Shown: piece by piece, positions 1 through 64,000 of the stretch | Layout: every line of letters begins with the position of its first letter | How positions within the stretch are numbered: the stretch's first letter is position 1 | Origin: Longimicrobiales bacterium | GTDB lineage: Bacteria; Gemmatimonadota; Gemmatimonadetes; Longimicrobiales; Gaopeijiaceae | Direction of reading: 5' to 3' | Length of the DNA stretch: 64,000 nucleotides | Assembly (NCBI GenBank): GCA_951813395.1 | Contig: OX638356.1 | Coordinates: 1,095,340 to 1,159,339, forward strand | Notes under the pieces: generated by a model | What the model saw: only the letters and a program-made list of their open reading frames with translations | Told to the model about the DNA's origin: nothing | The model's database searches: none | Made by a program: the position numbers and the translations under genes

Positions 1-1181
1 GGGAGCTTGAACCGCGTTCCCTGAAGATCCGCAGTGAAAGGCGCACGCGTACGCGATCAACGGACGGACGGCCGATCAGGAGCCGTCCCGTGGAACTGCT
101 CGTCGCCGACGGCTGGGTTGTCGGCGATGGGGGAGGGTACCGCTATTTCGCACCCGACGCGCACACGCTGCTTTCCGATTCGTTCCTCGCCACGCACTGC
201 CTGCGGCTACGCGCCCGCGACGACTCGCGCCCCGACCTGGTCGGATTGGAGTTTGAGCCCGTTAGCATCCATTCGGGGCGCGCCGACATCGAGGGTGTCC
301 TTTGGCTGTCGCGCGAGACTGGCGAAGTCCTCTGGCTTGACTTCGGCTACACCGGACTGCCCGGGCTTGCGGCAGAGCATCGAAGCGATCAGATCGGCGG
401 TCGCGTCGAATTCCTCGGCGTGCCCGACGGCGGATGGATCGTGTCGAAGTGGCATATCAGAATGCCGATGATGATCGAAGAGGTTGACGGGCTCTTCGGG
501 GGCCGCCGGACGAGTCTGGCCGGAATCCGGGAGGAAGGGGGCCGGGTTCGGCAGGCGCTGCGACGCGGCACGGGACGGGTGGCCTACGCCGAGCGGTCAG
601 GGACGGTGGCCGGGAAGGTCGCGGGAGGCGCCCCTGGGGACAGAGTAGCCCTCGTGGGCATCGGTATCGACGCGGCGGTTGACGAGAACGGGAGCTTTGC
701 CATGGCCGGGGTTTCCGAGGGAAGCTATCGACTTGCCTACCTTCGTCCTTCTCTACTGGGGCTGGATCGTGAATACGTCGTGGCGAACGCCACGGTTGTG
801 GCCGGCGACACTGCGACAGTGCGCTTCGAGGTCCCTTCCCGGCAGCGCGTGCTGGCTGCGGCGTGCCAGGTGGGGGAGTTGAACCCGGCGTTGGGAGTCT
901 TGCTCGGTGACGTCTCCGATGCGGGCGGTCGCACGCTCGAGGGCATCAAGGTGGTGGCCGAGTGGGTCGAGGTGCGCGACATTGGCGACAGAATGCGTGC
1001 CGAAGCCCGCAGGGAGGAGACCATGACGAATCGCCTCGGCGAGTTCCGCATCTGCGGCATCCGGGCCGATGGTAACACTATTGCCGTGACCGTCGGTACC
1101 GGCGCGGAGCGTGCCACGAGAGAGGTGGTGCTGTCGCCGGAGGGGCCCGTCGGAAGGCTGTCGCTCACGCTCGGAAGGTAG
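1..1181 (+). CDS. Carboxypeptidase-regulatory-like exported protein, 3' part (cut by window start)
   Basis: The frame is open from base 3 to the TAG at 1179-1181, so the gene starts before the window; the GTG at 90 is only an internal codon. The middle part (LLSDSFLATHCLRLR, VGLEFEPV, GGWIVSKWHIRMP) aligns along its length with the next gene (LLSDFFLDTHCFRIR, LGLGFEPV, NGTWIVPSWHIRM). The two are therefore tandem paralogues. The C-terminal part (about residues 170-360 counted from base 90) reads like two carboxypeptidase-regulatory/CNA-B beta-sandwich units (SGTVAGKVAGG; LEGIKVVAEWVE). Family knowledge: such proteins are exported and surface or periplasmic; the substrate is unknown. No catalytic motif is seen. 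Confidence 0.7.
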   Translation, partial: ELEPRSLKIRSERRTRTRSTDGRPIRSRPVELLVADGWVVGDGGGYRYFAPDAHTLLSDSFLATHCLRLRARDDSRPDLVGLEFEPVSIHSGRADIEGVLWLSRETGEVLWLDFGYTGLPGLAAEHRSDQIGGRVEFLGVPDGGWIVSKWHIRMPMMIEEVDGLFGGRRTSLAGIREEGGRVRQALRRGTGRVAYAERSGTVAGKVAGGAPGDRVALVGIGIDAAVDENGSFAMAGVSEGSYRLAYLRPSLLGLDREYVVANATVVAGDTATVRFEVPSRQRVLAAACQVGELNPALGVLLGDVSDAGGRTLEGIKVVAEWVEVRDIGDRMRAEARREETMTNRLGEFRICGIRADGNTIAVTVGTGAERATREVVLSPEGPVGRLSLTLGR

Positions 1182-1278
1182 CTACCCCGGCGCCACCTGC
1201 ACGAGACGCCTCGCAGCCCACCGGTCAGCGCGGCTTTACTCCCGTACATACGGATACAGCGAAGGGTCAGGCGGCACG

Positions 1279-3066
1279 ATGGCGACAAGGTTGTCCATGA
1301 ACAGTACCAGACCACTTCCGCTCCTGGCCGTTCTCTGGCTCTTTGCCGGCGTCCCCCAATCCGCCAGGGCGCAGGTGGTCCGTGGCAGGCTGGTCGACGG
1401 CGTTGGAGGAAACGGGATCAGCGGCGCCATGGTAAGCCTCGTGGATCGAAGTGCCCGGACGACAGAGCAGGCAATCACGCGCAGCAGCGGCCTTTTCCAA
1501 CTTCGGGCCGCCAACCCCGGCGAGTACCGCCTCAGGGCCGACCGGATCGGTTACGCCACGATCTTCTCCGACTTCTTCGGCGTGGGCGCCGCGGACACGC
1601 TGACGATCGACTTGGAGGCACGGATCGAACCGGTCTCCCTGGAGGGGATCGAAGCGGAGGCCGATCGCCGGTGCCGCGTTCGCCCGGAGGAGGGTTTGGC
1701 CGTTGCTCGCGTATGGGAGGAGGCACGGAAAGCCCTCGCGGCTGCCGCATGGACCCAGGAACGGGGACTGTATCGGTACCAGGTGCTCCGGATCAAGCGC
1801 CGGTTGGACGACAGGGGCCGGCGGGTGGAGCGTGAAGACCGCTTTCACAGCCGGATGTCGGCCCCGGCCCCCTACGTTTCCCGTCCCGCAGACTCATTGT
1901 TGGCCGAGGGATTCGCGCGTTTCTCGACCGGGGAGTCCGAGTTCTGGGCACCGGACGCCGACGTACTTCTCTCCGACTTCTTCCTGGACACGCACTGTTT
2001 TCGGATCAGGCAACCTGCGCGCAGGCCGGGAGAGCTGCTCGGCCTGGGTTTTGAGCCGGTACCCGACCGACAAGTGCCGGAAATCGTCGGCACGATGTGG
2101 CTGCATCCGGTATCGGCGCGGTTGCAACGCATTGATTTCCGGTACGTCAACCTGAACGTCGACCCGTGGGTATTGGAAGCCTCTCCCGGAGGCAGGGTGG
2201 AATTCACGACGCTGCCGAATGGCACGTGGATCGTGCCCTCGTGGCATATACGCATGTTCCGCCCCGGTGAAACACTCGACCCTCTCACTGGCCTCGTTAC
2301 CGCCTCGCTCGACGCCATAATCATGGAACACGGCGAGGTGGTGCTTGTTCACGACGAGCAGGACACTGTCTTTCGGGGTGACATCGGAGGCCGCATTGCG
2401 GGTACGGTCTTCGACACTCTGCGGGTTGGGCTGCCGGGCGCTCGCGTGTTCCTCAACGGCGAGGGGGCCGAGGTGGTCACGGACGCCGACGGTCGCTTCG
2501 AACTCACCCACCTCGGCCCGTGGACATACACGGTGCACTATACGCATCCCAGTCTGGAGCAGCTGTGGTATCGGCCCGAGCCGGTTGAGGTCGAGATGGG
2601 GCCGGAACCGACAAGTCCGGTCCGGGTGGACTTCGAGATGCCTTCGCTCAATGAGGTGCTCGACGACGTTTGCAGCGGTTTCGGGAAGCCCCGGCCGCCC
2701 CTGCTCGCAGGAAGCCGGTTCGCTTCGTACGAGGGCATCCTTACGGTGGCCGTGACCGACGCGGAGGGGGATCCCATCTCGGAGGCCGTCGTCCTGACGT
2801 TGGCATCCGCTCTGCGGGCCGAGGATCGCGAGGACGACCGCGCCAGGATCCGCGGCCAAACCAGTGCGTCGGGGTTGTATCGAATGTGCTGGCTACCCGT
2901 GAACACGCCGCTGGAGGTGGTGGTGCTGAACAGCGACGAGAGCTTCGACCGCGACGCGTTCGAAGAAGCGGTCACCCTGGCCGAGCTCTTCCCCGCCAGA
3001 GTCCAGAAGATCACCATCGCGCCCGAGGCTCCGCACAGAACTCTCCTGGTGCGAATCGATTCCTGA
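1279..3066 (+). CDS. Carboxypeptidase-regulatory-like exported protein (tandem paralogue)
   Basis: 595 aa from ATG 1279; a second in-frame ATG at 1297 directly precedes the signal peptide (PLLAVLWLFAGVPQSARA), so either could start it. Upstream in-frame codons back to 1111 overlap the previous gene and are not used. After the signal come a carboxypeptidase-regulatory-like domain (about residues 35-100: VVRGRLVDGVGGNGISGAMV, then LRADRIGYATIF), a middle domain shared with the previous gene, and a second beta-sandwich (GRIAGTVFDTLRVGLPGARV). The spacing of 97 bp suggests co-transcription or recent duplication. No enzyme motif is visible; a structural or binding role outside the cytoplasm is inferred. 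Confidence 0.75.
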   Translation: MATRLSMNSTRPLPLLAVLWLFAGVPQSARAQVVRGRLVDGVGGNGISGAMVSLVDRSARTTEQAITRSSGLFQLRAANPGEYRLRADRIGYATIFSDFFGVGAADTLTIDLEARIEPVSLEGIEAEADRRCRVRPEEGLAVARVWEEARKALAAAAWTQERGLYRYQVLRIKRRLDDRGRRVEREDRFHSRMSAPAPYVSRPADSLLAEGFARFSTGESEFWAPDADVLLSDFFLDTHCFRIRQPARRPGELLGLGFEPVPDRQVPEIVGTMWLHPVSARLQRIDFRYVNLNVDPWVLEASPGGRVEFTTLPNGTWIVPSWHIRMFRPGETLDPLTGLVTASLDAIIMEHGEVVLVHDEQDTVFRGDIGGRIAGTVFDTLRVGLPGARVFLNGEGAEVVTDADGRFELTHLGPWTYTVHYTHPSLEQLWYRPEPVEVEMGPEPTSPVRVDFEMPSLNEVLDDVCSGFGKPRPPLLAGSRFASYEGILTVAVTDAEGDPISEAVVLTLASALRAEDREDDRARIRGQTSASGLYRMCWLPVNTPLEVVVLNSDESFDRDAFEEAVTLAELFPARVQKITIAPEAPHRTLLVRIDS

Positions 3067-3091
3067 GAGTATGTCTTCGGTTTGCGCTCGG

Positions 3092-3168
3092 ATGGATCGC
3101 CCTCGAGAGCTCTGCGTGGCGGCGCATCCGGTAGCTGTTGCCCCGGATGTTGACGATGTGGCAGCGAG
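3092..3168 (-). pseudogene. istB C-terminal remnant (IS21 family)
   Basis: About 77 bp match, with few differences, the 3' end of the istB remnant near 17.1 kb. The reverse strand reads HIVNIRGNSYRMRRH, the conserved C-terminal strand of IstB-type ATPases. Nothing else of the element is visible, and it lies in the 224-bp gap before the gamma-glutamyltranspeptidase gene. It is a scar of an old IS21-family insertion. Confidence 0.7.
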
Positions 3169-3290
3169 CGGCCGGGCAAACTCATGGGGTTGCGCCCACC
3201 GGGTGGCCGGCGTTATCGACAGCGAATGGAGGCGATGCGGGGCGGCCGGGGCGAGCGGACACGGATGCGGGTTCAGCACGGAGGGCAGTG

Positions 3291-5060
3291 ATGGGCGTAT
3301 TTCTTGAGGGCACCCACGGCGGCCGGACGGGACGACGCGCCTTCCTCAGATCGACCGCCCTGGGAGCGGCTGCAGCCGGGCTGGGGGCACGGGAGCTGGC
3401 GGCCGCGTGGGACGCGGGCGGCGCGCCGACACCGGCAATCGGCACCAACCGCACCACCGACGACGAACGCCGGGCCCTGATCGCCGAAGCCCACTTCGGG
3501 CCGAAGACGCCAGCCGCATCGCAGACCGGCATGGCGATCTGCTCGCATCCCCTGGCGACGCGCGAGGCCGTGAAAATCCTCCGCGACGGCGGCAACGCCT
3601 GCGATGCGGCGCTGGCCGCCTCGGTCACGCAAACCGTGGTCGAGCCGCACATGACGGGGATCACCGGCGTATTGAGCATGCTCCACTTCGATGCCGCCAC
3701 GGGCGAGACCACGTACGTGAACGGCGGGGCCAACGCGCCGCTTGCCCCGCTGACCGGGTTCTCGGCCGCCGACATCGCCACCGGCCGCGGCCCGGGCGTG
3801 CCGGGATTCTGGGGCGGGTTCGAGGCCGCGCTCGCGCGTCATGGCACCATGCCCAGGCGGCGGATCATGGAGGGCGCGATCACCTTCGCACGCGACGGCT
3901 TCGAGACGCATCCCTTCCTGTGGGGCGAGCTCTTCGTCATGTGCCACAGGATCGGCATGACCGAGGCCGGGCGCCGCATCTTCATGCCCGACGGCCACAT
4001 CCCGCGCCCCGGCGACCTCCTTGTGCAGTCCGAGGCCGCCGACACCCTCCAGCGCCTCGCCGAGGAGGGCAACGACTACTACTACCACGGCGGTTTCGCG
4101 GAAGAGTACTCCGACGTCGTGCAGAAGGCGGGCGGCGTCATCACGCCCGAGGACTTCGCGCACTATGAAGCCCGCTGGCAGGAGCCGGCGTGGAGCAGCT
4201 ACCGGGGCTACCGGATCGCGGGCTCGCCGCCTCCGGATCACGGCGGTTCGCTCGTGATCGAGATGCTCAACATGATCGAGCTCATGGACCTGCAGACAGA
4301 GGGTCCCCCCAACGAGTCGGCCGAGACGCTCTACCAGATGTCCCGGATCCACAACCTGGTCTACGAGGAGGGCGGCAGGCAGAACGACCCCGACAGCCAT
4401 CCGCTGCCGCTGGACGTGATTCTCTCGAAGGACTACGCGGAAATGCGCTTCAAGCTGTTGCAGATGGGGAGCGCGAACTCCCCGGCACAGCCTCCTCCTC
4501 CGCCCCCGCCTGCGGGGAGCAACCACGTCACGGTCGTAGACGGAGCCGGCAACACGGCCACCATCCTGCACTCGTGCATGTCGCTGCCCTGGAGCAACGG
4601 CCTCTTCGCCGCCGGCGTGACGGTCTGCGCGTCCGGCGCCCACTTCCTGCGCGTCATGCCGCAGCCCGGGCAGCGCGCCACCGCCTACGTCGCGCCGAAC
4701 ATCGTCTTCAACCGTCAGGGCACCCCCATGCTCGCCTCCGGGTCGCCGTCGGTGGGACTGCTGGCCAACATCGTTCAGAACACCACGAACATCATCGACT
4801 TCGGCATCCCGATCGTCGAGTCGGTGCTGAGGCCGCGCTTCGGAGGCCGGTCGCTGGAGGTGCCGGGCTCCACCATGGTCGAGGCGGACGTGGATGCCGA
4901 CGTGATCGAAGCTGTGCGGGGTCGAGGCCACGTGCTCGATGTCGTGAACCCCTGGAACTGGCACCACGGGGCCTTCGAGGGCATCCATATCGACCCGGAC
5001 ACGGGGGTGCGAAGCGCCTGCGGCGACCCGAGAAGGTGCTCGAAGGCGGAGGGGATGTAG
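3291..5060 (+). CDS. Tat-exported gamma-glutamyltranspeptidase family protein with Ser at the nucleophile position
   Basis: 589 aa from ATG 3291, chosen for the GGAGGG ribosome site just upstream and the twin-arginine leader that follows (TGRRAFLRSTALGAAAAGLG). The Ntn-hydrolase family 1019-type fold is clear: DGGNACDAALAASVTQTVVEP near residue 100, GVPGFWGGFE, and a C-terminal half from about residue 410. In the family the precursor cleaves itself before a Thr that becomes the nucleophile (TTHYSVVD in E. coli Ggt). Here the aligned stretch is SNHVTVVD, with Ser410 at the Thr position, preceded by a proline run. The glycine pair of the oxyanion loop (GSPGG) reads GSPSVG. Glutathione or gamma-glutamyl peptide hydrolysis in the periplasm is plausible, but a divergent activity is equally possible. 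Confidence 0.85.
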   Translation: MGVFLEGTHGGRTGRRAFLRSTALGAAAAGLGARELAAAWDAGGAPTPAIGTNRTTDDERRALIAEAHFGPKTPAASQTGMAICSHPLATREAVKILRDGGNACDAALAASVTQTVVEPHMTGITGVLSMLHFDAATGETTYVNGGANAPLAPLTGFSAADIATGRGPGVPGFWGGFEAALARHGTMPRRRIMEGAITFARDGFETHPFLWGELFVMCHRIGMTEAGRRIFMPDGHIPRPGDLLVQSEAADTLQRLAEEGNDYYYHGGFAEEYSDVVQKAGGVITPEDFAHYEARWQEPAWSSYRGYRIAGSPPPDHGGSLVIEMLNMIELMDLQTEGPPNESAETLYQMSRIHNLVYEEGGRQNDPDSHPLPLDVILSKDYAEMRFKLLQMGSANSPAQPPPPPPPAGSNHVTVVDGAGNTATILHSCMSLPWSNGLFAAGVTVCASGAHFLRVMPQPGQRATAYVAPNIVFNRQGTPMLASGSPSVGLLANIVQNTTNIIDFGIPIVESVLRPRFGGRSLEVPGSTMVEADVDADVIEAVRGRGHVLDVVNPWNWHHGAFEGIHIDPDTGVRSACGDPRRCSKAEGM

Positions 5061-5110
5061 GGGGGCGCGAGACTGCGCGCGCGATGGCGCTGATAAGCAT
5101 CCCATGAATC

Positions 5111-5165
5111 GCAGCAAGAAATCGTCCAAAGTCTTCCAGACCGCACGATCTGCCGTTCTCGCCGT
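5111..5165 (+). repeat. Structured hairpin repeat, copy 1
   Basis: An imperfect inverted repeat (arms 5112-5120 and 5156-5164, 7 of 9 paired) encloses a core containing ACCGCACGATCTG. Copies 2 (15.62 kb) and 3 (48.36 kb) share the core but have different, still complementary arms. Homology with copy 3 continues downstream to about 5230. It sits between the gamma-glutamyltranspeptidase gene and the conflict-like cassette. Function unknown; see findings. Confidence 0.6.
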
Positions 5166-5400
5166 GAGGCCGTGACCGGGCCTGTCGTGCGCAAATGGCC
5201 AGAAAACCGGTTCAAATGGCGAGCATTCGCGGACCGTTGACGCTGGGCTTCATTGGGGTACCGGTGCGACGGCATTATGGAGCCGTGCCCTCCACCGGCG
5301 AGAGGCTGTCGGGTATGCGACGTTCTTCGTCGAGCAACCCCGGTTCGTTCGCGGTGCCGAGGTACGTGCCAGCCGCGCGGTGGCGAACTCAGGGCGCTCG

Positions 5401-6659
5401 ATGCTAGACGAAATGGTGGACCGGCTGACGCCGATGCGCTCGTTAGGCTGCTCCTGCGTGAGACGATAGCTCTCGCACGCACCGTCCAGATCGCCAAGCC
5501 AATCCTACCGGCAGTTACCATCACCTCGGGCGCGCTGGCGGGTAAGATTGCCGGGCAGGTATCGCGGGGGCTGGCGCGATTCCGAGAAAACGAATACGTT
5601 TGGTGCGTGAACGGCGATACGCAGGGACCTGTAGGTTCGGATCCGCTCGTCAGGCGGCTGGCCGAAGCCATTGCTTGTGATCGAGCCTCAGCTGTGCTAC
5701 TGGTGGGTGCCCCTGGAATGGGGAAAACTGCCGTTCTGACTGCGGTGGCTGATCTCGTTTCGGAGCGTACTCGGGGTGGAGTCATTTGGATCAGCGGAGG
5801 GGTCGTCGCCAGCGAGGGGCACTTGGCGAAGATGCTCGGCTCTGCGGTTTGCGCCTCCCCCACGGGGCGCTCGCTCAATGCTGTGTGCGATCAACTCGCT
5901 GCCCCCGAAACCCCTCCAGTTCTTCTCGCCATTGACGACTTCGACGATCTGGTCTTCAAGCGTGAGTCCATTGCCAAAGCGGTCACCCGAGCGGTGGCCG
6001 ATGGCAGCAACTCACGGCTTGTCGCTAGTTGTCGGCCAGATGCCAAGGAGCGACTAACCAATCCGGATAAGGCGTTGGGAGCGATTCCGGGCCGCGTGCT
6101 TGTGGAAACGGACCTCTCTCTGTTTGATCCGCAGGCTGCTCGTGCGCTTATCGAGAGGCGGGCGCCACGGTTATCCCCAGCAGCAGCGGAGGCCATAATC
6201 GTCGAGTCGGGCGGTCACCCAGCCGCTCTGGTGTTCCTGAGTCGAATCGCAGGCCTCCGAAATGAACGATCGGACGACGAACTGGAAAACTTCTTCAACC
6301 TAGCGGGGGAATTCGCGGGTGCAGTGTACGCGGAGCCTTGGACGGACCTGGGTCCGCAACAGCGTGCTATCCTCGCGCAGATCGCCCGAACTGGGCGCCC
6401 AATGTCGGCCGTCGAAGTCGCGCGTGTCCTTGAGCTGTCGCCCGGTCATGTAAGCGCCCAGTTGAGCCGCCTCACCGTCTCCGGGCTGGTTTCTCGGACC
6501 CGACCACGCGGCCATCACGTGGTGGCGCCACTGCTTTCTCGCTGGATGAGTCGACGGGCAGCACGGATCGGAAGGCCGTCCAGGGCCTCGACGGGGCAGT
6601 GCGTCCAAAGCCCAGGCTTGGATTACTGGAAGCCTGAACCTAAGAGAGACGGGGCGTAG
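5401..6659 (+). CDS. P-loop (STAND/AAA-like) ATPase with C-terminal winged helix; 5' end probably frameshifted
   Basis: The clear part, from about 5436, has a Walker A (GAPGMGKTA), a Walker B (VLLAIDDFDD), a sensor-like stretch (SRLVASCRPDAKERL) and a C-terminal MarR/ArsR-like winged helix (ILAQIARTGRPMSAVEVARV, LSPGHVSAQLSRLTVSGLVS). The layout is that of signal-transducing ATPases and Orc/Cdc6-type NTPases. No ATG lies in this frame near the start. The ATG at 5401 and about 170 bp before it are in the neighbouring frame with plausible protein (YATFFVEQPRFVRG, MLDEMVDRLTPM). A one-base frameshift near 5435-5445 would join the two. GTG 5607 is a fallback start. It is the first gene of the 5.4-15.6 kb cassette; a gap of 5 bp to the next gene suggests coupling. 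Confidence 0.7.
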
Positions 6660-6664
6660 GTCCG

Positions 6665-8641
6665 TTGGGTCGCTCCTATGCCCGCGAGTTGGCCACACTC
6701 GCTGAGACTTACGCGTCGGCTCAAGTTCTTGACATCTCTTCCCTGACAGAGGTCGTCCAGACTTTCCGCACTCGGCCTCTGGTGGTTGTTGGCTCGGGAG
6801 GTTCTCTCACGGCCGCAAACTTCGTCGCACGACTCCACGAGACCGGTACGCATCTTTCGGCCCGCGTGCTGACTCCTCTTGAGTTTCTCCACAGTCCCAT
6901 GCTCAACGACTCAGGGGTGTTGCTGTTGAGTGCCGGTGGGTCGAACCCCGACATCCTGGCTGCAGCCCACCATGCGGTTAGGTCCGAAGCGGTAACCCTT
7001 GCCGCCGTATCCACTCGTGTTGGCACACCGCTCAGTGCACAGCTGAGCCAGCATCCCTACGCGACAGCGTTCGAGTTCAGCGGGCCCGCATCGAGGGACG
7101 GATTCCTAGCCACGAATTCGCTAGTGTTGACCTGCGCCGCATTGGCTCGGGCATATGATCGAAAGCTACCTGTGGACCTGCCTGCGCTAGCTGAACCCCT
7201 GAAAACGGACCTGCTTGTCCAGTCCCTCCTCCTCCCGCGCACGGTTGTGCTCGCGAGCGGCTGGGCCCTCGCCGCCGCGGTAGACCTCGAATCGAAGTGT
7301 AGCGAGATGGGGTTTGGCTGCGTGACGGTGACCGACGCGCGCAACTTCGCTCACGGACGGCACTATGGGCTCTCGCGCGTCATCGACGAGACCCTGGTGC
7401 TCGGCTTGACCACACCGGCGGAGGCGACGGTGCTTGAGAAAACGCTCGCCAAGCTGCCGGGCACGGCCACGGTTGCCACACTAGACAGCCCCCTACTGGG
7501 TCCGGCTGGATCACTGGACCTAATTGTTCGCGTACTCTCCCTTGCTGGCGCCGTCGGAGCGCACTCCGGTGTGGATCCGGGTCGACCGCGGGTCCCCGCC
7601 TTCGGGCGCGCCCTTTATCGTGCCAAGCTCCCTCGCCAACGCGCACGGGTGCGCGGTGGGGCTCCACCTGAAGATGTGTGGATACAGCGAAAAGTATCCA
7701 CGGCAGTCTGGGCAAATGTGGGGGAGGACACCCGCCGGTCTTGGCGTGTGCGATGCCGAGATTGGGTGGACGCAGTCCAATCTGAACGGGTCGGCGCCGT
7801 CGTCCTTGATTATGACGGGACGCTCTGCGAAGCGAGCGAACGATTTACAGCTCCAGCCAGCCCCGTCGGCGCAGCTTTGACTTCTCTCCTAGATCAGGGC
7901 ATGCGTGTAGGCATCGCCACTGGGAGGGGCAAGTCTATTTCGGAGGCGTTGCGCACCGTGCTGCCGCGCCGACTATGGCGTCAGATACGAGTCGGAATGT
8001 ACAACGGCGGCGTGCTTTTCCGACTCGATGAACGTCCACCTGACGAGGTGCCTCGAGAGCCTGAGGTGGAGCATGCTTACGCGATCCTCGCTGCATCCCC
8101 CGTGCTACAGCGCTTGGCCGACCTTCGCTTGCGTCCCACCCAAGTGACTGCTATGGCTCGAATGCCCTTACCGGACGGGATGCTCCGCCGCTTCGTTGTC
8201 GAGGCGCTGGCCATGGGCCAAGACCTCCCGGCCGTAGATGTATTCGCCTCTGGACATTCGGTTGATGTGATTGTCCGAACGGTCTCAAAGCGGCGGGTGG
8301 TGGAGACACTCCGGCAGGAGATACCAGAGAGGGATGGACTCAACGTGATGACGATTGGCGACCAGGGCCAAGCGGGAGGGAATGACGCCCCCTTCCTTGC
8401 TCACACTTTGGGGCTGAGCGTCGAGAGAGTGTCGAGTTCATTCGACGGCTGTTGGAACATCGCCCCACTTGGGAGTCGTCGGACCTCGGCAATGTTGCAG
8501 TACTTGGCAGCCCTCCGACCAGTTCGGGACCGTGGTTTCCGCTTCTCGATCCGCACCGCCGCAGGACTAGGACGTCAGCGAACCTTGTCCGGCTCTGGTA
8601 TGGGCGCGAGATCACAGACTCACCCCCCGCGTCAGGATTAG
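6665..8641 (+). CDS. SIS-domain / HAD-superfamily hydrolase fusion protein
   Basis: 658 aa from a TTG start 5 bp after the ATPase stop; the first residues MGRSYARELATLAETYA look like a genuine N terminus. Residues about 30-290 are a sugar isomerase (SIS) fold (LVVVGSGGSLTAANFVARL; LLLSAGGSNPDI). Residues about 375-600 are a HAD phosphatase of the Cof type: motif I D382-Y-D384-G-T, a TGRGKS motif II, a conserved K (VSKRRVVE) and motif IV GDQGQAGGND at residue 565 onward. The linker (DPGRPRVPAFGRALYR) keeps the frame, so the fusion looks native. SIS domains bind sugar phosphates and HAD domains remove phosphates. A role in making or removing a sugar-phosphate or nucleotide is inferred from the neighbours (PRTase, PfkB kinase). 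Confidence 0.8.
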   Translation: MGRSYARELATLAETYASAQVLDISSLTEVVQTFRTRPLVVVGSGGSLTAANFVARLHETGTHLSARVLTPLEFLHSPMLNDSGVLLLSAGGSNPDILAAAHHAVRSEAVTLAAVSTRVGTPLSAQLSQHPYATAFEFSGPASRDGFLATNSLVLTCAALARAYDRKLPVDLPALAEPLKTDLLVQSLLLPRTVVLASGWALAAAVDLESKCSEMGFGCVTVTDARNFAHGRHYGLSRVIDETLVLGLTTPAEATVLEKTLAKLPGTATVATLDSPLLGPAGSLDLIVRVLSLAGAVGAHSGVDPGRPRVPAFGRALYRAKLPRQRARVRGGAPPEDVWIQRKVSTAVWANVGEDTRRSWRVRCRDWVDAVQSERVGAVVLDYDGTLCEASERFTAPASPVGAALTSLLDQGMRVGIATGRGKSISEALRTVLPRRLWRQIRVGMYNGGVLFRLDERPPDEVPREPEVEHAYAILAASPVLQRLADLRLRPTQVTAMARMPLPDGMLRRFVVEALAMGQDLPAVDVFASGHSVDVIVRTVSKRRVVETLRQEIPERDGLNVMTIGDQGQAGGNDAPFLAHTLGLSVERVSSSFDGCWNIAPLGSRRTSAMLQYLAALRPVRDRGFRFSIRTAAGLGRQRTLSGSGMGARSQTHPPRQD

Positions 8642-8648
8642 TCTTCCA

Positions 8649-9767
8649 ATGAACGAGAGACTTACGCTCCGAGTACTTGGCGAGATCATGGATTGGTCGG
8701 ATTCGAAGGCGACCAAGGAGTTTCGCTGGCTAAGACTGGTTTCTCGGATGAAGTATGACGGCTATCAGGACTACCTGGCGGGAGCGCGGTTTATTGAGAG
8801 CCTCGTCGCCTGGATCCAACAATTTCCGACGCCTGACGATCGAGCGACAGCCTATGCCTTTGTTCGAAAGCAACTCGTGTACATCGGTCCATCTGAGATG
8901 CGTCGCTTGGTTGAGCTGTTCTATCCAGACAAGGTTCAGCGGACGCTCCTGCGGTCCGTAGCGGAAACGTGCGGAATCCCCCCCTATCGAGTCTGGGCCT
9001 CAACCGAGGCCACCGCTCACTATGAGCGACTGCTCCGCCAGACCCTCTTCATCGGCCTGAGCGACGGGGCTCGACTAGACCTTTTCCGACGTGCCAACAC
9101 CGGTGTGATCAGCAACGAGCAGGTCGTCGTTGCTACGCACATCGATGAGGAGAAGTGGGAGGAGCTTCTCAAGAAGCTCCGGTGCGCGCACGGTCAGGCA
9201 CCTGATGCTGGCTTCAAACTGGTCTACCTCATTGACGATTTCGTTGCAACCGGCACAACCTTCATTCGCAAGCATTCAGAGTCAGGCGCTTGGAAAGGTA
9301 AACTGGCGAAATTCCACAAGGCCATCAGCCCGGATTCACCGTTCGAGGAGGACTTTCGAATCTGCGTGCACCACTACATCGCGCTCCATGACGCCGTGGA
9401 CAAGCTCGAACAAAAGCATGCGCAAGCACTCGAAGAGCTCGGTCCGGCTAAGTGGTTTCCGAACGTGCATTTCAGCTTCGGCACGATTCTGCCTGAACAT
9501 CTACCGATCGACAAATCGGCAGACGTCGAGGCGCGGACGTTCGTTGACGTCGCTCACCGCTACTATGATCCAGACGTGGAGAACGAACACACAAGCGAGG
9601 GAGGAACCGACATGCGATTAGGATTCGGGCGCTGTGCAGTGCCGCTGATCCTCGAGCACAACACGCCGAACAACTCCGTAAGCCTGTTATGGGCCGAAAC
9701 CAGTGGTACGGGGGACGGGGCGCATCGGATGCGCCCCCTCTTCCGTCGGCGGCATCGCCACTCATAG
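8649..9767 (+). CDS. Phosphoribosyltransferase-fold protein (PRTase-CE-like)
   Basis: 372 aa, ATG 7 bp after the previous stop. The type I PRPP-binding motif is V192-YLIDDFVATGTT, with the two acidic residues D196 and D197 and the T-G-T-T loop intact. The N-terminal 100 residues are helical (FRWLRLVSRMKYDGYQDYLA, VRKQLVYIGPSEMRRLVELF), which I recall from the PRTase-CE family predicted to act in prokaryotic conflict systems. It is not a standard purine or pyrimidine salvage enzyme, which would be about 180 aa. The reaction probably uses PRPP or a ribose phosphate; base and product are unknown. It lies in an operon with a SIS-HAD fusion upstream and an ORC-like ATPase 27 bp downstream. Confidence 0.8.
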   Translation: MNERLTLRVLGEIMDWSDSKATKEFRWLRLVSRMKYDGYQDYLAGARFIESLVAWIQQFPTPDDRATAYAFVRKQLVYIGPSEMRRLVELFYPDKVQRTLLRSVAETCGIPPYRVWASTEATAHYERLLRQTLFIGLSDGARLDLFRRANTGVISNEQVVVATHIDEEKWEELLKKLRCAHGQAPDAGFKLVYLIDDFVATGTTFIRKHSESGAWKGKLAKFHKAISPDSPFEEDFRICVHHYIALHDAVDKLEQKHAQALEELGPAKWFPNVHFSFGTILPEHLPIDKSADVEARTFVDVAHRYYDPDVENEHTSEGGTDMRLGFGRCAVPLILEHNTPNNSVSLLWAETSGTGDGAHRMRPLFRRRHRHS

Positions 9768-9794
9768 GGGCTAACCTACGGCGCGGATGTAACG

Positions 9795-11487
9795 ATGAAT
9801 AACCCATTCGAGAAGAGAGCTAGCGAATACTTTCGTGACGACGAGTCCTTTCTCGCCATCGTAAGTCCGGAGCCTGTCACAACCTATCTTAAGCGGTACG
9901 CAGAGTCGGGCCGTCTCTACGATCGCTTGGTCCTCATGCGCGGTGCGCCTGGTAGCGGAAAAACCACGATCGCTCAGCTGTTCGAATACCACCGCATCGC
10001 GGCTCTACTCCGACATGAGGGAGTCCAGGCATACAAGCCGCTTATGGCAGCGCTCGCGGAATGCGATGCCATCGTGGACAATGTGCCATGTCTGGTGGGT
10101 TGCCGCATTGCGATGGAGAGCGGTTACAGGGACGTCTGGGAGTTTCCGTATCCCGAAGACCTCCGAACCGGACTCCTCGCATCGCTTATCCAAGCGCGGG
10201 CAGTGCTTGGCTGGCTCCGCAACCTCGAGAAGAGTGGAATCTGCCTTTCGCAAGTGAGTGTGATTCCGCGGGGTCCAGACACAGCCGCACTTCGTGCCAT
10301 CGGTGGCGTCAGTGGGCGCTCCGTACTCAAACGGGCGAGGGCAGTGGAATACGAATTGTACGGAATCGCGGCGGCACTCATCCCTCCAGATGTATCCGAG
10401 CTCAGGAGCGGGACGATCAAAGCCTATCATCCGTTTGATGTAATCGAGGCCCTTGAAGTACAATTGAGTCCGCCGGTCCCGGCAGGTAACGTGCTTCGTC
10501 TGCACCCTCTGGTCATCATGGACGATGCGCAGACGCTGCACCCGCTGCAATTCTCCCAGCTGGAAGCGTGGCTTACTCGCCGGGAGCTACGCGTCGCCCG
10601 CTGGGTCCTGAGTTGGCTAGACGTGGTCGCTCCCCAAGAGGTCCTTTCAGCGCGACGCGAGGACGACGCAGATCGGCCAGAGCAACCAGGAATCGACCCT
10701 GACCGAGTGGCCACGAGAATCTATCTGCAAAGCGGATACACGGATCGGAAAAAGGAACGGCGCGCGTTCCGAAAGACGGCCAAGGACATGGCCAATCGCT
10801 ATCTCCAGCAAATGCCTCTGTTCGCCAACCGCGGTATCCAACGCTTCGAGAACCTGCTCCTGGAAGGTGTTGAGGTACCGTCCAAGACTGTTCTCGCGAG
10901 ACTGACAGAGCGCAATGAGCGGGAGCGTATAGCTCTTGGGGTCGGTCACATGCGCTTGAGGGCGCTCGAAGGAGCAGTGGATCGCTACTTGGCTTCCAGC
11001 AGGAGCAATGACCTGACGCCGGATCTGCGGCTCGCGATGGTTAGGATCCTGATGCACCGTTATGTCAATCGCGTACCCCAAGCCAGTCTCTTCAGCGAAA
11101 ACAGGGATCCGGAACCTGCGCGGCCAGTTGTCGCGAACAGTGGAGTGGCGGAAGGCGCTCGTGTCCACCTGCTGCACGATCATGATCGGCCATTCTACTA
11201 CGGCATGGACACCCTGTGCGATGCGGGGACAGAGAACGCAGAGCAGTTCCTCCGCCTCGCCGCAGCCCTCGTAGAACGGGCATCTACTCAGTTAACCCGT
11301 GCCAAATCGGCAACCTTGTCTGCGGCCACTCAGCACAAGGAACTGCGGCGGCGTGCGAAGAGGATGCTGGACGCATGGTCATTCCCAAGCCACGAGTCAG
11401 TGCGCCGTCTCATCGACGGGATCGCGAAGCGCTGTGTCCTCGAGTCCCTCACCAAGAACGCTTGGCTGAATGCCGGGGCCCCCTCTC
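9795..11487 (+). pseudogene. ORC/CDC6-like AAA ATPase, N-terminal part (cut by IS3 element)
   Basis: ATG 9795 starts MNNPFEKRASEYFRDDESFL, which I recognise as the start of the family labelled ORC-CDC6 family AAA ATPase. Walker A is G50-APGSGKT and Walker B is V240-IMDDAQ. About 564 codons are intact before the frame enters the IS3 element at 11488. Read-through adds a few element-encoded residues to a stop at 11529-11531. The missing C terminus is found at 13065-13364. Family knowledge: these ATPases sit in predicted anti-phage operons with PRTase and sugar-kinase genes. A truncated ATPase may still be made, but the complete protein is not. Confidence 0.8.
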
Positions 11488-11570
11488 TGCCAACACGCGC
11501 GAGACAGGAGAGGAGAGAGAGATTAGAGTAGGGCGAGGCAGAGAGATGCAGAATGGAACGAGGAGAAGGA

Positions 11571-12002
11571 ATGAAGGTGAACGGAACGCCCCTCTCTTCG
11601 GGGGAGGGCAAGCGAAGCGCGGCAGCCCGGCCGGATCCGGAGGTGTCGGCAAAGGCGACGCGGCGGCGGTTCACGGCGGCGTACAAGCTTTCGATCGTGG
11701 AGAAGGCGGACGCCTGCGATACGCCGGGAGAGATCGGAGAGCTGCTTCGGCGCGAGGGATTGTACAGCTCGCACCTGTCGTCGTGGCGGAAGGCGGCGCG
11801 GGAGGGGTCGCTGCGGAGGCTGGCGAAGAAGCGCGGCCCGAGGCCGTCGGGCGGGAAGCGTGAGGCGAAGAAGGTGCGGAAGCTGGAGCGGGAGAACGCG
11901 CGGTTGCGCGAGGAACTCCGCAAGGCGCGCATCATCATCGATGTCCAGGGAAAAGTTGCGGGGCTGCTGGGTGTGAGCCCCGGGGACGGGAAGCGCTCTT
12001 GA
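11571..12002 (+). CDS. IS3-family transposase OrfA
   Basis: 143 aa from ATG 11571, preceded by GAGGAGAAGG; the ATG at 11553 is less well placed. The N-terminal half is a helix-turn-helix of the IS3/IS911 type (RRRFTAAYKLSIVEKA, LLRREGLYSSHLSSWRKAAR). The C-terminal half is a leucine-zipper-like coiled coil (KKVRKLERENARLREELRKA). It binds the element ends. The stop overlaps the start of orfB (TTGA), allowing coupling or frameshift fusion into OrfAB. Confidence 0.85.
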   Translation: MKVNGTPLSSGEGKRSAAARPDPEVSAKATRRRFTAAYKLSIVEKADACDTPGEIGELLRREGLYSSHLSSWRKAAREGSLRRLAKKRGPRPSGGKREAKKVRKLERENARLREELRKARIIIDVQGKVAGLLGVSPGDGKRS

Positions 12003-13036
12003 GCGCGGCCGGAGGCTTGGCCGGGCACGTGGGCGTACGCGCGGCATGCAAGGCCCTCGGGGTTGCGCGCGCCACGTTCTACCGTCGCCGGAGGCCGAAG
12101 ACCGGGCAGCGGCAGCCCCGGCCGGCTCCTGCCCGGGCCCTGGACGCGACGGAGCGGGCGGAGGTCTTTCGTGCGCTGTGCTCGCCGCGCTTCGCGGATC
12201 GTGCTCCGGCGGAAGTGTACGCGACGCTGCTGGACGAGGGCGTCTATCTGTGTTCGGAGCGGACGATGTACCGGATCCTGGCCGAGAAGGAGGCGGTCCG
12301 CGAGCGCCGGGCTCAGCGCAGCCATCCCAACCACCCGAAGCCCGAGGTGGTGGCCAGGGCACCCAACGAGGTGTGGTCCTGGGACATCACCCGGCTGCTG
12401 GGGCCGCAGAAGTGGCAGTACTTCCATCTGTACGTGATCCTGGACATCTACAGCCGCTACGCCACCGGATGGATGGTGGCGGAGCGCGAGACCGCCGGCC
12501 TGGCCGGACACCTGGTTGGCGAGACGTGCCTCAAGCACGGTGTGCAGCCCCGGGTGCTCACGCTGCACTCGGACCGGGGAGCTCCCATGACGGCCAAGTG
12601 CACGGCGCAGCTCCTGGCCGACCTCGGTGTCACGCAATCGCTGGCCCGCCCCAGGGTCTCCAACGACAACCCCTACTCGGAGGCGCACTTCAAGACTCTC
12701 AAGTACCACCCGGGCTTCCCGGGTCGCTTCGGCAGCATCGCCGACGCGAAGGACTTCTGCCGGGAGTTCTTCCAGTGGTACAACACCCAACACCGGCACG
12801 GCGGCATCGGCCTGCTCACCCCCGAGCAGGTCCACCTCGGCCGCGCCCTCGAGGTGATCGAGCACCGGCAGAACGTACTGGCCGCGGCCTACGCCGCCCG
12901 GCCCGACCGCTTCGTGGGAGGCCCGCCGAGGGCTGTGAAACTCCCGGAGGAGGTCTGGATCAACCCCGCACTCCCCGTCACGGCGGTCGATGGCGCAGAG
13001 TCGGCCAACGGGGGAAAGGAGGGCTCGCTAAACTGA
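11999..13036 (+). CDS. IS3-family transposase OrfB (DDE integrase core)
   Basis: 345 aa from TTG 11999, overlapping orfA by 4 bp. An N-terminal HTH_21-like segment ([10 protein letters not shown]) precedes the retroviral-type integrase core. The DDE residues are visible in [20 protein letters not shown] and [13 protein letters not shown]. The length and triad are complete, so the element looks capable of encoding an active transposase. The 60 residues after the E extend past the usual end and run almost to the right inverted repeat. Confidence 0.88.
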
Positions 13037-13064
13037 ATCGGAAAGTGTCTCACAGTCGTTGGCA

Positions 13065-13364
13065 GGTTCCGCCAACGCATTCGGTATACGGCAGAGGGAC
13101 TTCGACTGTGTGCATCGCACGCACCCGGAACTCGCGCGCACGCTCCAGCTCGGCGTCGCTTATAACGCGCTCGCCCTAGTCCCAGACTATCCGTGCAAAG
13201 GGGACAGGTGGAATCTAATCGAGCTCGGAGGGGTTCCGATTCTGAGTTACGGTCTCACCTTCAAGCGGGGCGGGTTCGTTACCAGCACGCCCAGCGAACT
13301 GGGACGCCTGATGGCCGTCGAGCAGGCGCCAGATGGCGGTGCGCTGGCTTGGCGTCAGCGCTGA
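13065..13364 (+). pseudogene. ORC/CDC6-like AAA ATPase, C-terminal part (beyond IS3)
   Basis: About 100 codons directly after the IS3 right end continue the cassette strand. The stretch [20 protein letters not shown] followed by [20 protein letters not shown] matches, from memory, the conserved C terminus of the ORC-CDC6-like ATPases. It lacks its own start and ribosome site (the TTG at 13059 lies inside the IS end). The stop is 19 bp before the next cassette gene, the spacing expected if this is the true end of the interrupted gene. Confidence 0.75.
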
Positions 13365-13383
13365 GGTGCGGAGGTAACCCCAT

Positions 13384-14484
13384 ATGCAGGGACCATGGAA
13401 TCGATGTGTGGATCATCGCGGCCAGCGGGTGCGCGAGTTCGTTGAGGACTACTTCGCGGATGCGTCGCGGCATGTCCTGCTCGTTGCGGGTGCAGGTTTC
13501 GACCCTCGGTCCATCGCGATCGCGACTCTCTTGAATTCGACTCTCCAGTCACGCATGACCGGACTCCTGATCCGAGAGGAGCGCCCAGATTCTGAGCCTC
13601 GTCTCACTACCTTGGCCGAGCGTCACCTTGAGACTCTGTGCGCATCCCTCAAGGACTGTACGGTCAAGCACGTTCAGGTCTTCGATACAGTCGGGGATGG
13701 TACATCGGCACCGGGTCGCCACGTCGTGTCTGGTCGCTACGTCGCGACACTCGCGCAGAGATTGGACTTAGAAGGCATAACCGATGTGGTCGTGGACTTT
13801 AGTGCCCTTTCTGTCGGAACTAGTTTCCCTTTCACTCGGGCTCTACTTATGCGGCTAAGCCAACAGGTAGGGGTTAACTTGCACGCGATGGTAACGCTAA
13901 GTCCATTCACGGACGACAGCATTCTCGCGAGACCGAGCAGCTTTGTTGGCCCCGTGCACGGGTTCCAGGGCCGGTGGGGAATTGATCAAACTGTCCGTGC
14001 GGCCAAGCTTTGGCTACCCCAGTTGCGATTGGGACAGAGACGGGTGCTTGAGGACCTCCACACGATGATTGAACCCGACGACGTGGTTCCCGTCTTGCCG
14101 TTTCCCTCGTACAATCCACGCTTAGCAGATTGCCTAATCGAGCACTACGCTCCTGAAGTGGAAGGACAATGGGCCGTCGACCCACGCAATGTCGTCTTCG
14201 CGGCCGACGGCGATCCTTTGGACTTTTATCGCACCGTCGTGCGGCTGGACGACGTGCGTCGGCCGGTGTTCGAAGGCACGATCGGCTCGCTAATCGTGCT
14301 CTCGCCTCTGGGAGGAAAAGCACTCGCGCTTGGGACGATGATGGCGGCCATTGAGCGGGATCTTCCTGTGATGTACGTGGAGGCACTCGGATACGAACTG
14401 GCGCCCGACGGGCCTACCGCTTTCTCCGATGACGATTTCGTTCACGTCTGGCTATCTGGGGATGCCTATCCCCCGCGCCCATGA
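13384..14484 (+). CDS. Conflict-cassette protein of unknown function, Rossmann-like
   Basis: 366 aa. I do not recognise a named family. The start shows a beta-loop segment (HVLLVAGAGFDPRSIAIATLLN) and the middle another (ITDVVVDFSALSVGTSFPFTRALL). Near the C terminus are FPSYNPRLADCLI, DPLDFYRTVVRLDD and LIVLSPLGGKALALGTMMAA. Alternating beta-strand/helix segments suggest a Rossmann-like alpha/beta protein without membrane segments. It sits 19 bp after the ATPase remnant and overlaps the PfkB kinase by 4 bp (ATGA), so it is translationally coupled to it. Function is inferred only from company: a partner or sensor in the cassette. Confidence 0.75.
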   Translation: MQGPWNRCVDHRGQRVREFVEDYFADASRHVLLVAGAGFDPRSIAIATLLNSTLQSRMTGLLIREERPDSEPRLTTLAERHLETLCASLKDCTVKHVQVFDTVGDGTSAPGRHVVSGRYVATLAQRLDLEGITDVVVDFSALSVGTSFPFTRALLMRLSQQVGVNLHAMVTLSPFTDDSILARPSSFVGPVHGFQGRWGIDQTVRAAKLWLPQLRLGQRRVLEDLHTMIEPDDVVPVLPFPSYNPRLADCLIEHYAPEVEGQWAVDPRNVVFAADGDPLDFYRTVVRLDDVRRPVFEGTIGSLIVLSPLGGKALALGTMMAAIERDLPVMYVEALGYELAPDGPTAFSDDDFVHVWLSGDAYPPRP

Positions 14485-15572
14485 ATGATTCGACGATTCA
14501 TTCTGAGCGGCCCCTGATTCTCGGGACCGGATTGCTGGCGTTAGATGTGATCGTCGGCGCGGATGCTAAGGGGACAGCAACTCTGGCGGCCGGAGGCACC
14601 TGCGGCAATGTGCTTACGGTCCTTAGTTTACTTGGATGGAATGCGTTGCCAATCGCCCGGCTGAATAGGGACGCGGCATATCTCTGGCTGTGCAAAGACC
14701 TAGAGCGATGGGGCGTTTCTCTGAAGTTCGTGGACAGGACCCCAAGGACTCCGACGCCGATCATCGTGCAAAGAAACCAGAAGGACGCGACGCACCGTTT
14801 CTCAATGACATGTCCGGAGTGTGGAACCTGGTTCCCTCGTTTTCGTCCGGTAACTCAAGAAGCAATTAGAGGAATAGTCACTGACCTCCTGGACAGGACA
14901 TCGCCGGGGATGCGACCAGAGGTCTTCTTCTTCGATCGAGTCTCTAGGAGCTCTCTGTTGTTGGCCGAGGCCTCCGCTGCTTCCGGTGCGCTTGTCGTCT
15001 TCGAACCCAGCAGCATTGGGAATCCGCGGCTCTTCTCCGAGGCACTCTCGCACACTCACATCCTGAAGTATTCGCGGACTCAGTTGCGGAATTTCGCTAC
15101 GCGTGATCTTCGGGACGACGGACTCTGGCTGGAGATCGAGACGCTCGGGTCAAACGGTTTCCGCTACAGAGCTAGAGAGTTCTTCGGGATGAGATGGCAC
15201 CACGTGCCCGCCATTTCAATTGCGACAATCGCGGACACATCCGGAGCGGGTGACTGGTTTATTGCAGCGTTTCTTGAGCGCGTCGGACGGTGGGGGGCGG
15301 TCGGACTGGAGGAGGTCGGTAGGGGCTCCCTTGAAGAGGCTCTCTCCTTTGCTCGCACGCTTGCCACGCTCGCCTGCAAGTACGAGGGTGCGCGGGGGGC
15401 AATGTACGCGACCGAGGAGGGCGCGCCTATTGAGGAGTTCAAGTCACTGATCGGTGTAGCAGGTCCTCTCCGCCCCCCACAGGCTCCGTGCTCGCAGGCG
15501 ACCAAACCGCTAAAGAGCCTTCTGAGCGTACTGTGCTCCGGATGCGCCAGTCAGGTGAGAGCGCCCAGTTAG
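14481..15572 (+). CDS. PfkB/ribokinase-family sugar or nucleoside kinase
   Basis: 363 aa, ATG overlapping the previous stop. The N terminus carries the glycine-rich PfkB start (LILGTGLLALDVIVG, LAAGGTCGNVLTVLSLLGW). The C-terminal signature is D252-TSGAGD258, with D258 the expected catalytic base. An unusual CPECGTWFPRF insertion near residue 114 and a CSGC near the end could bind a metal. The family phosphorylates ribose, fructose-6-phosphate or nucleosides with ATP. With the PRTase, SIS and HAD domains upstream, the operon holds kinase, phosphatase and PRPP-transfer chemistry. Last gene of the cassette; the hairpin repeat follows 43 bp later. Confidence 0.82.
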   Translation: MNDSTIHSERPLILGTGLLALDVIVGADAKGTATLAAGGTCGNVLTVLSLLGWNALPIARLNRDAAYLWLCKDLERWGVSLKFVDRTPRTPTPIIVQRNQKDATHRFSMTCPECGTWFPRFRPVTQEAIRGIVTDLLDRTSPGMRPEVFFFDRVSRSSLLLAEASAASGALVVFEPSSIGNPRLFSEALSHTHILKYSRTQLRNFATRDLRDDGLWLEIETLGSNGFRYRAREFFGMRWHHVPAISIATIADTSGAGDWFIAAFLERVGRWGAVGLEEVGRGSLEEALSFARTLATLACKYEGARGAMYATEEGAPIEEFKSLIGVAGPLRPPQAPCSQATKPLKSLLSVLCSGCASQVRAPS

Positions 15573-15615
15573 TTAGATCTCGTTTGTAAGGCGCCCCTGC
15601 AGTAGCTCACGATCC

Positions 15616-15669
15616 GGGCAAGAAGTTACGTGAATCCAACCAGGACCGCACGATCCCTCCTTCTTGCCC
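15616..15669 (+). repeat. Structured hairpin repeat, copy 2
   Basis: Perfect 10-bp arms GGGCAAGAAG (15616-15625) and CTTCTTGCCC (15660-15669) enclose CCAACCAGGACCGCACGATC. The arms differ from copies 1 and 3 but remain complementary, while the core is nearly constant. It directly follows the conflict-like cassette, in the same orientation as copy 1 on its other side. Confidence 0.65.
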
Positions 15670-15937
15670 CTGTGGGAGGTCGCAATCGATCGGATCAAAG
15701 AGCCGCGGATTTTGACAGAATTGCCCAGGAAGTGCGAGCACGCGCGCGCCGTGTTTTCGGTGTCCGGGTGGTCTGTCCCGACGCGAACATCGAACCTCTC
15801 GGACCAGTCCACTTGCAAGGACATCTGACCCCGGCCCGCTCCCGCAAGAAGTTCAGCCGCTCGCCAACCTGACGTTTGGGCCGGTCCCTTGTCGAGAAGA
15901 CCGAGACCGGTACAAGACTTGCAATCGTATCGGTGTT

Positions 15938-16516
15938 TCAATTGCTGCCCGGTCTCAGATCAGCCTCTGTCGCTGCCAGGGCAAAAATCTCGGCGACACA
16001 GAGCACTCGGTCATAATCCGCGGAGTGAACAGCTCCGTCTTTCGTCCGAACTCGCGAGACAAACGCAAGGCTAGCAAAGAACCTCTCTGAGTCATTGGCG
16101 TTGCTCCGCCATCTCCAACTAAATGGCTTGGACTCCCCAGCCGCTATATCAACGACCGTCGTAGCCCCCAGCGACGTCATCCGATCGCCGAATACGTCAA
16201 AAGTGATGTAGGTGACATGAATCGCAGTGATGTCCTCACGAGCTTGAAGCACCGTCTCTGTAGTGAGTTGGTATTCCCGATTCGCGTACCTCGTTGCCAC
16301 TATGGGGCTCGTCGCGAAATCCAGCGGGAGGTCTTGGTCATGGATAGCTATCCATTCACGAAGAAGCGAGGATTCTCTGCTAGCCATCTTTACACCCTTA
16401 CCGCTCGTTGTAGTTATCGACTCTGGAAGGGTGCACCCCTGTTGAGCGGTCCCGCTGTCCACACACACGAGCAGTGCCGCAATGGCGATGCCGATTGTGT
16501 ATCTTCCTCTGCTCAT
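15938..16516 (-). CDS. Exported protein of unknown function
   Basis: 192 aa from ATG 16516 with a strong AAAGGAGAG ribosome site. The N terminus is a signal peptide (RYTIGIAIAALLVCVDSGTAQ). The mature part contains REYQLTTETVLQAREDITAI, VTYITFDVFGDRMTSLGATT, and a beta-rich tail (KPFSWRWRSNANDSERFFAS). I do not recognise the family; the repeated beta strands suggest a small immunoglobulin-like or lipocalin-like secreted domain. It stands alone between hairpin repeat copy 2 and the IS remnants, on the opposite strand to the cassette. Confidence 0.65.
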   Translation of the reverse strand: MSRGRYTIGIAIAALLVCVDSGTAQQGCTLPESITTTSGKGVKMASRESSLLREWIAIHDQDLPLDFATSPIVATRYANREYQLTTETVLQAREDITAIHVTYITFDVFGDRMTSLGATTVVDIAAGESKPFSWRWRSNANDSERFFASLAFVSRVRTKDGAVHSADYDRVLCVAEIFALAATEADLRPGSN

Positions 16517-17029
16517 CCTTCTCTCCTTTCGTGCAGTCTGTTCCTGGGCCGACTGCTCTCGCCGTTTCCTCAGCTGGATTGCTGCACACCACCATACGGA
16601 TTGTGTTGGCGGCCAGCAAGATGGCCAGCGAGTCCCGCGCTCGGCCGGATTGAGGGAGGCAAGGTGAGTCCATTGCTTGTCTTCCACGGGCGATCTGGTC
16701 CGCGCTCCGTGGCGTCGCAGAGTGCCATGGCCTTGGCTTTCATCTCCATGTCGATCTTTGGGGTGGTCCTACTTCGTTGGACAGTCCGAGGGCAAAGTTA
16801 AGGTGGATTCCGACTGGGTTTGAGAGCCCTCGGGAAGCTTCGTTTCGTGAATCGTAAGCCCCGGTCGGCGGGAGGGGAACCCGACCGTCGACCGGGGCTT
16901 GCTGGCGTTTGTCAATGGCCACCGAAAGGTGCACACTTCTGGCCATTGAAAAGTGCACACTTTTCGGGAGCTGGCGCGGAGGGAGCGCAGCGACTGGAGC
17001 GGGGGCTCCCGGGTGAGTCCGGACACCCA
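16517..17029 (+). other. Gene-free stretch with insertion-sequence end remnants
   Basis: No convincing gene. Near 16770-16790 lies TTCGTTGGACA, like an IS3-type terminal repeat end. From 16910 to 16970 a short motif is repeated directly: GGCCACCGAAAGGTGCACAC, then GGCCATTGAAAAGTGCACAC. Such iterated ends are typical of IS21-family termini and fit the istB remnant that follows. Confidence 0.5.
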
Positions 17030-17797
17030 TCATGACCCTGGTCCCGCGTTCTCGGCGTGCTCGGCCGAGACTGCCCGGGAGGCAGTCGGGTGGATGGCCT
17101 TGGAGAGCTGAACGTGGCGGCGCATCCGGTAGCTGTTGCCGCGGATGTTGACGATGTGGCAGCGGTGGAGCAGCCGGTCCAGCAGTGCGGCGGCCATGAC
17201 CTCGTCGTGCAGGATCTCTCCCCACTGCTCGAAGCCCTTGTTCGAGGTGACGACGGTCGAGGCATGCTCGTAGCGGCGGTTGACGAGCTGGAAGAACAGG
17301 ATGGCGCCGCTGCGGGTGACCGGGAGGTAGCCGATCTCGTCCACGACCAGGAGCGCGGGGTGGGTGAGGGTCTTGAGGCGGTGGTTGAGCCGTCCGGCGG
17401 CCTGGCTCCCCGCCGGCAGGCGCATGTTCGAGACGTTGTAGCGTGCTCTTGCCGGCCAGCGGCAGCCCTTCCGGCGTCCCTCGAGCTTGTCGGCCAGCAG
17501 GGCCAGCAGCGGGTCGTGACACAGATCGTCGTGGTCGTTGATATCCTCGTAGCCCAGGGCAATGCTGGTGATGCGTTGCGCCAACAGGGTCCGCAGGGCG
17601 TGTACCCTGAGCCGGGGGTCGCGGTGATCGGTGAAGCACGCGGCCACCCGGTCGAAGAGTCCGACAAGGCGATCGATCTCCCGCAGCAGCAGCGCTCCGG
17701 CGTTCGACGTGATCGACCCGCCGTCGAATGCGGCGGTTATCCGGCGGCGCTGGAACCCTTGAAATCGGAAGGATAGCGGCTTACACTGTGTCGGCAT
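17030..17797 (-). pseudogene. Chimeric remnant: IS1380 transposase start joined to IS21 istB end
   Basis: One open frame of 255 codons (ATG 17797 after GGGAGGACAG) joins two unrelated transposition genes. Residues 1 to about 110 are the start of an IS1380-family transposase (ITAAFDGGSITSNAGALLLR, ALGYEDINDHDDLCHDPLLA). Residues from about 140 are the C-terminal half of IstB (HPALLVVDEIGYLPV with Walker B, VVTSNKGFEQWGEILHDEV, HIVNIRGNSYRMRRH). Between them the IS1380 signature LAGKSTLQRLE continues in another frame at about 17424-17462, so the fused frame is accidental there. Neither half is functional alone: IstB lacks Walker A and the IS1380 part lacks its DDE core. Confidence 0.8.
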
Positions 17798-17872
17798 CTG
17801 TCCTCCCGTGTGGCTGTGGTTAAGTTGCTGGCACAACTGAACTTAACAGCCTCCAGACGCCGGTGTCGTCTT

Positions 17873-18070
17873 TTAGGTTGAGAAAACCGGGCTAACCGGC
17901 ATGTCTGCGAAAATCGCATCTTCGCCTTGGATCGAGTCAGCTTGTTCCATCAGCGCTTTGGCGGCCCCCCGCAGGACATGCGCCTGCGCGGATAGATGGC
18001 GGTGATCATAGCTCCAGGCTTCACCAGCCAATTCGCAGCCCAAGGTGCGGAGCTTGTCGATGGTCGTCAT
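17873..18070 (-). CDS. Small protein of unknown function
   Basis: 65 aa from ATG 18070, preceded by GGAGGAGC at a good distance. The sequence begins MTTIDKLRTLGCELAGEAWS and includes HVLRGAAKALMEQADSIQG. It looks like two helices and has no signal or membrane segment. No family recognised. It lies between the IS1380/IS21 remnant and the split defence gene, so it may be a leftover of the same island. Confidence 0.45.
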   Translation of the reverse strand: MTTIDKLRTLGCELAGEAWSYDHRHLSAQAHVLRGAAKALMEQADSIQGEDAIFADMPVSPVFST

Positions 18071-18197
18071 TAAGGTAGCTCCTCCGTGGTTGAGTGGTCG
18101 TAAGGCCCCCACGATACAACGGTCTCATCATCGATCCATCATCGACTCCCACGCACCCCCGCCCACAGCTTACAGCCGGAACCGTTCGGCCCGGGCC

Positions 18198-20803
18198 TCA
18201 TTGAAGCGTAGACCGAACACTATTCGCCCACTGAGTGATCGACACCCCGGACTCCCAGATCTCTGGTGGAACTTCGTATCGAAGCGCCGACTCATTGCGG
18301 ATCCCGACATCGAGCGTTGTTGCGACCTCCACCCATTCATACGTGTCCCGTACAGTGCCGCCAATATCCGACACAAGCTTCGCCAACGGATCCACACGGT
18401 CAGTAGTCCATTCCCTCTCTAGATCGGCTTTCGATAGGTGACGGAGGTCCACGACACACAGGACGTACCGTCTCGGCATCTGCGATGCCTTTTCTGCTTG
18501 CATCGGTGTCAGCCGGGCCCGGCCTGTCGTCGTCGCCTTCACCTCCACAAGGTACGGTCCAACCTCGAACGAGCTTCCCCCATCCTGGATCACGTCATCG
18601 ACCGGGAAATCCACTTCGTAGTCGAAACCTCTATCCACGAGCTTCACTCGCAGGTCATGACGCTTCAGGGCATCGCCAACCGCTTGTTGGACGGCAAGCC
18701 CCAAGTTCCTGCATCGCGCCACGGTGCGTTTCCTCTGTCGCTTCTCTTCGACATCTGCTGCCAGTGCCGTGTATAGCTCTGGATTCGGACCAGCGGTCTC
18801 CACCAATCCCGCGAGGCTATCGCGCAATTCCTGACGCTCCTCCTCGTCTTGGACCATGCCAATCAGACGAAGCTCCAACTGGTCAAAGCCAAAACACTCG
18901 CTCAGTAGGTGGATTGCGTCATCGTTATCCTGCAACCAGGCCGGATCTAGTACGTCCTTAAGCGTAGCCGCGTTGGCAACCACCTTCTGGAGCTTTCCAT
19001 CCTCCCCTGGTTGTGGCACCCATGCGCGTCCCTTTAGATCCGCTAGCCACAGAGCACCTCGAATTTTGATCTCCACGTCCTCGCCCGACTTCCTTCCCCT
19101 TGCCCTTCGCCACTCCCTCCACGATTGGTCACGTCGTGCCACGTCGCACAAGACGAGACCGAGGAGCGCACGCGCTTGCTCAATCCCCTCCTGGCAGCGA
19201 TTGAGCACTTCAGGGGCTAGAAGCGAAATCTGACTTAACGTCTGTTCGCGGACTACGATACCAGTTGCATCGACCCCACTCAGCGCAGCGAGGCGTCGTT
19301 CTGTTAACTCGGCAACAAGCTTGTTGGCAATTGGGTCGTTGAACGCAATCCCCCACGCTTCTAGTGCTACAGAGACATCCGGGATGCCCTCATTCTCAGA
19401 ACCGGCGTATAGATCATCCAGGACACGAGTCCGTGGGTACGCATCCGAGAACGGTTGGGCTGACTCTGGCCAAACGGGCACCGGACCCATGAACAGGCGG
19501 TTAGTACTCCATCGACCCGGACGACCGCTCAACGTGACCAGCGGAACGTTCCTGGCAATGACCGCCCCGTCGTGCGCTTTGGATTCCCAAAGATGAGCGA
19601 GAAACCGAACTGCACCGCGCTGGATGTCGAGACCACCAGCATTGAGCTCCCTATCTTCGGGTAGCCTCTCACTCATGTATTTCACGGCGTCCGAGAGGAC
19701 CTGGTCTTCCGTAATAGATGTGGGAATGGCTTGCTCCAATGCCGTCGCCAAATCGTCCAGTTTACCAGAACGAGCCAACTCCTTGAATCCGCTGAGAAGA
19801 AGTTGGTCACGGATATCATATGACATGCTCTTGCAGATGTCCTTGAGCCGCTCCGTAACGTCTTCGTCACGCTTCAGTTGTGGGGGAGAACGTAGGTATT
19901 CGTTCTGGTTTGGAATCATGCCCCGAAGAGGAGACAAGTCGACACCGGACCGTCGCCGCCAGCATTCGCCCACGATGTCTAAGAAACGTGCTAACCAATC
20001 CTGCCGGTCTCCCTGAACTTCAAGCTCCTCAAGTCGCTCTGCTTTGCCACGAACGCGTGCTGCGAGCTCGGCAACGCAGATGCCCTGAATGTCAACACCC
20101 AACGAACTCCACTTCTCGGCGATGGTGGTCCAGTCCGACGCCAGCTCTTGATGCGGAGGCAGAAGGTGATCACTGGCCTCCGCCAACGGCCATAATCGAG
20201 CAACGCTTGTTTCATGCGGTCCCTTTGCGTCCAACAACCGGGGAATAATGAAGTCAGCAGACGCGCCTTCGTCGCTCACTGCTGGCAGGAACTGCGATCC
20301 GCAGTCGACGATCGGGATGTCCGCAAGTCGCTTCGCGAATGCTGCGAGGTGATCTCGCCACCAGTCCTTCTCTTCGTCACTCGTCGTATCGAACGCCGTG
20401 TTGGCGGGCGCCGTGTATGCGAGCCAGTGTGCATCCCTCCATTTCTGGCCGATGGCATACTGCACACCGACCACCGCAGCTGAGAACGCCTGCTCAAGCA
20501 GGTTCCTATCGTTGGGACTCATCAATAGGCGGCTACGTTCCTCGTCGGGATCGAATTTACCGTCCAGTATGAAGTGCACTGGCACGAACCCAGAGGATCG
20601 GAGCGGGTACTCACGAAACACTCGTGGCGCGTCGGGCTCCGGCAGGCAGACCCGGTAGCCGTTCGGCGTCTTCTCAACGATGACGAGAGCTGAGGCGGAC
20701 GCGCCGGAGGCGGCGGCGAAGCGGTAGACGCAGAGCTCACGTTGCGGAGATTCTCTTCCAGTCACAGTGATCACGCGGCGCTCCAGGTAGCCGTTCGTGG
20801 TCG
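18198..20803 (-). pseudogene. Sacsin-type ATPase/DUF3883 nuclease protein, C-terminal 868 codons (split by IS21)
   Basis: This is the larger part of a gene whose N terminus is at 23648-24344. The frame runs from the IS21 junction (KATTNGYLERRVITVTGRES) to the stop at 18198. Most of it is an unrecognised helical region. The end is a DUF3883-like PD-(D/E)xK domain: GFDYEVDFPVDDV, then PYLVEVKATTTGRARLTPMQ with the E-x-K pair, and YVLCVVDLRHL. Joining both parts through one copy of the 8-bp duplication restores a single frame of about 1100 aa. Family knowledge: sacsin-like ATPases fused to nuclease domains occur in prokaryotic defence loci. Read-through into IS21 gives extra codons before 20812, but no normal start exists. 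Confidence 0.8.
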
Positions 20804-20811
20804 CCTTCCGT
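20804..20811. repeat. IS21 target-site duplication, left copy
   Basis: CCTTCCGT directly abuts the left end of the IS21 element and recurs at 23648-23655. Keeping one copy restores the frame of the split sacsin/DUF3883 gene exactly. Confidence 0.9.
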
Positions 20812-21203
20812 TGTCCAGCGACAATCAAGATGAGAACGTTGCGACAATCAAGGTGAGAACGAGGGGTCGCGACGCTACGAGAGGGAAGACGATGGTGGTT
20901 TGGGGGACGCGGAGCAAGCGGATGGGGGACGGTGGGGTGAGCGAGACGGTGGGCAAGCGTCGGCCAGCAGCGGGGACTTGAGGGGTCGGCCACCGCCGCG
21001 GCACGGCGAGCGTAGCGAGCCGGGACGGGGCGGTTGAGGGCGGATTCTCCGAGGGGTAGAGGTAGGGTGAAGCCTGCCCGGCGGCCTCTGCGGGCGGGTT
21101 CTCGGGCCTTTTCGAGCCGGATTGTCCGGAACCGGCCCGTCCTGCCCCGGATTCGGCGGTTCGAGGGCTCCTCGATGCGCCCTTGGACGGCTCTGGGCCC
21201 GCG

Positions 21204-22022
21204 TCAGCCCGATTCCTGTCCTCCCTCGTGCTTCTCGTCAGCCGGCTCCCGCGCCGCTGCCTGCCTGGCTGCGATGGCGGCCCGGCGCCTGTAGCTCTCG
21301 ACGTTGAGTTCGAAGATGTGGGAGCGGTGGACGAGGCGGTCGACGGCGGCCAGCGTCATGGCGTCGCCGCCGAAGATCCTGCCCCAGGCGCTGAAGGGCT
21401 CGTTGGCGATCACCAGGAGCGAGCGGTTCTCGTAGCGCGCGCCGATGAGTTCGAAGAGCACGCTGGTCTCCGCACTCTCCGAGGTCACGTAGGAGAAGTC
21501 GTCGAGGATGAGCAGATGATACTTGTGGAGCTTGCGGATGGCTCCTTCGAGGGCGAGGTCCCGGCGCGCCGCCTGGAGCTTCTGGACCAGGTTCGCCGTG
21601 CGCTGGTAGAGCACCCGGAACCCGTTCTCGACGAGCCTCAGCCCGAGACCCGCGGCCAAGTGGCTCTTTCCCGTTCCGGGCGGGCCGAAAAGAAGTACGT
21701 TTGCGCCCTCCTCGAGCCAGGTGTCGCCGCTCGCCAGGACTCCCACGCGCGCCTTTGACACCGCGGGCACGAGGGTGAAGTCGAAGTTGTCGAGCGTCTT
21801 GCCCGGCGGCAGCTTCGCCTCGGCCCGGTGCCGCTCGAAGCGCCGCCGCTCGCGGTCGGTGACCTCCTGGCTGGCCAGCGCGGCGAGCAGGCGCGCCGCC
21901 GGCCAGCCCTCCCGGTCGGCACGCTCGCTGAAGCTGCGCCACAGCGTGCGCATGGTCGGCAGCCGCAGCTGCTTCAGCAGCAGGTCGAGTTGCGGCGGGT
22001 CCACGACGAATCGCTCGCTCAT
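21204..22022 (-). CDS. istB: IS21 helper ATPase IstB
   Basis: 272 aa. The N-terminal helical region (LDLLLKQLRLPTMRTLWRSF) is followed by a DnaC-like AAA+ domain. Walker A is NVLLFGPPGTGKSHLA, Walker B is HLLILDDFSYV, and the C-terminal strand is HIFELNVESYRRR. It assists the IstA transposase and target selection. The start overlaps the end of istA by 4 bp (ATGA), the usual istAB arrangement. It differs clearly from the istB remnants at 3.1 and 17.1 kb, so at least two IS21 lineages have visited this locus. Confidence 0.93.
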   Translation of the reverse strand: MSERFVVDPPQLDLLLKQLRLPTMRTLWRSFSERADREGWPAARLLAALASQEVTDRERRRFERHRAEAKLPPGKTLDNFDFTLVPAVSKARVGVLASGDTWLEEGANVLLFGPPGTGKSHLAAGLGLRLVENGFRVLYQRTANLVQKLQAARRDLALEGAIRKLHKYHLLILDDFSYVTSESAETSVLFELIGARYENRSLLVIANEPFSAWGRIFGGDAMTLAAVDRLVHRSHIFELNVESYRRRAAIAARQAAAREPADEKHEGGQESG

Positions 22023-23536
22023 GAGAGTCCTCCGGCGGCAAGGGCGGGGGAGCCGAAGTCATCGTAGTCCGCCACGGGCGGCAGGGCCATGCCGATATCC
22101 GGGATGCCGTCCGGCTTCGGCGGGAAGCGCTTGCGCAGGAGCTCCGGATCGGGGAGTTCCCCGGCATCGAGTCCCCGGTCGATCTCGTCCGCCAGCCGGG
22201 CTTCGCAGCAGTGGTCGTGGGCCAAGGCGAGCAGGTCCACCATCCGGCGGCAGGCCTGACGGTCGTCCAGACCCTCGCGCAGCGCGTCAAAGGCGCGGCG
22301 GTAGGCGTCGCGGGGGAACAGACCGTCGCGGTGGACCCAGTTCAGCAGCGCCATCGGCTTGCGCCTGAGCGACGGCAGCACATGCCGGTAGTTGACGACC
22401 CGCCCGCGCCGCCCTCCCGGGCCCGCGTGGCCCCGCGGCAGCGTCACGAGTTGCTCCGTGCCCGCATACACCACCAGCCGGTCGTCGTACAGCCGCACCC
22501 GCAGCCGGTGTCCCACCAGACGCGAGGGCACCGTGTAGAACACCCGGCGCAGCGAGAAGCCGCCCGTACTCGTCACCCGCACCAGCGTCTCCTCGAAACC
22601 GTCGCTGCGCCGCCCCGGCAGCGCCCCCAGCACCGCCCGCTCCGCGTCGATCTTCTCCCGGTTGCGGGCGTTGCGGCGGCTCACCACACGGGCCAGGAAC
22701 GCCCGGTACGCCCCGATCGTCTCGAAGTCGGGCGAGCCCCTCAGCAGCAGCGCGTCCCCGAGCGCCCGCTTCAGGTGCCCGTGCGGGCCCTCGATCGAAC
22801 CGTTCTCGTGCGCCCGGCCCCGGCTGTTCCGGCTTCCCGACATCCCGTAGTCCTCCAGCAGCGCCTCATACCGCGCCGTCAGATCCTCCCGCGCCTCGCG
22901 CTTCAGGTTCCTGAACGCCGCCGACAGACTGTCCGTCCGGTGCTCCTTCGGGACCCCGCCCAGCGCCCACAGCGCGTCCTGCAGCCCCTCGGCCAGCGCC
23001 ACGTAGCTCTCCCCGCCCAGCACCACCGCCGCATGGCAGAACCCCGAGTACTCCAGCCGGAAGTGGTACAGCTTGTGCGCCAGCGGCGCCCCGGCCACCG
23101 TCACGCCCAGCGCCCCGGCGTCGGTGAAGTCCGACAGGCCCCGGCGCCCCGGCTCGTGCTTCTGCCGGAACATGATCTCCTGCTCCGGCCCGTGCCTCGC
23201 CTTCCACGCCCGCACCCGCCGCTCGACCGTCCGCCGAACTCCGGGGTGAAGCTCCGGATGCCGGCGCATCATCTCGTCGTACAGCGCCACCGCCCGCAGT
23301 CCCGGGCTCGCCTCCAGCAGCGGTACGATCTCCTCCTCGAAGATCCCCGCCAGCGGATCCGGGCGCCTCCGCCCCCGCCCCTTCCTCTTCTCCGACGGCC
23401 GTCCGGCTTCCGCTTCGATCCGGTACGCCGTCGCCGTGCTGAACCCCGCCTTCGCCCCTGCCAGCGCGGGGCGGTCCTTCTTCCGGTGCGTCATGTAGAG
23501 CTCCATCTGGTGGTCCGTGATGTGTCGGCCCGGCAC
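22019..23536 (-). CDS. istA: IS21 transposase IstA (DDE)
   Basis: 505 aa. It has an N-terminal helix-turn-helix region (KAGFSTATAYRIEAEAGRPS) and a retroviral-type integrase core. Acidic residues are visible in GRRGLSDFTDAGALGV, VPKEHRTDSLSAAF and NGSIEGPHGHLKRAL, consistent with an intact DDE triad. A C-terminal Mu-type beta domain follows (RVFYTVPSRLVGHRLRVRLY). Length is normal for the family. First gene of the istAB operon, reading leftward. Confidence 0.93.
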   Translation of the reverse strand: MPGRHITDHQMELYMTHRKKDRPALAGAKAGFSTATAYRIEAEAGRPSEKRKGRGRRRPDPLAGIFEEEIVPLLEASPGLRAVALYDEMMRRHPELHPGVRRTVERRVRAWKARHGPEQEIMFRQKHEPGRRGLSDFTDAGALGVTVAGAPLAHKLYHFRLEYSGFCHAAVVLGGESYVALAEGLQDALWALGGVPKEHRTDSLSAAFRNLKREAREDLTARYEALLEDYGMSGSRNSRGRAHENGSIEGPHGHLKRALGDALLLRGSPDFETIGAYRAFLARVVSRRNARNREKIDAERAVLGALPGRRSDGFEETLVRVTSTGGFSLRRVFYTVPSRLVGHRLRVRLYDDRLVVYAGTEQLVTLPRGHAGPGGRRGRVVNYRHVLPSLRRKPMALLNWVHRDGLFPRDAYRRAFDALREGLDDRQACRRMVDLLALAHDHCCEARLADEIDRGLDAGELPDPELLRKRFPPKPDGIPDIGMALPPVADYDDFGSPALAAGGLS

Positions 23537-23647
23537 TTGGCGTCTCTCCGCTCCAAGGGAAAAACACCAAACTTCGCGCCGGCCGCGGCCACCTCCGCTC
23601 TCTCACCCTGATTGTCGCTGGCTTCTCATCCTGATTGTCGCGCTACA

Positions 23648-23655
23648 CCTTCCGT
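23648..23655. repeat. IS21 target-site duplication, right copy
   Basis: CCTTCCGT, identical to 20804-20811, immediately after the ACA end of the IS21 element. Confidence 0.9.
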
Positions 23656-24344
23656 TCTGCTTTCGACGGTTCCCACGTCTCGTGGTCACTTGCGTCTCGA
23701 AGCTCGACACGGCCCAGAGCCCTCCGGGTTGCGTACAAGTACGGCAGAGCGCGCTTCAGTTCGTTTAGTCCGTATGCCCAGGAATCGCCTTCACCGTAGG
23801 CGTACTCGAACAGTGCTGATGGCACTTGGGCCGGATCTGATACGCGCAGGGCCGCGCGAATGGCCTCGTTGGAGTCTCGGATATTGTCCAAGATCGTGTC
23901 TTCATCACCCCCTCGCTCCAGTGTCAAATCAAAGCGTTCAAGACCGGTTGCTACCTGTAGGAGGCCGCGGAGGCGCGTTCGGTCGGCAAGAACGTGGGTC
24001 ACCAAAAAACCCGTGCCGAAGCGACCTGTAGTGGTCTCCGACTCGTACTCCTTGCTTGAACCGCCGGAGAGCAGGGCTGCCAGTTCCTGTGACGTGAAGG
24101 GAGCACCATCGTGTTCGAATACGATTCTCGTAGGCTTGCGGCTGAGCCGAATCCAGACTACCGAGCGGCCATCACGAGGCCCAGCGTCAAGGGCGTTCTG
24201 CAGCAATTCGAATGGCCAGCGAATGCTCGCGGAATGCGGGCTCTTACGGGCCTGATCAACACGCGTACGGATTCGCCGGGCCAGACTGCGAGAATGCTGC
24301 TCCTTCAGAGCCTCTTCGAACATCTCGTAGGCCTTCTTACTCAT
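23648..24344 (-). pseudogene. Sacsin-type GHKL ATPase domain, N-terminal part of the split DUF3883 gene
   Basis: It starts at ATG 24344 (MSKKAYEMFEEALKEQHSRS). A GHKL ATPase fold of the sacsin/Hsp90 kind follows: N-box RWPFELLQNALDAG near residue 43, G1 motif VFEHDGAPFT, and G2-like TTTGRFGTGFLVTHVL. The frame is native up to KAERK at the IS21 boundary and then reads a stop inside the element. The first base of the next codon is supplied by the duplication and the rest by 20803-20802. The start overlaps the end of the upstream small gene, so the two were probably translated together. Confidence 0.85.
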
Positions 24345-24636
24345 CTACGCCATCCTTGCAGGCGGCATTGGTCGGGTGGCAAAAGCGTCGAGAGCGCGGA
24401 CGTGACCGAGGAGGACTCAATCGCCTCTCCTGACGACTGTCTTCACTCCAGACCTCGCCGAGCCCGTCTGGAATCGCGCGGCGCATCGCGAACTCGTACT
24501 GCTCACGAGCATTGCTTGGCGTTTCGTTGGGTGCCACGGCCGGGAGGTCTTTCGGCTTGACGGGACGCTTCTTGCCCCCATCCTTGGCGAGTGGCAGATC
24601 CGCACTGTTGTCCCACAAGATGCCCTGCCGAGGCAC
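24337..24636 (-). CDS. Defence-island protein of unknown function, probably 5'-degraded
   Basis: 99 aa from a GTG at 24636. The frame is open a little further upstream (SSDPSNYYRVPRQGILWDNS), and a stop at about 24700 cuts it, so it may be a remnant of a longer gene. It contains DLPAVAPNETPSNAREQYEF and a charged tail. No family recognised. Its stop overlaps the start of the sacsin-type gene by 8 bp (ATGAGTAA), which argues that it was a real upstream partner in that operon. Confidence 0.45.
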   Translation of the reverse strand: MPRQGILWDNSADLPLAKDGGKKRPVKPKDLPAVAPNETPSNAREQYEFAMRRAIPDGLGEVWSEDSRQERRLSPPRSRPRSRRFCHPTNAACKDGVDE

Positions 24637-24833
24637 CCGGTAGTAATTTGACGGGTCACTGGACTTTTGTGGCCGCTTTCGCAGTTTCGCGGGGATCTAG
24701 GACAAACCGGCCCAAAGCAGCTTGGGCCGCTGGGCTTTGGGGCCGCGTCAGAGCCCTTGCCATATCCCCATTGTCGCGCCCTTTTAGCGCGGGTTCACGG
24801 ACTCCACGTCCAACGGCTTCTCTCGCTTCTCTG
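24637..24833 (-). other. Degenerate stretch between hsdS remnant and defence genes
   Basis: No intact gene. The reverse strand shows short open pieces in shifting frames (for example LGRFVLDPRETAKAATKVQ), suggesting decayed coding sequence between the two remnants. Confidence 0.35.
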
Positions 24834-25164
24834 TCATCGGTTTTCCCCTTCCAGCAATTCGATGATTTGTTTATCGGCTGTCGTCGCCATTGCGATAGCC
24901 CTTTCGCGCGCGTCAAGCGCGGCGGTCACCGTCTCTAGCAAGCCTGCCGGCTTCTCCGTGTCGTCTGGTAGCGGGATTCGTAAGTCAGCCACATGCGGCG
25001 GCTCCAAATGCTGCTGCACGGTTCCGTATTCATTCCTCCGCAACTGATCCTGTCCAGAGGGACTCCGCAGAAACGCAAATACCAACGCGCGGAGTTTGGG
25101 GTCGTCCACCCAGACCCGGATCAGATCGTCACTAAGGATCTTCCCTGCCAACATGGTCCCAACG
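24834..25164 (-). pseudogene. Type I restriction specificity subunit (HsdS-like), C-terminal fragment
   Basis: About 110 codons remain, ending at 24834. The reading (AGKILSDDLIRVWVDDPKLR, then FLRSPSGQDQLRRNEYGTVQ, HLEPPHVADLRIPLPDD) and the final long helix (LETVTAALDARERAIAMA) match the end of a target-recognition domain and the conserved coiled coil of HsdS. The 5' part is missing: the sequence stops at the inverted repeat of the IS3 element at 25165, and no hsdS sequence appears beyond the element's other end. No hsdM or hsdR is in the window. Confidence 0.75.
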
Positions 25165-25222
25165 TGGAGTTGCCCCGCTATGACGGACACCTTTCCATTT
25201 GGGCCAACCAAGGAGGTGTGCC

Positions 25223-25540
25223 ATGGCGGGAAGAGGACGAGGGCGGTATCCGCCCGAGTACAAGGAGCAGATCGTCGAGCTTGTGAGATCCGGGCGTAGT
25301 CCGGGATCGCTCGCGCGGGAGTTCGAGCCCACGGAGCAGACGATCCGGAACTGGGTCAAGCAGGCGGACCTGGACGAGGGCCGCCGCAGCGACGGGCTGA
25401 CGACCGAGGCGCGCCTCGAGCTGCTGCGTCTGAAGCGGGAAGTCAAGCGGCTGCGGATGGAGCGGGACATCCTAAAAAAAGCCGCGGCCTGGTTCGCGAG
25501 GGAGAGCGACTCGATCCCCAGCGGGGGTACGCGTTCATGA
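25223..25540 (+). CDS. IS3-family transposase OrfA
   Basis: 105 aa from ATG 25223 after AAGGAGG. Helix-turn-helix of the HTH_Tnp_1 type (YPPEYKEQIVELVRSGRSPG, TEQTIRNWVKQAD) and a coiled coil (LELLRLKREVKRLRMERDIL). It stops just after the start of orfB. Most of the product probably ends here, with some ribosomes shifting at 25474-25480. Confidence 0.9.
   Translation: MAGRGRGRYPPEYKEQIVELVRSGRSPGSLAREFEPTEQTIRNWVKQADLDEGRRSDGLTTEARLELLRLKREVKRLRMERDILKKAAAWFARESDSIPSGGTRS
25474..25481 (+). promoter_or_regulatory. Programmed -1 frameshift site
   Basis: A run of seven A followed by G lies in orfA as CTA-AAA-AAA-GCC. Slipping back one base gives SRGLVREGERLDPQRGYAFM, which runs without a stop into orfB (MKAYRATFPLAAMCRVLG). 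This A6-7G heptamer is the classic IS3 signal for making the OrfAB fusion transposase. Confidence 0.85.
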
Positions 25541-26388
25541 AGGCGTACCGGGCCACGTTTCCGCTTGCGGCCATGTGCCGGGTGCTGGGTCTCTCCACCA
25601 GCGGGTACTACGGCTGGCTGACGCGTCCTCCCTCGGCACGGACACGGCGCGACATCGAGCTTCAGGGCAAGATCCTGTTGATCTGGGGCGGCAGCGGGGA
25701 GACCTATGGCTGCCCTCGGATCCACGCGGAACTGCAAGCGGCGGGCGAGCGGGTGAGCCGGAAGCGCGTGGCACGCCTGATGAGGGATTTGGGCATTCAG
25801 GGCGTGACGCGGAGGCGCTTCAAGACGGCGACGACCAAGAAAGACGCGAAGGCCCGGCCTGCGCCGGACCTGGTGAACCGCAACTTTTCGGCCGACGGGC
25901 CCGACCAGCTGTGGGTCGCCGACATCACGCAGGTGAGCACTTGGTATGGCTGGCTGTACCTCGCGGTCGTGCTCGATGCCTGGAGCCGCCGCATCGTCGG
26001 CTGGGCGATGGCGCCGCACATGCGGGCCGAACTGGTGGAGGGTGCGCTGGCGATGGCGATCTCGAACCGGAAACCCAAGGGGCGGGTGGTGCATCACTCG
26101 GATCAAGGCTCGCAGTATACGTCGCTGGCCTTCGGGAAGCGCTGCCGCGAGGCCGGCGTGGTGCAGTCGATGGGCTCGGTGGGCGACGCCTACGATAACG
26201 CGATGTGCGAGAGCTTCTTCGCCACGCTGGAGTGCGAGCTCCTCGACCGAAGTCGCTTTCCGACACCCGCCGACGCGCGGCGTGAAGTCTTCGGCTTCAT
26301 CGAGGGCTTCTACAACACCCGCAGGATCCATTCGGCGCTCGGCTACAAGTCGCCGACGAACTTCGAGAGACTCAACCATGCGGCCTGA
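25537..26388 (+). CDS. IS3-family transposase OrfB (DDE)
   Basis: 283 aa as an independent frame from ATG 25537, overlapping orfA; the active form is likely the OrfAB fusion made at the A7 site. It has a conserved start region (CRVLGLSTSGYYGWLTR), HTH_21 (YGCPRIHAELQAAGERVSRK) and the integrase core with D in LWVADITQV, D in HHSDQGSQYTS and E in NAMCESFFATLECELL. The end FIEGFYNTRRIHSALGYKSP is typical for the family. Complete and probably active. Confidence 0.92.
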   Translation: MKAYRATFPLAAMCRVLGLSTSGYYGWLTRPPSARTRRDIELQGKILLIWGGSGETYGCPRIHAELQAAGERVSRKRVARLMRDLGIQGVTRRRFKTATTKKDAKARPAPDLVNRNFSADGPDQLWVADITQVSTWYGWLYLAVVLDAWSRRIVGWAMAPHMRAELVEGALAMAISNRKPKGRVVHHSDQGSQYTSLAFGKRCREAGVVQSMGSVGDAYDNAMCESFFATLECELLDRSRFPTPADARREVFGFIEGFYNTRRIHSALGYKSPTNFERLNHAA

Positions 26389-26594
26389 AGCGAAGGTGCA
26401 GCGCCGGGGCGACCGAAGCGCTCCGGACTTCTCCTGGCTGTTCGCCTCGTCCGCGATGTACCTTGCCTCTCTCCGTGAAATGACGAGGGAGAAAAGAAAC
26501 CACATCAGACACCATCAACCCCAGAAACCAACCGTCCGTGAAAGCGGGGTAGCTCCAGGTACGGCCTCCATCTCTCGCGGAGGATCGTAGGTCC

Positions 26595-27842
26595 TCACCG
26601 CTTGATCGGGTAGACCTCGATCAGAGTTTCGTCATGGGCGCCCCTTGCCCGGACGAGTACCCGGTCCTCCGAAATATCCAGAACGTGCAGGCTCGTGGGC
26701 ATCGCGAGCCGCTTCTTCCGTTCCCACTCCTCGCTGAAACCGACCCAGACCACCTGGTCCTGAAGCGGGTTAGGGTACTCCCGGATCCACAGAAGGCCGT
26801 CGGCACCGCCCCTCATATCGGAAAAACTGGGAAGGGTGGGGCGCGCCGGCAGGTCCTCAAGCATGCGGAGGCGGAACTCCGTTATGACCTCAATGAAGTT
26901 CCTTCCGCCGACGACCAGCGGGGCCGGCTTTGTACTATCGAGGTTCGCCCGCAGGGTATCTCTGACGAACCGCACCCAAGCTTCCTCCGCTCTCTCTCGG
27001 GGCTGCTCGAATGAGACTTCCACAGCGGTCCCGGCCTCGTCGTAGCGCGTGATGGTGATCGAGTCGGTCGTCGCCAAATAGGCGTAGCGGTCGGTGACGG
27101 CAGCGACGGCGGTCCGTCCGAAGATCACAGGTGGCCCGCCGTGCTTGTACCCGCCAGCGCCGTCACTCTCCCTCGCCCCCCACTTCTCTTCACCGGGAAG
27201 GGTGTCCACGAAGACGACCTCCCCGTCAGAAAGACGAGCGATCTCATAGGCCACCGGCAGCCGGATCTCCATCGGCTCGACGGCCCCGGCCCCCGGGAAT
27301 CCCCGCTGTGAGATTTCGTGCAGCACGCTGCTTCCGAGGACTCCAACGATGCGGCTCTTTTCCCGACCGAGCGGTCTGAGCTTCGTCCCGTCGACGTACC
27401 CCCCGGAGGCGTCGAGCAGGGTTATTCGGAAGTGGTATGCGTCCCAAGTGATCAGTCCGTCCCCGTGGCGAGCGATCCCGGCCAGATTCTTGTACTCGCC
27501 GGGACCCTCTCCATGCCTGCCGTGCCGAGCAAGCAGCCGTCCGGCAGCATCCAGGATCAGGACTTCGTAAGCCTGGCCATCGGCGATAGCGATGCCGTCG
27601 GCGAAGAAGACCGCGCCGGAAACCCTGCCCAGCGGGAGAGACTCGTCCAATCCCACCACCAGGCTCGGTTCCGCGGCGATCTGAAACGACTCGTCACCAG
27701 GCCATGTGGAGAACATGTCCACGACCGCCGCGCGACCGGTGGCCCCCGGGTCCGATGCGTCGTCCACGCAGGCGGCGAAGAGCACCAGACAGGCAACGCT
27801 CAGCATCGGTTTCGCCTGCGGTCTACGTCGGGCGCTCATCAC
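26595..27842 (-). CDS. 6-bladed beta-propeller lipoprotein
   Basis: 415 aa. The N terminus is a lipoprotein signal (MLSVACLVLFAACVDD) with Cys as the lipid-bearing residue. The rest is a six-bladed NHL-like propeller: repeated strands such as VLILDAAGRLLARHGRHGEG, PGEYKNLAGIARHGDGLITW and GLLWIREYPNPLQDQVVWVG. It is an envelope protein, probably for binding. It is the last gene of a leftward cluster: Cys-rich exported peptide, DsbA-like protein, then this gene, with gaps of 16 and 6 bp. A second propeller (49553-50749) also follows a Cys-rich exported peptide. Confidence 0.8.
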   Translation of the reverse strand: MMSARRRPQAKPMLSVACLVLFAACVDDASDPGATGRAAVVDMFSTWPGDESFQIAAEPSLVVGLDESLPLGRVSGAVFFADGIAIADGQAYEVLILDAAGRLLARHGRHGEGPGEYKNLAGIARHGDGLITWDAYHFRITLLDASGGYVDGTKLRPLGREKSRIVGVLGSSVLHEISQRGFPGAGAVEPMEIRLPVAYEIARLSDGEVVFVDTLPGEEKWGARESDGAGGYKHGGPPVIFGRTAVAAVTDRYAYLATTDSITITRYDEAGTAVEVSFEQPRERAEEAWVRFVRDTLRANLDSTKPAPLVVGGRNFIEVITEFRLRMLEDLPARPTLPSFSDMRGGADGLLWIREYPNPLQDQVVWVGFSEEWERKKRLAMPTSLHVLDISEDRVLVRARGAHDETLIEVYPIKR

Positions 27843-27848
27843 GGCCGT

Positions 27849-28532
27849 CTAGCGCGACTGTTCGATCAGTTCGAGGAGCTGTTCCTCGTTCGCGTACCCG
27901 ACGTGCCCCCCAAACTGGTAAAAGAACGTCGGGGTTGAGGTTACCCCCAGTGCCTCTCCGAGCCGCATGTCTTCCTCCAGCCTTCGTCCCGCTGCTTCGC
28001 CCATCAGGCAGCTCTCGTACGAAGCCAGGTCGGCCACGCCAGCGTTCTCGGCGAGCGTCTTCCAGTCTCCGATGTCCCGCCACTCCGTCGACCCGTAGAG
28101 CAGCGAATGTAGCTGTTGGAAGCGTCCGTGCTCCTCTGCGCAGATCGCCGCGCGCGCGGCGTCTTCAGCCTTGGGGTGGATGGCCGTCAGCGGGTAGTGG
28201 CGGAATCCGATCGTGACGTCCGGATGGGATTCCATGACAGCCTCCAAGTGTGCGTGCGAATCTCGGCAGAACGGGCACTCGTAATCACCGAACTCGATGA
28301 TCATCGCGGTGCTCGCATCGACCGTGTCCATGCGAGCGCTCGTTGCCGCCAGCACCTGCCAGTGCTCCTCGACGAGCACTGACAGGCGGTCCTGCGCGCG
28401 CCAAACGGCGAGGCGCGTTCGGAGCGGACCCTCGGGCAAGAACACGACGTAGAGGAGTACCGCCAAGAGCCCGAGGTTGAGGAGATGGCCGGACCAACTC
28501 GTTTCCTTCTTGTCCTTGTCCTTTTTGCCCAT
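27849..28532 (-). CDS. Membrane-anchored DsbA-family thiol-disulphide oxidoreductase
   Basis: 227 aa from ATG 28532 with AGGGGAC upstream. A positively charged start (MGKKDKDKKETSW) is followed by one membrane span (LLNLGLLAVLLYVVFL). The thioredoxin fold has the active site YECPFCRDSH (CxxC = CPFC) and the cis-proline loop GVTSTPTFFY. It resembles the DsbA/Frn2 type that loads disulphides or reduces them outside the membrane. The gene directly upstream encodes a six-Cys exported peptide, an obvious candidate substrate (inference). Confidence 0.85.
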   Translation of the reverse strand: MGKKDKDKKETSWSGHLLNLGLLAVLLYVVFLPEGPLRTRLAVWRAQDRLSVLVEEHWQVLAATSARMDTVDASTAMIIEFGDYECPFCRDSHAHLEAVMESHPDVTIGFRHYPLTAIHPKAEDAARAAICAEEHGRFQQLHSLLYGSTEWRDIGDWKTLAENAGVADLASYESCLMGEAAGRRLEEDMRLGEALGVTSTPTFFYQFGGHVGYANEEQLLELIEQSR

Positions 28533-28548
28533 GTCCCCTGAATCGCGC

Positions 28549-28776
28549 TCAGCCGCAGCTATCGACGTCGACGCTTCCGCTTCCGCAGTTGACCGAGCAT
28601 GAACCCCCGCTGTCTTGGCACACTTCGATGTCACTCCCGTCGTTGCAGAACAAGCCGATATGCATCGGCGTCTCCCAGCAGTTCTGAGCAGGACTCTCGG
28701 CGGCGACTGGCATCGTAGCCAGCGCCATGACCACCGCCGTCATCAGCAGCTTCCTGATCGTCTTCACGTCCAACAT
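28549..28776 (-). CDS. Small exported cysteine-rich peptide
   Basis: 75 aa. A signal peptide (TIRKLLMTAVVMALATMPVA) would be cut after AAES, leaving about 45 residues with six cysteines (NCWETPMHIGLFCNDGSDIE, VCQDSGGSCSVNCGSG, DSCG). No family recognised. It is first in a leftward cluster with a DsbA-like oxidoreductase and a propeller lipoprotein. Even cysteine number and the DsbA neighbour suggest disulphide bonding outside the cell. Could be a signalling or antimicrobial peptide or a propeller ligand. Confidence 0.7.
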   Translation of the reverse strand: MLDVKTIRKLLMTAVVMALATMPVAAESPAQNCWETPMHIGLFCNDGSDIEVCQDSGGSCSVNCGSGSVDVDSCG

Positions 28777-28906
28777 CGCATGCCTCCTTGGAAAGTGTAG
28801 AACCCGCCCCCATTCGTGAGCGAAGCAACCAAGCTAACCCTCGTGTCAACCCCGCGCTTCAAGGACTCCTGAGATGAGCCCGGTGGGGCATCGGCGGCGC
28901 ACATCT

Positions 28907-29110
28907 TCAGGCCGGATTGAAGGTTTCGGCCAGCGCTTGACGGACGAAGTCGAGGATGTCACGGGCATATTCGACCGCCTGCGAACTGTGCAGTGATCCG
29001 TAGTGCTCGAGAGCCAGGCCCTCGTCGTGCCCGTTCGGATACCTGACGGGAGTATAGTAGTGCTCGGCCTGGGCGAACCACCCTGGATCGGTTGGGCAAC
29101 GTGTTGGCTC
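28907..29110 (-). pseudogene. HEPN-domain protein, C-terminal remnant
   Basis: The reverse strand reads about 65 codons to TGA at 28907 without a good start. The core is WFAQAEHYYTPVRYPNGHDE and AVEYARDILDFVRQALAE, which match the last helices of HEPN domains (YTPTRYP, then A.E.A..I..FV). The front of the domain is missing. HEPN proteins are often toxins or partners of nucleotidyltransferase antitoxins; none is seen nearby. Confidence 0.5.
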
Positions 29111-29152
29111 CTTCTGGTGGCGTGCGGGAGCGCGACTCCGTCGTGTCCTCCC

Positions 29153-29539
29153 TCAGAACAACCCCTCCACTCCGCCGTCCTTCTCCCTCACCAGCGTCAG
29201 GATCGCGGCCTGGGGCACGACCAGGTACTCCTTGCCCTCGAAGCTGATCTCGACGGACGCCTTGCGGAAGAAGATGGCGAAGTCGCCGACCTGGGCCTGC
29301 ACGGGCAGGTAGCGCGCCTCACCCGACCCGATCTTCCAGGGTTCCTCGTCGAGTTCGGTGGGCGCCCCGATCGGGGTTCCCGGCCCCGTGGCCAGGACGC
29401 GGCCACCCTGCACGGACTGCTGGTCCACCGCCGACGCCGGCAGGTACAGCCCGACCTTCGACCTGCCCTCGCCCACCTCGGGCTCGATCAACACGCGGTC
29501 GCCGACCACGATGAGCTGCTTGCCGCCTTCGCCTTTCAT
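29153..29539 (-). CDS. GroES-like co-chaperonin (Cpn10 family)
   Basis: 128 aa. The Cpn10 beta-barrel is evident from QLIVVGDRVLIEPEVGEGRS, GLYLPASAVDQQSVQGGRVL, ATGPGTPIG, VGDFAIFFRKASVEISFEGK and YLVVPQAAIL. It is longer than the usual 95 aa because of an insertion (PTELDEEPWKIGSGEARYLP) between the halves. No groEL is nearby, so it is likely an extra, divergent copy rather than the housekeeping groES. Confidence 0.8.
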   Translation of the reverse strand: MKGEGGKQLIVVGDRVLIEPEVGEGRSKVGLYLPASAVDQQSVQGGRVLATGPGTPIGAPTELDEEPWKIGSGEARYLPVQAQVGDFAIFFRKASVEISFEGKEYLVVPQAAILTLVREKDGGVEGLF

Positions 29540-29576
29540 GAGTGCCCCCCTGGCGTGGCCAAGGCGTCCGGACCCC

Positions 29577-30881
29577 TCAGGTGCGCGGACGCTCGTCCTT
29601 GATGATCTGGCCGTCCTTCATCACGAAGTCAACCTGCTCCAGTTCGGTGATGTCGTCCAGCGGATTGCCGGCCACGGCGATGATGTCCGCCACCATCCCG
29701 GGCTGCAGCGTCCCCAGCTCGTCCTCGATGCCGAGCACCTGCGCCGCGTTGTACGTCGCCGTGCGAATCGCGTCCATCGGGCTCATGCCCAGCCGCACCA
29801 GCTCGGCGAACTCGCGCGCGGCCCACTCGTGCGGGAAGATCGTGTCCGAGCCGAAGGCGATCTTCACCCCCGCCCGGATTGCGCGGCGGATGTTGTCGTC
29901 GCGGGTCTCCATCAGAACGCGGCCCTTCGCGACGCTCTCCTCCGGGTAGCCCAGCGCCGGCCCCTCCTCGACCACGTAGTTGAGCACGTAGACGGTCGGG
30001 ATGAGCCACGTCCCGCGCGCCTTCATCATCTCGATCCCCTCCTCGTCGATCAGGATCCCGTGCTCGACGCTGTTCACCCCCGCCGCGACGGCCTGCTTGA
30101 TCCCCTCGGCGCCGATCGCGTGCACGGTGATCCGGCGCCCCAGCCGGTGCGTCTCGTCGACCGCGGCCTGCATCTCCTCGTCGACGAAGGCGGTGTGCGT
30201 GGGGTCGTCGCCCGCGGACATCACCCCGCCCGTCGCCATGACCTTGATCCAGTCGGCCCCGAACTTGACCTGCTCGCGGATCATGGCGCGGATCTCGTCG
30301 ACGCCGTTGACCGTGCGCGTGGGCGTCTGGATGGCTGCGTCGGGGGCCAGCGTGTTGAGGTCGCCGTGCCCGCCGGTGGGCCCGAGCGCGTGCGGCGCCA
30401 CGAACATCCTGGGCCCCGGATGCTCACCGGCCGCGATCGAGCGCTTGACCGAGACCAGCGCATAGTAGGTGTCGAAGTCGCCGGGGTTGCGCACGGTCGT
30501 GAAGCCGGCGTTCAGCATCTTCTGGGCCGCGTCGAGTCCGTCGAGCGCGCGGTCGGCGCTGGAGCGGTCGAGCTCGCTGACCGGCCCGTCGGGCTTGATC
30601 AGCAGGTGCGTGTGCAGGTCCATCATGCCGGGAAGGCAGGTGCCGCCGCGCAGGTCGAGCGCGCGGTCCACGCCGTCGGGGATCCCGGTGCCGTCGCGCA
30701 GTTCGGCGACGCGTCCGTCCCGCACGATGACCGTCACATCCTCCCGCGCCTCGGCCGAGATGCCGTCGATCAGGCGGCCGCAGCGGAGCGCGGTGGTCTG
30801 GGCGGAGAGGGGGGCGGTGGTGGGGAGGAGGACGGCCGCCAGGAGCGCGGCGAGCCCGCCGCACCGAAGGGTTGGCCTCAT
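29577..30881 (-). CDS. Exported amidohydrolase-family metallohydrolase
   Basis: 434 aa from ATG 30881. Signal peptide LAALLAAVLLPTTAPLSAQ. The TIM-barrel metal ligands are visible: DLHTHLL, the lysine expected to be carboxylated in DWIKVMATGG, HAIG, VEHGILID and the aspartate in FGSDTIF. The C-terminal small domain ends GMVADIIAVAGNPLDDI. It is in the imidazolonepropionase/prolidase-like branch; the periplasmic substrate cannot be read from sequence. GroES-like gene lies 37 bp downstream. Confidence 0.87.
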   Translation of the reverse strand: MRPTLRCGGLAALLAAVLLPTTAPLSAQTTALRCGRLIDGISAEAREDVTVIVRDGRVAELRDGTGIPDGVDRALDLRGGTCLPGMMDLHTHLLIKPDGPVSELDRSSADRALDGLDAAQKMLNAGFTTVRNPGDFDTYYALVSVKRSIAAGEHPGPRMFVAPHALGPTGGHGDLNTLAPDAAIQTPTRTVNGVDEIRAMIREQVKFGADWIKVMATGGVMSAGDDPTHTAFVDEEMQAAVDETHRLGRRITVHAIGAEGIKQAVAAGVNSVEHGILIDEEGIEMMKARGTWLIPTVYVLNYVVEEGPALGYPEESVAKGRVLMETRDDNIRRAIRAGVKIAFGSDTIFPHEWAAREFAELVRLGMSPMDAIRTATYNAAQVLGIEDELGTLQPGMVADIIAVAGNPLDDITELEQVDFVMKDGQIIKDERPRT

Positions 30882-31095
30882 GCAGGCGCGCCTGCGGGAA
30901 CGGCTACCCACGCGCGGGGGGTTGGCCGCGAGGAACTCGACGTGCTTGCTTCTCATCTCTCCAGCCTCCCCATACCTGGCGGTCATTCGGCGCCCATTCC
31001 GACATTGTCCGGCCCGACCTGACGCCGCAGATAGTCATAATGGTCGAGCGGGACAACGCCGCCAACAGTGACGGGCGTCCCGCCGCGGCGATCGT

Positions 31096-31485
31096 TCAGC
31101 GGATGAGCACGACCTGCACGCCTCTGAGCTTGACCTGCCCCCACGCCCGGTCGGCCGTCAGGACGGGAAGGCGGAGCAGCCGGGCGGTGGCCAGGCAGGC
31201 TCTGTCCCCGAGGCCCAGACCAAGGTGGCGGGTGCGGGGGCGGTAGGCGCCGCTCAGAAGAGCGGTCGTGCGGTCGAAGGGCAGGACGTCGATGCTCAGG
31301 TCGTCGAATACGTCCTTCACCTGGCCGGACCTCCAACCGTGCGCGCGGAGGTGGGCCGAGACCTCGGCCACGTTTACCGTGGACATGGCCGCTCCCGCGC
31401 GAAGCGCTTCGTGGACGCGGCTACACCCGGGCTCTTCGTACAGGGCCGCCAGAATGGCCGACGCGTCCAGAAGGCTGGTGGCCAC
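31096..31485 (-). CDS. vapC: PIN-domain ribonuclease toxin (VapC-like)
   Basis: 129 aa, GTG start right after the antitoxin stop. PIN fold with acidic residues in SLLDASAILAALYEEPG, STVNVAEVSAHL and LGLGLGDRACLATARLLRLP plus VLTADRAWG. It would cleave RNA when freed from its partner. Operon with the AbrB-type gene upstream, no gap between the genes. Confidence 0.88.
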   Translation of the reverse strand: MATSLLDASAILAALYEEPGCSRVHEALRAGAAMSTVNVAEVSAHLRAHGWRSGQVKDVFDDLSIDVLPFDRTTALLSGAYRPRTRHLGLGLGDRACLATARLLRLPVLTADRAWGQVKLRGVQVVLIR

Positions 31486-31755
31486 CTACTCTCGCTCCGC
31501 CTCGTTCCGCCGCTCGGCGATGAACGCGTCAACGGCGCTCGTGCGGTCCGTTCTCTTGCGGCGGGCCATGCGCTGCAGCCGCTCCAACGCCCCGTCGACG
31601 GTGTGTATCCGCAGACTGTCGCCGACCATCCCGACGACCACGGTGTCGCGTCCTCGTATCCCCATTGCCCTGCGGAAGCGCGCGGGAACCACGAGCCGGC
31701 CCGCCGCGTCGATCACGACACGTTCCGCGGTTGGATGGTTGGTTTTTGACATCAT
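31486..31755 (-). CDS. vapB: AbrB/MazE-type antitoxin (VapB-like)
   Basis: 89 aa; ATG 31755 or 31752. The SpoVT-AbrB swapped-hairpin DNA-binding domain is RVVIDAAGRLVVPARFRRAM followed by GDSLRIHTVDGALE. The C-terminal tail (DAFIAERRNEAERE) is the expected toxin-binding helix. It would repress its own operon through the inverted repeats at 31790-31833 just upstream. Confidence 0.87.
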   Translation of the reverse strand: MMSKTNHPTAERVVIDAAGRLVVPARFRRAMGIRGRDTVVVGMVGDSLRIHTVDGALERLQRMARRKRTDRTSAVDAFIAERRNEAERE

Positions 31756-31789
31756 GGCACCATCGTCAGTTTCGGGAAAAAAAATATTA

Positions 31790-31833
31790 CTACCATATCT
31801 TATGTATCATGGTAGACAATCACAATCTACCAT
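31790..31833. promoter_or_regulatory. Probable VapB operator with triple CTACCAT motif
   Basis: In an AT-rich patch directly upstream of the antitoxin, CTACCAT (31790), ATGGTAG (31809) and CTACCAT (31827) form an inverted pair plus a further direct copy. AbrB-type antitoxins typically bind such repeats to autoregulate. Confidence 0.55.
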
Positions 31834-31834
31834 A

Positions 31835-32968
31835 TCAGACCGCGCTGTGGAGCGTCTGCGCCACATGCCGGAGCTGTCCGGTCGTCAGTTCGGGAAAGAC
31901 GGGCAGCGCGAGGACCTCGTTCGCTGCGCGCTCGGCGTTGGGAAGGTCTCCCGGCCGGTAGCCGAGTCCGGCGAAGCACTCCTGCAGGTGGAGCGGCAGC
32001 GGATAGTAGACGGCGGTGCCGATGCCGGCGGCCGTCAGGCGCTGGCGCACGCGGTCCCGGTCGGCGGCGCGGACGACGAACTGGTTGAAGACGTGCCGCC
32101 CGGTGACGGTGCGGGGCAGGGTGAGGATGGCGGGGCTCGCTGCGGGCGCGTCCGGTTGCCGGGCGGCGAGGTCGCCGAGGAGGCTGCGGTAGAGCGCCGC
32201 GTTGGCGATGCGGGCGTCGGTCCAGCGGTCGAGGTGCGGGAGCTTCGCATGGATGACGGCGGCCTGGAGGGCATCCAGGCGGAAGTTGCCGCCGACGAAG
32301 CGGTGGTGGTACGGGTTGGTTTCGCCGTGGACGCGCAGGGCGCGCAGCTTTTGGGCGCGTTCCGGGTCGTCCGTGACCACGATACCGCCGTCGCCGTAGC
32401 CGCCGAGGTTCTTGGTCGGATAGAACGAGAAGCACCCGTAGTCGCCCACCGCGCCGGCCCTCTGCCCGTCGTGCCGGGCGCCGATCGCCTGCGCGGCGTC
32501 CTCGATGACGACCAGGCCGCGGTGCCGCGCGATCTCCATGATCGGGGCCATCTCGGCCATCTGACCGAAGAGGTGGACGGGAAGGAGCGCCCGCGTCCGC
32601 GCCGTGATGCGGTCCTCGATCTGGGCCGGGTCGATGTTGAAGGTCGTCGGATCGATGTCGACGAAGACCGGCGTGGCTCCGACCCTGGAAATGGCTCCCG
32701 CCGTCGCGAAGAAGGAGAAGGGCGTGGTGACGACCTCGTCGCCGGGCCCGATGTCCTCGGCCATGAGCGCCACCAGCAGCGCGTCCGTGCCCGACGACAC
32801 GCCGACACCGTGGGCGCGGCCGACGTAGCGGGCCAAGGCCTTTTCGCACGCCTCCACGACGGGACCGAGGATGAAGCGCTGGGAAGCAACGACCTCGGCC
32901 AGCGCGGCGTCCAGGTCCTCGCGGATCGCCTCGTACTGCGCCGCAAGGTCCAGCAGGGGTACTTTCAT
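31835..32968 (-). CDS. DegT/DnrJ/EryC1/StrS sugar aminotransferase
   Basis: 377 aa from ATG 32968 (MKVPLLDLAAQYEAIREDLD). PLP-enzyme fold type I: VSSGTDALLVALMA, TPFSFFATAGAISRVGATPV, VVIEDAAQAIGA and the Schiff-base lysine in FSFYPTKNLGGYGDGG. The C-terminal LPLHLQECFAGLGYRPGDLP is typical of the family. It transfers an amino group to a nucleotide-linked keto sugar for surface polysaccharide or glycan synthesis. No sugar-biosynthesis cluster surrounds it. It is divergent from the permease gene with 30 bp between starts. Confidence 0.9.
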   Translation of the reverse strand: MKVPLLDLAAQYEAIREDLDAALAEVVASQRFILGPVVEACEKALARYVGRAHGVGVSSGTDALLVALMAEDIGPGDEVVTTPFSFFATAGAISRVGATPVFVDIDPTTFNIDPAQIEDRITARTRALLPVHLFGQMAEMAPIMEIARHRGLVVIEDAAQAIGARHDGQRAGAVGDYGCFSFYPTKNLGGYGDGGIVVTDDPERAQKLRALRVHGETNPYHHRFVGGNFRLDALQAAVIHAKLPHLDRWTDARIANAALYRSLLGDLAARQPDAPAASPAILTLPRTVTGRHVFNQFVVRAADRDRVRQRLTAAGIGTAVYYPLPLHLQECFAGLGYRPGDLPNAERAANEVLALPVFPELTTGQLRHVAQTLHSAV

Positions 32969-32998
32969 GGATCCGAAACCTACACCCCGCGGTGGCCG

Positions 32999-34837
32999 AT
33001 GGTGAGACCCGACGCGATACATCGCAGCGTGATCGGCTGCTTTGCTGCCGTCGTCGCGCTGATCCTCGCCGGAGGTTTGCTGGTCGGGGGTGGCGACCAG
33101 TCGTTCCACAGCGTCCGGGCCGAGGTCACCCCGACGGTGCCGCTGCCCGGTCTGCCGCCGGCGCAGGTGTCGGCGGGCGACGTGGAACTGAGTGATCTGG
33201 ACGGCCTCGCGGCGACCACGCTCATTCTGGTTGCGATGGCCGCGGTCACGGCGCTCGTGAGCCTGCTGGGCGTCATGGCCTCCGAGAGCCTGGCGCTGGA
33301 GGGGCGCCGGGTCGTGAAGGTCATGCTGGGGGCGCCGCCCCGCACGATGGTTCGCCGGACCATTCGGCGCTGGTCGCGGCGCATGTCCTGGGCCGCGCTG
33401 GCCGGCGGCGGGCTGGCGGTCGCGGCGGCGCTATGGATGCGGGAACTCTCGCCACCGGGAATCTCCTTCGAGCGACCGTCCCTGCTCGCCGCGGCGGCCG
33501 GGCTTGCCGCCGTTGCGGCGATTTCCGCGCTCCTTGCGGTGGTCCCGGTGCTCAACCTGCACCGCTCCGGAAGACCACTGCTTCAGCGTGCCGAGAACCT
33601 GCAGCTCACCGACCCGAGGCCGCGCCAGTTCAACCGCGTCCTGCGCATGACGCTGCAACTGACGATCGCGGTCACCGTCATCACGTCCTCCGCGCTGCTC
33701 ATCGATGCGGATCGCCGGAGCCGAATGGGGAGCGCCGGGCCGGGCGCTGCAGTGGGGGTGCGGCCCGGCGGAACGGTGATTGGACTGGTTTCGCCGGCGG
33801 GTCCGGTTCGCGGCGAGCCGATGGGGCGGGCCGCGCTGTACGAGTCCGCTCTGGAAGCCGTGCGCGCCGTGCCCGAACTGGTCGCGGAGAGCCTCGCGAC
33901 GCCGGGAGCATGGATGGACCTGGGGGCCGAGGGGATGGCGCTCAACGAGTGCGGCCGATGTTCGAATGGCGGCCTGCCCGAGCCGATCCGCGCGACCCGG
34001 GTCAAGCGGCACGCGGTCGTGCCGGGCTTCTTCGCCGCACGCGGGCTGCGGTTCGTGGCCGGGCGGGGTTTTCGGGACTCCGATGCACGGCCGGGCGAGG
34101 TGGTCATCAACCAGGCGTATGCACGCGCGCACTTTCGCGACCCGCCGGTGATCGGCAGGACGCTCGCACTCAACGGCCCCGAGGAAGACTGGCACGTGGT
34201 CGTGGGCGTGGTGGCGGATGTCCCCACGGGCGGCCTGGGCGCTTCCGGCTCGCCGTACTCGGTGTACTACTCGGCGCTGGAGCACCCGCCCGAGGAGATG
34301 GAGCTGGTGGTGTCCGCGGCGAGCGGCTCGGGTGCCGACCCGGAGGACGCGGAGCGGATCGTGTCCCGGGCGCTTGCCTCGATTCCGGGCGGCTCCGTTT
34401 TGCTGAGCGGCTTCCGAAGCGCCGACGACGAGCTCGGGCGGGTGTTCGGCACTGCCAGGTGGTTTGGTGGCGTTGGTCGCATGGCGGGGTTGCTCGCCGC
34501 GCTCGTGGCCGTGCTCGGCATGGTGGGCGCCCTCGGCGTCCATGTGGGTGCGCGTCTGCGCGAGATGGGGATTCGTGCGGCACTGGGAGCCGGACCCGCA
34601 AGGCTGCGGCGCCGCATCGTGGGCGAGGCGCTCAGGATCGGTGCCACCGGGATCGGGTTGGGGCTGTGGGGGGCGATGCTGGTCGTGGGCGTGTTCGGGC
34701 CACCGGGGGTCGAGCCGTTCAGCGCACCGGTGTTCCTGGTTGTGGCGGCTTTGTTTCTGGCGGCGACGGTGTGGGCGGTGCTGCCGGCTGCAAGGCTGGC
34801 GGGCACGGCCGATCCGCGCGCTGTCATGGAAGGCTGA
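32999..34837 (+). CDS. FtsX/MacB-type ABC transporter permease (ADOP-like)
   Basis: 612 aa from ATG 32999. One N-terminal span (VIGCFAAVVALILAGGLLVG) and further spans at about residues 70-95, 120-140, 160-185 and, after a large periplasmic domain (residues 240-490, with TRVKRHAVVPGFFAARGLRF), three at the end (MAGLLAALVAVLGMVGALG, IGATGIGLGLWGAMLVVGVF, FLVVAALFLAATVWAVLPAA). FtsX core motif REMGIRAALGAGPARLRRRI. It is shorter than full ADOP permeases, which have two FtsX units. No ATPase partner is adjacent. Confidence 0.82.
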   Translation: MVRPDAIHRSVIGCFAAVVALILAGGLLVGGGDQSFHSVRAEVTPTVPLPGLPPAQVSAGDVELSDLDGLAATTLILVAMAAVTALVSLLGVMASESLALEGRRVVKVMLGAPPRTMVRRTIRRWSRRMSWAALAGGGLAVAAALWMRELSPPGISFERPSLLAAAAGLAAVAAISALLAVVPVLNLHRSGRPLLQRAENLQLTDPRPRQFNRVLRMTLQLTIAVTVITSSALLIDADRRSRMGSAGPGAAVGVRPGGTVIGLVSPAGPVRGEPMGRAALYESALEAVRAVPELVAESLATPGAWMDLGAEGMALNECGRCSNGGLPEPIRATRVKRHAVVPGFFAARGLRFVAGRGFRDSDARPGEVVINQAYARAHFRDPPVIGRTLALNGPEEDWHVVVGVVADVPTGGLGASGSPYSVYYSALEHPPEEMELVVSAASGSGADPEDAERIVSRALASIPGGSVLLSGFRSADDELGRVFGTARWFGGVGRMAGLLAALVAVLGMVGALGVHVGARLREMGIRAALGAGPARLRRRIVGEALRIGATGIGLGLWGAMLVVGVFGPPGVEPFSAPVFLVVAALFLAATVWAVLPAARLAGTADPRAVMEG

Positions 34838-35348
34838 ACAGAGTCCCCTGCACACCCCCGGCTTCCAGGTCCAGCAACCGCCGCTTCCGATCCGGTCCCC
34901 CGGCGTAGCCGCCCGTCTCGCCGGAGGCACGGATGACGCGGTGGCACGGCACAACGATCGCCACCGGGTTGCTGCCGTTGGCCTGGCCCGCGGCGCGCCA
35001 GGCCCCGGGTGACCCGGCCCGGCGCGCCAGCTCCTCGTAGGTGATCGTCTCGCCGAAGGGGACCTGGAGCAACTGGTGCCAGACGCGCTCCTGGAAGTCC
35101 GTGCCGGCAAGCGCGAGAGGAACATCGAAGTCCTGGCGCACCCCGGCGAAGTATTCCGCCAGCTGGGTCCCGAGCGCGTTCAGGTGACGCGCGGCCGGCC
35201 CGTTGGGACGCGCGGCCGGCCCGTCGGGGGCCGCCTTCCCATCCGCGAACTCGAGAAGGCAGACTCCTTCGTCCGTTGCGCCCGCCTTCATCGCGCCGAA
35301 CGGCGTGTCCAGGCGAGCGGTCGACTGCGGCGCCGTCCGCCTAGCCAT
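34824..35348 (-). CDS. ogt: Methylated-DNA-[protein]-cysteine S-methyltransferase
   Basis: 174 aa from ATG 35348, inside the end of the alkA gene. The DNA-binding wing GTDFQERVWHQLLQVPFGET and the active-site PCHRV motif (NPVAIVVPCHRVIRASG) are intact. It removes O6-alkyl groups from guanine by irreversible transfer to that cysteine. Its 3' end overlaps the permease gene end by 14 bp (convergent). Overlap with alkA shows a dedicated alkylation-repair unit. Confidence 0.93.
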   Translation of the reverse strand: MARRTAPQSTARLDTPFGAMKAGATDEGVCLLEFADGKAAPDGPAARPNGPAARHLNALGTQLAEYFAGVRQDFDVPLALAGTDFQERVWHQLLQVPFGETITYEELARRAGSPGAWRAAGQANGSNPVAIVVPCHRVIRASGETGGYAGGPDRKRRLLDLEAGGVQGTLFSLP

Positions 35349-35973
35349 CCTTGGCCTCATCGCACAGTCGATAGAGGACCCAGGTCGCCACCGAACGCAA
35401 CGGCCGCCAGACCTCGGCGCGCTCCAGGACGGCGGCCGGACCGGGGCGCTCGGCCAGTCCGTCGAGAAGGCGCGCGCCCTCGCGGACACCCAGGTCCCCC
35501 ACGGGCATCACGTCGAGACGGCCGAGTCGGAACATCAGGAACATCTGCGCGGTCCACTCGCCGATGCCCCACACGGACGAGAGCATCTTCACGACTTCGT
35601 CGTCCGTCATGCGGGACACGCTCCCGAGACGCACGGAGCCGTCCTTGCACCGGGTCGCCAGGTCCTTGACGGCCCGGGTTTTCGGGGCCGAGAACCCGGC
35701 GCTGCGGAACGCTTCGTCGGACAGCTCCAGACACTCCTCGGCGGTGGGGAAACGCGGTCCGGGGGTGAGGGCGCAGACCCGCGAGTAGATCGTGTTCGCG
35801 GCCGCGGTGGCCAGTTGCTGGAAGGCGATCGACCTGGCGATTGCCTGAAAGTGCGACCCGCGCGCGAGCACCCCCGTCGGGAAGCCCGGAAAGGGCGGCA
35901 GGCGTCGCATGACCGCTCCCAGCACGGGGTCGCGCCGGGCGAGTTCGCGCAGTTCCCGGTCGGTCGGCTTCAT
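35341..35973 (-). CDS. alkA: DNA-3-methyladenine glycosylase (HhH-GPD family)
   Basis: 210 aa from ATG 35973, overlapping the fabV stop. The helix-hairpin-helix LSSVWGIGEWTAQMFLMFRL is followed by the catalytic aspartate in DVMPVGDLGVREGARLL. The N-terminal AlkA_N domain is absent, as in the shorter AlkA/MagIII-like forms. It excises alkylated bases. It shares 8 bp with ogt downstream. Confidence 0.92.
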   Translation of the reverse strand: MKPTDRELRELARRDPVLGAVMRRLPPFPGFPTGVLARGSHFQAIARSIAFQQLATAAANTIYSRVCALTPGPRFPTAEECLELSDEAFRSAGFSAPKTRAVKDLATRCKDGSVRLGSVSRMTDDEVVKMLSSVWGIGEWTAQMFLMFRLGRLDVMPVGDLGVREGARLLDGLAERPGPAAVLERAEVWRPLRSVATWVLYRLCDEAKDG

Positions 35974-37166
35974 GCGCCGACCAACGTCGGGATGTCGACC
36001 AGCGGATCGACGTCGGCGTCGTAGTCCACTCCGGGCACCTCGAAGCCGAACAGCTGCAGGAACGCGGTGCGGTACCCCTCGAAGTCCGCATCGCGGGTGA
36101 GACTCCCGGTCGAGATCGATTCCCAAACGCGCATGACCTCGGCCTGCGTCTCCGGCTTCATCTCCAGGTCGTCCAGTCGTATGAAGCCGTCGGCGTCGGT
36201 CCGTATTCCGTCCGGACCGTACACCTTGCCGCCGTAGAGGCGGTGCGCCTGCTCCATGGGTCCCTCATGATCCCCGTTCTCCTTCATGATCCTGTACAGG
36301 ATGGACACGTACAGGGGCACGACCGGGATCGCGGCGCTCGCCTGCGTCACCACCGCCTTCATGACCGCGATGTGAGCGCCCCCGCCACCTGCGGAGAGCC
36401 TGGCATCGAGTTCGCGCGCCGTTCGGTGCAGGTCGGCCTTGGCCCGGCCAATCGCTCCGTCGCGGTAGATGGGCCACGTCAGTTCGGGTCCGATGTAGCT
36501 GTACGCGAAGGTCCGGCAGTCCGGGGCGAGCACCCCGCCGTCGGCGAGCGCGTCCATCCAGAGCCGCCAGTCCTCGCCGCCCATCACGGCCACGGTCGCG
36601 TCCACTTCGTCCTGGCCGGCGGGAGCCAGTTCCACGTCCGTCACCTCGCGGCGGTCGGTGTTGAGCGTGCGCGAACGGTAGGTCTCGCCAATAGGCTTCA
36701 GCACCGAAGTGAACCGTTCGCCCGTGTCGGGATGAATCCGCCTCGGGGCGGCGACGGAATTGACCACACAGTCAACGGGCGGAAAGTCGCGTTTCAGCGC
36801 GGCGACCACGCGTTCCCTGGTCTCGTGGGAGAAGGCGTCCCCGTTGTAGCAGCCGGACGTGAGCCCCGCGCGAGCCGCGGCGGTTTCGAAGGCGGCGGTG
36901 TTGTACCAGCCGGCCGTGCCCGGCCGCCGGCCTCTGGGCGCCCGGTCGAAGAAGACGCCGAACGTTGCGGCGCCACCGCCGAATGCGAGTGCGATCCGCG
37001 ACCCCAGTCCGTAGCTCGTCGAGGATCCGAGAACGAGCACCGAACGTGGCGGGTTCGCGATCGGTCTCGCCCGGGCATGGGCGATCTGCGCCTCGACGTT
37101 GCGTGCGCATCCGGTCGGGTGGGTCGTGACGCAGACGAAGCCGCGAACTCGTGGACGTATGATCAT
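35970..37166 (-). CDS. fabV: Trans-2-enoyl-CoA/ACP reductase FabV
   Basis: 398 aa. FabV hallmarks: start MIIRPRVRGFVCVTTHPTGC, the NAD-binding VLVLGSSTSYGLGSRIALAF, SVAAPRRIHPDTGERFTSVL and the extended active-site spacing YSYIGPELTWPIYRDGAIGR followed by K (Y-x8-K). It performs the last reduction in fatty-acid elongation or reduces crotonyl-CoA with NADH. Start lies 3 bp after the nhaC stop; end overlaps alkA. FabV enzymes are typically triclosan-resistant. Confidence 0.95.
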   Translation of the reverse strand: MIIRPRVRGFVCVTTHPTGCARNVEAQIAHARARPIANPPRSVLVLGSSTSYGLGSRIALAFGGGAATFGVFFDRAPRGRRPGTAGWYNTAAFETAAARAGLTSGCYNGDAFSHETRERVVAALKRDFPPVDCVVNSVAAPRRIHPDTGERFTSVLKPIGETYRSRTLNTDRREVTDVELAPAGQDEVDATVAVMGGEDWRLWMDALADGGVLAPDCRTFAYSYIGPELTWPIYRDGAIGRAKADLHRTARELDARLSAGGGGAHIAVMKAVVTQASAAIPVVPLYVSILYRIMKENGDHEGPMEQAHRLYGGKVYGPDGIRTDADGFIRLDDLEMKPETQAEVMRVWESISTGSLTRDADFEGYRTAFLQLFGFEVPGVDYDADVDPLVDIPTLVGA

Positions 37167-37169
37167 GGG

Positions 37170-38636
37170 TCAGGATTCCGTGATGCGTTGTTCCGAGCGG
37201 CCCCAGCCGGTCAGGATCGCCGCCAGGATCACGGCGAGGAGCGCCCAGGAATAGGGATTCGCCAGTCCGGCGGCGAGCGCGGTCACCCTCGGAACCCCGA
37301 AGGCGGCGCCGGACCCGGTCGCGGATGACGCAAGGAGGGTGGGGATGAAGAAGGGAAAAAGGAAGGGGTACGTGCACACGGTCATGTCCAGCAGGTTGGC
37401 GCGGCGGAAGCCGCCGATGCCTGCGCGCCGCCCGGACTTCCTGACGAGATCGCCGACGGCCAGGATGGCCATGACCGAGTGCGTGGTCACGATCACCGCC
37501 GCGCTGGTCACCCCGAAGATGCGCAGCTCCGTCCGGCGCGGGGATTCGCTCGCGGCGCCGTCGTCGCGCACCAGACGGTCCAGCACGCCGGCCTCCTGTA
37601 CGGGGCCCACGATGCCCATCAGCAGGATCGTGAAGACGACGATGCCGACCGCGCTCTCCATCCCGTCCAGGATGAGACCCTGGGCGCGGAAGGCGTCGGC
37701 GTCCACGTGGATCAGGTCCGCGGGTGCGACGAGGCCGAAGAGCAGGGCGACTCCGGCGGCGGCGACCACACCCGTGAAGAGGCTCTCCACGAGGCCGCGT
37801 CCCCGCCACAGCATCAGAAAGGTGGCCAGGGGAGCCAGCAGCATGGGGAGGGCGGCGGGAGTGCCGGCGAGCGTGCCGGGTTGCCCGGTGGTGCCGGCGG
37901 GGGCGGTGGACCCGGTGGAGGCCGTCGCGAGGGCCTCGCCGGGAGGAGCGTCGGCGCCGCCCAGTACGAACAGGACGACGGCGGTGGCGGCCGCGGCGGG
38001 AAGCGCGTAGCGCAGCCGGCTGCGCACGACACCCCCCATGGGCGCGCGCTGGCTGCTTGCCGAGGCGATGGTCGTGTCCGACACGGGCGAGACGTTGTCG
38101 CCGAAGGTGGCGCCCGCGAGAATCGCGCCGATGAGCAGGGTGGGGTGCGCTTCCAGGACCCCTGCCGCCGGGTAGAGCAGCGGCGCGCAGATGAGAATCG
38201 TGCCCAGACTCGTGCCCGTGGCCGTCGCAAACAGGACCGCGATGAAGAAGGCCAGCAGCACGAACCCGCCCCCCTGCACGCCCAGCTCCCCGCCCGCCCA
38301 CACCAGGGCGTGCACCAGACCGGACTCGCGGAGGAGGACCGAGAACACCCCCGCCAGCAGCCACGCCGCCACCATAAGCATGACGATGGGGCGCGACATG
38401 CCGCGGATGACCGCCGCGCTGTAGTCGGACGCGCGCCGGGCCAGGGCCAGCCCGATCCCCATCGCGGCGAGGAGCACGGGCCAGAGACCGCGTTCGTCGG
38501 GTGCGCCCGAAAACCCCAGCCACGCCGCCCCCGCGGCAAAGACCACGATGGGCAGCGAGGCGGCGGGCAGGCCGCCGTGGAAGCGGAGGCGCGCGGCCGG
38601 GCGGGGGCCCGGTACGGGGTCGGGTTGGGGAGTCAT
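37170..38636 (-). CDS. NhaC-family Na+/H+ antiporter
   Basis: 488 aa from ATG 38636. About 11 membrane spans (for example LPIVVFAAGAAWLGFSG, MLMVAAWLLAGVFSVLL, VLLAFFIAVLFATATGTSLG). The family signature GAILAGATFGDNVSPVSDTT is intact, as is TTHSVMAILAVGDLV late in the protein. It exchanges Na+ for H+ or an organic anion across the inner membrane. First gene of the nhaC-fabV-alkA-ogt run. Confidence 0.88.
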   Translation of the reverse strand: MTPQPDPVPGPRPAARLRFHGGLPAASLPIVVFAAGAAWLGFSGAPDERGLWPVLLAAMGIGLALARRASDYSAAVIRGMSRPIVMLMVAAWLLAGVFSVLLRESGLVHALVWAGGELGVQGGGFVLLAFFIAVLFATATGTSLGTILICAPLLYPAAGVLEAHPTLLIGAILAGATFGDNVSPVSDTTIASASSQRAPMGGVVRSRLRYALPAAAATAVVLFVLGGADAPPGEALATASTGSTAPAGTTGQPGTLAGTPAALPMLLAPLATFLMLWRGRGLVESLFTGVVAAAGVALLFGLVAPADLIHVDADAFRAQGLILDGMESAVGIVVFTILLMGIVGPVQEAGVLDRLVRDDGAASESPRRTELRIFGVTSAAVIVTTHSVMAILAVGDLVRKSGRRAGIGGFRRANLLDMTVCTYPFLFPFFIPTLLASSATGSGAAFGVPRVTALAAGLANPYSWALLAVILAAILTGWGRSEQRITES

Positions 38637-38738
38637 GGTCGCTGGGGCGGGTCGGGTCGGCTCGTCGAAGCGCGATTGTTTGCGAGATGGTGTATCATCG
38701 ACAGACAAGGCTAACGCACGGACACATGAGGTGAAGAC

Positions 38739-39104
38739 TTGGACGACTCGCGCGAAACCGAAAGGGATGCCTTCGAACTGTACGACCTGCGGGTGGTGGT
38801 CGTCGGGGCCGAGAAGGACATGGTCTGCGACCACCGTCCCGGGGACTACTTCGAGCTTCGGGGCGAGAACCTGTCGCTCCCGCCGGGACAGAGCTTCCCC
38901 ATCTATCCTCTCGCGGCCCTGCTGCCTCTGCTTCCCGCCAAGCAGCGGCGCACGCATGCTCACGACTGGATGACGACGGACATGGAAGTCGCGTGTCCGG
39001 ATCCGCTGTGCGGCGCCCGCTTTCGCATCCTGCGCACCGGCACGTCGACCTTCCGGCACAGCGAGGTGACGCGGGTTCCGCTGACGCCTCGGGGAACCCG
39101 GTGA
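38739..39104 (+). CDS. TIGR04076-family small protein
   Basis: 121 aa from TTG 38739 with GAGGTGAAG upstream; no in-frame ATG is nearer. The sequence YDLRVVVVGAEKDMVCDHRP, GDYFELRGENLSLPPGQSFP and MEVACPDPLCGARFRILRTG matches what I recall of TIGR04076, a family of unknown function often beside aldo/keto reductases, as here. Stop overlaps the reductase start (GTGA). Two cysteines (CPDPLC) could bind metal. Confidence 0.78.
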   Translation: MDDSRETERDAFELYDLRVVVVGAEKDMVCDHRPGDYFELRGENLSLPPGQSFPIYPLAALLPLLPAKQRRTHAHDWMTTDMEVACPDPLCGARFRILRTGTSTFRHSEVTRVPLTPRGTR

Positions 39105-40111
39105 CGCCGGCCTGGACGCCACCGGCATCGGGTGTGATTCGCGGATGCTGGCAGCTTGCCCGCGGCCATGGGGCCGGCTGGGATCGTGGGGCCGCCTTCG
39201 CCGCCCTCGACCGCGTCGCCGAGAGGCCCGGTCCGCTTGTCCTCGACTGTGCCGACATCTACACGGGCGTCGAAAGACTGGTGGGGGACTGGATGGCGGC
39301 GCGGCCCGCGCACGCCCGCAAGACCGTCGTGCACACCAAGTTCGTGCCGGATCTGGAGTCCCTTGCCACCCTCGACCGGGCCTGCGTCCGGCGTGTCGTG
39401 GAGCGGTCCCGGGAACGCCTCCGCGTCGAGACGCTCGACCTCGTCCAGCTCCACTGGTGGGACCTGGGCGTGCCGGGGTGGGTCCGCGCCGCACAGTGGC
39501 TGGCCGAACTGAGGGACGAGGGTGTCATGAGGCACGTTGGCGTGACCAACTTCGGCGGGCGGGCGCTGTGCGCGCTGCTGGACGCGGGCGTTCCGGTGGT
39601 GACCAACCAGGTTCAGTTTTCGCTGCTTGATCGGCGACCCCTGAAGGGGCTCGCGCAGACCTGCCGCGACCGCGGCGTTTCCCTCCTCTGCTACGGTACG
39701 CTGGCTGGAGGCCTGCTCGGCGACAGGGCGGGCGGATCGGGAACCGACAACCGCTCGTTGCGGAAGTACCGGCTGATCGTCGACGAGGTGGGCGGGGCGA
39801 AGGTGCTTGAGCGCGCCCGTGCCGAGCTTGCCGCCGTCGCGGCGCGTGCGCGGGGATCGATGGCGGAGGCCGCGGCCGCCTACGTGCTCGGCCAGCCCCC
39901 GGTCGGGGCGGTCATCGTCGGTCTCAGCCGGCGCGGGCCGGACCTCCTGGACATCTCCCGCGTGCGCCTCCGTCCCGCCGATGTCGCCCGGCTCCAGGCG
40001 GCCGTCCCCGACACGGTGGCGGGCGGGGTGTACGACGTCGAGCGCGACCGGACGGGGCCGCACGGACGGATCATGCAGTACGACCTGAACCGGGGTGTGC
40101 AGCGTGCCTGA
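39101..40111 (+). CDS. Aldo/keto reductase
   Basis: 336 aa from GTG 39101 overlapping the previous stop. The TIM-barrel tetrad is visible: D and Y in LDCADIYTGVE, K in VVHTKFVPDL, H in LVQLHWWDLGVPGW. NADPH-binding end: AVIVGLSRRGPDLLD. Substrate unknown. It overlaps the next gene (DNA glycosylase) by 8 bp, forming a three-gene overlapping operon. Confidence 0.88.
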   Translation: MTPAWTPPASGVIRGCWQLARGHGAGWDRGAAFAALDRVAERPGPLVLDCADIYTGVERLVGDWMAARPAHARKTVVHTKFVPDLESLATLDRACVRRVVERSRERLRVETLDLVQLHWWDLGVPGWVRAAQWLAELRDEGVMRHVGVTNFGGRALCALLDAGVPVVTNQVQFSLLDRRPLKGLAQTCRDRGVSLLCYGTLAGGLLGDRAGGSGTDNRSLRKYRLIVDEVGGAKVLERARAELAAVAARARGSMAEAAAAYVLGQPPVGAVIVGLSRRGPDLLDISRVRLRPADVARLQAAVPDTVAGGVYDVERDRTGPHGRIMQYDLNRGVQRA

Positions 40112-41009
40112 ACTGCCCGAGGTCAACCTCTACCTTCACGCCTTGCGTCCGAGGGTCGTGGGCGAGACGGTCGAGCGCTTGAGGATACGGTCGCCCTCCC
40201 TCCTCAAGACCTACGATCCGCCGGCCGGCGAGGTGCACGGCAAGTCCGTGCGAGGCCTGTCCAGGCTTGGAAAGCGGGTGGTTTTCGAGCTGGACGACGA
40301 TCTCTGCGCGGTCGTCCACCTGATGGTCTCGGGACGCTTTCAATGGCGGAATGCGGGGGCGGCGATCCCGCGCAAACGGGGTCACGCGGCCTTCGATTTC
40401 AGACACGGCAGCCTGTTGCTCACCGAGGCGAGTTCCCACAAGCGCGCGTCGCTGCACCTGGTTCGGGGGACGGAGGCGCTGCTGGCTCACGATCCCGGGG
40501 GCGTCGAGCCGTTGGACGCCGGACCGGATGAATTCGCGGCAGCGATCCGGCGGGAGAACCGCACGCTGAAGCGGGCGCTCACCGATGCGCGCATCCTCTC
40601 CGGGATCGGCAACGCGCACTCCGACGAGATCCTGTTGCGGGCGCGTCTTTCGCCGGTGCAGCTCACCTCGCGGCTCACCGACGAAGAAGTGGAGAGGCTC
40701 CGGGTGGCGGCCCGCGCGTCGCTCACCGAGTGGTCCGAGCGGCTGATCGAGGAGGCTGGTGAGACCTTCCCGACAAAGGTGACCGCCTTCCATCCCGCCA
40801 TGGCGGCGCACGGCAAATACGGCGAACCGTGCGACCAGTGCGGGACCCCCATCCAGAGGATCGTCTACGCGACCCGCGAGACCAACTACTGCCCGACGTG
40901 CCAGACGGGGGGCAAGCTATTGGCGGATCGCGCGCTTTCGCGGCTGTTGCGGCGGGACTGGCCGAAGAGGCTGGAAGACCTGGAGTCGCGGCGACGCCCT
41001 AGCGCGTGA
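40104..41009 (+). CDS. Formamidopyrimidine-DNA glycosylase family (Fpg/Nei)
   Basis: 301 aa. GTG 40104 is chosen over the GTG at 40095 because these enzymes need proline and glutamate at positions 2 and 3; the product then begins MPELPEV. Helix-two-turn-helix region ILSGIGNAHSDEILLRARLS. The C-terminal zinc finger is CDQCGTPIQRIVYATRETNY plus CPTCQ. It removes oxidised purines or pyrimidines and cuts the strand. Convergent with and overlapping the next gene by 11 bp. Confidence 0.93.
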   Translation: MPELPEVNLYLHALRPRVVGETVERLRIRSPSLLKTYDPPAGEVHGKSVRGLSRLGKRVVFELDDDLCAVVHLMVSGRFQWRNAGAAIPRKRGHAAFDFRHGSLLLTEASSHKRASLHLVRGTEALLAHDPGGVEPLDAGPDEFAAAIRRENRTLKRALTDARILSGIGNAHSDEILLRARLSPVQLTSRLTDEEVERLRVAARASLTEWSERLIEEAGETFPTKVTAFHPAMAAHGKYGEPCDQCGTPIQRIVYATRETNYCPTCQTGGKLLADRALSRLLRRDWPKRLEDLESRRRPSA

Positions 41010-41643
41010 CCGGGGCCTTGTGAATGACCACGGGCGGGCGGGGCTTGCAGATCCTGGTGCCGCCGCTGCCCAGCGGAACCCCGAGCCGCCGCCACCAGCT
41101 CTCGCCGTTGTCGCCCTCTTCCTCTTCGTGATCGTGGCCCGCGTGGGCGTCGATGGCGTCGATGGGCTGTAGCGCGCCCGGCACACCTCGCTGCGCGACG
41201 AATTGCGGACGCATGGCCAGGGCGACGTTCGACTGCAGCTCGAGCGACGCGACCAGGTCCGCCGCGGAGGGCGCGGCCGCCGGAGGGGGCGCCCCGGTTG
41301 CCATGCGGGCCGGTGCTCCCTGGGCGGGTCCCGCCGGAGTCGGGTCGCCGGCCGCGTCCGCCGCATCCAGCTGGTTCGTCGGATCCGCCAGGACCGGCCG
41401 CGTGTCGGCAATCGTCGGCTCTTCGGGCACGGGCTCGATTTCCTCGATGATCACCAGCTCCATCGAGACGAACTCAAGGGGAGTGTCCGCGTTCGGACTC
41501 TCGGCGGCTCCGACCGTTGCCGTGGTCTCGGGCACCGCGAAATCGAGGCCCGCGAGCACCACCGCGTGGAGAGCGAGGGAAACCACGAGGCCCACGCCGA
41601 CGATTCGCTTGTGCTGGCGGTCCCTGGCGTGGCGTGTAGTCAT
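40999..41643 (-). CDS. Membrane-anchored Pro/Ala-rich protein (TonB-like N terminus)
   Basis: 214 aa from ATG 41643. One membrane anchor near the start (VGVGLVVSLALHAVVLAGLD), with the SLALHAVVLA pattern seen in TonB/GltJ-type proteins. An acidic, proline-rich spacer (IIEEIEPVPEEPTIADTRP), then an Ala/Pro-rich part, and a C terminus with HAGHDHEEEEGDNGESWWRR. The TonB C-terminal domain is absent. Probably periplasm-facing; function unknown. Confidence 0.65.
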   Translation of the reverse strand: MTTRHARDRQHKRIVGVGLVVSLALHAVVLAGLDFAVPETTATVGAAESPNADTPLEFVSMELVIIEEIEPVPEEPTIADTRPVLADPTNQLDAADAAGDPTPAGPAQGAPARMATGAPPPAAAPSAADLVASLELQSNVALAMRPQFVAQRGVPGALQPIDAIDAHAGHDHEEEEGDNGESWWRRLGVPLGSGGTRICKPRPPVVIHKAPVTR

Positions 41644-41722
41644 GGCTGCTCTCCCTTCCGGCTCTGAACTGTGCACGAGAATGTACAAACAGGTATACAA
41701 CTCCCGCCACCCGAAGTTCCCG

Positions 41723-42505
41723 TCAGAGGTCGAAATCCGCCACCACCGGCGCGTGGTCCGACGGGATGTCGGTCTTCCTGCCCTTGCGCTGATCTCGGTC
41801 CACCCACGCGCCGGTCGACGCCTCCGCCACCGGGAGGGTGGCGAAGATGTGATCGATCCTCAGGCCGTCGTTGCGGGGGAACGCGAGGCGCCGGTAGTCC
41901 CACCAGCTGTAGAGGCCTCCCTGCGGGTGATGCTTCCTCACCACATCGACCAGTCCCCAGTCCCGGATGCGCTCGAGCGCCGCGCGCGCATCGGCGTGGC
42001 ACAGGACGCTGGCCGCCCATTGCTCGGGATTCGCCGCGTCCTGGTCGTCGGGGGCGACGTTGAAGTCGCCGGTCAGCACAACCGGGTCGTTCGGGTCGTG
42101 ACGGCGCTCCAGCAAGCCGAGCAGCCGACCCATCCACGCCAGCTTGTAGGCGTACGACTCGGAACCCACCGTGCGCCCGTTGGGGAAGTACGCCGAATAC
42201 ACCGCGATCCCGCCGACGCGGCCGCTGATCAGGCGCGCCTGCGGGTCCTCCGCATCGTCGTCGGCCATGCCCCGGCGCACCTCCGCGATCGGGTGCGGGC
42301 TCAGGAGCGCGACGCCGTTGTAGGCCCGCTGGCCGAACACGGCCGACTCGTAGCCCTCGCCCTGAACCGCGTCCTCGGGGTAGGCTTCGTCCGTGGTCTT
42401 GAGTTCCTGGAGGCAGAGGGCGTCGGGCCGGTGGTCGCGCAACCACTGCAGCAACCGCGCCCGCCGCGCCTTGACCGAGTTCACGTTCCAGGTGGCGATT
42501 CGCAT
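41723..42505 (-). CDS. xth: Exodeoxyribonuclease III (AP endonuclease)
   Basis: 260 aa from ATG 42505. Exo/endonuclease/phosphatase fold: MRIATWNVNSVKARRARLLQ, LCLQELKTTDE (metal Glu), VYSAYFPNGR, VVLTGDFNVAPDDQD, DYRRLAFPRNDGLRIDHI and the final PSDHAPVVADF. It cleaves at abasic sites, following enzymes such as the Fpg-type and AlkA glycosylases encoded nearby. A near-perfect palindrome lies just upstream. Confidence 0.95.
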   Translation of the reverse strand: MRIATWNVNSVKARRARLLQWLRDHRPDALCLQELKTTDEAYPEDAVQGEGYESAVFGQRAYNGVALLSPHPIAEVRRGMADDDAEDPQARLISGRVGGIAVYSAYFPNGRTVGSESYAYKLAWMGRLLGLLERRHDPNDPVVLTGDFNVAPDDQDAANPEQWAASVLCHADARAALERIRDWGLVDVVRKHHPQGGLYSWWDYRRLAFPRNDGLRIDHIFATLPVAEASTGAWVDRDQRKGRKTDIPSDHAPVVADFDL

Positions 42506-42514
42506 GGCTGGGAA

Positions 42515-42532
42515 TGTAAACCCGGATTTACA
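42515..42532. promoter_or_regulatory. 18-bp palindrome between xth and the deacylase gene
   Basis: TGTAAACCCGGATTTACA has 16 of 18 symmetric positions, 10 bp from the xth start and 56 bp from the deacylase start. It is AT-rich against the GC-rich background. Likely a shared operator for the divergent genes; the regulator is unknown. Confidence 0.5.
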
Positions 42533-42588
42533 TTATGTAATCTCGAGTTTACCGAATCGTGCCACTGGACAGAGTTCCCGGAGACCGC

Positions 42589-44187
42589 ATGCGACCCGCA
42601 ATCGCCCCCATTCTCGCCCTGATCCTTGCCGCCGCGCCGGGCACGCCCGTCTCGGCCCAGACCTATGACGTGCTGATCACCGGAGGCACCGTCGTGGACG
42701 GCACCGGAGCCGACCGGTTCCGCGCCGATGTCGCGGTTGTCGACGGCCGCATCGCGCTTGTTTCCCCCCAACCCGTCGACCCTTCGCTGGCGCGCACCGT
42801 GATCGATGCCACCGGCCAGGTCGTTACTCCCGGGTTCATCGACAACCACTCGCACGTCCAGCAGACGATCGCGGAGTATCCGCTGGCCGAGAACTTCCTG
42901 CGCCAGGGGATCACTTCGCTGATCGTGTCGCTCCACTCCGGCGACCAGCCGTGGCCGCTGGAGGAGTTCGCCTCCGGCCTGACGATGGCGCCCAACGTGG
43001 GGTTCTTCGCGGGCCACACCTGGACGCGCAAACAGGTGATGGGGATGGAGAACCGCGCGCCCACGCCCGCCGAGCTCGACGAAATGCGGGCGCTGGTCGA
43101 CCAGTCGATGCGCGAGGGGGCGCTGGGGTTTTCGACGGGGCTCCTGTACGTGCCCGCCAACTTTGCCGAGACCGAGGAGATCATCGAGCTGGCCAAGGTC
43201 GCGTCGGCGCACGGCGGCATCTACGTGAGCCACATGCGCAACGAGGGGAGCGGGCTGCTGGAGTCGGTGGCGGAAGTGATCCGGATCGCGGAAGAGGCGG
43301 ATGTCCCGGCCCAGATCAATCATCACAAGGCGTCGGGGGCGGGGCAGTGGGGCTGGAGTGAGAGGAGTCTGGCGATGATCGACTCGGCCAACGCGGCGGG
43401 GCTGACCGTTACGCACGATCTGTATCCGTACGCGGCTTCGAGTACAAGTTCGGCCATCCTGTTCCCTCAGTGGGCGCTGGCCGGCGGCCCCGAGGACTTC
43501 GCGGCCCGGGTTGCCGACGCCGAAACGCGGGCGCGGATGGAAGACGACATGCGGCGCATCTTCATGACCGACCGGGTCGGCGCCGACATGTCCCGGATCC
43601 AGTTCCGCGTGCTGGGCTCGGACGAGTCGTACAACGGCAGGACGCTGGCCGACTACGCCGCGGACCGGGGCCTGCCCAACGACCTGGAGACGGGGATCCG
43701 GCTCGCGATCGAGCTGCAGCTCCAGGGCGGCTTCAGCGCGATCTATCATGCCATGGACGAGGGAGACGTGATCCGGATCATGCAGCATCCGCTGGCGATG
43801 ATCGAGACGGACGGCGACGCGGTGGGCTACGGGGTGGGGTATCCGCACCCGCGCAGCTATGGCGCGTTCCCGCGAGTGCTGGCCAGGTATGTGCGCGAAC
43901 TGGGGGTGATCACCCTGGAGGAGGCCGTCATGAAGATGACCTCGATGCCGGCCCGCTGGCTCGGCCGGGACGACATGGGAGTCATCGCCGAGGGCATGCG
44001 CGCGGACGTCGCCGTCTTCGACCCCGACGTGATCGCCGACCGGGCCACGTATTCGGACCCGCACCAGTACAGCGTCGGCATCAACGACCTGCTGGTGAAC
44101 GGGGTGCCGGTGATCCGCGGTGGCGGCCTGACCGGCGAGAAGCCGGGACGGTGGCTGCGGGGGCCGGTCAGGAGGCCGGTGAGTTAA
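42589..44187 (+). CDS. Exported N-acyl-D-amino-acid deacylase family amidohydrolase
   Basis: 532 aa from ATG 42589. Signal peptide PILALILAAAPGTPVSAQ. D-aminoacylase-type core: TPGFIDNHSHVQQ (zinc ligands), EGALGFSTGLLYVPANFAET, IYVSHMRNEGSGLLESV, INHHKASGAGQWG, ETDGDAVGYGVGYPHPRSYG and the terminal GMRADVAVFDPDVIAD. It hydrolyses N-acyl-D-amino acids or related amides outside the cytoplasm. A strong inverted repeat follows the stop. Confidence 0.88.
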   Translation: MRPAIAPILALILAAAPGTPVSAQTYDVLITGGTVVDGTGADRFRADVAVVDGRIALVSPQPVDPSLARTVIDATGQVVTPGFIDNHSHVQQTIAEYPLAENFLRQGITSLIVSLHSGDQPWPLEEFASGLTMAPNVGFFAGHTWTRKQVMGMENRAPTPAELDEMRALVDQSMREGALGFSTGLLYVPANFAETEEIIELAKVASAHGGIYVSHMRNEGSGLLESVAEVIRIAEEADVPAQINHHKASGAGQWGWSERSLAMIDSANAAGLTVTHDLYPYAASSTSSAILFPQWALAGGPEDFAARVADAETRARMEDDMRRIFMTDRVGADMSRIQFRVLGSDESYNGRTLADYAADRGLPNDLETGIRLAIELQLQGGFSAIYHAMDEGDVIRIMQHPLAMIETDGDAVGYGVGYPHPRSYGAFPRVLARYVRELGVITLEEAVMKMTSMPARWLGRDDMGVIAEGMRADVAVFDPDVIADRATYSDPHQYSVGINDLLVNGVPVIRGGGLTGEKPGRWLRGPVRRPVS

Positions 44188-44189
44188 CT

Positions 44190-44220
44190 TGAAAATTCGG
44201 ATGCGCACTCCGAATTTTCA
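44190..44220 (+). terminator. Strong inverted repeat after the deacylase gene
   Basis: Perfect 12-bp arms TGAAAATTCGGA and TCCGAATTTTCA with a 7-base loop, starting 3 bp after the stop and followed by CGTTCTTTTG. Probably a terminator, though the U-tract is interrupted. Confidence 0.6.
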
Positions 44221-44325
44221 CGTTCTTTTGCATTCATGCTTGTATGACAGTGAGTCCCCATCCGTTTCGCGCCGGACTCGGGCCGCGGCCGATGCGCTGG
44301 AGGTCAGCCAGCGGAGTTGGACCGG

Positions 44326-46395
44326 TTACCGGTCCTCCGCCGTCGGCCGCGGTCCCCGCAGGTACTTGTTGAACCAGACCAGGATTCGCTCCGACACGTC
44401 CATGAGGAACTTGGGCTCGGTGGGGCCGTGCGGGGTGCGGGGATAGACCACCATCTCCGTGTCGACCCCGAGGCGGACCAGCGACGTGTAGAACTCCTGT
44501 CCCTGCGTAAACGGCACGCGCAGGTCGAGGGCGCCGTGAATGACCTGTGTGGGGGTGGTGACGTTCTTGATGTGGTAGATCGCCGAGTGTTTCTCGTAGG
44601 TCTCGTAGTCGTTGAAGTACTCATCGCCCAGGTGGCCCACGAGGTAGTCGCCGATGTCGGTGGTGGTGACCATGCTCACCAGGTTGGGCAGACCGGCGCC
44701 CATTGACGCCGCGCGGAAACGGTCGGTCTGGGTGACGGCGAACGACGTCATGTAGCCCCCGTAGCTCCAGCCCATCAGCAGCAGGCTGTCCGGGTGCGCG
44801 ACGCCCATCTCGATCACCTCGTCCACGCCCGCCAACAGGTCCGACAGGTCTCCGTAGCCCCAGTCCATGAAGTTCGCGTAGCGGAATTCCTTGCCGTAGC
44901 CCGTGCTCCCGCGCGGGTTCGGGCGCAACACCGCCATCCCCTCCTGGGCGAAGTACTGGATCATGTAGATGCTCGGATTCCCCGTGAAGGATTGGGCGAA
45001 GACGCCCGCGGGACCGCCGTGCACGTTGAGGATGAGGGGCACCTGGCTGCCGGCCTCGTATCCGACCGGATAGGTCAGGAGACCTTCGACCGGGGTGCCG
45101 TCGGGCGCCTCCCACGCGAGGAGTTCCGTGCGGCCCATCGGCGGACGCGGCACGTCCGCGGTGACCCGGGACAGCTGGGTGGGGCGGAAAGCGTCGAGTC
45201 CCGTGACATGGACTTCGCGCGGCTCGTCGCTCGTCTCCCAGGTCACGGCGAGCCTTCCGGCACCCGCCGCCAACGCCGTGCTGCCGACCACGCCGGCGCC
45301 TTCCGTAATCCGGCGGATCCCGCCCCCGCCGACCGGCACCGCGATCACGTGCCGGGTGGTGCCCAGCGACTCGTTGAGAAAGAGCTCGCCGGAGTCTGCG
45401 GACCATCCGAGGATCGATACGCTGCGGTTCGGCGTCTCCGGCAGCCTCCGCACATCGCCGCCCTCCGGATCCACGACGTACAGGTCGCTCAGTCCGACGG
45501 GTTCGGGCTGATCTCCCGTCGAGGCGTAGGCGATCAGCGAACCGTCGGGCGCCCAGCGCGGCGACGATTCGACGCCGGGCCCCGTGACGAGCTGCTCAAC
45601 GTCGCCACCGGATGCGGGGACGAGCGCGATGTCGCCGGAAAGCCGGCCCGTGTTGATGCGGGGGTCGGCCTGGTGTGCGAAGACGAGCTGCGACCCATCC
45701 GGGGACCAGTCGAAGCCGGTGACGTGGAAGTCGCCCTCGGTGACGCGGGTGGCCTCGGCCGTCCCGGTCGCCACGGGGTCGAAGGGGACGGTGTAGAGGT
45801 GGCCGTACTTGAAGTTCCGGTCCACCATCTCCACGTCGCGCCTCTCCTTCGCCGCCTTCTCCTCTTCCTCGGTCTGCGGGTCGCGCATGACGAAGGCGAA
45901 GGCGTCTCCCGCGGGGGACCAGCGGAACTGTCCCACGCCCGGCTTCGCGTCGGTGACCTGGCGCGCCTCGCCTCCGGCCATCGCGATAACCCAGATCTGG
46001 CTGTTGCCCGACCGGCCCGTGGCGAAGGCCAGCCACGCCCCGTCCGGCGAGAACGCGGGGCTGCTGGCGGAGTGCTCGCCGCGCGTGAACTGGACGTTGC
46101 GGCTGCCGTCGGCCGCGGCGACCCAGATGTGGCTCAGGTACTCGGACTTCTCGCCCTCCATGAGCGGCTCGCGCACCGTGTAGGCGACCTGGCTCCCGTC
46201 GTTCGATATCGCCAGCCCGCCGACCTGGTGATACCGCATGCTGAGCGCGGGCGTCCAGCGGTCGTCGGCCGGGGTGGCGTCGGCGTCGCCCGGGGCGGCC
46301 TCCTGGGCGACGGCGCGGGTGCCGGCGAAGGGAAGGATGCAGCACGCTGCTGCGGCGGTCAGAAGAATCGGGGCGGATGCGCGTGCGGTTCGCAT
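44326..46395 (-). CDS. Exported S9-family peptidase (prolyl oligopeptidase/DPP-like)
   Basis: 689 aa from ATG 46395. Signal peptide APILLTAAAACCILPFAG. An N-terminal WD40/TolB-like propeller (residues 40-400; repeated SPDGAWLAFATGRSG, SPDGSQLVFAHQADP, APDGSLIAYASTGDQ) precedes an alpha/beta hydrolase. The triad is Ser in LLMGWSYGGYMTSFA, Asp in VIHGALDLRVPF and His in VYPRTPHGPTEP. It would cut short peptides in the periplasm. Divergent from the AAA ATPase gene. Confidence 0.93.
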   Translation of the reverse strand: MRTARASAPILLTAAAACCILPFAGTRAVAQEAAPGDADATPADDRWTPALSMRYHQVGGLAISNDGSQVAYTVREPLMEGEKSEYLSHIWVAAADGSRNVQFTRGEHSASSPAFSPDGAWLAFATGRSGNSQIWVIAMAGGEARQVTDAKPGVGQFRWSPAGDAFAFVMRDPQTEEEEKAAKERRDVEMVDRNFKYGHLYTVPFDPVATGTAEATRVTEGDFHVTGFDWSPDGSQLVFAHQADPRINTGRLSGDIALVPASGGDVEQLVTGPGVESSPRWAPDGSLIAYASTGDQPEPVGLSDLYVVDPEGGDVRRLPETPNRSVSILGWSADSGELFLNESLGTTRHVIAVPVGGGGIRRITEGAGVVGSTALAAGAGRLAVTWETSDEPREVHVTGLDAFRPTQLSRVTADVPRPPMGRTELLAWEAPDGTPVEGLLTYPVGYEAGSQVPLILNVHGGPAGVFAQSFTGNPSIYMIQYFAQEGMAVLRPNPRGSTGYGKEFRYANFMDWGYGDLSDLLAGVDEVIEMGVAHPDSLLLMGWSYGGYMTSFAVTQTDRFRAASMGAGLPNLVSMVTTTDIGDYLVGHLGDEYFNDYETYEKHSAIYHIKNVTTPTQVIHGALDLRVPFTQGQEFYTSLVRLGVDTEMVVYPRTPHGPTEPKFLMDVSERILVWFNKYLRGPRPTAEDR

Positions 46396-46440
46396 GGCAA
46401 GGTCCTCGGGCTGGTGGAGCTGTGCGAAGGGAGGGCCATA

Positions 46441-47367
46441 ATGGGGCCCACGCCGTTTGCCAACAAGGCGACCGGGTCCCATCCTGGAATCGCGCCGCCG
46501 GGTACTCCGGGGCCAAACGTCACGGGAACGGGGTTCATGACCGGATCGCAACTGCTCTCGGGAGTGCGCATGGCGCGTCCCCCGGAGGGCGAAGCCGGCC
46601 GCTTCCCCTTCGCCATACCGGCGCTTCACGGCCTGTCCGAGGTGGCGTTTCCGGGACCCGTGACGATTCTGGCCGGAGAGAACGGGTCCGGCAAATCCAC
46701 CCTGCTCGAGGCTCTCGCGATCGTCGCGAACCTGCCGACCGCGGGGAGCGCGGATGCGGCGGTGGACGAGTCGCTGGAGGGTCCGCGCAGGCTGGCGCGG
46801 GTGATGACCCCGATGTGGCGACAGAAATCTCACCGGGGCTTCTTCCTCAGGGCGGAGGACTTCTTCGGTTTCGTGCGCAGGCTGGGTGCGATGAAGAGCG
46901 AAATGGAGGAACGGCTGGCGGAGGTCGACCGCGACTACGCGGACCGCTCGGACCTGGCCAGAAAGCTGGCGCGCGGGCCCGCGCTGGGCTCCCTGGCCGC
47001 CATGCGGTCCCGCTACGGCGAAGACCTCGACGCCAACTCGCACGGCGAGAGCTTCCTGCGCCTCTTCCGCTCGCGTTTCGTGCCCGGCGGGCTCTATCTG
47101 CTGGACGAGCCGGAGGCGGCACTCTCACCGCAGAGCCAGCTCGGCTTCGTATCGATGATGAGCGACATGGTGGGCGAGGGGGGACAGTTCGTGGTCGCGA
47201 CGCACTCGCCGGTGCTGATGGCCGTGCCGGGCGCGACGCTGTACTCCTTCGACGCCTCGCCGCTCCAGCGGGTGGAGTACGAGGCGCTGGAAGGGGTGAC
47301 GCTGCTCAGGAGCTTTCTGCAGGCGCCCGGGCGCTACATGCGCCACATCTGGCGACCGCCCGCGTAG
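46441..47367 (+). CDS. ABC-type AAA ATPase (AAA_21-like)
   Basis: 308 aa from ATG 46441 with GGGAGGG upstream; ATG 46537 is an alternative that would still include the core. Walker A is TILAGENGSGKSTLLEAL, the switch is LARVMTPMWRQKSHRGFF, Walker B is GLYLLDEPEAALSPQSQLGF, and the His loop is FVVATHSPVLMAVPG. This is the layout of RecF/OLD-like stand-alone ATPases common in bacteria; no nuclease or reverse transcriptase partner is adjacent. Function unknown. Confidence 0.85.
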   Translation: MGPTPFANKATGSHPGIAPPGTPGPNVTGTGFMTGSQLLSGVRMARPPEGEAGRFPFAIPALHGLSEVAFPGPVTILAGENGSGKSTLLEALAIVANLPTAGSADAAVDESLEGPRRLARVMTPMWRQKSHRGFFLRAEDFFGFVRRLGAMKSEMEERLAEVDRDYADRSDLARKLARGPALGSLAAMRSRYGEDLDANSHGESFLRLFRSRFVPGGLYLLDEPEAALSPQSQLGFVSMMSDMVGEGGQFVVATHSPVLMAVPGATLYSFDASPLQRVEYEALEGVTLLRSFLQAPGRYMRHIWRPPA

Positions 47368-47392
47368 AGGCGGCCCCCATGCGCCCGACCGG

Positions 47393-48019
47393 TCAGTTTG
47401 CCGGGGCGTCCTCGTTCCGTGCGGCCCGTTCCGCCTTGCCGGCCCGCCTGCGCTCGCGAGCCGCGTCCCACGCCGCGTCCATGTCCTTCACCGCCTTGTC
47501 CAGGACCGACTTCATGTCGCTGAACAACTGCTCGTCCTCGATCCACCCTACCGCGCCCTGGAAGGTGGTCCGCGCGAGACGCGAGAGCTTGCGCGTCAGC
47601 TGGCTCATGTCCCGTCCGAACAACCGGTGGCTGAACTTGGAGACACGCTCGAAGATGTGCTCCACGTGATCGCGGTTCTCCTCCAGGTAGGCGCGGCCTG
47701 CGTCGGTGATCGAATAGATCTTGCGGCCGCCCTGGTCGCGTGACGCGACGTAGTCCTGGTCCTCGAGCAGTTGAAGGGTGGGGTACACCGAACCGGGGCT
47801 CGCCTTGTAGCAACCCGCCGACTCCTCCTCCAGCGCCTGCATGACCTCGTACCCGTGCATTGACTTTTCCTCGATCAGCGCGAGGATCGCGAACTTGAGG
47901 TCGCCGCGCTCGAACCATTTCCAGCGGACTCGCCTCCGCCGCTGCCGTGGTCCCCGCCGTTCGGCGGAACCAAAGGGCCAGGGCCAATTGTCGAAATCGA
48001 GATAATCGTCGAATCTCAT
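47393..48019 (-). CDS. PadR-family transcriptional regulator
   Basis: 208 aa. An Arg-rich N-terminal extension (PRQRRRRVRWKWFERGDLKF) precedes the PadR winged helix: AILALIEEKSMHGYEVMQAL, SPGSVYPTLQLLEDQDYVAS, GGRKIYSITDAGRAYLEEN. The C-terminal half is the helical dimerisation part. A palindrome 39-97 bp upstream is the probable operator, shared with the divergent start of the LVIVD gene at 48183. Confidence 0.9.
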   Translation of the reverse strand: MRFDDYLDFDNWPWPFGSAERRGPRQRRRRVRWKWFERGDLKFAILALIEEKSMHGYEVMQALEEESAGCYKASPGSVYPTLQLLEDQDYVASRDQGGRKIYSITDAGRAYLEENRDHVEHIFERVSKFSHRLFGRDMSQLTRKLSRLARTTFQGAVGWIEDEQLFSDMKSVLDKAVKDMDAAWDAARERRRAGKAERAARNEDAPAN

Positions 48020-48057
48020 CCTGAATCTCCGTGGTTTGATCTTGGTCGTTTGATGTG

Positions 48058-48116
48058 TCGCGATATATCTACATTAGCATATACGACATATCGGGATGAA
48101 AAGTGTCATATCGCGA
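48058..48116. promoter_or_regulatory. Probable PadR operator region
   Basis: Perfect 9-bp arms TCGCGATAT (48058-48066) and ATATCGCGA (48108-48116), with GACATATCGGGA between, in an AT-rich patch between the PadR gene and the divergent LVIVD gene start. The ATAT-rich dyad fits PadR sites. Confidence 0.55.
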
Positions 48117-48182
48117 ACGTCGTTCGATCCCCATATTGCGGGCGGACCCGTACACGCGCCCTTCCCAGGAGGCTTTCCGGTC

Positions 48183-48253
48183 ATGTACCCGCGCCACCGC
48201 CCCCCGCTCCATGCAGCCCGTGGACAGAATCCCCCCGGCATTCGAACGGCGAT
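48183..48253 (+). pseudogene. Displaced 5' end of the LVIVD-repeat gene
   Basis: ATG 48183 follows AGGAGG (48167-48172) at 10 bp. The frame reads MYPRHRPPLHAARGQNPPGI followed by RTA, and its last 41 bp are identical to 53312-53352, where the same frame continues into the signal peptide and body of the LVIVD protein. Joining 48253 to 53353 keeps the frame exactly. On the left the frame runs into element DNA and stops at 48380. Confidence 0.75.
48213..48253 (+). repeat. 41-bp direct repeat, left copy (probable attL)
   Basis: From GCAGCCCGTGGACAGAATCC to GCGAT, identical over 41 bp to 53312-53352. It lies within the first codons of the interrupted LVIVD gene; the integrase gene ends about 150 bp from the other copy. 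Confidence 0.75.
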
Positions 48254-48362
48254 GCATCCGGGCCGGACCGCTTCGCTCTGCGTTGCTCCTTGGGCCCGTA
48301 GCGCTGCTACTGGCCCTTCGTCGCGCCTTGCCGGCCCGGCAGAGCGCCTGAGGTCTGAATCC

Positions 48363-48416
48363 CGGCAGAAAATCGTCTAAAGTCAACCAGGACTGCACGA
48401 TCTGGGTTTTCTGCCG
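48363..48416 (+). repeat. Structured hairpin repeat, copy 3
   Basis: Perfect arms CGGCAGAAAA (48363-48372) and TTTTCTGCCG (48407-48416) enclose CAACCAGGACTGCACGATCT. It is 110 bp inside the left end of the integrative element. Similarity with copy 1 extends about 70 bp further downstream (GAGAAAAC, TTCAATGGCG). Confidence 0.65.
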
Positions 48417-48419
48417 TAG

Positions 48420-49193
48420 TACGGGACTTGGCTACATCGTGCCTTGGAAGCGAGAAAACGTACTTCAATGGCGGGAAGGTTCTCTGATCTGATCTGAGCC
48501 CTTTACCGCGATGAGTCCCCCCGAATCCCGTAGGCACTGCACCAGGACATTGTCTCGCCATCCGACAGAAGGACTTGGCAGTCTCTGAGGGCTTTTGGAT
48601 CGAGCCCAGTAGCGGGTGCCGGCGCGCGCCGACCACACACCGCCCCGTTGCCGCGCATGTGAGCCATGCCGTGGAGCGCGGGGGAGCCGATGTGAGCATC
48701 GGCATTGAGCGCGCGCGGAGCCCGCCGTAGTAGCCCGCGCCGCCGGACTCGCTGCGGAACCCTTGTGCGGATCCGTCGGCCCAGAGTCCGAACATTGGCC
48801 GTTCATCCGGGGATTGCGGTCCGAGGCCGGTGGCGAACGAGACGCTTGGCAGCAGGCGCTGGCCGGCCTCGCGCCCGATGGTCAGTTCGACCGCTCTGGA
48901 GTCGCGGCCGATGTCGGCGCGCGAGCAAGGGGGGCCGGAGTGTCGGTGAGCGGGGTTGCGGGCCGGGCGGTGAATCCGATCCCACTCCGCGGCAGATCCG
49001 GGCGCGGGAGTGCCGGAGCCGCCCGGCTTCGGTCGGCCGTGACTGGTTTGTCGAACCGGGTGCCTGCGCCCGCGATGGTCTTCCGCGAGTCCTCTTCCTG
49101 TTGACACCGGGCAGTTTGCCGTTATGGTACCCGCGCCCTACCTCAAGGGCATTCCACCATCATCCCCACTCAACACACAGAAAGAGGTTCTCA
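48420..49193. other. Gene-poor stretch of the integrative element
   Basis: No convincing gene in about 770 bp. The reverse strand has a long open frame (to about 49107) with phrases such as LLPSVSFATGLGPQSPDERP and GGAGYYGGLRARSMP. I cannot match it to a family, and it has the composition of a GC-rich chance frame or a decayed outer-membrane gene. Confidence 0.4.
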
Positions 49194-49505
49194 ATGATCC
49201 AACGACTCGCGCTTGTTGCTCTGGCCGGGGTCGCAACCGTTGGGCTGGTTGTCGTTCCCGCAGTGGCGAGCCATTCCGATGCCGTATCGGCATCCGCAGT
49301 GATCGCTGACCGGAATGAGTCGGATCTGCCACCAGTCGTCATGGTCACACCGGATAGCGAAGATCCGATGGCCCCGGGTACGGTCGAAATCGTTCCGGGT
49401 GCTGGGTGCTGTCCGAAGTACGATCCGCGTTTCGACTGCTGGCAGGACGGCCACTGGCACGACAATCACTGCAAGAGCTGTGCGCCCCCGCCGCCGGGCC
49501 TGTGA
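49194..49505 (+). CDS. Small exported cysteine-rich peptide
   Basis: 103 aa from ATG 49194 after AAAGAGG. Signal peptide LALVALAGVATVGLVVVPAV. The mature part is acidic and then has five cysteines clustered at the end (GCCPKYDPRFDCWQDGHWHD, NHCKSCAPPPPGL). No family recognised. It is followed within 50 bp by a beta-propeller gene, repeating the peptide-plus-propeller pattern at 26.6-28.8 kb. Confidence 0.65.
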   Translation: MIQRLALVALAGVATVGLVVVPAVASHSDAVSASAVIADRNESDLPPVVMVTPDSEDPMAPGTVEIVPGAGCCPKYDPRFDCWQDGHWHDNHCKSCAPPPPGL

Positions 49506-49552
49506 CCGCGTTGGTCATGATCCCCACCCTTCGGATCTCCCGAGTCTGTCTG

Positions 49553-50749
49553 ATGCGACGGCATCATCGAATCGCCGCAGGTCTCGGGTTCACTATAGCC
49601 ATCACCTGCGCGCCCGATGTGGGCGCGCAGGTGATGCGGGATAGCTCAGGTGTCCACGTTGTGGAAAATGGCTCGCCAGCAACCCTGCCAACTTTTGTAG
49701 TCAAGGACGACCATGTCGTTCAGATGGGTGTTGCCGACTCTGCTTCGGACGGGACGGGCGGCCAGGAGTTCCTTGACCCACGCGCCATCGTTTTCCTTTC
49801 AAGGGGAGGCATCGCTGTTGCCGACCGAGGGACGGCCGAGATACGTCTCTTCGATGACGATGGCAAACCGTTGGCGGAGTTCGGTGGCAGGGGAATGGGG
49901 CCACGGGAATTCCAGGATCTCAGTTGGATTGGGGAGTGCCGAAAGGGATCCTTGGATGCCTATGACGCCCGCTTGGGGCGGGTAAGCACCATTGTGATCA
50001 ACGATCTGAGTTTGGCTTCCACGAGAGACATCCGATCCGTTGCCCGTGGTACGCCGCCGACCGACCTCCGGTGCGTTGAAGGTGGATGGGTCGCAATCGT
50101 GCAGCATCTCGGGATGCCTCCAGCTTCCTCCGGACCAATTAGATGGCCGGTGACGATTGAGTTTCACGGGGCGGCGACCGAACCAACGGCACTGTTGGAG
50201 GTCAGCGGCGACGAGTTGTATTTCAACCAGGGCGAGCTAGGCCCGCTAGCTCTGGGCCGCCGCACCGTTGTCGCGACTTCGACCAAGCTGATCGCGTTGG
50301 GAACCCAAGACGCCTCCCTTCTGAATTTGCACTCCGCAGCGGGGGAATTGATTGCATCCATTCGGTGGATGGACGTAGACCGGAGGGTTTCTGGGGAGGA
50401 TCTGGCCCAGTACACTGAATCGTGGGTGTCTTCAGCGCGCTCGGAATCGGCAGCACAGCACGTTCGCGAGCTTGCTCGCGACTACCCATTCCCAGTGGTC
50501 TTCCCTGCGTTCGGCGAAGTTGTTTTTGACGACTCGGGAGAACTCTGGATCGAGTCCGCGCCGACAGTGGGGCGTACGCAAAACGCGTGGATCGCTTTCG
50601 GGTCAGACGGCGTGATGAAGGCTGCCGTGGTGTTCCCTCGTGCTTTTCGACTGATGGCCATTGATCTTTCGCGCCGTCGAGTTGCGGGCGTGTGGCGCGA
50701 TTCGCTTGGCGTCCAGAGCATCCGGGTGTTCCAGTTGGAGGGTGGCTGA
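49553..50749 (+). CDS. Exported 6-bladed beta-propeller protein
   Basis: 398 aa from ATG 49553; an in-frame ATG at 49517, 12 bp after the peptide gene, is an alternative. Signal peptide HHRIAAGLGFTIAITCAPDV. Propeller strands: LDPRAIVFLSRGGIAVADRG, TAEIRLFDDDGKPLAEFGGR, GMGPREFQDLSWIGECRKGS, GELWIESAPTVGRTQNAWIA. It lacks the lipobox cysteine of the 26.6-kb relative. Cargo of the integrative element, coupled to the Cys-rich peptide. Confidence 0.75.
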   Translation: MRRHHRIAAGLGFTIAITCAPDVGAQVMRDSSGVHVVENGSPATLPTFVVKDDHVVQMGVADSASDGTGGQEFLDPRAIVFLSRGGIAVADRGTAEIRLFDDDGKPLAEFGGRGMGPREFQDLSWIGECRKGSLDAYDARLGRVSTIVINDLSLASTRDIRSVARGTPPTDLRCVEGGWVAIVQHLGMPPASSGPIRWPVTIEFHGAATEPTALLEVSGDELYFNQGELGPLALGRRTVVATSTKLIALGTQDASLLNLHSAAGELIASIRWMDVDRRVSGEDLAQYTESWVSSARSESAAQHVRELARDYPFPVVFPAFGEVVFDDSGELWIESAPTVGRTQNAWIAFGSDGVMKAAVVFPRAFRLMAIDLSRRRVAGVWRDSLGVQSIRVFQLEGG

Positions 50750-51553
50750 ACACCTTCACGCTTGGTCGGCCCGTTTCCGGGCTCCCGTTTGAACGGGTTC
50801 TCCGAAGAGTTCGCGGGGGTGCTCCGCCACCGCAGTGGCGGCGGCCAACGATGGTTGTCCGGACACGGTCGCCGACGGGCTTGTCGGACGCCTGTTTGGG
50901 CGGGGAGCCAGCATACTCCCCGTGGCCACACTGCGTGCGTTCCCGAGGGAGGCTGGCGGGGGGGCCGTGCCCCCTCTGACCCCCGGTTTTCCGCCCCGCC
51001 GCAGGAGCGGTGGGCGGCGGTGTGGTCCACCCCCCGAACCCCGTCGCCGCGACCGAGCGCTGCCCCGTCGTGCCCGACGCTCCGGCCGACGTGATCCTCG
51101 ATGGACCGGCCAGCCGGAAGCTTGGTCGTGACGGGCGGGGGCGCGAGGATCCGCCCGTAGGAGTCTCTGGCCGACTGGGTGGCCCTTTGCCCTGGTAGAG
51201 CCCGGAAAACCGCTCTCACGGCGATTCTCCGCGTTCTTTGGGGTGATCGGGCGGAATCCGAGGCCGCAGAATCGCCTGTAACGCACGAACTAGACCCCCG
51301 GAGGGGTAGGAGTACCCCCGATTTTCGGCTTCCGCAGGACAAAACAGCGATGTCTTGGCGCTGGAGGATCGAGCCCGAGAAACGGATGGAGGCGCGCAAT
51401 CCGTTCCCGGAAGGGTGTCGAGCGCCGCTTCGAGGCGGCGGAGGACGTGTCGGCCGACCGGTTGACCGCCGGGCTGTCCGGCATCGCCGGCCAAGACCGG
51501 GACGCGCCCCGTCAGGGCTCGCCGTTTGGCCTTCCCGCAAGGGACTGCTGGCC

Positions 51554-51641
51554 CGGAGCGACCCGCCGCGGAGGTTGGGATGGAGTGCACATCCCAACCT
51601 CCGCAGATGCCACAACAGGCATCGAAAAAGGTGGGTCGCTC
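51554..51641. ncRNA. Candidate structured RNA or DNA: three nested stems
   Basis: Outer stem CGGAGCGACCC (51554-51564) pairs with GGGTCGCTCCG (51631-51641). Inside are a perfect 14-bp stem, 51568-51581 with 51591-51604 (GCGGAGGTTGGGAT and its complement), and a 6-bp stem GATGCC...GGCATC. Together they would fold as a three-way junction. A further stem (CCACGGCCTCCGG with CCGGAGACCGTGG, one mismatch) follows. Seen directly; function unknown. Confidence 0.4.
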
Positions 51642-51960
51642 CGACCACGGCCTCCGGTTCCGGCGCGGCGCAGCCGCCCCGGAGACCGTGGTACAACCAC
51701 AATCCGGCCAACGACATGCGCGGTCGCCGACATGCACGTCCGAACCGGGAATTCGCGCACATAGGGGGTCTGTTTCACATGTGCGGCCCTCGCACGGCAC
51801 CGGACGCGCGTCCCGAGTCCGACCAACCGTCTCCCCAGACGTTCGTGCGCGCCAGGCTCCATCCGATCCCCGATCATGCGCCTGAACCGTTGGGATCGGG
51901 ACGAACCGGACCTGTTGGATGACCTGCCACTGGTCAAACATCACCTCGCAGGCGACCTTT

Positions 51961-51994
51961 CTTTCGCGCAGATCGTGCAGTCCATCTTCGAAAG
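51961..51994 (-). repeat. Possible inverted partial copy of the hairpin repeat (copy 4)
   Basis: CAGATCGTGCAGTCC at 51969-51983 is the exact reverse complement of part of the copy 3 core, flanked by short complementary arms CTTTCG and CGAAAG. It lies 8 bp before the integrase start. Fifteen bases could be partly chance, so this is tentative. Confidence 0.35.
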
Positions 51995-52001
51995 GAATCG
52001 A

Positions 52002-53162
52002 ATGATGGCACGCACGAAACGAAGTCGGCGCTCTTACGGCGCCGGCGAGTGGGGCCGGAACCGGGTCAGAATCTTTCCCGACCCGAAGACCGGCCTCTTC
52101 CAGATTGAGTGGCGAGAGAACGGCAGAAGGCTCACCCGGTCGCTGCAACACCGCGATTGGAGGCGCGCGAAACGGCAGGCGGATCAGTTCGCCGCAGGCT
52201 TCATCGACGCGCCGAACGGCAAGGCCGACGCCAAGCCCGAGCCGCTGACGCTGGAAAAGCTGTTTGAAATCTACGGAGAGGAGGTGACGCCCACCAAGGG
52301 CGCGCATACACGGGGGCACGACCGGGCCGCCATGCACATGTTCCTCCGGCTCTTCGGACGGAACCGCGACCCGGCCACCCTGTCCCAAAGAGATTGGGAC
52401 CGCTTCATCCGGGAGCGGCGCGCGGGCAGGATCGGACCGAGCGGAAGGCCCGTATCCGACCGGACGGTCGAATACGACCTGAAGTTGCTGATCGCCGTCC
52501 TGAATTGGGCGGCGAAGTCGCGAGACGAGCGGGGCCGGTTGTTGCTCGACCGGAATCCGCTGAAGGGGCTCAGGACGCCCAGCGAGAAGAACCCGAAACG
52601 CGTGGTGCTGGCCGAGGAGGAATACCGGGCGCTTCGGGCGGTGTCGCGCAAGGTGGACTGGCGGTTCCGCGTCGCGCTGGTGCTCGCGCACGAAACGGGG
52701 CACCGGATCGGCGCAATCCGCCAGCTTCGGTGGCTCGACATCGATTTCGAGGGCGGGACCATCCTCTGGCGTGCCGAGCACGACAAGTCCGGGTACGAGC
52801 ACATCACGCCCGTTACCGACGAGGCACTCGACGCGTTGAAGGAGGTTCTGGCGATGAACCCCGGAACCGGGGATGCCCCGGTGCTGCCCGCGCCCAAGAA
52901 TCCGAGGGCGGCTGTGGGTGCCGCCCGGTTGCACGCTTGGTGGCAGAAGGCCCAGATTCTTGCAGGACTGGAGCCGAAGCCCGGAAGGGGCTGGCACTCG
53001 CTGCGGCGGAAGTTCGCGAGCGACCTGATGGACCAGCCGCTGAAGGTGCTCTGCCAACTCGGCGGGTGGAAGACGGCCAAGACGGTGCTTCGGTGCTATC
53101 AGAGGGCCGATGAGGGACAGCTTCGGAAGGCTCTGGAAGACCGCCGCCGGGCTCGGAGCTGA
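52002..53162 (+). CDS. Tyrosine recombinase/integrase
   Basis: 386 aa from ATG 52002 after AAAGGA. N-terminal arm-type DNA-binding region (residues 20-70, FQIEWRENGRRLTRSLQHRD), SAM-like core-binding domain (about 80-190) and catalytic domain. Active residues: R235 in HETGHRIGAIRQL, K262 in HDKSGYEHI, H332 and R335 in GWHSLRRKFAS, W356 in LGGWKTAKTV and Y366 in RCYQRADE. All are present, so it is probably active. It lies 150 bp from the right 41-bp repeat, its likely attachment site. Confidence 0.92.
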   Translation: MMARTKRSRRSYGAGEWGRNRVRIFPDPKTGLFQIEWRENGRRLTRSLQHRDWRRAKRQADQFAAGFIDAPNGKADAKPEPLTLEKLFEIYGEEVTPTKGAHTRGHDRAAMHMFLRLFGRNRDPATLSQRDWDRFIRERRAGRIGPSGRPVSDRTVEYDLKLLIAVLNWAAKSRDERGRLLLDRNPLKGLRTPSEKNPKRVVLAEEEYRALRAVSRKVDWRFRVALVLAHETGHRIGAIRQLRWLDIDFEGGTILWRAEHDKSGYEHITPVTDEALDALKEVLAMNPGTGDAPVLPAPKNPRAAVGAARLHAWWQKAQILAGLEPKPGRGWHSLRRKFASDLMDQPLKVLCQLGGWKTAKTVLRCYQRADEGQLRKALEDRRRARS

Positions 53163-53209
53163 AATCGGGAACGGCGGGAGTCATTCAGCGGGAATCCGGG
53201 CTGCCGAAG

Positions 53210-55354
53210 ATGCAACTACAAGCACCGCAAGAAGATGCGAATCTACACGGAAATGCCGGCCCGGCGCCTCGCCGCTCTCGGTGCTCGGGCGGCTCTGTCC
53301 ACGGACTGCTGGCAGCCCGTGGACAGAATCCCCCCGGCATTCGAACGGCGATCCACGGCCTGCTTGCCCTGGCCGCGCTCTTCCTGCTTCCGGGCGCACC
53401 CGTCGTTGCCCAGACCGCGTGGCGGATCGAAGCCGACGCCCCCAGCCTGGTGATCGCGCGGGGTGAAAGCGCCACCCTGGCGGTCCGGGTACTGGACGGA
53501 GATGGACAGGCGGTGGACGAGGCGGTGCGGATCGTCGGCTCGCGGCGCGCCCTGTCCATTGACGGCGGTGTCGTCATGGGACTGGAAGTCGGGGAGTGGG
53601 AGGTCATCGTCACGACGGCGAGACCGGGTCCGGACGGCCGTCCCGCCCAGCTCGCCGTGCCCGTCGTGGTGGAGTGGCCGCCCGTCGTGCGGGTCGAGGT
53701 GACGGGCCCGCGCGCCCTCTACGAGGGCACAACGGTGACCCATCGAGCCATTGCGCTGCACGGCGACGGCACGAACCGACCCGGCGCGGGCTTCGAGTGG
53801 CGGACCAGCGATCCCGCCCGGGCCGATGTGGACGGGTTCGGGCACGTGCGGGCCCTCGCCCCGGGCCCCGTGCGGATCGAGGCCGCGTTCGAGGGAGTGA
53901 CGGGCGCGGTGGAGCACTCCGTGCGGGAATTCGCGGGGGCCTCGCTGGAGATCGCGGGTGGCGCGGGCGGGCCCGTTCGCACCGGGGACGTGCAGACTTT
54001 CGCCGCGACCGTGCGTGACGCGGGCGGCGCGGTGATCGAGGATGCGCCCGTGGAGTGGAGCCACTCGTACGTGCCGGCGGTGGGGATCGTGGCGCCGGCC
54101 GCCCCGGGACAGATGGAGGACGGGCGCATCGTGGCCGACGTCCCGGGCGAATTCACCGTGTTGGCGCGGTCGGGAGGGCTGAGGGCGACCCGCACCTTCG
54201 AGGCCGTGCAGCGGGAGGTGGTGCGCGCGGTCGAGGTGGTGGGGCGGGGAAACCAGGAAAGGGTGTACAGCACCGATTTCTGGGTATTCGAGGGCGTGGA
54301 TGGACGCGACTACGCCCTGGTCGGGTCGAAGCAGTCCGACGGCCACGGGTTCGTCTTCGACATCACCGATCCCGAGAACGTCGTCAAGACCGATTCGGTA
54401 CAGGTGGATGCCCGTTCCGTCAATGACATCAAGGTCTCTCCCGACGGACGCTACGCCTCGCTGACCCGCGAGGGCGCCTCGGACCGTCGCAACGGCGTGG
54501 TGATCCTGGACCTGGCCGACCCCGCCCACCCCGTGATCGCCGCCGAATACACGGAGGGGCTCACCGGGGGCGTGCACAACGCCTTCCCAACCAACGACTA
54601 CCTCTTCGCCCTGTCCAACGGCGACAAGTACGTGATTCTGGACATCCGGGACATCTACAATCCCACATACGTCTCCGAGTACGATCACCCGAACAGCCGG
54701 GTGCACGACGTGTGGGTCCACGACGGGATCGCGTATTCGGCCGAATGGGGCACGGGACTGGTTGTGGTCGACGTGGGCAACGGGCGCTGGGGCGGTACGA
54801 TCGACGCGCCCGTATTCGTCTCCAGCTATCCGGTGCCGACGGGGGCGACGCATGCGGCGTTCCCGTACTGGTCGGAGTCGGCGGGGAAGTTCTACGTCTT
54901 CATCGGCGACGAGATCCTGAACCGCGAGGGCATGGCCTGGGAGGGTGCGGGGCCCGACTTCCGCCAGAAGTACGATCCCGAGACCGGTCGTGGCGGGTAT
55001 CCGCGCGCGAGCTGGGGCTATATCCAGGTCATCGACTTCGACGACCCCGGAAACCCCCGGATGGTGGCCCGCTACGAGGTCTCGGAGTTCGGTACGCACA
55101 ACATCTGGGTGGAGGACGACATCCTCTACCAGGCGTACTACGAGGGCGGCATGCGCCTCGTGGATGTCTCGGGGGAGCTCATGGGGAATCTGTACACGCA
55201 GGGGCGCGAGGTCTCCGTCTACAAGGCGTTCGACCCGCTGGGGTTCGTCCCCAACTCGCCGGGTGCGTGGAGCGTGATGCCCCACCGTGACCTGGTCTGG
55301 TTTGCCGACATCAACTCGGGGCTGTGGGCGTTGAGGCTGTCGGAATCGCCGTAG
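53210..55354 (+). CDS. Exported LVIVD-repeat protein with Ig-like domains; N terminus replaced by integration
   Basis: 714 aa if started at the element-derived ATG 53210. The original start is at 48183. The signal peptide (HGLLALAALFLLPGAPVVAQ) now lies about 48 residues inside the frame, and no ATG, GTG or TTG sits between the repeat and the signal, so export may be impaired. After it come bacterial Ig-like domains (residues 70-340) and a propeller of LVIVD repeats: GVVILDLADPAHPVIAAEYT, KYVILDIRDIYNPTYVSEYD, WGYIQVIDFDDPGNPRMVAR, GGMRLVDVSGELMG. Cell-surface or periplasmic; function unknown. Confidence 0.82.
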   Translation: MQLQAPQEDANLHGNAGPAPRRSRCSGGSVHGLLAARGQNPPGIRTAIHGLLALAALFLLPGAPVVAQTAWRIEADAPSLVIARGESATLAVRVLDGDGQAVDEAVRIVGSRRALSIDGGVVMGLEVGEWEVIVTTARPGPDGRPAQLAVPVVVEWPPVVRVEVTGPRALYEGTTVTHRAIALHGDGTNRPGAGFEWRTSDPARADVDGFGHVRALAPGPVRIEAAFEGVTGAVEHSVREFAGASLEIAGGAGGPVRTGDVQTFAATVRDAGGAVIEDAPVEWSHSYVPAVGIVAPAAPGQMEDGRIVADVPGEFTVLARSGGLRATRTFEAVQREVVRAVEVVGRGNQERVYSTDFWVFEGVDGRDYALVGSKQSDGHGFVFDITDPENVVKTDSVQVDARSVNDIKVSPDGRYASLTREGASDRRNGVVILDLADPAHPVIAAEYTEGLTGGVHNAFPTNDYLFALSNGDKYVILDIRDIYNPTYVSEYDHPNSRVHDVWVHDGIAYSAEWGTGLVVVDVGNGRWGGTIDAPVFVSSYPVPTGATHAAFPYWSESAGKFYVFIGDEILNREGMAWEGAGPDFRQKYDPETGRGGYPRASWGYIQVIDFDDPGNPRMVARYEVSEFGTHNIWVEDDILYQAYYEGGMRLVDVSGELMGNLYTQGREVSVYKAFDPLGFVPNSPGAWSVMPHRDLVWFADINSGLWALRLSESP
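53312..53352 (+). repeat. 41-bp direct repeat, right copy (probable attR)
   Basis: Identical to 48213-48253. Here it is part of an 11-bp-arm palindrome (TCTGTCCACGG 53294-53304 with CCGTGGACAGA 53317-53327) that is absent at the left copy, so the other arm comes from the element side. Confidence 0.75.
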
Positions 55355-55376
55355 TCCCCCGCGGCAGTACCACGCG

Positions 55377-56681
55377 ATGCGCCTGGATGGGACCACGGAA
55401 GCGGTTCTGGCCGCGGTTGACGAATCCTGGCTGCTCGAAACCCTTGCCGGACTGGTGGCGATCCCCTCCTGGAAGGGCGACGAAACCCCGGCCCAGGAGT
55501 ACGTGGCCGCCGTGATGGACGGGCTGGGCCTGGACGTCGACGTGTGGGAGATCGACGAGGCCGCGCTGAGCAGTCATCCGGACTACGCCACCGAACTCGA
55601 CCGGCGGAACCCGATGGGCGTGGTGGGGCGCTACCGCTGGACGGAAGGGTCCCGCCTGGAGGGCCCGGCCGCGGTCGAGGGCCGCACGCTGGTCCTCAAC
55701 GGCCACGTCGACGTGGTGCCGCCGGGCGACCCGTCCCGCTGGACTGCGCCCCCGTTTCGCATGGATGTTCGCGGCGGCCGTGCGTACGGGCGTGGCGTGC
55801 TGGACATGAAGGGGCCGCTTGTCGCCGGCCTCGCCGGAGTGAAGGCCGTGCTCGATTCCGGCGTCGGACTGCGCGGATCCGTGCTCGTCCAGAGCGTCAT
55901 CGGGGAGGAGGACGGTGGACTGGGCACGCTGGCCTCGGTGCTGCGCGGCCACACGGGGGACGGCGCCATCGTGCTGGAGCCGACCGGTCTCCATGTGGCC
56001 AATGCCCAGGCCGGGGCGCTCAACTTCCGGCTCACGGTCCCCGGGAAGGCCGCCCACGGGGCGCTTCGCCACGAGGGCGTGAGCGCGCTGGAAAAGTTCA
56101 TGCTCGTCTACCGGCACCTGATGGACTTCGAGGGGCAGCGCAATGCCCGCGTGAGCGACCCCCGCTTCGAGTCGAATCCGGCGCCGTACCCGATCTGCAT
56201 CGGGATGGTGCGAGGGGGTGAGTGGGCGTCGTCCGTGCCGGAACGGGTCCGGGCCCAAGGGCGCTTCGGCGTTGGCGTACAGGAGGATGTCCGCGCGGCC
56301 CGCGGCCTGTTCGAGGCGCAGGTGGCCGCCTGCTGCGCACATGACGACTTCCTGCGCGCCAACCCGGTCCGCGTCGAGTGGTGGGGTGGCCAGTTCGCTC
56401 CCTGCGAGACTCCTGAGGACGCCGCGATCGTCACCGTGGCCCGGTCCGTGGCGCGCGACCTCGGCGTGGGCGGCGGCGCTCTGGGGGCGGTTCCATACGG
56501 CTCCGATCTGCGCCACCTGGTCAACACGGGAGGCACGCCAGGGGTGCTGTTCGGTCCCGGCGACGTCGCCAACGCGCATCGCGCGGACGAATCCATCGGA
56601 GTGGCCGAACTGGTCGACGGAGCGCGCGCTGTGGCGCTGGCGGTGATGCGGTTCCTCGGGCGGCGGCCGTCGGGCAGTTGA
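55377..56681 (+). CDS. M20-family metallopeptidase (ArgE/DapE-like)
   Basis: 434 aa, ATG 22 bp after the previous stop. Zinc ligands and catalytic residues: LNGHVDVVPPGDPSRW (His and Asp), YGRGVLDMKGPL (bridging Asp), SVIGEEDGGLGT (catalytic Glu), IVLEPTGL and the terminal His in DVANAHRADESI. A dimerisation domain (residues 200-330) contains GKAAHGALRHEGVSALEKFM. Cytoplasmic deacylase or aminoacylase; substrate not assignable. Confidence 0.9.
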   Translation: MRLDGTTEAVLAAVDESWLLETLAGLVAIPSWKGDETPAQEYVAAVMDGLGLDVDVWEIDEAALSSHPDYATELDRRNPMGVVGRYRWTEGSRLEGPAAVEGRTLVLNGHVDVVPPGDPSRWTAPPFRMDVRGGRAYGRGVLDMKGPLVAGLAGVKAVLDSGVGLRGSVLVQSVIGEEDGGLGTLASVLRGHTGDGAIVLEPTGLHVANAQAGALNFRLTVPGKAAHGALRHEGVSALEKFMLVYRHLMDFEGQRNARVSDPRFESNPAPYPICIGMVRGGEWASSVPERVRAQGRFGVGVQEDVRAARGLFEAQVAACCAHDDFLRANPVRVEWWGGQFAPCETPEDAAIVTVARSVARDLGVGGGALGAVPYGSDLRHLVNTGGTPGVLFGPGDVANAHRADESIGVAELVDGARAVALAVMRFLGRRPSGS

Positions 56682-56697
56682 GGGCCCGGCGAGCGGC

Positions 56698-56925
56698 CTA
56701 GTTCGCCCTCGTCGCGGCGAAGGTCCCGCTCTGCTCGCTCATCGACCAGGTTCCGTCGAGGGCGGCCTCAACGGCCACCAACTCGATCAGGAGCGGGCCG
56801 TCCGGTCCCGACGCCTCGATGGTGACGGCCTGGTCGAGAGCGCACGGGCAACGCGAGCGCACGGACGATGATGACTTGGTGATGAAACGATGATAGGACG
56901 ATGATCCGATGATCAGGAGGGTCAT
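56698..56925 (-). pseudogene. Likely C-terminal remnant of a secreted or lipoprotein gene
   Basis: 75 codons, opening with an ATG that overlaps the nudC stop (ATGA). The first 25 residues come from a low-complexity GATGAT stretch. The end, AALDGTWSMSEQSGTFAATR, resembles the closing beta strands of small lipoproteins (G.WS.S...GTF.ATR). Probably a leftover joined by chance to the repeat. Confidence 0.35.
56866..56920. repeat. Imperfect GATGAT microsatellite-like stretch
   Basis: Repeated GATGA units (GATGATGACTTGGTGATGAA, then ACGATGATAGGACGATGATC, CGATGATCAGG) just after the nudC stop. Low-complexity DNA, unusual for this GC-rich background. Confidence 0.5.
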
Positions 56926-57722
56926 CGACGCCTCCAGGTCGGCACCTCTGCCGGATCCACGCCGTTTCGCCGGGCGAAATCGTCGATCAGCGCCCGCGCG
57001 ATACTGTATCCGGGCGGCACCGGAGGCAAGGCGTCGGCGGTGAACCAGCCCACGTCCTCCAGCTCGCCGTCCAGGTTCTCAAGCGTGCCGTCTTCGTACA
57101 CGGCCCTGAAGCCCACCATCAGAGAGTCGGGGAACGGCCAGGGCTGACTGCCGAAGTACCGGATGTCCGTGACGCGAATCCCGGACTCTTCCTCGATTTC
57201 ACGCCGAACGGCGTCTTCCAGGCTCTCGCCCGGGTCGACGAAGCCCGCGAGCACCGAGTACGAGCCGCTCGGATGGCGGCGCGAGCGGCCGAGCAGGATC
57301 TCGGCGCCGCGCGTCACCTGGACGATCACGGCGGGCGACACCTTCGGGAAGATGAGGTGGCGGCAGGCGGGACACAGCATCGCCTTGTGATGCTCCGCCC
57401 TGGTGGTTGCGGTTCCGCACACGCCGCAGAAGCGGGAGGTACGGCGCCATCGGGCAAGGTGGGCCGCGTTGAGCGCCAGCCACAACTCGGGTTCGGACAA
57501 CACGCCGAGTACGGTGCGCAACCCGACAGCGGCGACGCCCGCAGGCGGTCGCCAGCCGGGCTCCGCCAGGGCGGCGGTGGCGTGCGCGTCCGAGTCCGGG
57601 ACATGCACCGGGAACCAGTCCAGGTCGTCCACTCCCCAGTCCTTCACGTCACGCAGCGACGGCAGTTCCGCGGCGTCTCCGGCGAGGACGAGTCGGTCGT
57701 GAACGAACAGGCAGGCTCTCAT
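56922..57722 (-). CDS. nudC: NAD+/NADH pyrophosphatase (NudC)
   Basis: 266 aa from ATG 57722; a TTG at 57743 could add seven residues. The zinc ribbon is FCGVCGTATTRAEHHKAMLC followed by PAC. The Nudix box is GFVDPGESLEDAVRREIEEE followed by SGI, complete. The NudC-specific SQPWPFPDSLMVGF follows. It cleaves NAD(H) to NMN and AMP and can remove NAD caps from RNA. Confidence 0.95.
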   Translation of the reverse strand: MRACLFVHDRLVLAGDAAELPSLRDVKDWGVDDLDWFPVHVPDSDAHATAALAEPGWRPPAGVAAVGLRTVLGVLSEPELWLALNAAHLARWRRTSRFCGVCGTATTRAEHHKAMLCPACRHLIFPKVSPAVIVQVTRGAEILLGRSRRHPSGSYSVLAGFVDPGESLEDAVRREIEEESGIRVTDIRYFGSQPWPFPDSLMVGFRAVYEDGTLENLDGELEDVGWFTADALPPVPPGYSIARALIDDFARRNGVDPAEVPTWRRR

Positions 57723-57799
57723 GATCGTCCCAAAGGTACGCAATCGGGGGACGCACGGCGTACCTGTTCGCCGGCGCGCGGCGTGTCTATTGTCAAGAC

Positions 57800-59329
57800 A
57801 TGGAAACTGCGCACCTCAACTCACGTCCCGCGTGGGCCAAGGTGGTCGATCAGACCCGGTGCATCGGCTGTCACGCCTGCACCACGGCCTGCAAGTCCGA
57901 GAACGAAGTGCCCCTCTCGGTCACGCGCACGTACGTCAAGTATGTCGACACCGGGATCTTCCCCGAGGCCCGGCGGTCCTTTCAGGTAACGCGCTGCAAC
58001 CAGTGCGAGGCGCCCCCGTGCGTGGACGCGTGCCCCACGTCGGCGATGTTCAGGCGCGCGGACGGGATCGTCGACTTCGACAAGAGCGCCTGCATCGGGT
58101 GCAAGGCCTGTATCGCGGCCTGCCCGTACGACGCGATCTTCATCAATCCGTCCGACGGGGCGGCCGAGAAGTGCAACTTTTGCGCTCACCGGATCGACGT
58201 GGGTCTGGAGCCCGCGTGCGTGGTGGTGTGCCCGACGGAGGCCCTGCTGGTGGGGGACATGAACGACCCGTCGTCGAAGGTGGCAGGGATCATAAACCGC
58301 GATCCAGTGGCGGTGCGGCGGCCCGAGAAGGAGACGAAGCCCAAGCTGTACTACAAGGGCGGCGACCAGGTGACGCTCGACCCGCTCGCCGCCCGGCGTC
58401 CGGAAGGCGGCCTGTTCATGTGGAGCGAACAGGGCGATGTGGAGCACGGCGTGCCGTCGGGACACCCGGGGCCGTGGAACTCGTCGGCGGCGGCAGTGCT
58501 CAGCTACGACATTCCGCACCGGGCTCCCTGGGACTTCCGCGTCTCGCTGTACACGTGGACGAAGTCGATCGCGGCGGGTGCGTACCTGGCGCCGCTCCTT
58601 CTCCTCATGACCGGTGCGCTGGCCCCCGCCAACCCGCTCTGGACGCTGGCCGCGCCGATCGTGGCCGGTTTCTTCCTCGCGCTCACGGGCGCCATCCTGA
58701 TCTGGGACCTGGAGCATCCCGAGCGCTTCCACCTCATCTTTCGCCGCCCGCAATGGCGAAGCTGGCTGGTGCGGGGCGGCTTCATCATCGGCGGCTACGG
58801 CGCCGCGCTGGCCGCCCACTTCGCGGCGGCCCTGACCGGCGCGTATCCGCCTCCGTGGCTCGGCTGGCTCGGGGGTGGCCTGGCGGTCCTCACGGCGGTG
58901 TACACGGCCTTCCTCTTCGGCCAGGCGAAGGCGCGCGACATGTGGCAGAACCCGCTGCTGCCCGCGCACTTCCTGGTGCAGGCGGGGGTCGCGGGCGGGG
59001 CCGTGACCGCCCTCGCCGCGCTCATCATGGAGGGCGCGGGGACCGCCACGACCGCCGCGCTGCTCGTCTTTGCCGTGGCCAGCGGGGTGCACGCTCTCAT
59101 GATCGCGGGCGAGGTTCTCATGCCGGCCCCCACCGCGCACGCACGCCTCGCCGAACGCGAGATGACGCACGGCCGCTTCCGTCGCTGGTTCCGGCTGGGT
59201 CTGGTCGGCGCCCTGGTCGGGGCCGCGGCTCCCTGGCTCGGATGGGTTGCGGTCCCGGTCGGCCTCGCCGCGCTTCTCGCCTACGAGCACGCCTACGTCC
59301 AGGCCGGCCAGTCGGTGCCGCTGGCATGA
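57800..59329 (+). CDS. Fused 4Fe-4S ferredoxin / NrfD-type membrane subunit of a molybdoenzyme
   Basis: 509 aa. Residues 1-190 hold four cysteine clusters of DmsB/PsrB type (RCIGCHACTTACKSENEVP, CNQCEAPPCVDACPTSAMF, CIGCKACIAACPYDAIF, KCNFCAHRI with PACVVVCPTEAL). From about residue 240, eight or so membrane spans form an NrfD/PsrC quinone subunit (AAGAYLAPLLLLMTGALA, IVAGFFLALTGAILIWDLEH, GGFIIGGYGAALAAHFAAAL). In most systems these are separate proteins; here they are one chain. Stop overlaps the catalytic subunit start (ATGA). Confidence 0.9.
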   Translation: METAHLNSRPAWAKVVDQTRCIGCHACTTACKSENEVPLSVTRTYVKYVDTGIFPEARRSFQVTRCNQCEAPPCVDACPTSAMFRRADGIVDFDKSACIGCKACIAACPYDAIFINPSDGAAEKCNFCAHRIDVGLEPACVVVCPTEALLVGDMNDPSSKVAGIINRDPVAVRRPEKETKPKLYYKGGDQVTLDPLAARRPEGGLFMWSEQGDVEHGVPSGHPGPWNSSAAAVLSYDIPHRAPWDFRVSLYTWTKSIAAGAYLAPLLLLMTGALAPANPLWTLAAPIVAGFFLALTGAILIWDLEHPERFHLIFRRPQWRSWLVRGGFIIGGYGAALAAHFAAALTGAYPPPWLGWLGGGLAVLTAVYTAFLFGQAKARDMWQNPLLPAHFLVQAGVAGGAVTALAALIMEGAGTATTAALLVFAVASGVHALMIAGEVLMPAPTAHARLAEREMTHGRFRRWFRLGLVGALVGAAAPWLGWVAVPVGLAALLAYEHAYVQAGQSVPLA

Positions 59330-62328
59330 GCGGGCGCGACGGGCCCCGGCGCCGCACGATCGACGACCTGAACCGCCGGGTGTCGGCGTCGAGAGCCGAC
59401 GTGGAAGCCCGCGGCGAGACCTTCTACCCCGGCGCGAGCCGTGTGCACCTCGCCGCATATCCGCCGAAGGAGCGCTGGAGCGACTGGGTCGAACTGGACT
59501 CGAAGGCGTGGCCGGAGCGCGTCGAGCGCCGCTACATGCTGGTGCCCACGACGTGCTTCAACTGCGAGTCCGCGTGCGGCCTTCTCGCCTACGTCGACCG
59601 CGACACCCTCGAGGTGCGCAAGTTCGAGGGCAACCCGGAGCACCCGGGGTCGCGCGGGCGGAACTGCGCCAAGGGACCCGCCACCGTGACGCAGCTTACC
59701 GATCCCGACCGGATCCTCACGCCGCTCAAGCGCGCCGGAGCCAGGGGCGAGGGGAAGTGGGAACGAGTGGGCTGGGACGAGGCGCTGGACGACATCGCCG
59801 GGCGGATCCGCGCGGCCATGGACGAGGACCGGCACCGCGAGGTCATGTACCACGTCGGACGCCCCGGCGAAGACGGCTTCACGGAGCGGACGCTGGCGGC
59901 GTGGGGCGTGGATGGTCACAACTCACATACAAACATCTGTTCTTCGGGCGCGCGCATGGGCTACCACCTGTGGATGGGGATGGACCGGCCCAGCCCGGAT
60001 CACGAGAACGCCCGCGTCATTCTGCTGGTCAGCAGCCACCTGGAGGCCGGCCACTACTTCAATCCGCACGCCCAGCGCGTGATGGAGGGGAAGAAGCGGG
60101 GCGCCAGGCTGATCGTCTTCGACACGCGGCTGTCCAACACCGCCACACACGCGGACCACTGGCTGTCGACCTACCCCGGTTCGGAAGCCGCGGTGCTGCT
60201 GGCGGTCGCGAATCACCTCATCCGCACCGGCCGCTACAACGAGGGCTTCGTCGAACGCTGGTGGAACTGGCGCGAGTACCTGGAGGAAAACCATCCCGGC
60301 GAACCGGCGACCTTCGAGACGTTCAAGTCGGTGCTCGGCGGGCTCTACGCCGATTTCACGTTCGAATTCGCGGCGGCCGAGAGCGGCGTTTCGGCTGAAA
60401 CGATCGAGGCGGTCGCGGAGACCGTCGCGGGTGCGGGCACCCGGCTGTCGACGCACAACTGGCGGAGCGCGGCGGCGGGCAATCTGGGGGGCTGGCAGGT
60501 GGCGCGGGCGCTGTTTCTGCTGAACGCGCTGATGGGGGCCATCGCGGTGCCCGGCGGAACCTATCCCAACTCGTGGAACAAGTTCGTGCCGCGGCCGATC
60601 CGCATGCCCGCGCAGCACCCGAAGCGCTGGAACGACCTGACATGGCCTTCGGACTACCCGCTGAGCCTGATGGAGATGTCGTTTCTGCTGCCCCACCTGA
60701 CCGCCGAGCGGGGCGGGCGCCTGGATGTCTACTTCACCCGCGTGTACAACCCGGTGTGGACCAATCCCGACGGCTTCTCGTGGATCGAGATGCTCTCCGA
60801 CCCGGAGCGGATCGGGCTGCACGTCGCGCTTACGCCGACCTGGAACGAGACGGCGTTCCTTGCCGACTACGTGCTGCCCATGGGCCACTCGTCGGAGCGC
60901 CACGACCTGACGTCGTACGAGCAGTACGATGGCTGCTGGATCGGCTTCCGGCAGCCGGTGCTGCGCGCCGCGCGCGAGCGGCTGGGCGAGGAAGTGGCTT
61001 CCACCCGTGACGTGACGCCGGGGGAGGTGTGGGAGGAGAACGAGTTCTGGATCGAGCTGACGTGGCGGATCGATCCGGACGGCTCGCGCGGGATTCGCAG
61101 GTTCTTCGAGTCGCGCAAGCGGCCGGGCGAGAAGATGAGCGTGGACGAGTACTACGGGTGGATCTTCGAGAATTCGGTCCCGGGGCTGCCGGAAAGGGCC
61201 GCGCGCGAGGGGCTGACGCCGCTGGAATACATGCGCCGGTTCGGGGCCTTCGAGATCAGCCGGGGGGTGGGCGCGGTCTACGAGGAGCGGGTTGCCGAGG
61301 ACGAACTTGAGGACGTGCGGGTCGGTGCTGGCGGGCGGGCGTACACGCGGGGGGCAGCGCCGCCGTCCCCCAACGTGGTGCCGCTGCCGCCGCTGGACGG
61401 CGACGGGGAGGGGCGTCGCCGGGTGGGCGTCGAGGTGGAGGGCGTGGTCCGTCACGGGTTCCCGACGCCCACCGGCCGGCTCGAGTTCTGGTCGCGGACG
61501 CTGGCCGAGTGGGGATGGCCCGAGATGGCGTTGCCGGGCTATGTGCGCAGTCATGTTCACCGGGCGAACCTGGAGCGGGACCAGATGTGCCTGATCTCCA
61601 CGTTCCGGCTGCCGGTCCAGATTCACACGCGCAGCGCCAACGCCAAGTGGCTGAACGAGATCGCCCACACCAACCCCTTGTGGCTGCACCCTCGCGATGC
61701 CGAGCGTATCGGGGTGGGGACGGGCGATCCGGTCCGCGTCGAGACCGGGATCGGTCACTTTGTGGTGAAGGCCTGGGTGACCGAGGGTATTCATCCGGGG
61801 GTGGTGGCGTGCTCGCATCACATGGGGCGGTGGAAGACGGGCGAGGGGCCGCGGCAGACGATGGCGACCGTGGCGCTCAGCCGGGAGGGAAGCGGGTGGG
61901 GGATGAGGAGGAGGAGCGGCACGGGGCCCTTCCGTTCGGACGACCCCGACACGTCGCGGATCTGGTGGACGGACGTGGGGGTGCACCAGAACATGACCTT
62001 TCCCGTGCAGCCCGATCCCATCTCCGGGGCGCATTGCTGGCACCAGGCGGTCAGGGTGAGGAAGGCCGACGAGGGCGACCGCTATGGTGACATCGTGGTC
62101 GACACGGAGCGGTCGCGGCGCGCGTTCCGGCGCTGGTTGAAGCTCACGCGTCCCGCCGGGCTGCACTCGCCGGACGGGACCCGCCGTCCCTACTGGCTGC
62201 TGCGGCCGGTGCGGCCCGAGCGGGGGGCGTTCCGGCTGCCGGAGGAGGCGGCGGGGGTGGGGGCGGCGGGAGCCGTGAATGGCCGCAAGCGGGGCGACTC
62301 GGACGGGGATCGCCAAGCCGACCCCTGA
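59326..62328 (+). CDS. Molybdopterin-dependent oxidoreductase catalytic subunit (DMSO-reductase family)
   Basis: 1000 aa from ATG 59326. The 4Fe-4S site is C77, C80, C84 (TCFNCESACGLLAY) and C114 (GRNCAKGPAT). The molybdenum ligand position is C205 in HTNICSSGARMG, as in periplasmic nitrate, polysulphide or thiosulphate reductases rather than Ser or Asp types. Cofactor-binding end domain: RLPVQIHTRSANAKWLNEIA. No twin-arginine leader is visible, unlike exported relatives, suggesting cytoplasmic facing or a lost leader. Operon: FeS-NrfD, this, TorD chaperone. Electron acceptor or donor not assignable. Confidence 0.9.
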   Translation: MSGRDGPRRRTIDDLNRRVSASRADVEARGETFYPGASRVHLAAYPPKERWSDWVELDSKAWPERVERRYMLVPTTCFNCESACGLLAYVDRDTLEVRKFEGNPEHPGSRGRNCAKGPATVTQLTDPDRILTPLKRAGARGEGKWERVGWDEALDDIAGRIRAAMDEDRHREVMYHVGRPGEDGFTERTLAAWGVDGHNSHTNICSSGARMGYHLWMGMDRPSPDHENARVILLVSSHLEAGHYFNPHAQRVMEGKKRGARLIVFDTRLSNTATHADHWLSTYPGSEAAVLLAVANHLIRTGRYNEGFVERWWNWREYLEENHPGEPATFETFKSVLGGLYADFTFEFAAAESGVSAETIEAVAETVAGAGTRLSTHNWRSAAAGNLGGWQVARALFLLNALMGAIAVPGGTYPNSWNKFVPRPIRMPAQHPKRWNDLTWPSDYPLSLMEMSFLLPHLTAERGGRLDVYFTRVYNPVWTNPDGFSWIEMLSDPERIGLHVALTPTWNETAFLADYVLPMGHSSERHDLTSYEQYDGCWIGFRQPVLRAARERLGEEVASTRDVTPGEVWEENEFWIELTWRIDPDGSRGIRRFFESRKRPGEKMSVDEYYGWIFENSVPGLPERAAREGLTPLEYMRRFGAFEISRGVGAVYEERVAEDELEDVRVGAGGRAYTRGAAPPSPNVVPLPPLDGDGEGRRRVGVEVEGVVRHGFPTPTGRLEFWSRTLAEWGWPEMALPGYVRSHVHRANLERDQMCLISTFRLPVQIHTRSANAKWLNEIAHTNPLWLHPRDAERIGVGTGDPVRVETGIGHFVVKAWVTEGIHPGVVACSHHMGRWKTGEGPRQTMATVALSREGSGWGMRRRSGTGPFRSDDPDTSRIWWTDVGVHQNMTFPVQPDPISGAHCWHQAVRVRKADEGDRYGDIVVDTERSRRAFRRWLKLTRPAGLHSPDGTRRPYWLLRPVRPERGAFRLPEEAAGVGAAGAVNGRKRGDSDGDRQADP

Positions 62329-62334
62329 CGTCGA

Positions 62335-63219
62335 ATGGAACTCTTCCGCGCGCTCGGCGCGCTGATCGAGCCCCCCCGCCGCGAGCACGAGCGGATCGCC
62401 GAAGCCATCGGCCTGCCCCGTCCGCCGGCTCCATCCGTTCACGGGACGGTTGTGGGGTTCCAGCGCTATCCGCATGCGTCCGTGTACCTGGGTCCGGAAG
62501 GCATGATGGGCGGCGAGGCCCGCGACCGGGTGGCCGGGTTTCGCAGCGCGCTGGGGATCGACGCAGAGGCGGAAGAGGACCATCTGGCCTCGCTGCTGGC
62601 GCTGCTGGCCGCGCTCGACGGATGGCAGCGGGAAGAGCGCGACGGTGCGCGCCGCGCGCTCATGCAGCAGGCCCGCGTGACCCTGGTCTGGGAACACCTG
62701 GCGTCATGGCTCGGTCTCTACCTGGCAAGCTTCGAGGGGTGCGGCGATGCCTTCTACGAGGCGTGGGCGAACCTGCTCGGCGAGGCGCTGGACGAGGTGA
62801 CGGGTGATATGGAGCTGCCGCGCTACCTGCCCGCGGCGTTGCGCGCGGCGCCCGGGCTCGCGGACCCGCGGCGTGAAGGCGGCGGCGCATTCCTGGCGGG
62901 GCTGCTGGCGCCGGTGCGTGCCGGCGCGATTGTTCTGCGCGACGATCTGGTCCGGCTCGGGGACGAGGTGGGGCTGGCCTGCCGCGCGGGGGAGCGGCGG
63001 TACGTGCTGCGGTCGTTCTTCGCGCAGGACCCGGCCGGGACGCTGCGGTGGCTGGCCGGTCACGCTAAGGGGTGGAGTGGCCGGGTCGCGGGGCGAGGAC
63101 CGGAGCCGATTGCGCGCTGGTGGGCGGAGCGGGCAATCGGGTCCGCGCGGCTGCTTGCCGGGCTGGCGGAAGGGGCGGTGGCCGAGGGGGCGGCCGCGGC
63201 CGGGGTGACCGGGCGGTGA
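62335..63219 (+). CDS. TorD/DmsD-family molybdoenzyme chaperone
   Basis: 294 aa, ATG 7 bp after the catalytic subunit. All-helical with the family pattern: GFQRYPHASVYLGPEGMMGG, EDHLASLLALLAALDGWQRE, WEHLASWLGLYLASFEGCGD, FYEAWANLLGEALDEV. It would hold the catalytic subunit for cofactor insertion. Longer than typical TorD (about 200 aa) by a C-terminal extension rich in Ala and Gly. Its stop overlaps the SulP start. Confidence 0.8.
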   Translation: MELFRALGALIEPPRREHERIAEAIGLPRPPAPSVHGTVVGFQRYPHASVYLGPEGMMGGEARDRVAGFRSALGIDAEAEEDHLASLLALLAALDGWQREERDGARRALMQQARVTLVWEHLASWLGLYLASFEGCGDAFYEAWANLLGEALDEVTGDMELPRYLPAALRAAPGLADPRREGGGAFLAGLLAPVRAGAIVLRDDLVRLGDEVGLACRAGERRYVLRSFFAQDPAGTLRWLAGHAKGWSGRVAGRGPEPIARWWAERAIGSARLLAGLAEGAVAEGAAAAGVTGR

Positions 63220-64000
63220 GCGTGAGGGGGCGCGGGGGGGGTGGGCGGGGGGGCGACCCCGTCCTTGGAGCGGAGGCGTGGGCCGCGCGCCGTGCGACGT
63301 CCCGTGACGTGGTCGCGGGCCTGAGCGTCACGCTCTTGATCATTCCCCAGAGCATGGCGTACGCCGAGCTGGCGGGCCTGCCCAGCGTCCACGGCCTTTA
63401 TGCGTCCGCGCTGCCCCTCATCGCGGCCGGGCTCTTCGCTTCGTGCCCATACCTGCAGTCGGGTCCCGTGGCGCTCACGGCGCTGCTCACCCACGGCGCT
63501 CTCGTCACCATTGCGACGCCCGGGAGTTCGGAGTATGTGGGCGCAGCGGCCCTGCTCGCTCTGATCGTCGGGCTTACACGGCTGGCGATTGCCCTGGTGC
63601 GTGCCGGCAAGGTCACCTACCTGATGTCGCAGCCGGTCGTCAGGGGCTTCACCTCGGGGGCCGCCATACTCATCCTGTTGTCCCAGTTTCCGTCCGCGCT
63701 TGGCCTCACGGCGTCCGGCGAGAGCGGGCTCGTCGGCAATACGGTCCGGGCGCTCCTCAGCCCTGGCACCTGGAACGTCGCGGCCATCGCGCTCACGGTG
63801 CTCACCGTGGCCATCACCCTCCTGGCACGCAGGATCCACCCGCTTTTTCCGGGCGCGCTGGTGGCGGTTCTGGGCGGCGTTCTCTTTGCCACGCTGGCCG
63901 GCTACGGGGGGCCGATCGTAGGGACCATTCCAGGCTCGCTGCCACCGATCAGCCTTGCCTTGCCCTGGAGCCTGGTGCCGGCGCTGTTCCTGCCGGGCGT
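63216..64000 (+). CDS. SulP-family anion transporter, N-terminal part (cut by window end)
   Basis: The frame opens at GTG 63216, overlapping the torD stop, and stays open to the window end (261 codons). A Gly-rich start is followed by the SulP signature LLIIPQSMAYAELAGLPSVH, GLYASALPLIAAGLFASC and further spans (VGAAALLALIVGLTRLAIAL, VRGFTSGAAILILLSQFPSA, NVAAIALTVLTVAITLLARR). SulP proteins carry sulphate, bicarbonate or other anions. Position after a molybdoenzyme operon raises the possibility of an oxyanion or sulphur substrate (inference). Confidence 0.88.
   Translation, partial: MSVRGRGGGGRGGDPVLGAEAWAARRATSRDVVAGLSVTLLIIPQSMAYAELAGLPSVHGLYASALPLIAAGLFASCPYLQSGPVALTALLTHGALVTIATPGSSEYVGAAALLALIVGLTRLAIALVRAGKVTYLMSQPVVRGFTSGAAILILLSQFPSALGLTASGESGLVGNTVRALLSPGTWNVAAIALTVLTVAITLLARRIHPLFPGALVAVLGGVLFATLAGYGGPIVGTIPGSLPPISLALPWSLVPALFLPG

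Follow-up and report, generated by a model that had tools for sequence, protein, structure and literature searches.

The PADLOC models named TmtA describe what we take to be the gene of the Tiamat system. Tiamat itself is a known defence system of Millman et al. 2022, cited in PMC12926258; defence hotspots in Pseudomonas islands include it (PMC12629846), and its mechanism is unknown according to PMC10482375.

A tmtA-like gene was found, in two pieces, in the 64-kb stretch of DNA analysed here (called 'the window', that is, the whole stretch), which belongs to a Gemmatimonadota genome made of one contig of 4.09 Mb. The N-terminal half of the gene matched the TmtA model PDLC03967 (1063 positions) from position 6 to 230, with 128.8 bits, and the C-terminal half matched it from 259 to 585 and from 854 to 1060, with 146.1 bits for the whole half; intact relatives matched over their whole length, with 494 to 614 bits, all these values being bit scores as such, not set against PADLOC's own hit cut-offs. 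Other PADLOC models gave weaker GHKL matches to the N part than PDLC03967. Similarity to TmtA extends along both halves and the intact relatives, and the neighbours are not conserved, as befits a single-gene system. By sequence comparison, the window gene is a broken member of this catalogued family, and its domain layout is not new, since the family to which it belongs is already described (PADLOC TmtA, Tiamat). An earlier, sequence-only reading had seen here a defence-type gene with a layout that could be that of a stand-alone effector: the defence type (Tiamat) and the stand-alone status were retained. We consider it likely that the locus is an IS21-interrupted, Tiamat-type (TmtA) single-gene anti-phage system with an ATP-gated C-terminal nuclease.

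A tmtA-like gene split by an IS21 element

Table 1. Features of the interrupted gene and of the inserted element (coordinates in the window)
Feature	Position	Strand	Evidence or remark
N-terminal part of tmtA-like gene	23648..24344	-	GHKL/sacsin-type ATPase; NCBIfam P_loop_sacsin and PADLOC TmtA PDLC03967
C-terminal part of tmtA-like gene	18198..20803	-	transducer-like region, long middle region, nuclease-like end
Predicted PD-(D/E)xK domain	18201..18713	-	AlphaFold model, VIA-align to Hjc 2wcw, alignment A5
Complete IS21-family element, 2836 bp	20812..23647	-	full copies in this genome: 1
IstA transposase	22019..23536	-	NCBIfam NF033546 (transpos_IS21), 206.7 bits (cut-off 160)
IstB helper ATPase	21204..22022	-	PF01695, 200.8 bits; NF038214 (IS21_help_AAA), 256 bits (cut-off 200)
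8-bp target-site copy ACGGAAGG (minus-strand reading), 5' side	23648..23655
8-bp target-site copy ACGGAAGG (minus-strand reading), 3' side	20804..20811

The two gene halves, which the sequence-only reading had placed at 24344-23648 and 20803-18198, were recovered at exactly these positions (Table 1). The N-part ORF (24344-23643, minus strand, 233 codons) terminates at a TAG located inside the IS end (23643-23645), and the other flank of the 2836-bp element is the long minus-strand ORF terminating at 18198. When the flanks were joined in a script, recreating the empty site, a single open frame of 1100 codons plus stop was obtained, with no internal stop and with the junction ...KAERKATTNGY...; this is the frame of about 1100 codons, with this very junction, that had been predicted upon removal of IS21 and of one copy of the duplication. 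The insertion point corresponds to the end of the ATPase part, ahead of the transducer-like strands. Third-codon GC of the tmtA-like gene is 0.63, well under that of the IS (0.91 to 0.92) and of a flanking gene (0.78).

The inserted element has the features of the IS21 family: IstA and IstB, both above their cut-offs; TG...CA termini with repeats, two GCGACAATCA per end, at offsets 6 and 29 at both ends; and a short target duplication, ACGGAAGG (CCTTCCGT on the plus strand), 8 bp long and directly outside both ends. These results confirm a complete IS21 with an exact 8-bp duplication, as first read. ACGGAAGG occurs five times in the 64-kb window, both strands counted, and the two copies exactly at the IS21 ends are therefore not due to chance.

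The insertion fits a recent arrival, because the two halves are still open and because other genomes of the genus contain the same IS, in copies or fragments 82 to 96% identical, with only one full copy here. The fact that the genome has only one full copy could also be taken to mean that the element is an assembly artefact, or is present in part of the population only, the gene being intact in most cells. Such an explanation is scarcely credible: the genome is a single contig, the element is complete, has exact ends and is flanked by an 8-bp duplication, and the same IS exists elsewhere in the genus, at the identities given above. We thus retain a genuine insertion.

Predicted domains of the protein

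Profile, motifs and fold match identify the N part as a sacsin-type GHKL ATPase, in agreement with the initial proposal. NCBIfam P_loop_sacsin (NF047352) matched residues 42-124 with 64.4 bits (cut-off 50), and three motifs, the N box ELLQNALDA, HDG and GRFGTGFLVTH, are all conserved in the intact relatives. The Pfam HATPase models came just under their cut-off, and Pfam SACS was below its own (18.1 compared to 32.8). A full-length structural model was made for an intact relative, P0003, in place of the joined window protein. Its mean pLDDT was 54.3, with values mostly of 70 to 90 from residue 40 in the N-terminal region and mostly below 50 in the middle region, which the model shows as mainly helical. 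For the N-terminal region, the best fold match was sacsin SR1 (Z 13.6, rmsd 4.2, 178 residues); TRAP1, topoisomerase VI-B and GyrB were on a par with it (Z 12 to 13). Searches of PDB sequences with P0003, the C-domain profile or the N part returned nothing useful.

The C-terminal domain was modelled with AlphaFold using the window's own last 228 residues and five relatives. The model (mean pLDDT 75.4, pTM 0.69) presents, in order, a helix, three strands, a helix and a strand, that is, the alpha-beta-beta-beta-alpha-beta core of PD-(D/E)xK enzymes, with D and (D/E)xK predicted to lie on the sheet. In VIA-align, the top rank went to resolvases of the archaeal Hjc type (2wcw, Z 10.1, rmsd 3.1, 112 residues), and the homing endonuclease I-Ssp6803I came next, ahead of the SPARDA nuclease subunit (Z 8.6) and PvuII (Z 7.1); Foldseek agreed, with modest E-values (best 5e-3). 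The codons of the motif are found in the window at 18623 (D), 18545 and 18539 (E and K of EVK) and 18500 (Q of TPMQ), and all six sequences of alignment A5, window copy included, share the residues numbered D88, E114, K116 and Q129 in the model. The predicted fold of the domain is that of PD-(D/E)xK enzymes, with archaeal Hjc as the nearest structure; the PD-(D/E)xK-like end suspected at the outset is supported by both the predicted fold and the invariant D/ExK/Q.

A further acidic residue in helix 1, expected of Hjc-type members and not of the whole superfamily, is missing from the window copy: the Glu present in all five relatives is replaced by Gln (CAA, codon at 18689). Because of this replacement, the window nuclease might be weak even if it were uninterrupted. 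The same Gln, together with two plasmid relatives that keep the ATPase and the middle region without this domain (see below), would also suit a C-terminal domain that binds nucleic acids or acts as a scaffold without cutting, as part of an ATPase-driven conformational chaperone or sensor system. We find this unlikely, given that the motif keeps its D, E, K and Q in all six domain-bearing sequences, including that of the window. A nuclease is the reading that we prefer, and this predicted end is the one informative feature of the broken gene. It is also the feature that could matter, as the D/ExK/Q motif, the Hjc-like fold and the existence of intact relatives would permit a simple mutational test.

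A relation of the C-terminal part to DUF3883, termed a novel REase domain (PMC3710099), had been part of the original proposal. NOV_C/DUF3883 (PF13020) scored 14.5 bits on the window protein and 14.3 to 16.2 bits at the same place in four relatives, all under the gathering cut-off of 22.1. An hhalign comparison of the C domain with NOV_C gave a probability of 28.7% and an E-value of 0.0006, with only 42 columns aligned. Because NOV_C was below its cut-off throughout and the profile comparison was weak, the domain was filed under PD-(D/E)xK. These profiles are only suggestive, compatible with a distant relation and too weak to establish membership; in the fold search, Hjc-type resolvases ranked first. 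The genome's only NOV_C/DUF3883 match above cut-off (L001, 1501-1761) is the end of an SNF2-type helicase protein, HmaA-like according to PADLOC and far from the window.

Relatives and genomic neighbourhood

Five whole relatives span the same positions in full. Four are single ORFs of 1084 to 1133 aa: P0003 and P0011, from two same-genus genomes, P0006, from Rhodothermales, and P0007, from Candidatus Poribacteria; in the fifth, P0008, from Candidatus Multivorans thiocomprendens, homology begins inside a 1262-aa ORF. The window halves are collinear with all five, at identities of about 34 to 38% (N) and 27 to 31% (C). Relatives in which each half is a gene of its own would speak against one gene split in two; none was found, the whole relatives all being single ORFs, and the two-gene objection therefore fails. 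In addition, both halves match one TmtA model in order.

It could still be imagined that the halves function separately, as an N-terminal 233-aa ATPase and a C-terminal 931-aa ORF starting from GTG 20993 in the IS end, given that both parts are open throughout and that the C frame continues into the IS end. This is highly improbable: apart from the single-ORF organization of the whole relatives found, the cut parts the ATP-binding domain from its transducer-like part. We therefore keep to a single interrupted gene; as the insertion ends the N part at 233 residues and parts it from the nuclease, the defence system is probably off.

Clear members were found in four genomes of the genus, two intact and two broken, the latter by IS21 here and by truncation in G033, a single-contig genome. 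In G033, the gene (L014, 8873-10660) is limited to the first 400 codons or so, 69% identical to P0003, and is followed by unrelated sequence. Two intact and two broken copies in a genus fit a rapid loss of defence genes. None of 22 other genomes of the genus has the flanking DNA at 13384-15572, which left no orthologous site without the gene for comparison.

No plasmid relative was found with the window C half, while intact P0003 matched two cyanobacterial plasmids, of Dolichospermum (L029, 7890-11018) and Calothrix (L030, 7800-11006), and gave one partial match in Priestia. The two cyanobacterial relatives keep the ATPase and the middle region, part of which matches twice, and have a different C-terminus without the nuclease motif. 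As these two show, the nuclease end is not universal in the family; the conservation of ATPase and middle region without it suggests that the C-terminal effector is exchangeable, or that there is a second mode of action. Neither the phage records nor the viral contigs searched contained a relative.

No conserved neighbour was found among loci L012, L013, L024, L027, L028, L029 and L030. The intact copy at L012 adjoins DUF2326/HNH genes matching PDC-M68 candidate defence genes; by eye, the neighbour at L027 is an ORF beginning like another GHKL ATPase and that at L024 a transposase-like ORF; L028 has unrelated genes, and integrase or TIR genes are near the cyanobacterial plasmid relatives. The small ORF upstream of the window gene (24337-24636), which might have been a constant companion of intact homologues, has no relative in any intact locus, and was ruled out as a partner gene. 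Since neighbours differ from locus to locus and this ORF is not conserved, the tmtA-like gene stands alone. On its upstream side it adjoins an HsdS-like fragment (24834-25164); a CARF gene also lies in the window, further off. These neighbours, like the PDC-M68 candidates at L012 and the TIR gene near a plasmid relative, speak in favour of a defence system, and the surroundings look like a defence neighbourhood in decay.

Other elements of the window deserve mention. The HsdS-like fragment is cut at 25164 by an IS3-type element, the imperfect ends of which, TGGAGTTGCCCCGC / TGGAGCTACCCCGC, are at 25165 and 26557; it has no clear target duplication. Downstream, a hybrid ORF (17030-17836, minus strand) joins in frame the N-terminal part of a DDE_Tnp_1_4 transposase and the C-terminal part of an IstB, and is what remains of two insertion elements. 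What may be a second conflict cassette, at 8649-15569 on the plus strand, comprises PRTase-CE (PF24390), an ORC-CDC6-like ATPase (PF24389), an unknown ORF, a triple-CARF protein (PADLOC CARF6, 309 bits) and a PfkB-family kinase; the adjacency of CARF and a PfkB-type kinase is noteworthy.

Proposed mode of action and comparison with known systems

ATPases of the HSP90 type dimerise when they bind ATP, and nucleases of the Hjc type work as dimers. The intact protein, of about 1100 residues, would begin with an HSP90/sacsin-like GHKL ATPase and a transducer-like domain, continue with a long and mainly helical middle, and end in a Hjc-like PD-(D/E)xK nuclease domain. We infer that a phage product or a DNA state may be sensed by the middle and ATPase regions; ATP-dependent closure of an N-terminal dimer would pair two C-terminal nuclease domains, and these would cut DNA, either that of the phage or, in an abortive response, that of the host. 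Pairing by closure is the simplest reading, because both the ATPases and the nucleases of these types dimerise. Extended to this branch of Tiamat, this becomes an HSP90/sacsin-type ATP clamp gating a same-chain Hjc-like nuclease, with an exchangeable C-terminal effector: the nuclease in the relatives from Gemmatimonadota, Poribacteria and Rhodothermales, and another C-terminus in cyanobacterial plasmids. We propose this generalization tentatively, with somewhat less than even confidence. If true, an ATP-clamp-gated nuclease would be a directly testable mechanism for Tiamat, listed without a known one (PMC10482375).

Compared with known systems, the C-terminal domain resembles Hjc-type resolvases by its helix-strand-strand-strand-helix-strand core, its D and ExK motif and a Z score of about 10; it differs from them by its inclusion in a large ATPase protein, by Gln in place of the helix-1 Glu, and by a sequence identity of 9 to 18%. 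With NOV_C/DUF3883, the ExK, the following T and the helix can be aligned, but every score is below the curated cut-off. The N part shares with sacsin/SACS and HSP90-type GHKL ATPases a Bergerat-type ATP-binding fold and motifs, sacsin SR1 being the best fold match; unlike sacsin, no DnaJ or HEPN domain was found, and a nuclease-like end is in its place. As for Tiamat, the window copy departs from PDLC03967 in being split by IS21, and its identity to the intact relatives found is only about 27 to 38%; other PADLOC TmtA models (1302 to 1782 positions) match mainly the ATPase region. With PDLC03967 it has in common the GHKL ATPase start, the single gene and a length of about 1060 to 1130 aa, and its two halves match this model in order.

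Follow-up and report, generated by a model that had tools for sequence, protein, structure and literature searches.

Probable two-step nested insertion of a dispersed palindromic repeat and a tyrosine-recombinase integrative element in an LVIVD gene of a Longimicrobiales bacterium

The 64,000-bp stretch of DNA analysed here (the window; Longimicrobiales bacterium, GCA_951813395.1, OX638356.1:1095340-1159339) contains an LVIVD gene whose start is divided from its body by an integrative element with a tyrosine recombinase, as an earlier note on this DNA had claimed. The locus is very probably the product of a two-step nested insertion, first of a repeat and then of the element. In the first step, a MITE-like repeat together with a shortened second copy would have entered the LVIVD gene after about codon 9, the two copies jointly keeping the reading frame open. 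In the second, the 4.9-kb element would have recombined by its own tyrosine recombinase into a near-palindromic core halfway along copy 1; this would have left a 12-bp duplication and parted the gene from its start. The dispersed repeat would be a many-copy attachment site for the element’s clade, usable in either orientation, so that elements may accumulate in one genome. The boundaries, core, target, orientation, empty site and order of events could be read from sequence comparisons, while by analogy the recombinase would catalyse integration via a circular intermediate; a circle, this recombinase chemistry and arm sites are usual behaviour of tyrosine recombinases. We infer that the element is still mobile.

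The host is a sponge-associated bacterium, and its genome is a single 4.09-Mb contig that contains the 64-kb window. The features of the locus, in positions of the window, are as follows.

48168..48209, + strand: ribosome-binding site (AGGAGG) and first nine codons (MYPRHRPPL) of the original LVIVD gene, severed from the body (comparison with genomes G019 and G006)
48213..48340, + strand: left half of repeat copy 1, covering repeat positions 1-128 and opening with the 41 bp that the earlier note gave as the left repeat
48329..48340, + strand: left 12-bp core TGCCGGCCCGGC, attachment core; recurs exactly at 53254-53265 and is placed alike in other elements
48341..53265, + strand: integrative element, 4,925 bp with one core copy included; its removal leaves a complete 173-bp repeat
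49194..49505, + strand: cargo, small predicted secreted cysteine-containing protein, 103 aa, without Pfam or NCBIfam match
49517..50749, + strand: cargo, predicted secreted beta-propeller-like protein, 410 aa (weak PF17170/NHL scores; BLASTP)
51876..53162, + strand: tyrosine recombinase (integrase), conserved part from near 51996 (PF00589 and catalytic motifs)
53173..53196, + strand: two direct 10-bp repeats, GGCGGGAGTC and AGCGGGAATC, 14 bp apart, 3' of the integrase; putative arm-type sites
53210..53212, + strand: ATG in frame with the LVIVD body, within element DNA; possible substitute start
53254..53265, + strand: right 12-bp core TGCCGGCCCGGC
53266..53309, + strand: right part of repeat copy 1, after the core (repeat alignments)
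53312..53363, + strand: repeat copy 2, 52 bp, internally deleted; its first 41 bp are the right repeat of the earlier note
53364..55354, + strand: rest of the LVIVD gene, signal-peptide core and body

The earlier sequence observations on the locus were confirmed, apart from one correction given below. The 41-bp repeat is exact (48213-48253 and 53312-53352; 44 bp at 98%) and is in frame on both sides, on the left with the ATG at 48183, which was found with its AGGAGG as described, and on the right with the LVIVD body, the identity of which was borne out by PF08309 (E 8.7e-9). The integrase ORF at 51876-53162 ends 150 bp before the right 41-bp copy, and its product is a tyrosine recombinase with R, K, H-x-x-R, W and Y catalytic motifs (PF00589, E 2.6e-17).

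An uninterrupted gene had been expected in relatives and was found in two of them, G006 and G019; the 41-bp repeat, expected within it, is missing from both. Its N terminus is of the 48183-type, and not of the 53210-type that would have spoken against the severed start. In G019, where the upstream region matches at 89% over 725 bp, the gene starts MQPRHRPPPLALAAPVALVLLL..AQTAWR, with CCAGGAGG..ATG and MQPRHRPPP joined to the body; in G006 it starts MQPRPRHRPPLVALAARAAGTLIPLF..AQTASR, with MQPRPRHRPPL joined to the body. Both the repeat and the element are absent from the LVIVD gene of these two genomes, and repeats 98% identical to those of the window occur elsewhere in each. The ancestral start was therefore of the 48183-type, the repeats came later, and the gene in the window took two successive hits. 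An LVIVD allele with the repeat only was not seen in G006 and G019, which are sister species and not the same species. It should be added that the PadR gene upstream of the locus is collinear with G019. Once the element is removed, the reading frame that opens at the ATG at 48183 crosses both repeats into LVIVD with no stop.

It is a serious possibility, albeit one that we hold to be clearly less than even, that the element is dead and the LVIVD gene a disrupted pseudogene. The start lies 5 kb away from the body, and several integrase fragments in the window’s genome show the decay of such elements; yet the integrase at the locus is intact, and the LVIVD body forms one open frame of 714 codons with a dN/dS to G006 of 0.086 and a dN to the outgroup G001 that is not raised (0.097, versus 0.093 for G006), although tests of this kind are unable to date a recent insertion. 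The purifying selection on the body is consistent either with a recent insertion or with continued use.

The repeat which received the element is palindromic and MITE-like, with units of about 170-173 or 246-247 bp, and is present in 23/23 genomes of Candidatus Palauibacter (Gemmatimonadota), a genus name taken for the window’s relatives from one so-named MAG among the integrase relatives. A search with the right end returned matches in all 23, the window’s genome giving 36 at E 0.01 or lower and 44 when the cut-off was relaxed, the repeats being sampled and not exhaustively counted across whole genomes. Dozens of occurrences of this repeat end in the genome, and its presence in every genome of the genus, put the repeat far beyond chance. 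It extends past the genus, being present in 52 of the 117 genomes that were sampled from the order, and an Rfam search of four loci, which have repeat arrays or an occupied repeat, gave no match. The left end (GCAGCCCGTGGACA..ATTCGAACGGCGATGCATCCGGG) and the right end (..CTCTCGGTGCTCGGGCGGCTTTGTCCACGGACTGC) are imperfect inverted repeats that have GCAGYCCGTGGAYAAA in common, plus further inverted similarity. Units stand alone or head to tail in arrays (as in G022), and the tandem arrays comprise five 171-bp units in one case and three 249-bp units in another.

Non-tandem flanks are TA in 53 of 150 cases, and open frames of at least 200 codons end at 23 of 53 TA-flanked repeats versus 16 of 53 for control frames, a modest excess; a location always at stop codons is only partly supported. 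Where G008 and G011 could be compared (flank 98% identical), G011 reads TCCTAG and G008 reads TCTTA-[GCAG..CTGC]-TAG, from which it follows that arrival of the repeat doubled the TA and that the first G of the repeat rebuilt the stop codon. TA stands on both sides of several isolated copies, many copies have two sides that do not match, and the copy in the window is flanked by AT and TT. Genes of the IS630-type (PF13358), the one transposase family compared, were considered as the source of the repeat’s transposase and rejected on their ends: they occur in only 7 of the 23 genomes, and the two multicopy types in G000 have ends unlike those of the repeat.

The limits of the element lie inside this repeat. 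The 12-mer TGCCGGCCCGGC is duplicated exactly, and when 48341-53265 is deleted the remaining 173 bp can be aligned over their full length to empty repeats of G022. When all loci were compared, the short pairs of left and right ends grouped at spacings of 170-172 and 246-247 bp, and five distinct pairs more than 300 bp apart were found (the window, G022, G008, G012 and an SB0664 MAG), each with an integrase 85-100% identical to that of the window. In these five complete elements the break between the left and the right half falls at an identical repeat position, in short and long repeats alike, with a core overlap of 12 bp in the window and three others and of 10 bp in the fifth. Further elements, among them a second one of the window’s genome (L097/L137), occupy the same core in reverse orientation; as an odd palindrome, GCCGG-C-CCGGC, this core would be usable in both orientations. 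The direct repeats GGCGGGAGTC and AGCGGGAATC are kept at the same place in nearly all relatives and are likely arm-type binding sites of the integrase.

Empty and occupied forms of such a site were found at one orthologous locus, where G012 has a 247-bp repeat with the element, G010 has the same repeat empty, and G008 has the right flank and no repeat. The repeats of G010 and G012 are 98.4% identical over 247 bp with no gap; the left flank matches at 95% (321 bp) and the right at 93.5% (600 bp), and each flank meets the repeat at the same base in the two genomes. The G012 element has direct core repeats together with a matching empty site, the empty repeat of G010. At the G008/G011 locus compared above, G008 has repeat and element and G011 neither.

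Palindromic sites, head-to-tail arrays and a tyrosine recombinase are features in common with integrons, and the strongly palindromic repeats often follow a TAG stop, so the repeat might be taken for an attC-like cassette site, with the integrase moving repeats and building the tandem arrays. We consider this improbable: the recombinase is not an integron integrase, the corresponding model having failed (TIGR02249, 14 bits versus a cut-off of 265), and its exchange is at an internal core instead of the repeat ends. Moreover, the G008/G011 locus has TA on both sides of the repeat versus one TAG in the empty site, as for a transposed unit.

The earlier note had proposed a 5.1-kb element with the 41-bp repeats as attachment sites, the excision of which restores the gene and the insertion of which switches export through the start at 53210. 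This is very improbable. In its favour, both 41-bp copies are exact and keep the frame to either side, relatives with the intact gene have the left (48183-type) start, and homologous recombination between the 41-mers could remove 5,099 bp without a shift of frame. However, the 41-mer forms the left end of the multicopy repeat, with dozens per genome that are mostly without an integrase, and the relatives’ intact LVIVD gene lacks it; the boundary is at the internal core in every complete element copy, which also reduces the element to 4,925 bp. The 11 bases after the right 41-mer (53353-53363, CCACGGCCTGC), formerly read as gene, are the right arm of the short repeat copy 2, the ends of which are the same as in short copies such as L122, L112 and L119. 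Were the element to exit through the true core, both repeat copies would stay behind and the result would be, by coordinate arithmetic, an in-frame insertion of 76 codons in place of the original gene. The ATG at 53210 is indeed in frame with the LVIVD body and is the sole in-frame ATG seen ahead of the signal-peptide core. Its surroundings are element DNA with no convincing ribosome-binding site, and it could possibly be a substitute start. An export switch found no support, switching being shown by no genome. An assembly artefact joining repeats is scarcely credible: multicopy repeats make misjoins conceivable, but the genome is a single contig of 4.09 Mb, the PadR gene upstream is collinear with G019, and the same architecture occurs in genomes of separate projects.

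The second of the two proposed insertions, that of the element into the repeat, has counterparts in the clade of the element. Relatives of the integrase were found in every genome of the genus, with 4 to 54 matches each, and those in public genomes come for the most part from Gemmatimonadota MAGs, including the one that bears the name Candidatus Palauibacter. The 3' end of the integrase adjoins the right half of the repeat in 17 of 79 public relatives and the inverted left half in 8 of 79. On the tree, in which the labels of six rows were set by eye from the core sequence or the upstream half, the repeat-target label is clustered beyond chance, with 3 changes versus 10.2 for shuffled labels (0/500 shuffles). 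Integrases lie in repeats in 24 of 26 members of the window’s clade and in 5/5 of a separate second clade; outside the two clades they are mostly at other cores, and repeat targeting is therefore not universal in the family. More distant relatives end beside tRNA genes (L055, L057, L059 and L100), and some end at other short palindromes, e.g. GTCCG-C-CGGAC. Cross-phylum transfer, suggested by NCBI titles naming Gammaproteobacteria, is not claimed here, since GTDB kinship places at least two such MAGs in the window’s family: the contigs and match coordinates of G104 and G116 are those of G024 and G023. Acidobacteria and Binatia labels also occur.

The cargo other than the integrase varies between elements. 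A divergent protein resembling secreted six-bladed beta-propellers (PF17170) is encoded in 10 of the 11 elements examined (the window, L157, L160, L166, L176, L177, L189, L191, L203 and L212; not L169), some of these calls, including that of the window, having a weak Pfam score and being linked via BLASTP among cargo proteins. The 410-aa protein of the window matches a cargo protein of L166 (BLASTP, E 4e-8), which in turn resembles proteins over the PF17170 cut-off. PF17170 matches are common in these genomes (63-123 each); an enrichment of propellers in the elements is likely. Three elements (the window, L177 and L203) have a small cysteine-containing protein beside the propeller, and L189, L191 and L212 have a common frame, the product of which in L191 is a type IV coupling protein. 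Among the ORFs of the window element no relaxase, coupling protein or mobilization gene was recognised, and no phage genes were seen.

Judged by its sequence, the window element is a tyrosine-recombinase integrative element with an unusual target. With other such elements and genomic islands it has in common an end integrase beside the attachment site, direct core repeats and variable cargo. Integrative elements usually rely on one or few attachment sites, commonly one tRNA or protein gene, whereas here the target is a dispersed repeat and there are up to 54 integrase matches per genome. It differs from integrative and mobilizable elements in that a mobilization gene was not recognised in it. 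The repeat satisfies some, but not all, MITE criteria: like MITEs it is short and non-coding, has many dispersed copies with TA at many insertion points, and has imperfect terminal inverted repeats of about 45-50 bp; unlike them it forms tandem arrays, and no cognate transposase was found (IS630-type compared). A target duplication is seen at some copies and not at others.

A mobile element is likewise found on a small dispersed repeat with inverted ends, as a many-copy attB, in the case of Neisseria phage Nf1/MDA at dRS3, the Nf1-type of which numbers 269-327 per meningococcal genome (PMC3898611). dRS3 is 20 bp long, whereas the target here is the centre of a palindromic repeat of 171-247 bp. 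The likeness is in working and not in descent. The enzyme of Neisseria filamentous phages belongs to a family other than tyrosine recombinases. Searches of the literature outside subscription papers turned up no tyrosine integrase described as having a MITE-like repeat for its target, and the words integrase, transpos-, recombinase and repeat are absent from the Palauibacterales paper. The locus also corrects a trap, as repeats that flank an integrase are not necessarily its attachment sites.

It is conceivable, if rather doubtful, that the repeat and the elements form a long-lived partnership, in which repeats that regenerate the stop on TAG would be neutral landing pads, and the elements would use these to supply the genome with a diversifying range of secreted beta-propeller and small cysteine-rich proteins; if so, element copy number and cargo repertoire would be governed by the repeat. 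One clade of tyrosine recombinases appears to use a genus-wide palindromic repeat that offers dozens of sites per genome in either orientation, and many integrase copies can therefore share one chromosome. Furthermore, the empty, repeat-only and occupied loci make up a system for studying shifts of integrase specificity between tRNA genes, short GC palindromes and the centre of the repeat.

A divergent beta-propeller-like gene with a predicted secreted product was found in nearly all integrative elements examined, and in three of them it lies beside a gene for a small, predicted secreted cysteine-containing protein. The pair looks like a variable cargo class. The elements carrying the beta-propeller-like gene are as follows.

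Window, 49194-50749: cargo of the integrative element
Integrase-bearing loci with the gene: L157, L160, L166, L176, L177, L189, L191, L203, L212

In one integrase clade (L179-L200), GGAAGATGCGAATTCAC is conserved at the right end of the element and could act as a ribosome-binding site with start codon; in some copies the reading frame from it extends in frame into the downstream DNA. In the complete genome G000, one full-length and one truncated integrase (L100, G000:C1:2465118, and L101, G000:C1:2444855), spaced about 20 kb, have in common a right end at a tRNA gene, which suggests tandem islands. The same genome also harbours two nearly identical IS630-type insertion sequences (L238-L261), in at least seven and at least four copies, inserted at CTAG and rare or absent in most sister genomes.

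In the complete genome G022, the palindromic repeat forms head-to-tail arrays at four loci (L143, L147, L148 and L149), for example of five 171-bp or three 249-bp units, with neighbouring units spaced by 0-2 bp. The long repeat (247 bp; L147, L149) consists of the short form plus an AT-rich insert of approximately 75 bp containing a palindromic core beginning GTAAATGATAATTTACATTATGTCATG; this insert is perhaps a regulator-binding site.

As to the hosts, L170 and L182 belong to MAGs titled Gammaproteobacteria at NCBI; at least two MAGs so titled fall, by GTDB kinship, in the window's own family; host range is misjudged if read from such public titles. One clade of repeat-targeting elements encodes a TrwB/TraD-type coupling protein together with a winged-helix-like protein.

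L191, 4061-7345: region of both proteins, the coupling protein itself being recognised here
L189 and L212: represented by the corresponding region

This gene content suggests that the L191/L189/L212 clade may be transferred by conjugation.
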